DNA of 34,062 nucleotides from a virus: positions 1 to 34,062 of IMG/VR virus record IMGVR_UViG_3300017755_000035, one strand, 5' to 3'. The translations under genes were made by a program, and so were the position numbers. Shown piece after piece: positions 1-34,062 of this stretch (position 1 is the stretch's first letter; each line of letters starts with the position of its first letter). The notes below the pieces were generated by a model, which had not been told where the DNA came from, ran no database searches, and saw only the letters and a program-made list of their open reading frames with translations.

Positions 1-853
1 CAGACTTCCACTTAGCTGGTGTTCTTTGATATTCAAACACATCAGCATAACCATCGATTGAAACACCGATACGAACCTGTTTAAACTCTTCCCATATCTT
101 CATGATGCGGTCAGTAACGTTAGTCAGGTTACTGTTGTATTCAATCTGAATGTCTTTGGCTCTACCCGCAGCAATCAATCTTTCAAGTGATTCAAAGTGT
201 TCTTCAATGATGAGTGGTTCACCACCTACAATGTAAAGTTTCTTTGCTTTACCAGTATGTTTCTCGAAGTTATTCCAATAGAAGTTTGAGTTCTTAAACC
301 AGTCATACTGGTCTGTAGACCATTTACCTTTTTCATTCTTAGTCAGTTGGATGAGATCGTGAGTATCTTTATACTTGGTGGTATTGTAAAGGGCGACATG
401 ATCTGAATACCACATGTGACTGTCGGTGGGCCCGCACATACGGCATTTAAGGTTGCAGAAATTGCCGTAACGAATATCGAAAAACTCGATATCAAAATCA
501 GTAGGATCAATGGATCCGTCCTCGTTAGTTTTTTCCATAGCCTCTTCAAGCGTAAGGTCCCAATCTTCTGATTCATATTCTCTCCTTGATCTAATACCAT
601 TCACTTCTTCTTGGCGGCAACGTTCACATTCAGGATTCCATTCGCCTTTCATCATTGAAACACGAACGTCCTTTACAATCTCAGCATTACGTGCTTCATT
701 TAAATCGTCACGACCAGCGTTATACGGTGTACCATCTTCTTTACGCATGATACCTTTCTTCGGACTATAGCTGTTGGTATTACAACAAATCCGAAGATCA
801 CCATTATTTCTTAAATTAATTGAGTTCCAAGCTAATGGACAAAACGTACTCAT
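1..853 (-). CDS. Radical SAM protein with N-terminal twitch-like cysteines, partial (C-terminus outside window)
   Basis: 284 residues are visible with no stop; the 3' end runs off the window. The radical SAM cluster motif CxxxCxxC is at C133, C137 and C140 (CNLKCRMC), and the GGEP motif that contacts SAM is at 210-213. An N-terminal Cys-rich stretch (FCPLAW at 4-9, ICC at 22-24) and a CxxC near 76-79 look like an auxiliary-cluster (twitch/SPASM-type) region placed before the core. The start ATG overlaps the stop of the upstream radical SAM gene in an ATGA, so the two are translationally coupled. It resembles that 474-residue neighbour throughout and is probably a paralogue. Family membership is clear from motifs. 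The substrate cannot be told; nearby glycosyltransferases suggest sugar or peptide modification, which is inference only. Confidence 0.88.
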   Translation of the reverse strand, partial: MSTFCPLAWNSINLRNNGDLRICCNTNSYSPKKGIMRKEDGTPYNAGRDDLNEARNAEIVKDVRVSMMKGEWNPECERCRQEEVNGIRSRREYESEDWDLTLEEAMEKTNEDGSIDPTDFDIEFFDIRYGNFCNLKCRMCGPTDSHMWYSDHVALYNTTKYKDTHDLIQLTKNEKGKWSTDQYDWFKNSNFYWNNFEKHTGKAKKLYIVGGEPLIIEEHFESLERLIAAGRAKDIQIEYNSNLTNVTDRIMKIWEEFKQVRIGVSIDGYADVFEYQRTPAKWKS

Positions 854-2274
854 TTATACCACTCCAACCAATCGAGATCTGGAAAGACTTCATTGAAATC
901 AAGGAATCTTTCTTTTCCTACTTTATAACACCATTCAGCAGTTTCAGGTAATCTTTCAGACCAATCTTCAGCTTCCATAAAAGTAAGTAGTCCTTCTAGT
1001 CTATTGATTCCATATTCGGAATTGCGCCATGTATCATAGTCAGTAGCTTCTACTCCTGTGCATTTTTGCCAGTTTTCTTCTAGATATGGATACAACTCTT
1101 CTTCATATTTCTGTCTGACTTCTTGTTTAAACCATTCAGGCAAAACTTTTACGTTGAGTTGTGGTGGCCAATAAGCAAGATGACAATTAAAAATGCCGGC
1201 ACCATTTGGCCATTTGTTGAGTAACTTAAAGTTTGATTCAAGTTTCCATTTAATAAATTCTGGCATGTACATAATATTAAGTGCCATAATTGTTGTGGCT
1301 GTTGTCAATGTAAGATTGCCGTGTGGATAATCATCCATCTTTTGAATTGAACCTGTAATAACTTCCCAGTTAGATGGATACCGAATGAAATGATTTCTCA
1401 TCTCAATGTCATCTACACTGAAGTGAAAGATAACATTACGAAACTTTGACCATAGATCAAACAAGTCATCACGCCACTCAATACCATTTGAGTTATAACG
1501 TAATTCAATGTCTGGTGCTAATCCATCTTCAATACATTTCTCAAGCAACATGTAGTGCTCATCCATAATGAGTGGCTCACCACCAGCAAAGTACAATTGA
1601 CGTAGATGCGGAAGTGTTTCGTATAGTTCATCCCAGAACTTTGGATTCTTCTTATGCCAATTGTAGGATCCACCTGACCAAGCTAACTTGCCGGATTCTT
1701 TTTCCCAAGCCATTGACTTTTTCAGATTGTTGTTTTCAAGTGTAGGGTAAATCTTTTTATGTTCTTTTACCCAATTACTTGAATCATGAGGAGAGCACAT
1801 AACGCATGCAAGCTGACACTTACTGCCAAGGCGAAGGTCGATATAGCGTATTCTTGGAGCCACTGATCCATCTTCTGCTGTGCCTTCGATAATTGGTTCA
1901 ATCCCGCCTTGGTCTTTGATCCACTTACGAGTTTCCCAGATTCTTTTAGAAATGTGGCCAGCTTCTTCTTCTTTATAACATTTTGTACAGGAGCTTGGTT
2001 GTTCTCCATTTAACATCATCCTTCTAACGCCACGCATATATTCGTTATTCCACGATTCCATCAAACCGGTGGTGGCGAGATTTGATGGTTTACCGTCATC
2101 ATTACGAAGTACACCAGACTCTGAAACAGTCTTATTGGTAGAGCTCGCGTTTACTGCGACGCCTGAAGCATTCGCAGTACAACATACTCTCATATGACCA
2201 TTTGGTCTAGTAGAAAGATGCATCCACGGTAAAGCACAAAAAGTGGAGGAGGGGAACTGATCATCTACGCTCAT
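850..2274 (-). CDS. Radical SAM protein with N-terminal twitch-like cysteines
   Basis: A 474-residue enzyme. The [4Fe-4S] motif CxxxCxxC is at C153, C157 and C160 (CQLACVMC) and GGEP is at 231-234. N-terminal cysteines (C13, C31, C32) and CTKC at 96-99 form an auxiliary-cluster-like region ahead of the radical SAM barrel, the same order as in the next gene downstream. The start at 2274 lies about 30 bases below a TATAAATA late-promoter box (2307-2314, minus strand). It ends in an ATGA overlap with the downstream paralogue. Proteins of this type remove a hydrogen atom from a substrate using a 5'-deoxyadenosyl radical; which substrate is unknown here. It is transcribed away from the plus-strand glycosyltransferase gene that begins at 2315. 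Confidence 0.9.
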   Translation of the reverse strand: MSVDDQFPSSTFCALPWMHLSTRPNGHMRVCCTANASGVAVNASSTNKTVSESGVLRNDDGKPSNLATTGLMESWNNEYMRGVRRMMLNGEQPSSCTKCYKEEEAGHISKRIWETRKWIKDQGGIEPIIEGTAEDGSVAPRIRYIDLRLGSKCQLACVMCSPHDSSNWVKEHKKIYPTLENNNLKKSMAWEKESGKLAWSGGSYNWHKKNPKFWDELYETLPHLRQLYFAGGEPLIMDEHYMLLEKCIEDGLAPDIELRYNSNGIEWRDDLFDLWSKFRNVIFHFSVDDIEMRNHFIRYPSNWEVITGSIQKMDDYPHGNLTLTTATTIMALNIMYMPEFIKWKLESNFKLLNKWPNGAGIFNCHLAYWPPQLNVKVLPEWFKQEVRQKYEEELYPYLEENWQKCTGVEATDYDTWRNSEYGINRLEGLLTFMEAEDWSERLPETAEWCYKVGKERFLDFNEVFPDLDWLEWYK

Positions 2275-2306
2275 AATGAAACCTTTATATATAGTGTTAC
2301 ACGAGG

Positions 2307-2314
2307 TATTTATA
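2307..2314 (-). promoter_or_regulatory. T4-type late promoter box TATAAATA
   Basis: The minus strand reads TATAAATA, the T4 late consensus recognised by gp55-type sigma. Initiation would fall near 2300, leaving a leader of about 25 bases before the radical SAM start at 2274. The box sits directly before the divergent plus-strand ATG at 2315, so both genes share this short gap. The same octamer lies before several other minus-strand genes here. Confidence 0.6.
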
Positions 2315-3007
2315 ATGGATTTCTATACACTGAAATGGGGCGACAAGTACGGTCCCGAATACGTAAATCGGCTGTACGGCGGCCTCAAAAAGCACTATAA
2401 AAAACCCTTTACATTAACATGCTATACAGATAATTATAACATGTTACGCGAAGAAGTAAAGGTAAAAAATATCAAATCATTAAGAAAATTTGATACGGAT
2501 CGTGTGTTTACCTATGAGAAGTTGATTCTTATGGAAAAACACGAGAAGGGTGTGTGGCTTGATTTAGACGTGCTAATTCATGACGATATTACAGACATTG
2601 AAAATGATAACGATTTTACTATGATTTGGAACTATTGGAATGATTATCGCGAGCGATCTTTACTTTGGTATGGTAAAGGCGGTTCTTGTCATGTCAATAG
2701 TTCTTTTGTAAAGTTCAACAATCCTGAGTGGCTTATTCAGTTTACTAATGACAATTGGAAGAAGATTGAGTGGACATATAAGTCTCTAGATAAATATCTC
2801 TTTTATCAACACCATAGGAATAATCGTCTCAAGTTCTGGGATGAAGGGTTTGTGACAAATTATAATCGGCAAGGATTCGAGTTAAAAGGAAAGATTTCTA
2901 TTTTCAATACATCCCATATTGCGAGGAACAAAGGTATCGTGGAAGAGTCATACGAGCTCGACGAGGCTGACAAAGATACAGTTAAATTATGGAAAAGCTA
3001 TGATTGA
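2315..3007 (+). CDS. GT-A-like glycosyltransferase
   Basis: 230 residues from the chosen start. The upstream ATG at 2276 has no ribosome-binding site and lies almost on the divergent gene's start, whereas ATG 2315 follows ACGAGG by 8 bases and begins MDFYTLKWGDKYGPEY. A DxD metal/nucleotide-sugar motif lies in the hydrophobic context WLDLDV (DLD at 83-85), followed by an NSS segment typical of this small GT-A-like family. The GDKYGPEY octapeptide recurs in the glycosyltransferase-like gene at 6380, and the DLD/NSS layout recurs in the one at 5874, so the three are related. The end overlaps the next gene by 8 bases. Likely role (inference): transfer of a sugar to a phage or host surface structure. 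Donor and acceptor are unknown. Confidence 0.75.
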   Translation: MDFYTLKWGDKYGPEYVNRLYGGLKKHYKKPFTLTCYTDNYNMLREEVKVKNIKSLRKFDTDRVFTYEKLILMEKHEKGVWLDLDVLIHDDITDIENDNDFTMIWNYWNDYRERSLLWYGKGGSCHVNSSFVKFNNPEWLIQFTNDNWKKIEWTYKSLDKYLFYQHHRNNRLKFWDEGFVTNYNRQGFELKGKISIFNTSHIARNKGIVEESYELDEADKDTVKLWKSYD

Positions 3008-3413
3008 TAAATTTGAATCGATATACTTTAACTATGATTCTATCATATTCTTAGCATGCAATGCTCGAAAAGATTTTCTACATAAGTTAGCATCATGTGG
3101 TATCAACGTAAAAGGAATTGACTACGATCCAAAATTCATGAATAGCCCTATCTTTATTAACAAGGATTTCGTGTTTGACGACGTAGATCTTAATGCTGAT
3201 TTAGTTGTTCATGCTAACTGCGAAAAAACATATCCTATTACACTCGAAGGAGATGTACTACTCATCGGTGATAACGAAAAGCATAACGGAGATTGTTGTC
3301 CAGTTGAATCTGTCGAAGATCTAGTTGGATGGTATAATGTCAAAGAAATATACGATTCGTTTGAAATAATAAGTGAGCAGAAAACTCATTTTATTGTTTA
3401 CGGGAGAACATAA
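3000..3413 (+). CDS. Short methyltransferase-like protein, minimal paralogue of the next gene
   Basis: 137 residues from ATG 3000, which overlaps the stop of the glycosyltransferase; an earlier in-frame ATG at 2919 lies inside that gene and is less likely. The protein aligns by eye with the methyltransferase-like gene at 3456: an initial strand (IIFLACNA), an acidic second strand (VKGIDYD), a VVHANCE segment matching VINTSCE, and a C-terminal VKEIY...FIVYGR matching VKELY...YMILGK. It lacks the first ~50 residues and the helical insert between strands two and four, and has no glycine-rich SAM loop. It is therefore probably a reduced, perhaps non-catalytic Rossmann-fold protein. The early promoter at 3397 overlaps its last codons. 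Confidence 0.55.
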   Translation: MIDKFESIYFNYDSIIFLACNARKDFLHKLASCGINVKGIDYDPKFMNSPIFINKDFVFDDVDLNADLVVHANCEKTYPITLEGDVLLIGDNEKHNGDCCPVESVEDLVGWYNVKEIYDSFEIISEQKTHFIVYGRT

Positions 3414-3425
3414 ATGGTGTATAAT
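3397..3425 (+). promoter_or_regulatory. T4-like early (sigma70-type) promoter for the cassette
   Basis: TTTACG (3397-3402), 17 bases, TATAAT (3420-3425). The upstream flank CTCATTTTATTGTTTAC resembles the flanks of the two minus-strand early promoters at 31107 and 32965. T4 early promoters carry GTTTAC at -35. Transcription would begin near 3431, giving a short leader with GGAGGG before ATG 3456. It would drive the genes from 3456 to 7048. Confidence 0.65.
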
Positions 3426-3455
3426 AAAGTAAGAATTTAATCCGGAGGGTAGTAT

Positions 3456-4091
3456 ATGCAACTTGAATATGCTGAAATGATGAAATGGCTTCGTCACAAT
3501 CATTCATTTATGTTAGATCGTTGGATAGATTCTTTGCATCCAAACCAGATTAAGTGTAAAGAGTGGCTGGTTTATGAAGGTTTACCAAACGTTCAGATTC
3601 CGAGAGATGAGAACGGAAAGTTTCGTGTAGAAATCATTGGTGGATGGTATGGGTTTCCTCTTATTCAATTTCTAATGGATGAGTGGAATATTCAAATTCG
3701 TGAGATCGATATTTTTGAGATTGACTCATGGGCGTGTAAAATGATTTGGAAGTATTGTGATCTCTTTGGTTATGACAACGTACGTATTTTTAATCAGGAC
3801 TACTTTACTTATACAGAAAAAAGACGTACACATTTAGTAATAAATACTTCATGTGAGCATATGTGGAATATGAACACAACAAAAGAGTATTATGAAGAAC
3901 CTGAGCGTACTCTTTTAGCTCTACAGTCAAATGACAAGACAAACGAACCAGACCATATTAACTGTGTCAAGACCGGTCAAGAGCTCGCAGCTCAGGCTGA
4001 TGTCAAAGAACTCTATGGTGGTAAGAAGAGATTTAATGAAGGTACTCCAGATCAATATACGAGGTACATGATACTCGGCAAATGGAAATAA
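3456..4091 (+). CDS. Class I SAM-dependent methyltransferase-like protein
   Basis: 211 residues behind a strong Shine-Dalgarno (GGAGGG, 8 bases before ATG). The order of elements fits a Rossmann-fold methyltransferase: first strand and loop VEIIGGWYG (58-66), acidic end of the second strand IDIFEID (84-90), a QDY segment (114-116) and LVINTSCEHMW (127-137) as the fourth-strand region. The acceptor is unknown. It is the first gene after the early promoter at 3397, and its last 10 bases overlap the radical SAM gene. The overlap AAATGGAAATA, giving KWK-stop/MEI, is repeated at the next two junctions. The shorter protein just upstream is a reduced relative. Function is inferred from fold pattern only. 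Confidence 0.65.
   Translation: MQLEYAEMMKWLRHNHSFMLDRWIDSLHPNQIKCKEWLVYEGLPNVQIPRDENGKFRVEIIGGWYGFPLIQFLMDEWNIQIREIDIFEIDSWACKMIWKYCDLFGYDNVRIFNQDYFTYTEKRRTHLVINTSCEHMWNMNTTKEYYEEPERTLLALQSNDKTNEPDHINCVKTGQELAAQADVKELYGGKKRFNEGTPDQYTRYMILGKWK
4080..4090 (+). repeat. Repeated start/stop junction AAATGGAAATA (copy 1)
   Basis: Bases AAATGGAAATA encode KWK-stop of the methyltransferase in one frame and MEI of the radical SAM protein in another. Identical copies at 4958-4968 and 5872-5882 join the next genes. Confidence 0.9.
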
Positions 4092-4969
4092 TTAACTCAA
4101 ATCCAGATTGCTGTATTGTCTCGTTGTTTGTCCATAATGTCTGCAATTTTAATTGTAGCTATTGTAGTGATGAACATCGCGATGGGTCGTACCGTTGGCC
4201 TACTAAGTGGGATGGATACCTTGATCTAATTGACGAGATCAAAGAAAAAAAGAAATATGTGTATGTTCAGATTCTCGGTGGTGAGCCAACTTTATGGCCA
4301 AAGTTTCATGACTTTATAGATTATATTAGTGATGATCGTACGTACATTGAATACGCTACTAATGGAAGTAGAACAAAGCGGTACTGGGAAAGCTTACCAA
4401 AACATACAGCAACTGCTCTCTTTAGTTGGCACCATGAAGAAGCAGATGACGACCATTACCTTGATGTTCTCGAGATCATGCAAGACAAAGCTATGTGTGT
4501 GGCTACATTCTTATTGACTCCAGATAATTACGAAAGAGGACAAGCACTATACCATAGAATAGTAGAAAAAAAATTAAGAGTAGAAGCAATTCCAAAGTTT
4601 ACTCGAGTCGTGATCGACGGACCTGACTATTTTGAATATACTGATGAACAGAAAAAATGGATTCAATCTCATTATTGGAATAATACTCAATCAGGTCCAA
4701 ACTTTGTTTTACCACTCGAGTGTAGTGCCGGCAAATTATCAGAAATGATAGCATCAGAAAACTATTGGTTTCAAGGGTGGAAATGTAATGCTGGCCTTGA
4801 TAGAATTTATGTACACACCAATGGCGAAATATGGCGATGCACAAAACAAGTAGGTGGTAGCTTAGGAAATATTAATACGTATTTTGAGCTTCCGAAAGAT
4901 CCGATCATTTGTGATACTCATAAACCTTGTACCTGTCGGCTTGAAACTATACTAACTAAATGGAAATAG
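4082..4969 (+). CDS. Radical SAM protein with C-terminal SPASM-like cysteines (tandem copy 1)
   Basis: 295 residues. CxxxCxxC is at C21, C25 and C28 (CNFNCSYC) and GGEP at 66-69. A C-terminal Cys set (GWKC, then WRC, then CDTHKPCTC) looks like a SPASM/twitch auxiliary cluster domain in the usual position, unlike the minus-strand pair, whose extra cysteines come first. The ATNGSRTxRYW and FSWHxExADDDH segments are shared with the next gene, a clear tandem paralogue. It begins inside the last codons of the methyltransferase and ends inside the first codons of its paralogue. It should bind SAM and iron-sulphur clusters in the cytoplasm; the substrate is unknown. Confidence 0.9.
   Translation: MEIINSNPDCCIVSLFVHNVCNFNCSYCSDEHRDGSYRWPTKWDGYLDLIDEIKEKKKYVYVQILGGEPTLWPKFHDFIDYISDDRTYIEYATNGSRTKRYWESLPKHTATALFSWHHEEADDDHYLDVLEIMQDKAMCVATFLLTPDNYERGQALYHRIVEKKLRVEAIPKFTRVVIDGPDYFEYTDEQKKWIQSHYWNNTQSGPNFVLPLECSAGKLSEMIASENYWFQGWKCNAGLDRIYVHTNGEIWRCTKQVGGSLGNINTYFELPKDPIICDTHKPCTCRLETILTKWK
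4958..4968 (+). repeat. Repeated start/stop junction AAATGGAAATA (copy 2)
   Basis: The second copy joins the two tandem radical SAM genes; stop TAG at 4967-4969, start ATG at 4960. Confidence 0.9.
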
Positions 4970-5883
4970 ATAATCGTATGAGAATTACAAACAACAATCC
5001 AGATTGCGGCATTGTAAATATCATGCTTCATGACGTGTGTAATTATAAGTGTAGCTATTGTCATCCATATCATTATGGCGGAAAAAACAGATGGCCAGCT
5101 GACTGGGAAAACTATGTAGATCTTCTCAACGACTTTGAAAAGAATAATGAGTATATGTTAGTATCCTTGTTAGGTGGTGAACCAACACTCATGCCAAAGT
5201 TTGACGAATTCTGTAAAAAGATTAACTCTCCAAATAGAATTATTGAAATTTGTACAAATGGAAGTCGCACTTTACGATATTGGAATCAATGGCCTGAAGA
5301 TCTTAATGCTTACATTGTATTCAGTTGGCATTATGAGTTTGCTGACGATGATCATTTCTTTGACGTAATTCAAGCAATGCAATCAAAAGGAGAGATTGTC
5401 GCTAATTTACAAGTGACTCCTGAAAATTTCGATAGAGCTCAAAAGTTAGTTGAAAGAATTATAGAAAGTAAAGCTACTGTTGATGTGAATGCTAAATTGA
5501 CTCGAGTAAGTATTCAAGGCGATGGTAAACTAATGGATTATAGTCCTGAACAAATTAAGTGGATCACTCAATCGAGAGAGAAAAGATGCTTGCCATTAAA
5601 AGTTAACTGGCCGTATCCTTGGAAAATCTATATCGATGGAGAAGAACGAGCTCATCCTGATATGATCGCTAACAAAGAAGTAGATTTCCGTGGATGGAAA
5701 TGTATGGCTGGTATTAAAAGCCTATCTGTTGAAGCAGATGGTACTATTCGAAGATGTTGTGCTGGAGCTGACTTGCCACTTGGAAACGTTAATACAGTGT
5801 GGAGATTACCGGCTGATCCGTATACTTGTGATATTATTTCTTGTCATTGTAAACTCGACACGATGGTTGAAAAATGGAAATAG
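4960..5883 (+). CDS. Radical SAM protein with C-terminal SPASM-like cysteines (tandem copy 2)
   Basis: 307 residues. CxxxCxxC is at C27, C31 and C34 (CNYKCSYC) and GGEP at 72-75. The C-terminal cysteines (GWKCMAG, RRCCAG, CDIISCHC) correspond to those of the preceding paralogue. The start at 4960 lies in the repeated junction; a second ATG six codons on (MRIT) gives an N-terminus that lines up better with the paralogue's NSNPDC and is a real alternative. Between the core and the C-terminal cysteines it differs most from its partner, which may reflect a different substrate. It ends in KWK-stop overlapping the glycosyltransferase start. Class is certain from motifs, function unknown. Confidence 0.9.
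   Translation: MEIDNRMRITNNNPDCGIVNIMLHDVCNYKCSYCHPYHYGGKNRWPADWENYVDLLNDFEKNNEYMLVSLLGGEPTLMPKFDEFCKKINSPNRIIEICTNGSRTLRYWNQWPEDLNAYIVFSWHYEFADDDHFFDVIQAMQSKGEIVANLQVTPENFDRAQKLVERIIESKATVDVNAKLTRVSIQGDGKLMDYSPEQIKWITQSREKRCLPLKVNWPYPWKIYIDGEERAHPDMIANKEVDFRGWKCMAGIKSLSVEADGTIRRCCAGADLPLGNVNTVWRLPADPYTCDIISCHCKLDTMVEKWK
5872..5882 (+). repeat. Repeated start/stop junction AAATGGAAATA (copy 3)
   Basis: The third copy joins the second tandem radical SAM gene to the glycosyltransferase-like gene; start ATG at 5874, stop TAG at 5881-5883. Confidence 0.9.
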
Positions 5884-6467
5884 TATTACTCAACACACCA
5901 CCAGCGTATGGACAATCATATTGGATACACAATATAGAATATATGCTAGATAACATAGGAGCTCAATATGATAGACTATCTGTTGTTGACGATATTTTAT
6001 ACGGTGGTGTGTATGATAAGCTTCGCCTGTTTGATCTTTTTAAAACCGGACAATACCTGTATTTTGATCTCGACGTTTTTATTGGGGGCACTATCGATCA
6101 TCTTTGGCGTGATAAATTTACTCTTCTTCACGCATGGTGGAGGCAGCCTTTTCATACACCATTGAATAGTTCTATCATGTCTTGGTCAGGAGATCACTCG
6201 CATATTCATGATAAGTTTGCTGAAGATCCTGACTATTATATGGTAAAATATAATAAAGGCATTGACGAGTTTTTATACAAAGAAATAGAATATAATACTT
6301 ACGATAAAGTATGTGATTCATATTTGTGGGATGGTGGTAAAATGCCAATCACACTATACAATCATGCGAAGGACGAACTATGGAACCACGAGTCTACGCT
6401 GTCCGTACTGGCGACAAATACGGCCCAGAATACGAAGAGTACATTGATTCAAAAATACCAAACGTAA
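5874..6467 (+). CDS. GT-A-like glycosyltransferase with a read-through C-terminal tail
   Basis: 197 residues. The DxD motif lies in YFDLDVFI (DLD at 65-67), followed by a tryptophan pair and NSSIMSW as in the gene at 2315. The related protein at 2315 ends LWKSYD. Here LW is at 169-170, then the frame runs about 27 more residues into the start of the next glycosyltransferase gene (88-base overlap). That tail is Ser/Thr/Asn-rich and looks like translation of the neighbour in another frame. The likely explanation is loss of a stop at the junction, where the downstream gene starts ATGGAACCA instead of ATGGAAATA. The catalytic part seems intact. Donor and acceptor are unknown. Confidence 0.72.
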   Translation: MEIVLLNTPPAYGQSYWIHNIEYMLDNIGAQYDRLSVVDDILYGGVYDKLRLFDLFKTGQYLYFDLDVFIGGTIDHLWRDKFTLLHAWWRQPFHTPLNSSIMSWSGDHSHIHDKFAEDPDYYMVKYNKGIDEFLYKEIEYNTYDKVCDSYLWDGGKMPITLYNHAKDELWNHESTLSVLATNTAQNTKSTLIQKYQT

Positions 6468-7048
6468 ATTGGATTCGTGAAGAGACTATTGGAAAAGCAC
6501 AATGGAATAAGTTAGTTCCAATGTCTTTAGATATCGACGAACCAGTCGTAGTTATTGATATAGATATGAGCTTTATCAATGATTATATGGATGCGATAAA
6601 TTATCCGATCGAACGCGGTGAGTTTATTGGAGCATATTGTTGGTGGGATGATGTAGATCCAGAATTAAATTATAGACTACAAGGTGGATTTCAAAAGTAT
6701 TATCCAAAAGATTGTAAATACATCTATGATAAATTTGTGTCGGATTCTGAATATTGGATGGAGTATTATATCAAAAACGGGACCACTTGCGGCCCCGTTA
6801 ATGGTGAACAGTATTTTGTAGAAGACTCTGTAAAAGAAAGACTGAAGCTTAAATTCTTACCCGAAACTTGGATGACTAATTGGAATAAGTGGGCTCAGTA
6901 TAACAATAACTTTATTTTAGACGCTAACTTGCGCTATCCTGGAGAGTACCTGTTTCTTGGAGAAGAGTTTAATCCAGACGTTCGCCTTCTTCATTTTCAA
7001 GGGTCGAATACACCTCATAAAGTAACGAGAGAAGTTCGAGGCTGGTAG
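6380..7048 (+). CDS. Glycosyltransferase-like protein
   Basis: 222 residues. The N-terminus has GDKYGPEY (11-18), the octapeptide also found in the gene at 2315. A hydrophobic strand ends in DxD (VVVIDID, DID at 60-62), consistent with GT-A nucleotide-sugar binding. Later segments (LQGGFQKYY, NGEQYF, LLHFQG) fit an acceptor/metal-site half, the last resembling the C-terminal His often seen in GT-A enzymes. It starts inside the preceding glycosyltransferase. Its last 80 bases are complementary to the end of the minus-strand gene 6969-7499. It is the last gene of the plus-strand cassette; no terminator is evident between the converging genes. Confidence 0.7.
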   Translation: MEPRVYAVRTGDKYGPEYEEYIDSKIPNVNWIREETIGKAQWNKLVPMSLDIDEPVVVIDIDMSFINDYMDAINYPIERGEFIGAYCWWDDVDPELNYRLQGGFQKYYPKDCKYIYDKFVSDSEYWMEYYIKNGTTCGPVNGEQYFVEDSVKERLKLKFLPETWMTNWNKWAQYNNNFILDANLRYPGEYLFLGEEFNPDVRLLHFQGSNTPHKVTREVRGW

Positions 7049-7499
7049 TTGCCTTTCGCATACTCGCTTTCCATTTGCGATTCTTTGAATTTTTTACTTC
7101 TTCAAGTTCAAATACTTCAAGTTTCAGTTTGAAGAATTCTTCAGCATTATTTCCAATTTCTTTAATTGATGTAAGATTAATTGGCTTTTCTTCGGCCGGT
7201 GCTTGAGGTGCAACGCCGGAATCAAGATAGTCAACAATCTCATCAAATCTTTCGGCGAACTTGTTAAAGTAAGCTACGCGAATTGATTCTTCTTTATTAA
7301 ATTCTACGTAGTTTCTCTCAAGATCTTCTGGAGAAAACTCTTGTAAAATTTCATGAACAATTTTATTTTCAGGATTAAATGCATGGTGCGCAATAGTTAC
7401 AGCACCATCGTTTTCATAATTTTTAAATTCTGCTCTGATCAGCGTATTATCTGTATCTGTAAATCGAGCATTGACTAATCTTCCGTCTCTTGTTTTCAT
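6969..7499 (-). CDS. Conserved phage protein of unknown function at the end of the late operon
   Basis: 176 residues, not recognised. The N-terminal half is mixed (MKTRDGRLVNARF), followed by a Pro/Ala/Glu linker near 115-122 and a charged helical C-terminus rich in Glu and Lys. No signal or membrane segment. It follows the fibre-like gene by 10 bases with an AAGGAAT-type ribosome site and is the last gene of the minus-strand structural operon, so it may be a tail-fibre accessory or late cytoplasmic factor. The last 80 bases overlap the plus-strand glycosyltransferase in antisense. Confidence 0.6.
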   Translation of the reverse strand: MKTRDGRLVNARFTDTDNTLIRAEFKNYENDGAVTIAHHAFNPENKIVHEILQEFSPEDLERNYVEFNKEESIRVAYFNKFAERFDEIVDYLDSGVAPQAPAEEKPINLTSIKEIGNNAEEFFKLKLEVFELEEVKNSKNRKWKASMRKATTSLELLSLLYEVYSTLENEEGERLD

Positions 7500-7509
7500 T
7501 TCATATTCC

Positions 7510-8457
7510 TTATGCAGGGATCATATTAAAATAATATGTTGTTACTGTTGAGGCACTGCCTGATGGACTACTTATAGACCGATAAAACGTACCGTAAACA
7601 CCGCCAATTGTATCTACTCCGAGAGACTGTGAATTTGTTGTTCCAGTTTGACGAGTGTTTGTGAATGTTCCACGAGTCTCTCCAGATGTTGATGTAGCCA
7701 CTGTGTAGTATAGACCACTTGACATTTTACGTTGCAGAGAAGGTAACAAGACGTTTTGTACCAGCCCGCTAGCAGCTGTAATCTCAGCTTGTTGTAACTG
7801 ACCAGTTGTGCCAGCACCTTCAAGGTTAAGAGGAAACGTATCTGATCCGGGAATACTATCTAACGCAGTTTTTACCCAAAGCTTATATGTTGTTGTACCA
7901 GCTGAATAAGTAGTATCTGCGAAGAATGTACCTTTATCAGTCCATGTTCCAGCTCCTCCGTTTGAAGGAGTAGATGTTGATACTCTATAAGAACCAACCT
8001 CATCACCAGTTCTCATATTTGTAATCGCTTGATTAGTGATCACATCAGCAATTTGAGCTTCGGTAGTAAATGGAATGATATGATCACTTCCAGAATCATA
8101 ATACACTGGGCCGTGTTCGTTAAACACCGCAGCCGAAACAGCAGTCGGTGAAGATCTGTTTTGACGGTAATCGTATGTTGCGTCTGTTTCTGTACCAGTC
8201 CCTGGATAGCCTGGGTAACCTTGAGTAGTACCAGAGTTAGTAAGTTTTCTAGTGCCGTTCGTTTGTTGTGTAGAACTAGTGTCTGACGCAGAACCGATAT
8301 CCGTTTCGCCTGATCCAGCAAAAACGTATCCGATTCCATTAGCACTCAAAACTGCAGCGTATGCTGCTTGTGTGTAATACGTGACTCTTTCAAGTTCAGC
8401 ATCAGTCATATCTTGCAGCGAATCACTGCCATCATATTTAAGTGGAAATACTGTCAT
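7510..8457 (-). CDS. Tail-fibre/virion structural-like protein
   Basis: 315 residues, rich in Ser, Thr, Gly and Tyr with almost no Cys, as in phage fibre proteins. The N-terminus (MTVFPLKYDGSDSLQDMTDAE) is of a type common at the end of marine T4-like tail operons. The rest reads as beta-strand-rich repeats without a recognisable enzymatic motif. It begins two bases after the preceding fibre-like gene stops. Likely a distal tail or fibre component that meets the host surface; this comes from composition and position. Confidence 0.6.
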   Translation of the reverse strand: MTVFPLKYDGSDSLQDMTDAELERVTYYTQAAYAAVLSANGIGYVFAGSGETDIGSASDTSSTQQTNGTRKLTNSGTTQGYPGYPGTGTETDATYDYRQNRSSPTAVSAAVFNEHGPVYYDSGSDHIIPFTTEAQIADVITNQAITNMRTGDEVGSYRVSTSTPSNGGAGTWTDKGTFFADTTYSAGTTTYKLWVKTALDSIPGSDTFPLNLEGAGTTGQLQQAEITAASGLVQNVLLPSLQRKMSSGLYYTVATSTSGETRGTFTNTRQTGTTNSQSLGVDTIGGVYGTFYRSISSPSGSASTVTTYYFNMIPA

Positions 8458-8459
8458 TA

Positions 8460-9047
8460 TTAAACTCCAGGTCCGTACATTGTTTTAAGCGTTGTTCCCG
8501 CTGAATTTTTAATTTCTAATTTAGTTGTTGAAGCAAAGTTAGTCGATTTGATTGCTCCACTTTGAATTTTGTGAAATGATACCGCAGAATCAGCTAAGGC
8601 CGAATTAGAAACTACCTGAGCTCTAAATGCTCGACTTGGAACAGAGCTATCATTAAAGTGTTCTTGTTGGACAGCAAAATCTTGAATCTTAGATGCGTTA
8701 ATTGCATCATTCACAAGAGTAAATGATCCACGCGATCCACCGGATCCGCTATCAAACGTAATGCCACCAATACCTGAAGTACTAACAAAGTAATTCTTAA
8801 TATCAGCAGAATCTGTTACCTCAAAGAACGTATTCGCAAGATTATTTATAGCAGTTACTAAGTCAACCGCCGGAGTAGTAAGTGATGCTCGATTACCAAT
8901 ATCTGAATCTATGGCGTTAATGGCATGAACAAGCGTCGCGGCTGAATCACTTAGCGTCGCTAGATCTCCAATATCGGCTCCCATTTCATTCGACTTAGTT
9001 ACCCAAGTTGCAATAGGATCTGATAGATTAATTGTTGTTTGAGCCAT
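8460..9047 (-). CDS. Small tail-fibre-like structural protein
   Basis: 195 residues, beginning MAQTTINLSDPI. The first half carries repeated short units of the form 'D-I-G-x-x-A-x-L-x-x-x-A-x-x-L-V-x-A-I-N' (around 25-70), suggesting a trimeric coiled-coil or beta-stack. A Gly/Ser-rich segment follows near 100-110. The start overlaps the preceding small gene by 20 bases in another frame. Probably a structural or adhesion component; exact role unknown. Confidence 0.6.
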   Translation of the reverse strand: MAQTTINLSDPIATWVTKSNEMGADIGDLATLSDSAATLVHAINAIDSDIGNRASLTTPAVDLVTAINNLANTFFEVTDSADIKNYFVSTSGIGGITFDSGSGGSRGSFTLVNDAINASKIQDFAVQQEHFNDSSVPSRAFRAQVVSNSALADSAVSFHKIQSGAIKSTNFASTTKLEIKNSAGTTLKTMYGPGV

Positions 9048-9249
9048 CTTTATCCTCTAAAATCTGTTGCATCATTTGTTTCATCATAGCAACATCATTA
9101 CGAAGTATTTCAAGTTCTTCCTGTTGTTCTTTCCAAACCTTTTTACGATGCCTAGCTTTTGCTATATCTTTCGTATTTGTATTTATAACGGCTCCAGTAC
9201 GTATATCTCTTACCCAGCCGTTCATCCCTTGTACTTGTTGTTTCATCAT
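9028..9249 (-). CDS. Small coiled-coil protein
   Basis: 73 residues. The N-terminus carries the phrase GAVINTNT, familiar from small proteins in marine T4-like tail operons. The C-terminal half (from about 35) is a Glu/Gln/Met-rich amphipathic helix likely to form a coiled coil. ATGA coupling to the large structural gene upstream and a 20-base overlap with the fibre-like gene downstream argue that it is real and made with them. Possibly a fibre hinge or assembly factor. The codons for VINTN contain an embedded TATAAATA box. Confidence 0.6.
   Translation of the reverse strand: MMKQQVQGMNGWVRDIRTGAVINTNTKDIAKARHRKKVWKEQQEELEILRNDVAMMKQMMQQILEDKDGSNNN
9180..9187 (-). promoter_or_regulatory. Possible internal late promoter TATAAATA
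   Basis: A minus-strand TATAAATA lies inside the 73-residue gene. It could feed the downstream fibre-like genes (9047 to 6969). Since it also encodes part of a conserved VINTN segment, chance is possible. Confidence 0.35.
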
Positions 9250-11321
9250 GTTACTAGAGCAATCACTCTTAAGTCTGTAATAGCAGGAACTTTAGATGAA
9301 TTTGTTGAAGTCATAACAATCTTTACTTGGAATTGAGTAAATGAATCAAGGTTACCAACATCACCACCAGCAAGATATTCGTACTCACGGAATACTGTAA
9401 CTTGTTCATCAGCTGGATTGCTTGTGACTTCACTTAACTCAGTGTATGATAGATCATCAAGGTTATCATCTGGTGTACCAGTCTTAAAGTATACTCTAAA
9501 TCCTGCAGCGGATGGACGATTAGCACCAAACTTAATGCTCAAACCAACAGCTGGTTCTTCAAGAGTAACTGGTGTTGTAATGTGTTTCGCAGCATGTGAA
9601 CCAAGACTAGCATCAGTTTCATCAACAAATCGAATTGGAACATTGAATCCACTTGTAGCTGAATTATCCTGTTTGTCAATAATGTTTTCACGCATTATCA
9701 AATCAGATCTTTGTAGATCGATAATTGGTGAAACTTTTGTGTCTGATGTAGCAAAATCGACTTTCATATCGAATGAGGCGCCAGACAAGCTATGAACAAC
9801 TGCATTTGAATCGTTTAAAACAATACAAGGTGCTGTTAAAAAGTTATTTTCATTCAATGTAATAGGTGTATATGCACCGTCTTTTGTATATGTTGGATTT
9901 GTGTTTCTATTTCCAGCGTATGAAGAACCACTTACTAATTTTGCCGTAGCAGAAAGAGTTGTATCGGCTCCGGGTAATAGCGTTTGAACACTTGGTCTGA
10001 ATCTATCGTACATCATGTTACGAGTAACGATCATGCCATCACCACCGACAAAGAGAGATCCTTGAGCGTTTGAGTCAGCGGCAAAAGTAAATCCGGTATG
10101 ATCTACCTTTGTGATTGTTCTTGATCCAGTAACGGAATTGGCAAAACTAAACGCGCCACTTACATCTGCGTCTGATACACCAGAGATAAAGACTTTATCG
10201 TTCTTTGCGAGACCGTGGCCAACCATAAACACTGTACATTCAGTTCCACCTGAATCAGCAAGAAGTTGATTATCATTTGTTAATTCACGTATGTCTGTAG
10301 CATTGGTGAACAACGCTGAACCAGAACTTGCAAACTCTGCGCGATATATCTGAAACATCATATCACGATCTTGATCTGGCGACCAAGTTGAAGAGTTTTG
10401 AGACATAAACAAAGAACCAAGAGTAGGTTGCTTATTAACTCTTGCTTCGGTTGAACCAATCAAGAATTCATATGTCTTTGCGACAAAAACAGTATAATCA
10501 ACGCTATCTGCCAAAATAACAAAGGCATATTCTTTATTTGGCTCTAGATAAACTGGCTCATCAAATTCAAAGTCTGTACCATGTGAACGAATATTATTGA
10601 GATCAGACGCATCAGTTGGAATATTAATACTAGCTGGATCTAAAAATTTAGAAGCATCTGGTAAAGGTTGATTTGACGGAACACCAGCAACAACCGGCCG
10701 GATTTGCATTTGAACCGGAACACCAGTTGACTTTGTTGCAAAATATGCTCTAATCTTTGTTATAAAAATGCCATTCTTATTTTCAACAGCATCTACAAAG
10801 AATGATTGAGCAAGAGGATCTCTTCGAATAATCTGTGTTGTTGTAACAATTCTTGTAACACGAACAGTATCTTGATATGTTTGTAAAATACCAGTTGAAG
10901 TAAAAGGAACTCTAGCAGTACTAATAGCTTGGGACTCATCAGTACCTGCACCGGATACATCTACCAGTTTAAATTCGCGAGTACCAGTTCTAAACTTAAA
11001 ATTATCTCTGCTAGGAATAACAAATGAACCAATGATGACACCTGAAGCGTCAGAAATTAGATTTGTAGATCCATCAGGGTGCGCAAGTGCTTTTTGGAAA
11101 ACGTTTGAATTATCATCCTGACGTTCTGCAAATGATTTAAACGTTGTTTCTTCACGTGTGTAATCATCAATCGCTTTCTTACCAAAGTACGGAAAATACC
11201 GAGTGTTAGGGCGAAGGCCTTGTGCCTTAAAGAAAACTTTTCTGCCACGCATGAAAGGAATGAACGACACATCAACGATTTCCGTTCCAATTTTTTCTCT
11301 GCGAATATCAACGTTAGACAT
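9246..11321 (-). CDS. Large virion structural protein (baseplate/fibre region)
   Basis: 691 residues. The first 60 contain SFIPFMRGRKVFFKAQGL, and a DPLAQSFFV segment followed by GIFITKIRAYFATKS lies near 195-225. These phrases are typical of large structural proteins of marine T4-like phages. The protein is beta-rich with no membrane segment or catalytic motif. It follows the 1037-residue protein by 34 bases, with GGAG before its ATG, and ends in an ATGA overlap with the small coiled-coil gene. By position it occupies the place of T4 gp9-gp12, which are not recognisable here, so it may connect baseplate to fibres. The family is recognised, the precise role is not. Confidence 0.7.
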   Translation of the reverse strand: MSNVDIRREKIGTEIVDVSFIPFMRGRKVFFKAQGLRPNTRYFPYFGKKAIDDYTREETTFKSFAERQDDNSNVFQKALAHPDGSTNLISDASGVIIGSFVIPSRDNFKFRTGTREFKLVDVSGAGTDESQAISTARVPFTSTGILQTYQDTVRVTRIVTTTQIIRRDPLAQSFFVDAVENKNGIFITKIRAYFATKSTGVPVQMQIRPVVAGVPSNQPLPDASKFLDPASINIPTDASDLNNIRSHGTDFEFDEPVYLEPNKEYAFVILADSVDYTVFVAKTYEFLIGSTEARVNKQPTLGSLFMSQNSSTWSPDQDRDMMFQIYRAEFASSGSALFTNATDIRELTNDNQLLADSGGTECTVFMVGHGLAKNDKVFISGVSDADVSGAFSFANSVTGSRTITKVDHTGFTFAADSNAQGSLFVGGDGMIVTRNMMYDRFRPSVQTLLPGADTTLSATAKLVSGSSYAGNRNTNPTYTKDGAYTPITLNENNFLTAPCIVLNDSNAVVHSLSGASFDMKVDFATSDTKVSPIIDLQRSDLIMRENIIDKQDNSATSGFNVPIRFVDETDASLGSHAAKHITTPVTLEEPAVGLSIKFGANRPSAAGFRVYFKTGTPDDNLDDLSYTELSEVTSNPADEQVTVFREYEYLAGGDVGNLDSFTQFQVKIVMTSTNSSKVPAITDLRVIALVT

Positions 11322-11355
11322 TATGACACTCCGTTATATTTGTCTTTTTCATTTA

Positions 11356-14300
11356 TTAATCACCCCAATCCGACATACCAGTAGGACCGCCACCTCCAAA
11401 TTGGCCAGCACCAGCTGTACCAGATGGATCGCGTCCAATATCACCGTTATCCCGGCCGCCGTTATCATCACCGCCGCCACCGCCATTGATGCGGATAATT
11501 CTAACTTTTCTAATAGTTCCACCATCTACAATTGCATCAGGTGCTTGACGGCGTTCGTACCACGTATCAGATCTTGGTGATAACGTGATATGACCTTCAC
11601 CAGAGAATACCGCAAATGGGTTAACATTTTCTGTTTCAGTCGCTAATGGTTGATCAATAAACACATGGCTTGAATCTACAGACAAAGTCAAGATATCGCC
11701 TGACGGTCTGAAAACTCCACGTGTAGTGCTAGTAGAATTAGCAGAATCGTATAGAAGACGAATGACATTTGACATTGCTTGAGGATGTAGTACACCACTA
11801 CGTTCATGAATAAATGCTCTATATTCGTCTCTTTCAACATCTGAAAAATTGAAATTATCAAATGGATCAGCAATGAATCCAGCTTTTGTTCTTTCATTAC
11901 CAGCCGAATCAACAATCGTTAATGCTTCGGTGGCATTTTCAAGTAAACTTAACACAGTCAAATCTTGAAGATCATCAATTCTTTTCTCAAGATTACCGAT
12001 ATCTGCCATTGTAAATCGTTTAGCTTCAACATAACGACTTGATAAATCAGATTCATGGATTGTAAATGGATTCAAAGTAAACTGATAGATTTCTAAAGAT
12101 CCATCTGGTACAGCTGGAAGTTTTGCACCAGTAAGAGCTGGTTCACCTTCAATATAACGAAGCTCGCCAGCTTGTGGATAACGATCTAGATTTTCATCTT
12201 TTGTTGCAACAACGAGTCGATCTTTACGAGTAAGATAATATGTTGGATTAATATCAAAAGCGTTTTGATTTGCTGGAAGCAACGGAGTAATTTGGCTACC
12301 GTTACCGGCTGAGTCAAATGTGTATCTCATTGTACCATCTGAATCTGCAAGAATACCAGCCACTGGGCGGAAATCAAGAACATTTCTTAAGCTAACAGTA
12401 TTACCATCCTGTTGACGGTAATCTTGAATCCCATCGTATCCAACACTATCTCCAGATGGATAAGATGTTATATCGAAATGAGTACCTGATGTGCTGTGTG
12501 TAAAGTATCTGAATTGGACAACTGCGTTACCGTTTGGAAGATTACCAACACCACTATTCTTTATTAATCGGCCGATGCCATAAAAGTTATCTCGTTGACC
12601 ATTATCGACAGTAAAGAAGTTTGTTAAATCAGCTCCACTTGTAGAACCTAAATTAATTCCTTCAACTTTATAGATATCTGCTTTTCTCAATGATAAGAAT
12701 TGAGTACCATTTCCGTCTGAATCTAAGTCATTTTGCATGTTCAAAGTAAGAGTCTGTTGAGCAGCAAGAGACTTTGTCTTAGCCGAGAAGTTACTTGGAC
12801 CTTTGTGAACTTGTAAAGCGTAAATGTCGTATGTTCTAGTATTGCCACCGCCACCAGTAATATTGAATTCAGTACCAGCTGGCGAACCAAGAGTAATATT
12901 AAATGTAAGACTTGCGACTTTTCCAGAAGTATCTGTTGCAACCCAAGAAGTAGAACTTGTGAATGTATCACCACCAGATATAACTTGGTTAGAAGCAAGA
13001 ACACCACTAGCGTTTGTTGTTACTGTATATTTCTTTTGAAGCGTAATATCGTTTGAAGATGTATAGGCAATAGTTGATGGACGAGCATAACTAAGAGGGA
13101 ATAACAAATTATTGTCAGCAGTACCTTGAATAACTGCTCGACCACTTACTTGTTTTACAGCGAGATATTCATTAGCACCAGTTCCAATTGAAGCAGTGTT
13201 CGCAAAGTTTTGGCCAGAATTCATTTGAATATCATAGAGATAAGCTCTATGGTCTGCTCCGTCTTCTTCATAACCACGAATTCTTGCGTATCCAATATGA
13301 TTTGGAACAGCTCCAGCTGAATCATGTACGCCGTCAAAAAGATTTGATCTAGCGTGATTTTCTGGTAGATTGTAGTTTGAATCAAAAAGAACATAGTTAC
13401 CATAACGAGGAATTACAGTATCACCATTCTCTGCTTGAGTTGTCTGAGCCTTTGGTACAGTAATGTCTTCGGCTGGAATATCAATTCGATAACCATCAAC
13501 ATATGCTAAACCATTACTTACATCCAAGCTAAGATTTGAATCATTGAGTGGTTCAAACTTTGCTACAAAATTCTTTACAATATAGTCGCCTGATTCTTCT
13601 TTAGTTCTTAGCGCCATGAAATCGCGAATAATGTTATAAGAACTATTAACCGTTACTTGTTTACCGATTTTGTCATTTATGATTTTACAAAGGAAAACAA
13701 AGTTGTCTGAAGCAGCTAATAAGTCACGAGTACTCAGAGTGAGGCTAATCCGATATCGATCTGCACCAGGTGCTGCGTTGTTTGGAGCCGCGCCTTGGTT
13801 ATCAAAAAGATCGTTATCATCAGTTGCTGTAACAATATCTTGTACAAGCTTAAATCCAAGTTCTTTTGTGCCAGTCTTTGAATACTTATTCACAAATGCG
13901 GATTGTTGTTTGACGAAAACAAAGTGGCCTTGTACATAAAAAGAACCAGAAGTAATTGAAGCTTCTAAGCCTTGACCAGTTGCGTCTGCAGAAGCAATTG
14001 TAAGTGCATCGAGAGAACCACCATCATGAGTTAGTGTACCACCATTCGAACAACGAACAGCCGATGCGCCAGCTGTACCGCTTGACGTGCTAGTATATTC
14101 TACATAGATTGTATCCGGGTCAGAACCGGTAGCTTCAACAGCCTTAATGACTTTGACTTTAATGCCATCGCCATCAGTAAATGTTTCACCAACTACATCA
14201 CTAGCAGCTGCTGGAAGAGCTCCTGAAGTGAGCTTGATAAATTCTAAATTGTTGAGTGTAAGGTTACCGCCATTTACTTTACCACCTTCTTTGAAGATGT

Positions 14301-14469
14301 TTGATCCCATCCGCTGAATCTCAGTTTGGATGATTGTCTGCATTTGCGTAAGCTCACGTGCTTGCAAAGCTCGACCAGCGTTAAAGAGTATCCGATGGTA
14401 ATTATCAGAGTCTTTAAAATCGTCCTTATATGTAGTTCCGAACGTAGTAGTGGTAAATGTAGTTGCCAT
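11356..14469 (-). CDS. Very large virion structural protein with DUF4815-type N-terminus
   Basis: 1037 residues, the longest gene in the window. The N-terminus (FNAGRALQARELTQMQTI at about 29-46, then IFKEGG) matches the pattern I associate with the DUF4815 family of phage structural proteins. The long middle is beta-rich and Ser/Thr/Asn-heavy. Residues 990-1037 form a Gly-rich, low-complexity tail (GGGGGDDNGG and so on). It lies 3 bases below gp8 and upstream of the 691-residue protein. Likely a peripheral baseplate or fibre-attachment protein replacing the T4 gp10/gp11/gp12 set; inference from position and family. Confidence 0.75.
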   Translation of the reverse strand: MATTFTTTTFGTTYKDDFKDSDNYHRILFNAGRALQARELTQMQTIIQTEIQRMGSNIFKEGGKVNGGNLTLNNLEFIKLTSGALPAAASDVVGETFTDGDGIKVKVIKAVEATGSDPDTIYVEYTSTSSGTAGASAVRCSNGGTLTHDGGSLDALTIASADATGQGLEASITSGSFYVQGHFVFVKQQSAFVNKYSKTGTKELGFKLVQDIVTATDDNDLFDNQGAAPNNAAPGADRYRISLTLSTRDLLAASDNFVFLCKIINDKIGKQVTVNSSYNIIRDFMALRTKEESGDYIVKNFVAKFEPLNDSNLSLDVSNGLAYVDGYRIDIPAEDITVPKAQTTQAENGDTVIPRYGNYVLFDSNYNLPENHARSNLFDGVHDSAGAVPNHIGYARIRGYEEDGADHRAYLYDIQMNSGQNFANTASIGTGANEYLAVKQVSGRAVIQGTADNNLLFPLSYARPSTIAYTSSNDITLQKKYTVTTNASGVLASNQVISGGDTFTSSTSWVATDTSGKVASLTFNITLGSPAGTEFNITGGGGNTRTYDIYALQVHKGPSNFSAKTKSLAAQQTLTLNMQNDLDSDGNGTQFLSLRKADIYKVEGINLGSTSGADLTNFFTVDNGQRDNFYGIGRLIKNSGVGNLPNGNAVVQFRYFTHSTSGTHFDITSYPSGDSVGYDGIQDYRQQDGNTVSLRNVLDFRPVAGILADSDGTMRYTFDSAGNGSQITPLLPANQNAFDINPTYYLTRKDRLVVATKDENLDRYPQAGELRYIEGEPALTGAKLPAVPDGSLEIYQFTLNPFTIHESDLSSRYVEAKRFTMADIGNLEKRIDDLQDLTVLSLLENATEALTIVDSAGNERTKAGFIADPFDNFNFSDVERDEYRAFIHERSGVLHPQAMSNVIRLLYDSANSTSTTRGVFRPSGDILTLSVDSSHVFIDQPLATETENVNPFAVFSGEGHITLSPRSDTWYERRQAPDAIVDGGTIRKVRIIRINGGGGGDDNGGRDNGDIGRDPSGTAGAGQFGGGGPTGMSDWGD

Positions 14470-14472
14470 TCT

Positions 14473-15852
14473 TTACACCGTCAATATAACTTTAAGGTCT
14501 TCGGTTTGAGACGAAGATCGAACAATTCTTGCTCTATTCTCTATGTATAACAAATCTCCAGAGTAAATATCAACAGGACTAAAGAGGTTGCCACTATCAA
14601 CTGTACCTGATCCACCTAAGTTACCAGTTAATGCTTCTGAATTTTGGAAGTGACCGTTTTGAGTCTTTTCGTTTTGATGGAATCGAATAGTGAAACCACT
14701 ATTTGAGTCAACTTCATCAACAAATGCAGTTACTCCAGAAGTTCCGCCAGTAATAATTTCATCAACAGAAAATCCAGTTGTAGCAATATCAGTTGTAAGA
14801 GTTAATTGGCGATTCACTTTTGAAGATGTTCCAGAATATCTACCACCGGGAGAAGCAGAATCAGTGAGGTCTAAGTTTTTCAAAACAAGAATTTGTCTGT
14901 AATCGTTAGTGATATTAAATGTTCCAGTTTCGGTACCATCAGCTTTAACGTTTGACAAAACACTTGAAGATTTCAAATCTTTACGAGCATCAAATCCAAA
15001 GCCATCACGTGGACCAATGATTGGTCTTAATGAACCACCAGTTCCTCCACCGCCTGAGAGCGAGATTGAGCTATAATCATATCCTGAACCCATACCAGCA
15101 GATTCATTGTCCATAGTAACTTTTACAATACGACCACCAGAGATTGTAGCACTAGCTGCAGCTCCCGCACCGTTTCCGCGGAAAGCGATTGTTGGTGCAG
15201 AAGTATAACCTGAACCACCATCTACGATTTCTGCTCCAAGAATCTGTCCACCAGTTGAAAAGTTTTGAACGTTCAACTGTAGAAGTTGGAAAGCAGTGGC
15301 TGCACCAGAATCAACTAGAACTTTTTGTGTTGGAAAAAATCCAGCAGTCAAGAAGTTAGTAGCTTCACCAGCTGAGATAGAATAGAGATACTTCCAACGA
15401 TAACCATCAGAAGTTTCAAATACAGACGAGACACTCGCACCAGCGGCGCTATAAGATGGCTTGACTGTTGATGGGTTTGCAGAACCGGTTGCACTCTGGC
15501 TTTGTTGAATACAGATATAAACTTCGTTATCTTCGGTCAGTACATAGTATGGTTGTGTTGGATAACCTACTTGTTTATCATTCCAAGCAGAATATGTTGT
15601 ACCTGAAGACCAGTTATGTCTTGTCGCGACAAAAGAAGTTGCAGTAATTTTCTTAATTGATTCAAGATTACCGCGAGATATACGAGAATCGAATTGATGG
15701 CTAAGTGGAGTAGCAGTAGTGTCAGATGAATCATAAGTGTCTGTCTTACCGATGCCAATAAAGTACTCATTTGAGTCAGTTGTGCTTGTGACTTCAGTGA
15801 AGAAATTAAGCGCGATTTGATGTTTAAGCGCGTCTGTTACAATTGCTGCCAT
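14473..15852 (-). CDS. gp8: Baseplate wedge protein gp8
   Basis: 459 residues against roughly 330 in T4, so it carries extra domains. The N-terminus (MAAIVTDALKHQIALNFFTE, then YFIGIGK at 30-36) and DGYRWKYLYSIS (149-160) are the hallmarks by which I recognise marine T4-like gp8. Gly-rich GSGYTSAPTI and GSGYDYSSIS units at 214-265 form a repeated beta module. A second module near 360-410 contains VDEIITGGTSGVTAFV, also seen in gp53. gp8 is a wedge component that dimerises between gp10 and gp7 in T4. It is one base-triplet upstream of the DUF4815 protein and preceded by the fibre-like gene. Confidence 0.85.
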   Translation of the reverse strand: MAAIVTDALKHQIALNFFTEVTSTTDSNEYFIGIGKTDTYDSSDTTATPLSHQFDSRISRGNLESIKKITATSFVATRHNWSSGTTYSAWNDKQVGYPTQPYYVLTEDNEVYICIQQSQSATGSANPSTVKPSYSAAGASVSSVFETSDGYRWKYLYSISAGEATNFLTAGFFPTQKVLVDSGAATAFQLLQLNVQNFSTGGQILGAEIVDGGSGYTSAPTIAFRGNGAGAAASATISGGRIVKVTMDNESAGMGSGYDYSSISLSGGGGTGGSLRPIIGPRDGFGFDARKDLKSSSVLSNVKADGTETGTFNITNDYRQILVLKNLDLTDSASPGGRYSGTSSKVNRQLTLTTDIATTGFSVDEIITGGTSGVTAFVDEVDSNSGFTIRFHQNEKTQNGHFQNSEALTGNLGGSGTVDSGNLFSPVDIYSGDLLYIENRARIVRSSSQTEDLKVILTV

Positions 15853-15853
15853 A

Positions 15854-16675
15854 TTATACCACCGTTGTTACTGATTGATTGCCTACGAGGAACCAGTTGG
15901 AACCATCCCATATGCATTGTGCTCCTTCATTTTGAGCAATTGCGAAACTAGTATTAGTGCCAAAACTTGTAGGCGTAATTGTTGCAGTCCCGGCTCCTTT
16001 GTTTGTAAAGATTTTATATTCACCAGTTGTCGTTCCATCTGCCAATGCAACAGCAAGAGCTGAACCTTTATTACATATAATATATGAAGCTGCCGTTGAT
16101 GCAGTACCGTTCGAAGTAATTGTAACCGATTCGTAAGCAACCTTACTTACTTCAACCGATCCAGTACCTTTAGCGTTAATGTTTAGATTAATGTTACCGT
16201 CTGTACCAGTTGCATTGATTTGAGGTTTACCAGAAGCTGCAGCATTAATAACTGTAATCTGGTTAACAGACGACGCCGATCGAGTAAAGTTAATAAACGG
16301 GTTACCTGATGAATCGTTGATACAATGTAAAATCTGAGGTCGATTAATGATAGGTGTACTTATTGTTTTGTTTGACAAAGTCTGAGTAGCACCATTCAAC
16401 GTTACAATACCATCAGAGTCTGGCAAAGTAATTTTGACATCAGCAGTTACATTACTTGCAACCAGTCGAGTTTCATGAGCGTCTGCAGTAGCACCTTCAA
16501 ATACTACGGCACTATCTTCAAATGTTACTTGTGAAGACAGGTTATTGCTATCTCCACCACCTAAAAAGCTATAGAGCTCAACGAAGTTAGTATTAATTTT
16601 TGTACCAGCAGCTTTCAGCGTATCACCAGTTCCGTCATTCGCAGTACTGCCAGTATTGATATTTTGTCTTGCCAT
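15854..16675 (-). CDS. Fibre-like virion protein with ANDGTGDTL N-terminal motif
   Basis: 273 residues. The N-terminus (ARQNINTGSTANDGTGDTLK, then INTNFVELY) is a recurrent attachment module of tail and fibre proteins of marine myoviruses. Further on are a SNKTISTPII segment (about 102-111) and Thr/Asn/Gly-rich beta repeats ending in WDGSNWFLVG, as in fibre tips. A TATAAATA late box at 16697-16704 lies about 21 bases before its ATG, so it can be transcribed separately from gp6. One base separates it from gp8. Probably a baseplate-attached short fibre. Confidence 0.7.
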   Translation of the reverse strand: MARQNINTGSTANDGTGDTLKAAGTKINTNFVELYSFLGGGDSNNLSSQVTFEDSAVVFEGATADAHETRLVASNVTADVKITLPDSDGIVTLNGATQTLSNKTISTPIINRPQILHCINDSSGNPFINFTRSASSVNQITVINAAASGKPQINATGTDGNINLNINAKGTGSVEVSKVAYESVTITSNGTASTAASYIICNKGSALAVALADGTTTGEYKIFTNKGAGTATITPTSFGTNTSFAIAQNEGAQCIWDGSNWFLVGNQSVTTVV

Positions 16676-16696
16676 TTATCTAAATCCTATAATGGT

Positions 16697-16704
16697 TATT
16701 TATA
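16697..16704 (-). promoter_or_regulatory. T4-type late promoter box TATAAATA
   Basis: The minus strand reads TATAAATA. The TAA stop of the upstream gene (16700-16702) lies inside the box. Its spacing of about 21 bases to the ATG at 16675 resembles the box before gp25. Confidence 0.65.
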
Positions 16705-17665
16705 TCGCAGAGTCAGATGAAATGCGAGTAAAGTAGTCATTATCCATAGTTTCTACAGTCATTGCAAAGTCTGGGCGGCCGGATGTAGCACTATCATCAA
16801 ATGTAAACGAATTCGGATTGAGAATTGTTTTAATGTCGTCATAGTATTTACCCCAGACACTAGCTGTAAGATCTGAATCAACTGTGTAGTAAAGTAATTC
16901 TTGTTGAATAGTATCAACACGGAATTGAGTACCATCACTTGAATCATATAGAAGAGTTGTTTCACCGAATAAAGTTCTAGGTGCAAGTTCTACTTCTGAC
17001 AAGTAAATCGCTGCGAGCTCTGGAACTTCAAGTGGATCATGTGTAGTAACTGTCGGAGTAAAAGAAGCACTTCCAACAGACACAACATCACCAGCAAAGT
17101 GGAAACCAGCCGGGTGTACAAACTTCTTATATAAATTTTCATAGTCAGATACAGAAAGACCTGATCGAACTAAAATTGAAAGAACTTGGAACCTACGATT
17201 ATCTATCAATCTTTTCTGAGAATCAAATCCAAGTTGTGATTCACCTACAATAAAAAGATCTTTCTTTGGGTAAATGATTTCAGCTTCTTCGTTAAAGAAT
17301 CCACGAAAGAAACCTTCAGCAGAGTTTCGTGTACCTTTTGCTTGATAAAATCGTGCAAGAAGACGAGCCATTAAGCGAGGTTGATCGAAGAAACTAGATG
17401 CTTTTAATCCGTTACCAATCTCACCAATCAATTGATCTAAGTATGTATCATCAGTTTCTGCAATATCTCTTGCTGCAAAAACATCACGTATTTTTTCAGA
17501 AAAGTTAATAGTTCCATTGTCACTATCAAGACTTTTATAATATTCTTCAAGAAGAGAAATGAGTTTAGAATTATCTTCTTGAAAGTACTCAGGTAAAACC
17601 TGATCTACTTTTGAAGTAAAAAGAGTAGGGTCTCTTCTATTTTTATCTATTGCGCTAATAGCCAT
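16700..17665 (-). CDS. Baseplate/virion structural protein in the gp7 position
   Basis: 321 residues, starting MAISAIDKNRRDPTLFTSKV. The N-terminal half is helical and charged (LISLLEEYYKSLD, DTYLDQLIGEIG), followed by LLARFYQAKGTRNSAEGFFRGFF at about 103-125. This type is conserved between gp6 and gp8 in marine T4-like phages. T4 has gp7 (about 1030 residues) at that place, and no gene of that size is present here. It may be a short functional counterpart of gp7, but I cannot show homology. Its ATG is one base past the gp6 stop, so the two are co-translated. Confidence 0.65.
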   Translation of the reverse strand: MAISAIDKNRRDPTLFTSKVDQVLPEYFQEDNSKLISLLEEYYKSLDSDNGTINFSEKIRDVFAARDIAETDDTYLDQLIGEIGNGLKASSFFDQPRLMARLLARFYQAKGTRNSAEGFFRGFFNEEAEIIYPKKDLFIVGESQLGFDSQKRLIDNRRFQVLSILVRSGLSVSDYENLYKKFVHPAGFHFAGDVVSVGSASFTPTVTTHDPLEVPELAAIYLSEVELAPRTLFGETTLLYDSSDGTQFRVDTIQQELLYYTVDSDLTASVWGKYYDDIKTILNPNSFTFDDSATSGRPDFAMTVETMDNDYFTRISSDSAI

Positions 17666-17666
17666 T

Positions 17667-19505
17667 TTATACTGTCAATGAAGTTGTAGTGTTATCGTTA
17701 TCAATCGTACCTGAAGCAGTCGTGAGGCTCAAATCAATATCAAGAATATAGTTTCTCAAAGGTTTAATTGTTTGTTGATTTGCCGGTGTGACTGATATTT
17801 TAATAGCATCACCAACATAAGCAGAAAGTTTAGAACCAAAGCCAGTGAAAGTAATAACTCCAGTATCTTTATTGTAGGATCCTACGTTATCCTCTACCAC
17901 AACACCATTGATAGTATCAAAGACTTCAATAGTAGTTGATGATAGTCTATTTCTTAAAACGCTGGTTTTGCCATCGTATGTAACTGACGAAGAAGTAAGA
18001 ACAAAGTTAACATCATCTGGAGCAGCAATAGGCATTGGAAAATCAACAGTATAATTACCAACTGTGTTCAATGTAGGAGCAAATCTTCTTTGAGCTTTCA
18101 CGGTCATTGACGAGTTTAAAATTGCTGGAGAAAGAGCATCGATAGCAGTAATTAAACCAGATTGTCTAAATGATTTATTGAACATACCAAGATTTTCAGT
18201 GAAATAAGATGCAACAGCTGATTTGATATTATTTTGTGTTGTGTCAAGAGTAACATTAGTCAATTCTGGATCAAAGTCAAATTTAACTCTGAGTTCAATA
18301 AAAGTAAAAGCTGGATCAGCGAAGACTGTATCAATCGACATGACTGCCAAGTTTTCTGAGATAGTAGTAGCGATTGTATTCTTTGTTGCAGTCTGAATAT
18401 CCTCTGGAATATTCTCAAAGAAATTGATTGAGACATAAGTGCGTCCATAGATTGCTGGAACATTGTCTTCACCACCCCAAGATATAACATCACTAATCAG
18501 TGAGTTAAATCGTTGGCCGATAATTGCTTTATAGTCATCAGCAGTTACAAGTCTTTGTTGAGAAGCAAAAACAAGTGGAGCGTTTCTTTTAATCGAAGTA
18601 ATTGATTCTTTATCATCACCTGCCGCTGATGCGGTAAGAGTTGTAACATTCAGTGTATAATCACTTCCATTAATTCTAATATCGTCGTCTGCTGTAAATG
18701 TAGAAATACCATTTGCATCTGCAGCGTTACTTGCAAGATACGTAACTACAATTTTATTACCAGCACTTGGAGATTTACCAAGAACATTTCCTTCACCAAA
18801 GATCAATTCAAAAAAGCCATTCGGTGTTTCACGAACAATGAAAATGGTTGAGGTTGATTCAATTCTTACAGTATTTTCAACATTCGAGTATGACGTAAAA
18901 GATGATGATGTAGTTGTATCAAATACATCTACTTTCATAGTATTCTTATCAAGCTCAGTATCAGGAATGATATAAACTTGCTCTTCAGTAGAATCACCAA
19001 CAATAAACGTTTTAGTTTTTAGTGTACCTTCTTTGATTGACAAAGATGCAGTACCAGAAGAATTAAGAAATGCAAAGTTTCCGGCCCCATCGTTGGCGGC
19101 AGTAAATGCTTCAAGAGTCTGGAAAGTATATGATGTGTCACCAATTGTGCCAGTGAAAGTAGTATTTGCTGGAAGAGTTGCTTGAGCAGTTACAGTGTCT
19201 GAAGTTGCAACTGAAGCAGATATTGTAGCAAGAGATGCAGTTTTTGAATGAGGATAATAACCAATTGTTTCAGCATGAGATACAACTGAAGAACGAAGTT
19301 GAGCAGAATTTAAAAATGTTTCATTGATAGCAATGTTTGCAACAAGGCCGTTCAAGTGTGTATTATAAGCCAATACATCAAGAATGTTAGACAAGCCAGC
19401 GCCTTCAAAGTCGTAGTCAGCAAATTCGCTCGATGCTTGTAGTTTCGTTTTTAACGCTTGTTTGATTGTATCAAAATCAAGACTTGATGATGTGATAATT
19501 GCCAT
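17667..19505 (-). CDS. gp6: Baseplate wedge protein gp6
   Basis: 612 residues, close to T4 gp6 (660). The N-terminus (DFDTIKQALKTKL, then LDVLAYNTHLNGLVANIAINETFLNSA) is the typical gp6 signature. A central part (about 220-440) with GDDKESITSIKRNAPLVFASQQRLVTADDY belongs to the baseplate J-like fold. gp6 forms the wedge ring that holds neighbouring wedges together and interacts with gp25 and gp53, which are encoded just upstream. The start overlaps the gp25 stop by one base (TAATG). The C-terminal ~110 residues are beta-rich and could be a lineage-specific addition. Confidence 0.93.
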   Translation of the reverse strand: MAIITSSSLDFDTIKQALKTKLQASSEFADYDFEGAGLSNILDVLAYNTHLNGLVANIAINETFLNSAQLRSSVVSHAETIGYYPHSKTASLATISASVATSDTVTAQATLPANTTFTGTIGDTSYTFQTLEAFTAANDGAGNFAFLNSSGTASLSIKEGTLKTKTFIVGDSTEEQVYIIPDTELDKNTMKVDVFDTTTSSSFTSYSNVENTVRIESTSTIFIVRETPNGFFELIFGEGNVLGKSPSAGNKIVVTYLASNAADANGISTFTADDDIRINGSDYTLNVTTLTASAAGDDKESITSIKRNAPLVFASQQRLVTADDYKAIIGQRFNSLISDVISWGGEDNVPAIYGRTYVSINFFENIPEDIQTATKNTIATTISENLAVMSIDTVFADPAFTFIELRVKFDFDPELTNVTLDTTQNNIKSAVASYFTENLGMFNKSFRQSGLITAIDALSPAILNSSMTVKAQRRFAPTLNTVGNYTVDFPMPIAAPDDVNFVLTSSSVTYDGKTSVLRNRLSSTTIEVFDTINGVVVEDNVGSYNKDTGVITFTGFGSKLSAYVGDAIKISVTPANQQTIKPLRNYILDIDLSLTTASGTIDNDNTTTSLTV

Positions 19506-19945
19506 TATCTTAACCTCGTGAGATCAATTGAAATTTCTTCGACTGCGCTAGTGTTCAGTACTCTAAATGCTACACGAACTCTAATAGAATTATTGTCTGC
19601 ATCAACAGTAGATTTAACTCCGAGCAACGCAGCTCTTGGTTCGTCTCTACTAATAGCTTCAGCCACAGCATCTTGTATTTCGTCTTCTTCTAAGCCTTCG
19701 CTTAATTCAAAAAGAAATCGATTTAGACCAGCGCCGTAAAAAGGACGAAATGGTTTTTCACCAGGATTCGTCATTAATATATTTTTTACTGCTTGTTTTA
19801 CAGCTGCGGCATCTTCTTTTTTGAAGATATCGTTATTCGCTTTTTTGGAAAACGTCAAGTCAACATCTTTATAATTAACTGTACGAGACGTTACTATAGA
19901 GCGTGTTTGTAAATTACCATCTTCTACTGCAAATTGACGTGCCAT
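19505..19945 (-). CDS. gp25: Baseplate wedge protein gp25
   Basis: 146 residues against 132 in T4. The GPW/gp25 family core is plain: MTNPGEKPFRPFYG at 58-71 and EPRAALL at 101-107, the Glu-Pro-Arg loop that is conserved across contractile systems. In the baseplate, gp25 binds gp6 and gp53 and helps start sheath assembly. A TATAAATA late box 19 bases before the ATG gives it its own promoter after gp5. The stop overlaps the gp6 start as TAATG. Confidence 0.95.
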   Translation of the reverse strand: MARQFAVEDGNLQTRSIVTSRTVNYKDVDLTFSKKANNDIFKKEDAAAVKQAVKNILMTNPGEKPFRPFYGAGLNRFLFELSEGLEEDEIQDAVAEAISRDEPRAALLGVKSTVDADNNSIRVRVAFRVLNTSAVEEISIDLTRLR

Positions 19946-19963
19946 TTATAATTCCTTTGAACC

Positions 19964-19971
19964 TATTTATA
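19964..19971 (-). promoter_or_regulatory. T4-type late promoter box TATAAATA
   Basis: The minus strand reads TATAAATA directly after the gp5 stop codon (19972-19974) and 19 bases before the gp25 ATG. Confidence 0.7.
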
Positions 19972-20976
19972 CTAGTCTCCAATGAATACTGTCTGAGAAC
20001 TGCTTGTAATTACACCAGCGTCATTTCCATTGATTTCAGTATCATTATCAACAGTTGTATCATTTAATCGTGCAGCACCATCTGTTTCTTTACTTCCATT
20101 ATTCAAGTTAATAGTTTTGCCGTCAGTAGTAATATCTTTTGTTACATTTGTATCCATGCTACCAGTAATATTTTCTGTAAGATTTCCTTTGACATTAACA
20201 TTCATGTTACCGTTGACTGTAATATCTAAATCACCGGTAATATAAACCTTGTCATTACCATGTACTGCTTTGAATCCGTTCTTGTGGTGAGTGACCACAT
20301 CTCCATTCGGGTGCATTTCAACAAAGGAACCTGAACGATGATAAATGTGAATACGTGAATAGTCGGTAATATTACCATCACCATCGCTATCATGAGAATC
20401 ATCAATTTCAATTACATTTCCACGAGGAGTTTCATGGACGTAGTTCATTGGATATATTGTGTTGTATGGAGAATCCGGTTCGTCAAACGGCTCTTCACCT
20501 CCACGAGAATTTGCATCTTTTGCAATTTTTACTGGATCAGTCTGGTTTGAAACTTTTCGAGCAACTAATGTATTTGTTCCAGTTGCTAAAACATTTGTTG
20601 ATTTATTCTGTACGTCACTATTGTTTCTTGCAAGATTGATTGTACCATCAGCATTTGTAGTATTTTCAAATTTAGGCAACGTACCCATAACTAACGGTAA
20701 TTGAGAATCTGTGCCATCAAGGAAAACACCGAAAACTCTAGCACCAACTTGAATTCCTAGATTATTTCCATATCCATTCGTACCACCTTCAGTGATAGGC
20801 ACTAAACATTGCGCCCAAGGTAACCTGTGCCGCGGTATTAGATTACTATTGTCGTGATGAATACCTTCAATCTGAACTCTCACTCGACCGAGTTGAAGAG
20901 GATCTTTAATAGATGTCACTTCACCTATAAACCATCTTGTTCCGTCACCATAAAATTGTTTGTATAAACTAGTCAT
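19972..20976 (-). CDS. gp5: Baseplate central spike protein gp5, without a lysozyme domain
   Basis: 334 residues against 575 in T4. The N-terminal OB-fold region (about 13-100) holds GRVRVQIEGIH (30-40) and GARVFGVFLDG (78-88). The C-terminal half (about 185-285) shows the alternating V-x-G-N-x-x-x-x-V repeat of a triple-stranded beta-helix needle (ITGDLDITVNGNMNVNV and onward). The lysozyme domain that T4 gp5 carries between them is absent; only a ~75-residue Asn/Thr-rich linker occurs there. gp5 punctures the outer membrane as a trimer below gp27. The start overlaps the gp27-like gene by 8 bases, in keeping with a gp27-gp5 complex. Confidence 0.9.
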   Translation of the reverse strand: MTSLYKQFYGDGTRWFIGEVTSIKDPLQLGRVRVQIEGIHHDNSNLIPRHRLPWAQCLVPITEGGTNGYGNNLGIQVGARVFGVFLDGTDSQLPLVMGTLPKFENTTNADGTINLARNNSDVQNKSTNVLATGTNTLVARKVSNQTDPVKIAKDANSRGGEEPFDEPDSPYNTIYPMNYVHETPRGNVIEIDDSHDSDGDGNITDYSRIHIYHRSGSFVEMHPNGDVVTHHKNGFKAVHGNDKVYITGDLDITVNGNMNVNVKGNLTENITGSMDTNVTKDITTDGKTINLNNGSKETDGAARLNDTTVDNDTEINGNDAGVITSSSQTVFIGD

Positions 20977-22324
20977 TCTGTCTCAAATCTCCCATCTTTA
21001 CGCATGAAAGAGACACTTCATATTTTTCTTTCTTAAACATATGCCGACAAGCAAAAATCAAATAATTGCCTGACCTTCTTGTATCTATTTGATTTGATCC
21101 TGTATCTCTGTCAGCAGTTGCCTTTGGAAATTCAACAGCAATATTATTTCCAATTGTTGAATGTTTATCACCGTCAATAAAGTTGATTCCATCAACAATC
21201 ATAGTAAAAGGAGCTCTCTTGATGATGTCATCCATTACACATGAAATTACAACCTGTTTGTAACCAGCTGCAGTTTTTGATTCTGAATAGCCATTGTCCC
21301 ATGTGTGTTCTTGGTCATCATTCCAAAAGAAATTACGTTGAGAGTTAGATCCACCAATTCGTGTGATGTCTCTACTTCTATATTCGTTAAATGATTTTTC
21401 ATTAACTTTGTATAATGTCGAGAACTCTGGATTTTCTTGGCCAGCCATAAATCCTTTTTCAATCAGCACATCGTATAGATCTCTTCTCACATCAAAAGAA
21501 AAAGTCCGACTGGTTTCTTGTGTAGTGTCGATATAACGATAACTAGATCCAATTAAGCCTTTTGCAATCATGGTTACAATATTTTGAAATGACTCAAATT
21601 TATGATTAATAATCATTTTATTACTTGGAGAATCAAGAGAAGCTTTGTCAATTCTAAAGCGTTCAATTGGATTAATCACTGGTTGAGTTAAGAGTGTACC
21701 AAGATCTCTAAAAAACAAACTATCCTTTGTCAAAGACGAATGCAGATAGAACGGAAATCCTTCAACTGTTGTTGCTCTATTTCGCACCCATTGCATAGCT
21801 TCTAATGGATCCATATTTGGAACAATCAAGTGTAAATTTTGATTTTCATTTTTTAGTTGGCTAAGTGGTTCGTCTGAGCTCAGTTGTTCTTTGAAATATT
21901 GCTTTGCTATTTTTTCAATAATGTTTCCGCACTTACCAGAATAATGTCGATTGACGTTATATAAGTTTGATATGAAAGCAATATCTTCAATAAGACTAAA
22001 GATTACAAGTTGTGAATCATCATTAGCATAAATTACTTTTGCTTTAGTAACGTAAAAATGATTGGTGATTGGTACAGAAACATCATCTTTGGCCGACGTA
22101 ATAGTAATTGTAATTCTTTCACCGCCAATTATACCAGCAGTTTCGTAAAGATTTGTCTGATCGGCTATAGACATTTCTGCAGTAAGATATGGTTTATCAA
22201 GGTGTTCAAATATATCTAAATCAGTAACGACTCTTTTCAGGTCAACAGATTTTGGCAGTCGCTCAGATTCAAGCAACACCTGGTCGAGTTCAAACGATGA
22301 TTTTGTTCTTTCAATAGGAGGCAT
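20969..22324 (-). CDS. gp27: Baseplate hub protein, gp27-like
   Basis: 451 residues against 391 in T4 gp27. It lies immediately before gp5, whose trimer gp27 carries in T4. The sequence shows a first domain with RVVTDLDIFEHLDKPYLTAEMSI (about 27-49), GERITITITSAK, and a later region DPLEAMQWVRNRATTVEGFPFYLH that recalls gp27/gpD-type hub proteins. The start overlaps the gp53 stop (TAATG) and the end overlaps gp5. Assignment rests mainly on order, size and hub-like pattern, as gp27 is poorly conserved; a different hub protein is possible. Confidence 0.65.
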   Translation of the reverse strand: MPPIERTKSSFELDQVLLESERLPKSVDLKRVVTDLDIFEHLDKPYLTAEMSIADQTNLYETAGIIGGERITITITSAKDDVSVPITNHFYVTKAKVIYANDDSQLVIFSLIEDIAFISNLYNVNRHYSGKCGNIIEKIAKQYFKEQLSSDEPLSQLKNENQNLHLIVPNMDPLEAMQWVRNRATTVEGFPFYLHSSLTKDSLFFRDLGTLLTQPVINPIERFRIDKASLDSPSNKMIINHKFESFQNIVTMIAKGLIGSSYRYIDTTQETSRTFSFDVRRDLYDVLIEKGFMAGQENPEFSTLYKVNEKSFNEYRSRDITRIGGSNSQRNFFWNDDQEHTWDNGYSESKTAAGYKQVVISCVMDDIIKRAPFTMIVDGINFIDGDKHSTIGNNIAVEFPKATADRDTGSNQIDTRRSGNYLIFACRHMFKKEKYEVSLSCVKMGDLRQND

Positions 22325-23055
22325 TATGTTCCAACAGTATCTCTAAACGATCTAGCGACTTCACGAATGATTGATGGTTTAATAACTTTCATTTGCCTTT
22401 TCGCGTCATTCAGTCTTTCTAAACGCTGATACCAAGTTACTTCAGTTAAAAGAGCTCCCGGTCCAACTTCAGGATCTATATCAACAATATGGCCTTCAGC
22501 GTTTTCGTAATGATGAGCAGTATTATACTGAAACTCAAAGCTGGTTGCTACAATTGTTTCAGTAACATTATCGGTATTTACACTATTAATATTCTCACCA
22601 ACAAGAAATGAACCACTCACGTCCTCGAGAAATAATTGACCAAAATTAAGATTTCTTTGTGCAATTGTTGCAGTCGCTGCCGAAGTGCTACCAGTAATTG
22701 TTTGACCTACTTTAAACTTGTCTGTTAATTTAGTTCGAGTTGTAATCACACGCCTAGGATATAATTGAGTAATTTGATTGAACAATTGACGAGGCGACAA
22801 TGGCCAACCAGTTGAGCGAACATCTTCATTCGTTAAATAAAAAGTCCAATGATAATTTGGAGTTCCATATAATTTTTCAGATACTGTATCTGGCCTATCT
22901 TCTGGAAGAGCGTAATATTCAGTATAAGCAGCAACGTTGTTCATTACTTGATCAACAATGTTGGCATACACAGATATATTTTCAAACTTGTCTGTAGCTT
23001 CGTTTTCACCAAACTTATAATCAATAATTGGAAAAGACTTAAAGAAATTAGACAT
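22324..23055 (-). CDS. gp53: Baseplate wedge protein gp53 with an inserted beta module
   Basis: 243 residues against 196 in T4. The gp53 signature is clear: FFKSFPIIDYKF at the N-terminus and KLYGTPNYHWTFYLTNE (61-77), like the 'YG...YWVLLMCN' segment of T4. The C-terminus (WYQRLERLNDAKRQMKVIKP) also fits. Between them, about residues 106-170 form an extra beta-rich insert with KVGQTITGSTSAATATI, resembling a module in gp8. gp53 binds gp25/gp6 in the wedge. Both ends overlap neighbours as TAATG. Confidence 0.9.
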   Translation of the reverse strand: MSNFFKSFPIIDYKFGENEATDKFENISVYANIVDQVMNNVAAYTEYYALPEDRPDTVSEKLYGTPNYHWTFYLTNEDVRSTGWPLSPRQLFNQITQLYPRRVITTRTKLTDKFKVGQTITGSTSAATATIAQRNLNFGQLFLEDVSGSFLVGENINSVNTDNVTETIVATSFEFQYNTAHHYENAEGHIVDIDPEVGPGALLTEVTWYQRLERLNDAKRQMKVIKPSIIREVARSFRDTVGT

Positions 23056-24107
23056 TATAATCCCTCCGGTGTATCAGCAGCAGTACGCTGTCGAGGTCCT
23101 TCAGCTGGTGGAGCAAGTACTTCATTCTCATCAGCCACACCTTCAAAATCGTAATACGAAACATTGTCCTGCAAAAAGACATCGTTTCTTGACTGTGCTT
23201 TGTATTCTGCAAATGTAACGTTCATATCAATCTCTGTTGGTGAACCATCGGAGAATACAGTTGTAGATGTTGGATTATATGTAGTACTAATTGACTTACA
23301 ATAACACAGCTTAATAGGAGTGCCAATATTTTTTGGACTTCCATCACCGGTGTATTGCAGTTTAATTCTAAACATATTTGGGTATTCATAACCAACCGCA
23401 AAGTTAGGATCACCAATTAACTCAGGATACGAATGCCACCTGAAGAAATTAATAATTGCTTTGACTTGTTTAGACTCTTCAAAACTTGTTGGAAGAAACT
23501 TGAAAGCAAAGTTAAATTCACGGATGTTAACATTTTGAAATGCGGTACGTGCATTTGGATTTACTGAAACTCTAGCACCAACCTGTACAGCCTGAGATCC
23601 AACGGGTAAACCTCTTGCTAATCGAGCAATACCGAGTCTACCAAGTTCTTGTTCAGACCCACCGAATGCGCTTAATAGCGAAAGAAAACTTTGGCCGGTT
23701 TCTTTTAAACCTTCCATCGCAGCCTGACCAACTGATCCACCTTGATTTAGAACATTTGTAATAGCACCACCAAACGCTCCAAGTTCTGCACCACTATAGT
23801 TGAATCCATCATTTACTTGAAAACTAATAGGAACATGAATAAGCGCTTTTTCACCAGGGATAGACCGCATTTTTAACCCAGTTGAAGTAATATTTCCAGA
23901 TTCTTTAGTTCTTATTTGATTTGGCGGTCCGGCTGTATATGTCTCACTAGCATTATAATTAACGCTAAACTCGGGTGGTAGTATTTTCATTGCTTGAAAT
24001 GAGATTCGTGTAAGGAGCTGGTTTCTTTCAAGCGGATACTGATAGGGACCAGTGACTCTTTGATCGCCTTGGTTAGCCCAGCTCTCGTCCATTAGTGTAT
24101 AAGACAT
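23055..24107 (-). CDS. gp48: Tail tube cap/baseplate protein gp48
   Basis: 350 residues against 364 in T4. GPYQYPLERNQLLTRISF near 20-37 and the tail-tube-fold half with REFNFAFKFLPTSFEESKQVKAI followed by FFRWHSYPEL are typical of gp48. gp48 sits on the hub and starts the tail tube together with gp54. A Gly/Ala/Ser-rich middle (about 125-170) is hydrophobic and flexible. First gene of the long minus-strand late operon; a TATAAATA box at 24145-24152 lies 38 bases before the ATG. The stop overlaps the gp53 start. Confidence 0.9.
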   Translation of the reverse strand: MSYTLMDESWANQGDQRVTGPYQYPLERNQLLTRISFQAMKILPPEFSVNYNASETYTAGPPNQIRTKESGNITSTGLKMRSIPGEKALIHVPISFQVNDGFNYSGAELGAFGGAITNVLNQGGSVGQAAMEGLKETGQSFLSLLSAFGGSEQELGRLGIARLARGLPVGSQAVQVGARVSVNPNARTAFQNVNIREFNFAFKFLPTSFEESKQVKAIINFFRWHSYPELIGDPNFAVGYEYPNMFRIKLQYTGDGSPKNIGTPIKLCYCKSISTTYNPTSTTVFSDGSPTEIDMNVTFAEYKAQSRNDVFLQDNVSYYDFEGVADENEVLAPPAEGPRQRTAADTPEGL

Positions 24108-24144
24108 TCGTTCTTTTCCTATAGATATACAAATAACTCATGAG

Positions 24145-24152
24145 TATTTATA
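24145..24152 (-). promoter_or_regulatory. T4-type late promoter box TATAAATA for the baseplate operon
   Basis: The minus strand reads TATAAATA in the 52-base gap between the divergent gp48 and gp4 genes, 38 bases before the gp48 ATG. No equally good box points toward gp4. Confidence 0.7.
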
Positions 24153-24159
24153 ACGTAAA

Positions 24160-24657
24160 ATGGCCTATTCTGGAAGATACACTGTAGAGAATAAAAAGAA
24201 GTACGCTGGTGATCCAAACAACGTAGTATATAGATCGTTGTGGGAAAGAGACACATTTAAATGGCTCGACAGAAATCCAAAAGTAAAGAAGTGGTCATCC
24301 GAAGAGATTGTGATTCCATACTACTATGACGTCGATAAAAAGTATCACCGCTATTTCCCCGATATCAAGATTGTCTTTGAAAACAAAACAGTCCTCGTCG
24401 AAATCAAGCCAGCAAAAGAAACAGCCCCGCCCAAGAAAACCGGAAAAAACCAAAGGCAATACATAAATGAGGCAGTCACTTATGTAAAGAATATGAATAA
24501 GTGGGAAGCTGCTCAATCGTTTTGTAAAGATCGTAAATGGGAGTTTCAAATCTGGACCGAAGAAACATTAACGTCAATGGGGATTATGTCTAAACCCTTG
24601 AAGAAAGTTCCCGGTAAATTAAAGCCGTTGAAGCCTTATAAAAGACGCAAGAAATAG
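24160..24657 (+). CDS. gp4: Head completion protein gp4
   Basis: 165 residues against 150 in T4. The sequence around YRSLWERDTFKWLDRNPKVKKWSSE (24-48) and YHRYFPDIKI (62-71) is the T4 gp4 head-completion pattern. It includes a nuclease-like PD...ExK arrangement with E29, D68, E81 and K83 (EIKPAKE). gp4 is needed to finish filled heads before tail joining in T4. The C-terminus is Lys/Pro-rich. First gene of the plus-strand tail block; an internal TATAAATA-like box starts at its last codons. Confidence 0.9.
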   Translation: MAYSGRYTVENKKKYAGDPNNVVYRSLWERDTFKWLDRNPKVKKWSSEEIVIPYYYDVDKKYHRYFPDIKIVFENKTVLVEIKPAKETAPPKKTGKNQRQYINEAVTYVKNMNKWEAAQSFCKDRKWEFQIWTEETLTSMGIMSKPLKKVPGKLKPLKPYKRRKK

Positions 24658-24658
24658 T

Positions 24659-24666
24659 TATAAATA
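24659..24666 (+). promoter_or_regulatory. Late promoter-like TATAAATA just before an ATG
   Basis: The plus strand reads GTTATAAATACACGTATGG. The box ends 5 bases before the ATG at 24672, so a transcript started in the T4 manner would begin at or next to that ATG. It either makes a leaderless message or serves the genes further down. Confidence 0.5.
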
Positions 24667-24671
24667 CACGT

Positions 24672-25241
24672 ATGGCAGGAGAAAGTTTATTTAGAGAACT
24701 CGAGATTGAAGCGTTCCGCGCTGGTATTACACCCCGGACAAAGCAATCTATTGAGTGGTTTCGGAACAAAGCACGCGAAATGTTCCGAGGCAGAACCGTC
24801 GGTAACCGCAATAAGATTATGCAAGACGATGCATTAGATCTTAGGAATAAACCGATAACTAAAACTGGATTGCTTGGAAATATGTACATGTACTTCTATG
24901 ATCCAAAGCATAAAGACACTCTACCATATTATGATGGATTTCCTCTGATCATTATGATGGGCCCGGCAAAAGGTGGATTCTATGGATTGAATCTACATTA
25001 TTTGCCACCAACTCTCAGAGCCAAACTTCTTGACGTAATACTAGGAAATGATAACGCAAAAATTCCACAGAAATATATTGCACCAGCAATGAAGCATTAT
25101 TTGTTCAAACATGTCAAAAGCAGATTTGCTCTAGTTGACAAACCTGAATGGGAAATCGCTACATTCCTTCCAATGGCAGATTGGAATAAAGCAAGTGCTA
25201 ATTCAGTTTATAGAGATTCGAGGAAGAAGTTAAGAGGATGA
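24672..25241 (+). CDS. Conserved T4-like assembly protein, possibly gp2 (DNA end protector)
   Basis: 189 residues. Conserved-looking segments are MAGESLFRELEIEAFRAGI, MYMYFYDPKHKDTLPYYDGFPL (about 71-92) and GPAKGGFYGLNLHYLPP (about 97-113). In T4, gene 2 lies next to gene 4, as this gene does here, and I have a recollection of similar marine-phage proteins being annotated as DNA end protector. I cannot establish that from sequence, so no symbol is given. No clear ribosome site precedes the ATG; it follows the gp4 stop by 14 bases. It ends in an ATGA overlap with the tail-tube-fold gene. Confidence 0.6.
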   Translation: MAGESLFRELEIEAFRAGITPRTKQSIEWFRNKAREMFRGRTVGNRNKIMQDDALDLRNKPITKTGLLGNMYMYFYDPKHKDTLPYYDGFPLIIMMGPAKGGFYGLNLHYLPPTLRAKLLDVILGNDNAKIPQKYIAPAMKHYLFKHVKSRFALVDKPEWEIATFLPMADWNKASANSVYRDSRKKLRG

Positions 25242-25867
25242 GCAGCGTAGACACATTAAAATTAGCTATCACTGCTGGACTAGGACTGGCTCGTACAAAC
25301 AAGTTCATGGTTAGTTTACCATCAATTGGCGGTGGCACCGGAGTACTTGGAGCAATCACAGGTGCTCTTGGTTCAGCACAACGAAATATTCTTTGTACAA
25401 ACGCAACTCTTCCGGGTAAACAAATGTTGACTCATGAACGTCGAGTTGGTATCGAACAGCAAAAAGTAATGTATGGTTATGCTATGGATGATGTGACTCT
25501 TCAATTCATGGAGACTTCAACACTTCCGATTCGTAATTATTTTGAAAGCTGGATTGCAACAATGCATGATACTTCTCCCGGAAATCAGGACAAGAACGTT
25601 GTCAATTATCCGACTGAATATAAGAAGAGAGTTACCATTCACCAATTAGCAAACCCTATTCCATTTGGTCGTATATCTCTACCACTTGGAATGAATCCGC
25701 AGATTTCAACTTATTCTTGTGCGCTAGTTGACGCATTTCCGACAACATTGAGTCAAATTGACTATAGTAATGATCAAGACGGATTTGTAACATTCAGTGT
25801 TACGATGTCTTATAGATTTTGGGAAAGAGTACCAGCTGGTCAGCTTTCTCTTGGATATGGCCTTTAA
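25238..25867 (+). CDS. Tail-tube-fold protein, probably gp54-like tube initiator
   Basis: 209 residues. ARTNKFMVSLP (18-28), NATLPGKQM (54-62), YGYAMDDVTLQFMETSTLPIRNYFESW and VTFSVTMSYRFWE form the pattern of the gp19/gp54 tube family, in which a sandwich domain stacks as hexamers. T4 gp54 (320) starts the tube on gp48 and gp19 (163) builds it. The place next to gp26 and the tape measure protein, rather than next to the sheath gene, favours gp54, but gp19 is not excluded. It starts in an ATGA overlap with the preceding gene. Confidence 0.72.
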   Translation: MSSVDTLKLAITAGLGLARTNKFMVSLPSIGGGTGVLGAITGALGSAQRNILCTNATLPGKQMLTHERRVGIEQQKVMYGYAMDDVTLQFMETSTLPIRNYFESWIATMHDTSPGNQDKNVVNYPTEYKKRVTIHQLANPIPFGRISLPLGMNPQISTYSCALVDAFPTTLSQIDYSNDQDGFVTFSVTMSYRFWERVPAGQLSLGYGL

Positions 25868-25877
25868 GGAGTAAATT

Positions 25878-26591
25878 ATGGCACTACCGCGACTAAATGA
25901 TGTACCTGAGTATGAATTGACGGTACCTTCGACTGGACACTCTGTTGGCTTCAGGCCATTCTTAGTAAAAGAACAGAAAGTCCTTATGATTTCATATGAA
26001 TCAAAAGACGTAAAACAAATTTTAAAAGCAGTTTTGAATTGTATTCAAGCGTGTGTTAAAAATATTGATGTTGGTAAATTAGCAACATTCGATGTTGATT
26101 ATATCTTTACACAGATCCGATCAAAGTCTGTTGGTGAAACTAACGATGTTATCATGAAGTGTACAAACTGTGGTCATGAAAATAAGCTAACTATCAATTT
26201 AAATGAAATCAATATTGATGTTGAAAAGAAAGATATGACTATCGAGCTCAATGACACATATACATTGAAAATGAAATATCCTACTTACACTGACATCATT
26301 GGTGATAGAGTTCTATTAAACGATAAACGTACTCAGACTGAACAATTACTTGCTACACTTCGTAATTGTATGGAAGCAATTCAGACTGAGGAAGAAAATG
26401 TTATATTAAAAGATGAAACAATTGAAGAGATCGATGATTTTATTTCGTCATTGAATGATGAACAATACGGAAAGATTGCAGACTTTGTTTCTAATGTACC
26501 ATCGATGAAATACCAAAAGAAATTCAATTGTGAAAAATGCGAAAAAGAAAACACATTAGTAGTGGAGGGACTGCAAGATTTTTTTTCATAA
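25878..26591 (+). CDS. gp26: Baseplate hub protein gp26 (zero-frame product)
   Basis: 237 residues against 208 in T4. It starts 7 bases after AAGGAG. The T4 baseplate hub-assembly family pattern is seen in the N-terminus (ELTVPSTGHSVGFRPFLVKEQKVLM, 13-37). Two CxxC pairs (C95/C98 and C218/C221) could make a zinc ribbon joining the middle and the C-terminal end. The last codons CAA GAT TTT TTT TCA TAA contain a run of eight T, and the next reading frame in -1 continues with a conserved-looking 57-residue extension. gp26 is an assembly factor of the hub; T4 gene 51 follows gene 26, as here. Confidence 0.88.
   Translation: MALPRLNDVPEYELTVPSTGHSVGFRPFLVKEQKVLMISYESKDVKQILKAVLNCIQACVKNIDVGKLATFDVDYIFTQIRSKSVGETNDVIMKCTNCGHENKLTINLNEINIDVEKKDMTIELNDTYTLKMKYPTYTDIIGDRVLLNDKRTQTEQLLATLRNCMEAIQTEEENVILKDETIEEIDDFISSLNDEQYGKIADFVSNVPSMKYQKKFNCEKCEKENTLVVEGLQDFFS
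26564..26586 (+). promoter_or_regulatory. Programmed -1 frameshift site: SD-like GGAGGG plus T8 slippery run
   Basis: GGAGGG (26564-26569), then 9 bases, then T-TTT-TTT in the zero frame (26579-26585) followed by another T. A -1 slip moves from gp26 into the frame that reads FINLSHDTLENYY. An SD-like element about 10 bases upstream of the slip site is the arrangement that stimulates -1 frameshifting in dnaX of E. coli. No strong downstream hairpin is visible. Confidence 0.7.
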
Positions 26592-26758
26592 ACCTTTCTC
26601 ATGATACTCTAGAAAATTATTATCAAACCAATTTTTTATTAGCTCAAGAGCACCAATATTCGTTAACTGAACTTGATAATATGATACCGTGGGAGAGGGA
26701 AATCATAATCTATATGCTCATACAGCATATGAAAGAGAAGAATCAGCAGCAGCAATAG
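26585..26758 (+). CDS. gp51-position extension read by -1 frameshift from gp26
   Basis: 57 residues in the -1 frame from the slip site to TAG at 26756, giving a gp26 fusion of about 293 residues. The segment INLSHDTLENYYQTNFLLAQ and LTELDNMIPWEREI is protein-like and helical. The only in-frame ATG upstream (26537) lies inside gp26 with no ribosome site, and the conserved part begins exactly at the slip site. T4 gene 51, a hub assembly factor, holds the same position. In many phages a frameshifted chaperone lies directly before the tape measure gene, as here. Independent initiation at 26537 remains the alternative. Confidence 0.68.
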   Translation, partial: FINLSHDTLENYYQTNFLLAQEHQYSLTELDNMIPWEREIIIYMLIQHMKEKNQQQQ

Positions 26759-28435
26759 ATGGCAAATTTAAAAGCAGTAAATGAAACTCTATTATCGCAG
26801 AATGAAATTCTGAGAGATACTCAGAAGTCTGTTCTTTCGACGAATAATCTATTGTCTAAAACTCTAGAATCTCAACTTAAAGCTGCTTCAATGGCTAAGT
26901 TGAAAGATCTTGAGAAAGACAGAGAAGGCGGAAGATTTTCTCGAGTTGCTGGTGGATTAAGTGCTGCTGGTGGAGCTATTAAAGGTGGCGCAGAAAAAGG
27001 TTTAGGTAATATTCAAGGAATGCTTGGTAAAATAGGTAGTTTCTTGACACCTGCTGCTCTAATGGCTCTTCCCGGAATTCTTGCCGGTGTTCTTCTTAAA
27101 CGTGGTATTCCAGCTCTTGCAGTTGGCATCTTTGCTGATGAGATTGCAGGATTTTTGCTTGGTCCAGAAGCTTCTGCCGAGATGAAAAACCAAGTTACTC
27201 GAGCAATTCAAGGTGGTGCTCTTGGTTCTCTTCTTGGTAAAAAATTCGCTCTAATTGGTGCTGCGGCTGGATTCTTAATTGATGATGAAGTTGCGGCACA
27301 GTTATTAGAACTCGGTAAATCATTTGGTAATTTACTTGGTGCTGATATAGCAAACTTAGATGACCTTAAAGGTGTTATGCTGAGCATCGGCACTTTCCTT
27401 CGTGAAACTCTTAAAGGTGGTTTAGACGGAATTAACGATCTACTCAATGGGCGAATTGCTGAATTTTTTGGAATAGGCGAAGGTGAGAACAAAGTATTTA
27501 AGACTTTAGGTTTGATTGCTGGATTAGGATTAGTTCTAGCTCCGGGTGCTACTCTTGGAGCTATGGGATTCTTAGGAAAGAAAACACTAGGACTTGGGAT
27601 TAAGGCTTTAACACTTCTCTGGGGTAAAGTTCCAGCTGTTTTAAGAGGATTAGGATTATTGGGTACCGCAATTACCGCATCTGCTGGAGTCGGAACAGCA
27701 GGCGCGGCTGGAGCAGGTGCAGCAGCATCACGTGGCGGTACGTTATTAAAAATTGCTGGAGGCATGCTTAGGTTTGCTGGACCGCTTGGAGCTATTATTG
27801 GCATTGCAACGATAGGTTATGCAGTCGGTGAGTGGTTTAAAACTACTGAAATGTATAAAGATCTGGCCGAGGCTCAAAAGAAAAGAGAAGATGAGTCTGT
27901 TACATTTAATAAAGTTCAGCAGGCACAGTTAGATGCTGGAGCATCTCCAGAAGATGCAGCAACTGTTGCGCGCTTTGCCACTAACGCTGGGCAAGGGCAA
28001 GACTTTACTCTACAAGCAAAAAGTACAGACACCAAATTTAGAACTGGCGAGTTGATCGGCAGTGATACATTTATGGCGCGAGTAGCACAACTTGAAAAAT
28101 TTGAAAACCTGCAGGGTGCTGATAAGTTTGCTAAAACTTCAATGGGTAAAGAACTAGAAGAAAGAAGAGCAGCATTACTAGCTCTTCAAAATCGCGAAGC
28201 AGCAATGAAGGCACCAAAGCCAACATCTGGAGAAAGCCTTAGAAATGAAACTGCGCTTGGTAATGCACCACCCGGCCAACCAATGATTGTTGATGGATCT
28301 ACCAATACAACACAGAATATTGGTCAGTCAAATACTACGCTTTCTGCTCCACCACCAGCTGCTGGTCAAAGCGATGATTACTCAGGCGCACTCAATAGTC
28401 GTATGAATCTTTCTACGAGTGGATACCTGAACTAA
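26759..28435 (+). CDS. gp29: Tail tape measure protein, gp29-like
   Basis: 558 residues against 590 in T4 gp29. The first 60 residues form a polar helix/coil (ETLLSQNEILRDTQ). The middle (about 60-370) is Gly/Ala/Leu-rich with several hydrophobic segments (for example ALMALPGILAGVLL, LGLIAGLGLVLAPG, FAGPLGAIIGIATIGYAVG), as in tape measure proteins that enter the host membrane. The C-terminal 180 residues are polar with Pro/Gln/Asn-rich low complexity. The ATG abuts the stop of the frameshift extension with no good ribosome site, so translation may depend on ribosomes ending at 26758. Assignment by size, composition and position. Confidence 0.78.
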   Translation: MANLKAVNETLLSQNEILRDTQKSVLSTNNLLSKTLESQLKAASMAKLKDLEKDREGGRFSRVAGGLSAAGGAIKGGAEKGLGNIQGMLGKIGSFLTPAALMALPGILAGVLLKRGIPALAVGIFADEIAGFLLGPEASAEMKNQVTRAIQGGALGSLLGKKFALIGAAAGFLIDDEVAAQLLELGKSFGNLLGADIANLDDLKGVMLSIGTFLRETLKGGLDGINDLLNGRIAEFFGIGEGENKVFKTLGLIAGLGLVLAPGATLGAMGFLGKKTLGLGIKALTLLWGKVPAVLRGLGLLGTAITASAGVGTAGAAGAGAAASRGGTLLKIAGGMLRFAGPLGAIIGIATIGYAVGEWFKTTEMYKDLAEAQKKREDESVTFNKVQQAQLDAGASPEDAATVARFATNAGQGQDFTLQAKSTDTKFRTGELIGSDTFMARVAQLEKFENLQGADKFAKTSMGKELEERRAALLALQNREAAMKAPKPTSGESLRNETALGNAPPGQPMIVDGSTNTTQNIGQSNTTLSAPPPAAGQSDDYSGALNSRMNLSTSGYLN

Positions 28436-28638
28436 AAGATATACATTACCCAGTTCTCAGCGCAGTCTTCAGCGTATTGTTCGCTATGAAGCACACCATC
28501 TGTTTCCATCTTACGTGTTTCGACAACTACGTCATCTTCTAATAGATCAACGAACCATCCATCTTCATCAGATGTCTTGAAGACGATAGCCTCGCGGCTA
28601 CCGTCATCAGAATAAAAGTTGTGGTGATCATCCCTCAC
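28432..28638 (-). CDS. Small acidic conserved phage protein
   Basis: 68 residues, very rich in Asp and Glu. The C-terminal half (VVETRKMETDGVLHSEQYAEDCAENWV) resembles short proteins encoded next to gp32 in marine T4-like phages. No known domain. Its start overlaps the end of gp32 by 11 bases and its end overlaps the convergent tape measure gene by 4 bases, so it is the last gene of the gp32 transcript. Confidence 0.6.
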   Translation of the reverse strand: MRDDHHNFYSDDGSREAIVFKTSDEDGWFVDLLEDDVVVETRKMETDGVLHSEQYAEDCAENWVMYIF

Positions 28639-29521
28639 TTGCTAATCTCGCAAAGTATGACATGGTATCGTCGTCATCACTGGCTGGTACAGACTCAGCA
28701 GTGACTGGTTCCATTGGAGCAGGAGCTGGCTCATTCATTTGAGCTTCTTGTCTCATTGTAGGAGCACCTGAACTTACTGCTTCTTCTCCAAGAACTCGGC
28801 TGAGTTTGGTTTTAAGCTCATCGTATGTTTTGTAGTTCTTTGGATCGGAGAACTCACTGAGATCATGTAGTTGGTTATAGACTGCTTCCAACTTGGCTTC
28901 GTCTCCATCATAGAGACCAGTTGAGCTTGAAAACTCTGACTTATCATAATTACGGTATCCTTCAACATTACGAATTTTTAGTTTAAAGTCAGCACCTTCC
29001 CAGAAGTCAAAAGGATTAACCGGACTTTCATCAGCAAACTCTGGCTGCATAGAATCCATGATCTTGTCAAAGATCTTCTTACCAAACTTGTAAAGCATTA
29101 CTTTACCTTCGTTAGATGGATTTGAAGGATCTTGTACAATAAGCACATTGACTACATAATGGAGTCTACGTTTTTGATCACGGGCTCGGTCTTTGTCTGA
29201 TTCGATACCAGAGTTCCAAAGGCGTGAGTTAAGTTCCCCGACTGGATCAGGTTGACCAATAGAAGTAAGGCTGTTTTCGATATACCAAAGACCGGTTGGT
29301 CCTTTGAAACCGTGGTCCCAGTAACGAACCCATGGGAGGTCTTGACCTTCGGCTGATGGGAGGAATCGGAGGACGGCATAACCATTACCTGCTTTATCTA
29401 CTGTGGGTTTCCAGATACGTTCATCGGAGTAGTTTTTCTTTTCACCACCACCGGCAGTTTCTGCGGCTTGAACGAGTTTGGAGATTTGATCGCGGTTGCG
29501 TTTTAAATTTGCAAAAGACAT
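28628..29521 (-). CDS. gp32: Single-stranded DNA-binding protein gp32
   Basis: 297 residues, the usual gp32 length. The N-terminal basic/helical cooperativity region (MSFANLKRNRDQISKL) is followed by the core with DHGFKGPTGLWYIENS (69-84) and EGKVMLYKFGKKIFDKI. The C-terminus is acidic (DDDDTMSYFARLASEG), the tail that contacts partner replication proteins. No cysteine occurs anywhere in the protein, so the Cys ligands of the T4 zinc site are missing; only the His of DHGF remains. A promoter-like pair and a dyad lie in the 83-base gap upstream, and AAGGA precedes the ATG. Confidence 0.97.
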   Translation of the reverse strand: MSFANLKRNRDQISKLVQAAETAGGGEKKNYSDERIWKPTVDKAGNGYAVLRFLPSAEGQDLPWVRYWDHGFKGPTGLWYIENSLTSIGQPDPVGELNSRLWNSGIESDKDRARDQKRRLHYVVNVLIVQDPSNPSNEGKVMLYKFGKKIFDKIMDSMQPEFADESPVNPFDFWEGADFKLKIRNVEGYRNYDKSEFSSSTGLYDGDEAKLEAVYNQLHDLSEFSDPKNYKTYDELKTKLSRVLGEEAVSSGAPTMRQEAQMNEPAPAPMEPVTAESVPASDDDDTMSYFARLASEG

Positions 29522-29559
29522 ATTTGTATTTTCCTTGTATAGCTGAAATATGATTTTAT

Positions 29560-29588
29560 ATTATACAACGTTCATGCGTCGTTGTACA
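29560..29588 (-). promoter_or_regulatory. Possible gp32 promoter overlapping a TACAACG dyad
   Basis: On the minus strand TGTACA (29583-29588), 17 bases, TATAAT (29560-29565). The same stretch contains a perfect inverted repeat, TACAACG at 29564-29570 and CGTTGTA at 29580-29586, with a 9-base loop. It could be an operator over the promoter or, if transcribed from upstream, an RNA hairpin before gp32. T4 gp32 represses its own translation through a 5' RNA structure. Confidence 0.4.
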
Positions 29589-29604
29589 CAATTATATATA
29601 CTCA

Positions 29605-29847
29605 TCATTCGAAAAAGGCTGAATCAAGAGTATTTTGTTTTGGCAAGAAATTAAGCTGCATTGCCTCAGCTTCAAGTTTGTCCTTAATAATAGGTGAGAC
29701 AAACTTTTTCATATCTTCTGGTTCTAGCTGGTTCTTCTCACAAAGATATAGAATAGCATCCAGATAACTTAATTTTAGCTCATTCACTGCATCTTCAACG
29801 AGCTTAGTAAACTTAGACTTAGTTAGAAATTCTTGTTCAATTGTCAT
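29605..29847 (-). CDS. gp33: Late-transcription coactivator, gp33-like
   Basis: 80 residues. LSYLDAILYLCEKNQLEPEDMKKFVSPIIKDKLEAEAMQLNFLP (about 29-70) matches the short helical gp33-type accessory proteins of marine T4-like phages. In T4 gp33 (112) bridges RNA polymerase and the gp45 sliding clamp for late transcription. The C-terminal TLDSAFFE is acidic and hydrophobic, as expected of a clamp-binding tail. As in T4, it lies next to gene 32. The start overlaps the upstream gene in an ATGA. TATAAATA boxes elsewhere in the window fit its presence. Confidence 0.75.
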   Translation of the reverse strand: MTIEQEFLTKSKFTKLVEDAVNELKLSYLDAILYLCEKNQLEPEDMKKFVSPIIKDKLEAEAMQLNFLPKQNTLDSAFFE

Positions 29848-30965
29848 TTCAATACCCTCAACAATATAGTATCTTCATTGATTCGACCATTAGGAGTGGT
29901 CGGTTTAGTAGTAATTTGTTTGACCAAAGTCTCAAATTGCTTTGGTGTTGAGCTGAGTGCAGATGGCAATATATCCATAGGCTTTCTCAGCGTCCATGCA
30001 CGAGACTCACTGTTTATGTTCTTAATAGTAGTACCACTAATCACAAAACCATCGGTTGACTCTGTTTTGTATTCAATCAACTTACGAGTCTTTGTATTAA
30101 AACAGAGGAGATGAGTCTTACCAATAATCTGCGCTGGATTGATAGAAACAATCTTAAAGTCATTATCTTCTTTTTTGTATTTGACTTTTGATACTTGTTT
30201 CTCCATTGACGGAGCTTTTGCAACTTTGGCTTTGCGAGTTGCTTTCGCTGCAGATTTAATTCGATCTAGATCTTCAAGCATTGCTTGACATTCTTTAATG
30301 CGGCGGTTGAGTTCTGGTCGCTTAAGATGCGAATAGCCTTCTACTGCTTGTTCACAACGCTTATGATATGCGTCTTCATAATCAAGCAACCAGCCCTCAA
30401 CCACCTGACGGACGGGAAGAGCAGCGCTGCCACTCAACCCATGCTTACGAAACAAATCGTAAACATTGATAGAAGCTTTTTCACCTTCAAGCCACTCATC
30501 TTCAAGATTGAGGAGATCTTGCATGATGGTGTTTGAAATTTTAGCCTGCAGACGTTGTTGAGGAGAGAGTGTAACAACATTCGATGTTACTTTCGCCTGC
30601 ATAGCTTTTTCATGATGTAATGTCTTACCCATATCAATGAGCTCAGACAGCTTCTTCACCAGAGATTGTTTCCAATACTCTGATCTCTCCGTGACTTCCT
30701 GCTGAGTGTTATACCAAAAAGCAGTAGCCGCATAATGTGAAAATTGAAATTTATAGTCAGGACAGGCCAAGATATATTTGGCATCTGTCTTACTGAAGTT
30801 GTTTTTTGTAAAAGTTTTGGTTTGTGAAATAAGATCTTTACGGTCAATTTCCATATGGAAATAGTCTTTGACTGCGTCAAAGCCTTTGTCGACCGGAGCT
30901 CCAAGTACACCAGTACGGGCACGAGCTCTAATAGTTTTCTTTTTGGTTCTCTTTGGTATAGCCAT
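29844..30965 (-). CDS. Unknown 373-residue protein upstream of gp33/gp32
   Basis: The start chosen is ATG 30965, 8 bases after GAGGAG; a longer frame would begin at a TTG that lies over that ribosome site. The N-terminus is strongly basic (MAIPKRTKKKTIRARAR). Residues 30-110 include FHMEIDRKDLISQTKTF and a Trp/Tyr-rich stretch (FSHYAATAFWYNTQQE). The middle is helical and charged with EECQAMLEDLD-type helices and a Lys/Ala-rich linker (about 240-260). The last 110 residues are beta-like (FKIVSINPAQIIGKTHLLCF). No enzyme motif recognised. It sits where T4 has gene 59, the helicase loader, but is longer and not evidently related. Transcribed first from the early promoter at 31107. Confidence 0.7.
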   Translation of the reverse strand: MAIPKRTKKKTIRARARTGVLGAPVDKGFDAVKDYFHMEIDRKDLISQTKTFTKNNFSKTDAKYILACPDYKFQFSHYAATAFWYNTQQEVTERSEYWKQSLVKKLSELIDMGKTLHHEKAMQAKVTSNVVTLSPQQRLQAKISNTIMQDLLNLEDEWLEGEKASINVYDLFRKHGLSGSAALPVRQVVEGWLLDYEDAYHKRCEQAVEGYSHLKRPELNRRIKECQAMLEDLDRIKSAAKATRKAKVAKAPSMEKQVSKVKYKKEDNDFKIVSINPAQIIGKTHLLCFNTKTRKLIEYKTESTDGFVISGTTIKNINSESRAWTLRKPMDILPSALSSTPKQFETLVKQITTKPTTPNGRINEDTILLRVLK

Positions 30966-31106
30966 AATATTGCTCCTCAACAATCAAAAATAATATGATG
31001 GGCCTTTCTTATGAGGGCGCTCCACTTCCCACCTGCGTCTTTATTTTATAGTCGTTACAGGCTTAACCGCGTTCATCGCTCGACTGTTCCCTTTATTGTT
31101 AGATAT

Positions 31107-31135
31107 ATTCTATCACGTTTTACTGTGTTTGTAAA
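31107..31135 (-). promoter_or_regulatory. T4-like early promoter (copy A)
   Basis: On the minus strand TTTACA (31130-31135), 17 bases, TAGAAT (31107-31112). The flank reads TCTGCTCATTATTTTGTTTACA. It nearly repeats the promoter at 32965-32993. It starts the transcript for the 373-residue protein, gp33 and gp32 with a leader of about 135 bases. Confidence 0.8.
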
Positions 31136-31165
31136 CAAAATAATGAGCAGATTCTAAATTAATTT

Positions 31166-31204
31166 GCTTAGCTTAGAGAAGAAAGGAGATCCTCTAAGCT
31201 AAGC
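31166..31204 (-). terminator. 13-bp perfect hairpin, likely transcript end before early promoter A
   Basis: GCTTAGCTTAGAG (31166-31178) pairs perfectly with CTCTAAGCTAAGC (31192-31204) across a 13-base loop. On the minus strand it follows the gene ending at 31243 and is followed by CAAATTAATTT, a weak T-rich tract. It probably ends the hydrolase operon just before early promoter A. The gap 30966-31242 otherwise holds only the promoter and its leader. Confidence 0.55.
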
Positions 31205-31242
31205 TTATTGAGCAGAGCCGAGAAATATAGTATCGGTTGCGA

Positions 31243-31521
31243 TTACCAGAGTTTCCACCACGCCTTTTTTGCAGTAGACGGAAACTTATTTGTATCGATT
31301 CGTTCAGGTTGATAGTTTTGAGTCAGATAGTAGTCAAGACAGTACTGTGCTAGAATACTCTCGGTGTTAGACCCGTCTGCCATTCCTTTGAGCAAGATCA
31401 GATCTGACTCGGTAAGTTCTTTACCATAGTTATCTACTAACTGGCGAGCAGCGTCTTCCATCTCCATATCAAACTGAAGAGCGTCAATATTAATATCTTC
31501 AAAAATATCTTTACCCATCAT
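31243..31521 (-). CDS. Small acidic helical protein of unknown function
   Basis: 92 residues, with two adjacent ATGs at the start (MMGKDIFED). Rich in Asp/Glu in the first half and Trp/Lys at the end (AKKAWWKLW). No membrane segment or known domain. It overlaps the end of the small membrane protein gene (31511-31657), so it is made from the same transcript as the hydrolase. Last gene before the hairpin at 31166. Confidence 0.6.
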   Translation of the reverse strand: MMGKDIFEDINIDALQFDMEMEDAARQLVDNYGKELTESDLILLKGMADGSNTESILAQYCLDYYLTQNYQPERIDTNKFPSTAKKAWWKLW

Positions 31522-31657
31522 AACTAAAAAAATCCATTATTGCCATAAAAATTAAAATGATTCCAGTAATGATCATCATGAGATTACCATTAGCAACTAT
31601 TAGATTAATGACACCAAGAATTGCTGGTCCGTACTTATATAAGACATGTTTTTTCAT
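31511..31657 (-). CDS. Small membrane protein coupled to the cell wall hydrolase (holin candidate)
   Basis: 48 residues. The start ATG overlaps the stop of the SleB-type hydrolase in an ATGA (31657-31654), and the end overlaps the start of the next gene. The N-terminus is basic (MKKHVLYKYG); then come a hydrophobic stretch (PAILGVINLIVA, 11-22) and a longer one (MMIITGIILIFMAIM, 27-41), so one or two membrane passes. Coupling to a lysis enzyme suggests a holin-like role, but no family was recognised; other membrane roles are possible. Confidence 0.6.
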   Translation of the reverse strand: MKKHVLYKYGPAILGVINLIVANGNLMMIITGIILIFMAIMDFFSYDG

Positions 31658-32106
31658 TCATACTCTCCATGATTCCAACCATAAAAGATATGATCACCAA
31701 TCGTTGCTTTTACTGTTTTCACTTCAGCCCATCCCGGTGTGACATAGTCGGCATGGTACCATAGTGAACCATCAACTAGATCGTCGGTCTTTCCAAAGTA
31801 TGCACCAAAGGCTGCAAGTCGCGCCATGTCCCAGGCTTCATTATCACCATCAGGAATCTTATCAGATTTACCATCACAATACCAAGAGAACTGGCAGCGA
31901 TCACGTACCGGTATTCTAATCTCAGGATCTTTCCAAGATGGTCGAGTCGGACCTTGAAAGACAACATCACAGACAGTATCAGGATAATATTCTGATTCAA
32001 CTCTGTTCATGACAACCTGACTGACCGCGATCATGCCATTCATATCTTGGTTTCTAGCTTCCCAATATGCATTAAGAGCTAGACAAACCAAAGCTTCGCT
32101 TAGCAT
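31654..32106 (-). CDS. SleB-type cell wall hydrolase (probable endolysin)
   Basis: 150 residues. The Hydrolase_2/SleB pattern is complete: YWEARNQDMNGMIAVSQVVMNRV (14-36) with the likely catalytic E16, CDVVFQ (46-51), QFSW (72-75), then LWYHADYVTPGWA and IGDHIFYGW near the C-terminus. Such enzymes cleave peptidoglycan glycan strands. The N-terminus (MLSEALVCLALNAYW) is mildly hydrophobic but lacks a charged start and cleavage site, so it probably needs a holin to leave the cytoplasm. It starts 7 bases inside the upstream gene and ends in an ATGA with the small membrane protein. Confidence 0.9.
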   Translation of the reverse strand: MLSEALVCLALNAYWEARNQDMNGMIAVSQVVMNRVESEYYPDTVCDVVFQGPTRPSWKDPEIRIPVRDRCQFSWYCDGKSDKIPDGDNEAWDMARLAAFGAYFGKTDDLVDGSLWYHADYVTPGWAEVKTVKATIGDHIFYGWNHGEYE

Positions 32107-32315
32107 AACCAGTTTGGACTCGACTCGTCAATGTAGGCACGGATTTCAACCGGCGTGGGTTGTGACCCAGTTGTTTTATGCCAGAAGACTGGACCATTTT
32201 TTTCTGTTTCGATCATCCAATCCCACGTCTCTACCGAGACAAATGGACTCTTATCACATTGAATTCTCCACTTCTTATAGAGCATTTCAAATCGTGGATA
32301 GGCATTATTAACCAT
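32100..32315 (-). CDS. Small protein of unknown function upstream of the hydrolase
   Basis: 71 residues, rich in Trp (five) and charged residues; segments RFEMLYKKWRIQCDKSP and ETWDWMIETEKNG. No known domain, no signal. It ends 7 bases inside the hydrolase gene and starts on the last base of the preceding gene, so the three are read together. Confidence 0.6.
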   Translation of the reverse strand: MVNNAYPRFEMLYKKWRIQCDKSPFVSVETWDWMIETEKNGPVFWHKTTGSQPTPVEIRAYIDESSPNWLC

Positions 32316-32674
32316 TAACTTCTCCTCATTTGTGCGTATATTTTTGGATCAGTTCCTTTACCAACGGGAACTGTGTTTGACTTGTGCATCGTGGCGAGTC
32401 CGACGATATAGTCTCCAGAGTATTCCTGTGCGTTACGCTTTCCTTGGATGGGTGTAACGACGTCCGACGTCGGGATGCTGAACGATGTGCTTGCATAGTC
32501 CGGAATACTCGAGCCATTATTCTTCTCCTTAGTTTTCAACTGATCAGGATGGACACCACGTTTACGAAGCCATTTGTTGTGTTCTTCGAGCGCTTTGTCT
32601 TGACCCGGTTCTTTATTACGCCGGCGTTTCCTAGTATTTATACTGCTCATTCCGCGCACTAAATGCATCGTCAT
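32315..32674 (-). CDS. Conserved marine-phage protein of unknown function
   Basis: 119 residues from ATG 32674, which follows the upstream stop by two bases and a GGTGG ribosome site. A GTG at 32686 and later ATGs at 32668 and 32650 are alternatives; the last gives MSSINTRKRRRNKEP, closest to how such proteins start. The N-terminus is very basic (TRKRRRNK). The C-terminal GDYIVGLATMHKSNTVPV...DPKIYAQMRR is a motif I recall from hypothetical proteins of marine T4-like phages. Function unknown. Confidence 0.6.
   Translation of the reverse strand: MTMHLVRGMSSINTRKRRRNKEPGQDKALEEHNKWLRKRGVHPDQLKTKEKNNGSSIPDYASTSFSIPTSDVVTPIQGKRNAQEYSGDYIVGLATMHKSNTVPVGKGTDPKIYAQMRRS
32635..32642 (-). promoter_or_regulatory. 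Possible late promoter TATAAATA upstream of the lysis genes
   Basis: A minus-strand TATAAATA inside the first codons of the gene 32315-32674. If active it would express the 71-residue protein, the SleB hydrolase and the small membrane protein late. Confidence 0.4.
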
Positions 32675-32676
32675 GT

Positions 32677-32931
32677 TTAGTTCCACCCTTCACTTGACTC
32701 ATAAGAAGCCTGTGCACGTGCACGATCGCCATAGTACTCATCAACATACTTTTCAGAATCTGTATAAGCATTGATGTTGTGAGTGTCGATACCTTGCTCG
32801 TCTTTAGGAGTCTCGGTATAATCACGAAGGCGACCAATGCGTGTTTGCTTGGCCTGAAACTTGTCAGCAGCTTTTTTGATAGCAGCTAGACGTTGTGTTG
32901 TAGACATATTCTTGGTAATAATAACTGACAT
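32677..32931 (-). CDS. Small hypothetical protein, first gene after early promoter B
   Basis: 84 residues. ATG 32931 has GAGGAG 7 bases upstream and lies about 27 bases below the predicted start of transcription from the early promoter at 32965. Basic helix in the first half (QRLAAIKKAADKFQAKQTR), acidic Tyr-rich second half (SEKYVDEYYGDRARAQ). No known domain. Early phage proteins of this size often alter host functions, but nothing in the sequence shows which. Confidence 0.65.
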   Translation of the reverse strand: MSVIITKNMSTTQRLAAIKKAADKFQAKQTRIGRLRDYTETPKDEQGIDTHNINAYTDSEKYVDEYYGDRARAQASYESSEGWN

Positions 32932-32964
32932 TTGGAACTCCTCTTTTCCTCATTTTGTATATAC

Positions 32965-32993
32965 ATTCTACCATACTTTTAACTGATTGTAAA
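32965..32993 (-). promoter_or_regulatory. T4-like early promoter (copy B)
   Basis: On the minus strand TTTACA (32988-32993), 17 bases, TAGAAT (32965-32970). The flank CTGCTCACTTTTTTGTTTACA nearly repeats copy A. It drives the operon 32931 to 31243, which includes the SleB hydrolase. Confidence 0.8.
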
Positions 32994-33023
32994 CAAAAAA
33001 GTGAGCAGAAATATTCAATCAAA

Positions 33024-33221
33024 TCAATAACTTGTCATTTTTTTTAATTTTAATTCAACTTCCTTGATATGTTTACACTTACGATAGGCAATACAAGTAC
33101 AATCAAAACCGTAGTCAACCATCTCTACGTAGTATTGATCGCCCTTTGAACCAGTTACTGGCCACTTGACTCCGACAAATGGATGGTTCTTTGTTTCTAT
33201 GAATTCTGACTTATGCGCCAT
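33024..33221 (-). CDS. Small SWIM-type zinc finger protein
   Basis: 65 residues. The centre carries FDCTCIAYRKCKHI with ligands C41, C43, C49 and H51, the CxC...CxH spacing of SWIM zinc fingers, which bind DNA or proteins. The preceding strands (DQYYVEMVDYGFD) fit the SWIM beta hairpin. Its first 25 bases overlap the end of the upstream gene in another frame. Role in the phage unknown; a nucleic-acid or partner-binding factor is the simplest reading. Confidence 0.65.
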   Translation of the reverse strand: MAHKSEFIETKNHPFVGVKWPVTGSKGDQYYVEMVDYGFDCTCIAYRKCKHIKEVELKLKKMTSY

Positions 33222-33442
33222 GATTTAACTGCTCCTTGTACCATTGATGGATAGTTACCTAGAAAGGTACCAGCTTTGAGATCAGACTTTGAAATATATC
33301 GCTTATGTCTATGGTCTACATCATCCCAGTTATCAAGTAGATACTGAGCTAATTCGTCAAACTCAGCGTCAGAGATCAATGGATCATCCTCTACATAATA
33401 GGCATATGCACACATCAGATATTTCGCAATAGGATTCTTCAC
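33197..33442 (-). CDS. Small protein with a DNA ligase Ia-like N-terminal motif
   Basis: 81 residues. AYAYYVEDDPLISDAEFDELAQYL (about 12-35) resembles the YYxxDxPxxSDxExDxLxxxL signature of domain Ia of NAD-dependent DNA ligase, which binds the NMN half of NAD. No ligase catalytic domain follows; the rest of the protein (VDHRHKRYISKSDLKAGTF) is unrelated. It may bind a nucleotide or be a domain reused for another purpose. It abuts the upstream gene and overlaps the SWIM gene by 25 bases. Confidence 0.6.
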   Translation of the reverse strand: MKNPIAKYLMCAYAYYVEDDPLISDAEFDELAQYLLDNWDDVDHRHKRYISKSDLKAGTFLGNYPSMVQGAVKSWRISQNS

Positions 33443-33688
33443 TTAACCCCAATCCTTCTTATCACCTGTTTCTTCGTTGTATTCATAACCTGCATTATAA
33501 GCTTCGATCTCATCATTAGACATCAATTCTTCTGGAATATGATTTGACTTATTAGTGCCACCTTCAAAATAATGAGGCCTACGTGGACGGTGGTAATAGC
33601 TATCTGCAGAACCACGATCATATGCACCACCATGACGTGTGTCATACCGTTTAGTGCCTTCAACATTCATACCGTATTCATTAGTCAT
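33443..33688 (-). CDS. Conserved marine-phage protein of unknown function
   Basis: 81 residues. The YDTRHGGAYDRGSADSYYHR segment (about 15-34) and the C-terminal EIEAYNAGYEYNEETGDKKDWG are phrases I associate with hypothetical proteins shared by many marine T4-like phages. Rich in Tyr, Gly, Arg and Asp; likely little globular structure in the first half. The stop is directly followed by the start of the ligase-like gene. An AGGAG-type site precedes the ATG. Function unknown. Confidence 0.65.
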   Translation of the reverse strand: MTNEYGMNVEGTKRYDTRHGGAYDRGSADSYYHRPRRPHYFEGGTNKSNHIPEELMSNDEIEAYNAGYEYNEETGDKKDWG

Positions 33689-33699
33689 AGGTTACTCCT

Positions 33700-33780
33700 C
33701 TACCAGATCAACAAAATTGGAAGTGCAGCCATAGCCAACATAAAAGTGATACCACCAAAGATCAATTCGAACTTAGTCAT
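33700..33780 (-). CDS. 26-residue single-pass membrane peptide
   Basis: The ATG at 33780 overlaps the stop of the upstream gene (TAATG). The product is MTKFELIFGGITFMLAMAAL followed by PILLIW and a TAG at 33700-33702. Nearly all of it is hydrophobic and fits one membrane helix with a short charged N-terminus. The coupled start and the otherwise empty 91-base gap make it a likely real gene. Function unknown. Confidence 0.5.
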   Translation of the reverse strand: MTKFELIFGGITFMLAMAALPILLIW

Positions 33781-34055
33781 TATACACGTACCTCATATCC
33801 AAGATTATTAAGAACCCAATCGTTGCCAAGATCTTTAGCAAAAGCGATAACAACACCTTCGCGAGGATGTGTATCCATACAATCAATGAAGCTTTTAAGC
33901 GAACCCATGTGACCTTTATTGAAACGACTCTTTACTTCGAGAACATCGTTACGATCTTCGGCATACATTTCAGCCATATCATGGTCAACACCAACAAACT
34001 CAACATGGCTGTTCCAAAGATTCTTTTCAAGCTTTGTAAGATTTTCTAAAAACAT
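33780..34055 (-). CDS. Small hypothetical protein, start near the window edge
   Basis: 91 residues from ATG 34055 (MFLENLTKLEKNLWNSHVEF). The frame stays open to the window end, so the true start could be further upstream. Mixed alpha/beta composition with a C-terminus DLGNDWVLNNLGYEVRV; no known domain. Its stop overlaps the start of the 26-residue membrane peptide. Confidence 0.55.
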   Translation of the reverse strand: MFLENLTKLEKNLWNSHVEFVGVDHDMAEMYAEDRNDVLEVKSRFNKGHMGSLKSFIDCMDTHPREGVVIAFAKDLGNDWVLNNLGYEVRV

Positions 34056-34062
34056 TTTGGAC

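Follow-up and report, generated by a model that had tools for sequence, protein, structure and literature searches.

A putative −1 frameshift site conserved in gp26-type tail assembly chaperone genes of T4-type phages, with an apparently undescribed long-range RNA stem

The stretch of DNA analysed here, referred to as the window, comprises the 34,062 nucleotides of the IMG/VR virus record IMGVR_UViG_3300017755_000035. A gp26-type gene follows a tail tube gene, and a second reading frame, shifted by −1, continues from the 3′-end of gp26 to an open reading frame (ORF) of 558 amino acids (Table 1). The match of gp26 to PF12322 is above the cut-off, and the long form adds a tail of the PHROG_634 type, which places both in this protein family; searched by itself, the tail hits PHROG_634 (3.2e-22) as well as the end of PHROG_150 (5.6e-07).

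Table 1. Features at the 3′-end of the gp26-type gene and next to it (positions in the window)
Feature	Position	Strand	Basis
Tail tube protein, upstream context	25238-25867	+	PHROG_45 4.4e-33
gp26-type gene for the short tail assembly chaperone (237 aa)	25878-26591	+	PF12322 4.2e-54, PHROG_150 3.5e-59
SD-like GGAGGG, 9 bases 5′ of heptamer	26564-26569	+	Sequence; anti-SD pairing test
Slippery heptamer T_TTT_TTT (putative)	26579-26585	+	Sequence, phase, conservation
Tail in the −1 frame (57 codons, then TAG), C-terminal end of the predicted long form	26585-26758	+	PHROG_634, PHROG_150
0-frame stop TAA, one codon past heptamer	26589-26591	+	Sequence
5′ arm of long-range stem, 7 bases past heptamer	26593-26603	+	120-base folding
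3′ arm of long-range stem	26688-26698	+	Pair probability, duplex energy
558-aa ORF at tape-measure position	26759-28435	+	Position

The gp26 gene ends with GAT (26577-26579) TTT (26580-26582) TTT (26583-26585) TCA TAA (26589-26591), and the run of eight T (26579-26586) contains T_TTT_TTT in the correct phase for a −1 slip. Reading after such a slip would continue from 26585 (F I N L S H ...) through 57 codons to 26755 and terminate at TAG (26756-26758), which abuts the next ATG at 26759 with zero gap. The computed fusion of gp26 and tail has 293 residues. A preliminary description of this DNA had proposed a likely programmed −1 frameshift at a T-TTT-TTT heptamer in the zero frame of gp26; its coordinates and counts, i.e. 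the eight T, the heptamer and its phase, the 57 codons, and the spacing of GGAGGG, were correct on recheck. Two trivial explanations were rejected. A chance heptamer is contradicted by the observation that gp26 contains the sole in-phase T_TTT_TTN among the 40 window ORFs taken as genes (10,778 codons), and a sequencing error by the repetition of the junction letters in seven IMG/VR loci (L002-L008).

The structure predicted for gp26 has a pLDDT of 87.5, and residues 1-94 of the model resemble three chains, namely the HK97 tail assembly chaperone (TAC) 2ob9 (residues 1-85) with a Z of 7.7, i.e. under 8, 3fgx (7.6), and YqbN 3klu (7.0), the latter two likewise chaperone-like proteins. The fourth row of the structure comparison drops to Z 4.3. 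A Foldseek search of the PDB with the model returned nothing at E ≤ 0.001, so that the likeness of the modelled N-terminal part to a chaperone fold is suggestive; a sequence search against solved structures gave chance-level matches only.

The tail had been described as lying directly before the tape measure gene. The ATG at 26759 indeed adjoins the tail stop, but the tape measure gene itself is placed by position only, and the 558-aa ORF matches no tape-measure profile in Pfam or PHROG. The ORF following the tail (next or next but one) has a tape-measure PHROG match in three of five phages, HTVC008M, phiM12, and Vibrio PVA23, and no such match in C48C1 and P-SSM2. BLASTP of the 558-aa ORF gave 2e-9 against C48C1 and no significant result against HTVC008M and phiM12. 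Elsewhere in the window, the head closure (gp4-type) protein encoded at 24160-24657 has an additional match, to the TnsA-like endonuclease N-terminal domain of Pfam (5.1e-17), and four ORFs at 2-2274 and 4082-5883 have cysteine motifs that, judged by eye, presumably resemble those of radical SAM enzymes.

Scans of viral contigs yielded 73 loci via gp26, and the best 80 of at least 600 matches were taken via the tail alone. A single in-phase heptamer with a −1 tail after it is present in 147 of the 153 loci among the matches listed; this matches the G/GT type, in which an overlapping −1 frame extends the short protein at its C-terminus. The remaining six loci are cut by contig ends, four inside gp26 and two in the tail, and the latter two also have the heptamer; it is present in all 80 loci found from the tail (the best 80 of at least 600 matches). 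Dereplication at ≤90% identity over 340 bases left 104 loci. The third base (N of T_TTT_TTN) is C in 53, T in 28, and A in 23 of them, and the 0-frame stop follows 0 or 1 codon past the heptamer in 100 of the 104. The base 5′ of the two Phe codons is T in 104/104 loci, compared with a gene-wide fraction of 0.61 (summed log10 P −24.8), and TTT serves as the first Phe codon in 104/104, compared with 0.72 (summed log10 P −16.1); these P values treat the loci as independent. Because the sites were located by six T, the conservation of T and TTT rests on every untruncated locus having T6. The site thus has the form X_XXY_YYZ in phase, and codon choice keeps T_TTT_TTN beyond the need for Phe-Phe in the 104 loci, so that conservation of Phe-Phe alone was rejected as an explanation.

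Further queries gave 82 loci, 80 with P-SSM2 (the best 80 among the matches listed) and two with Vibrio. The site was found in 80 of the 82, and the two loci without it stop 27 and 42 bases past the gp26 match. The named phages, hand-picked from the hit lists, contributed 28 loci, i.e. four with the T4 layout, nine of the Ackermannviridae type, and 15 others. In all 15 others, a −1 tail follows the heptamer (S-CAM1, C48C1, Melnitz-2, Vibrio PVA23, Vibrio TCU-VP04-AIR2, phiM12, ACP17, S-CRM01, HTVC008M, P-SSM2, Bhz51, pf16, Atu_ph04, Ah1, and Vibrio D527). The gp26 alignment took in two of 15 further loci, which are outside the junction counts. An alignment of gp26-region homologues had been suggested in the preliminary description as a check; it favours a programmed −1 frameshift, with heptamer, phase, 0-frame stop, and −1 tail all conserved.

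For the region upstream of the heptamer, the mean anti-SD pairing of the 104 loci is −6.2 kcal/mol, compared with −4.7 for synonymous codon draws (Wilcoxon P 1.7e-11) and −2.1 for other parts of the genes. Individually, a rank ≤ 0.05 is reached in just 27/104 loci. The GGAGGG of the window had been likened to the stimulatory element of dnaX, and its position was confirmed; the mean pairing exceeds what synonymous choice accounts for, but single loci are significant in about a quarter of the cases.

T4 represents a different layout. Both gp26 and gp51 of T4 match PF12322 end to end (8.8e-64 and 3.9e-52), and of the pair only gp51 extends into the tail (PHROG_150 to position 280; PHROG_634 1.2e-23), so that T4 has the short and the long form as two paralogous genes. 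They are on opposite strands and lack the heptamer; gp51 of Aes508, Makalu, and Thanatos-2 likewise extends into the tail. T4 had been described as having separate gp26 and gp51 genes, which is the case, but gp51 is a gp26 paralogue plus tail and not just the tail. Judged from the sequences, one frameshifted gene would do the job that T4 splits over two. Nine loci from Ackermannviridae or similar phages, including two Vibrio records without family, have the tail in the −1 frame, and the heptamer is absent in all nine. In four of these nine (L174-L182), the junction is TAATG, and Kuttervirus has TAATT at the same place. In the Ackermannviridae type, the tail is probably made via another route than the heptamer.

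Downstream of the heptamer, folding of 120 bases of the window gives an 11-bp pairing of the two arms listed in Table 1, with seven sampled pairs at probabilities of 0.98-1.0; this stem is absent from the preliminary description. The arm duplex has an energy of −17.2, compared with −6.5 for the synonymous null (rank 0.0005). Folds over 55 and 80 bases are unremarkable (z −0.12 and −1.13), and the fold over 120 bases, where the stem forms, has a z of −1.80. The stem starts 6-7 bases past the heptamer and closes over about 84 bases; in the clade of the window, it has 11-12 bp, drawn in part from silent bases of the conserved codons for LSH and PWER. Alignment of the 104 loci needs no gaps, and the distance between stem and heptamer is equal in all of them. 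Their mean arm duplex is −14.7, compared with −7.1 for the synonymous null (rank ≤ 0.05 in 73/104), and the mean peaks at the stem offset, with values of −2.3 to −5.6 at offsets away from it. By a stricter criterion, i.e. a duplex of at most −10 and a rank ≤ 0.05, 71 loci pass and 33 miss. A 3′ structure, which is optional in programmed −1 frameshifting, is thus present, and it may act as a stimulator. Rfam contains no match to window positions 26400-26900 up to E 1.

The helix was analysed as 12 pairs, columns 38-49 with 134-145 of alignment A2 (104 rows). The fraction of paired cells is 84.1%, compared with 40-64% when the arms are slid by 1 to 3 columns. Cells with double changes number 71, compared with 30.7 in shuffles, and the covariation score is 0.176, compared with 0.110 (0/500 shuffles each). 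Two of the five covariation measures are no better than shuffles, i.e. the number of pairs with a double change (4 vs 4.1) and the number of further pair types (17 vs 16.1), and RNAalifold predicted no pairs on the 104-row alignment. Two pairs of silent third bases covary. At 42-141 (Leu CTY with Glu GAR), TA occurs 49 times, CG 32, TG 5, and CA 3 (Fisher 1.4e-15), and at 39-144, CG occurs 56 times, TA 23, CA 7, and TG 0 (Fisher 4e-15); five control comparisons gave P values of 0.07 to 1. To allow for the relatedness of the loci, a tree was used to set dependent against independent evolution. Pagel tests gave LR 41.4 (P 2.2e-8) for 42-141 and LR 55.8 (P 2.2e-11) for 39-144, and P > 0.16 for six control column pairs. 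When co-changes were counted branch by branch, 42-141 came second among 2432 column pairs (8 vs 1.9 expected), and 39-144 is unremarkable (4 vs 2.7 expected), though its likelihood test is significant.

Among 14 isolates, the stem is significant in five (C48C1, Melnitz-2, Vibrio PVA23, D527, and weakly S-CRM01) and not in nine (S-CAM1, P-SSM2, phiM12, ACP17, HTVC008M, Bhz51, pf16, Atu_ph04, and Ah1). The Vibrio stem involves other residues and has a shifted register. In P-SSM2-type cyanophages, the long-range stem is absent and a local hairpin lies 5 bases past the TTTTTTC heptamer. We compared the first 20 tail codons of 25 representatives, 23 of the P-SSM2 type and two from Vibrio, with synonymous codons, and the z value of the downstream fold is below −2 in 24 of the 25. 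The hairpin is the best fold in 21/23 P-SSM2-type representatives (exceptions L240 and L254), and about half have it with one mismatch (12/23 at columns 35-49). Its covariation is weak because the hairpin hardly varies. In the P-SSM2-type loci (L184-L263), a tail-frame ATG close to where the tail begins (annotated as the start of gp51 in P-SSM2) is paired inside the hairpin. Strong downstream folding (z about −4) is also seen in pf16 (L170), Ah1 (L172), and S-CRM01 (L085), with architectures unlike the long-range stem. We consider it fairly probable that the chaperone sites of the T4 superfamily have lineage-specific 3′ RNA stimulators, i.e. the long-range stem, its shifted version in Vibrio Schizotequatrovirus, and the cyanophage hairpin.

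The stem could instead serve another end, such as protecting the mRNA or controlling when the next gene is translated, next to a frameshift that is real. Between the end of its 3′ arm and the next start codon lie 60 bases, ribosomes stopping at 26589 never read through it, and P-SSM2-type phages have the heptamer without it. However, the constant distance to the heptamer in 104/104 loci ties the stem to the shift site, and the stem goes undetected in the loci that lack the heptamer: its test was not significant for 8/8 Ackermannviridae-type loci (approximate register), nor for gp51 of T4, Aes508, and Thanatos-2, three of the four gp51 genes (Makalu gp51 was left out). Another function of the stem is therefore regarded as rather unlikely, and a role in frameshifting is preferred.

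No ATG, GTG, or TTG for the tail exists in 81/104 loci; in nine loci one is situated upstream in the gp26 overlap, and in 14 within the first six tail codons. The window (L002) has one ATG in the tail frame, at 26537 inside the gp26 overlap, and its near relative L009 has a tail-frame stop after the matching position. A −1 frame lacking a start codon had been named as supporting evidence, and this is the case for the 81 loci but not for the window itself. In all 25 P-SSM2/Vibrio representatives, a start codon lies in the overlap or among the first six codons of the tail. An early start, i.e. within the first six codons, goes with absence of the long-range stem, which is present in 4/14 loci with and 67/90 without an early start (Fisher 0.0013, uncorrected for relatedness).

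The tail might be a separate small protein, made by coupled reinitiation near the gp26 stop or from an upstream ATG such as that at 26537, with the T run merely encoding Phe-Phe. TAATG or TGATG overlaps in Vibrio Schizotequatrovirus, phiM12, S-CRM01, Bhz51, and Atu_ph04, and in 4/9 Ackermannviridae-type loci, would fit this, as would the separate short ORFs called by several annotators and the gp51 annotated in cyanophages. In the records examined, the long form is unannotated because the tail is shown as a separate, often late-starting ORF or is omitted. Against a separate tail stand the 81 loci without a start codon, the tail-frame stop of L009, the retention of T_TTT_TTN beyond the need for Phe-Phe, the pairing of the P-SSM2-type ATG in a hairpin, and T4 gp51, which is an in-frame fusion. 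An independent gp51 start was rejected as a general mechanism on the grounds of the 81 loci, and a separate tail protein appears improbable. Two situations named beforehand as evidence against a frameshift do occur, but in side branches: the T run is lost with both frames intact in the nine Ackermannviridae-type loci, and the P-SSM2 type has an ATG of its own in the downstream frame, with the T run kept. Transcriptional slippage on the T run, which has eight T in the window, is very improbable as the means of joining the frames, since 76/104 loci have just six T (third base C or A), the phase suits tandem tRNA slippage, and the stem begins 6-7 bases downstream.

Taken together, the locus very probably encodes both forms of a tail assembly chaperone of a marine T4-type myovirus in one gene, by means of a −1 slip presumably aided by the SD-like element and the stem. 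According to this sequence-based model, most ribosomes would stop at 26589 and produce the short gp26, and a minority would undergo a −1 slip of the two Phe-tRNAs on U_UUU_UUU and produce the fusion, the presumed counterpart of T4 gp51 and lambda gpGT. GGAGGG and the stem, which the ribosome would meet 6-7 bases past the heptamer, may promote the slip, and its efficiency would set the ratio of short to long form. Both forms may coat the tape measure protein and recruit the tail tube. The covarying stem is a directly testable cis-element that could help to find such sites. For RNA structure search, a helix that covaries at silent positions of the gene for a conserved protein is of interest as well.

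The preliminary description knew of no report of such a frameshift for T4-type gp26/gp51, but one probably exists. PMC5009743 describes G-T frameshifting as a widely conserved feature of long-tailed phages, with T4 as the exception. Vladimirov, Gautam & Davidson 2022 are cited for some T4-like phages using a short gene plus a longer fusion gene (PMC10885494, PRFect) and for poly-T signals in TAC-N genes of T4-like phages (PMC12846349). Going by these citing passages, the frameshift has probably already been described in kind, and the T4-type TAC-N/TAC-NC genes with poly-T shift signals are apparently the same genes as ours. The long-range stem appears to be new: a literature search, with most subscription papers outside its reach, yielded no long-range stem at a phage chaperone frameshift.

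Compared with known systems, lambda gpG/gpGT likewise has a short chaperone that is extended in the −1 frame ahead of the tape measure position (PMC5009743), but its slippery site is G_GGA_AAG (PMC7618472) instead of T_TTT_TTN, and the present site has a covarying 3′ stem. Pairs of the G/GT type are further characterised by a place between the tail tube and tape measure genes and by two forms that are required in a fixed proportion and are not part of the virion. T4 gp26/gp51 belong to the same family, and gp51 has the same C-terminal tail; they differ in being two paralogues on opposite strands without a heptamer. The TACs of the myoviruses Vandenendeviridae/Andersonviridae also use a −1 frameshift at a T-rich motif, which is GTTTTT rather than T_TTT_TTN, and the relevant passage of PMC12846349 mentions no stem. 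The dnaX-type signal also combines an SD-like element and a 3′ stem around the shift site (PMC5009743), whereas the stem described here closes over about 84 bases.
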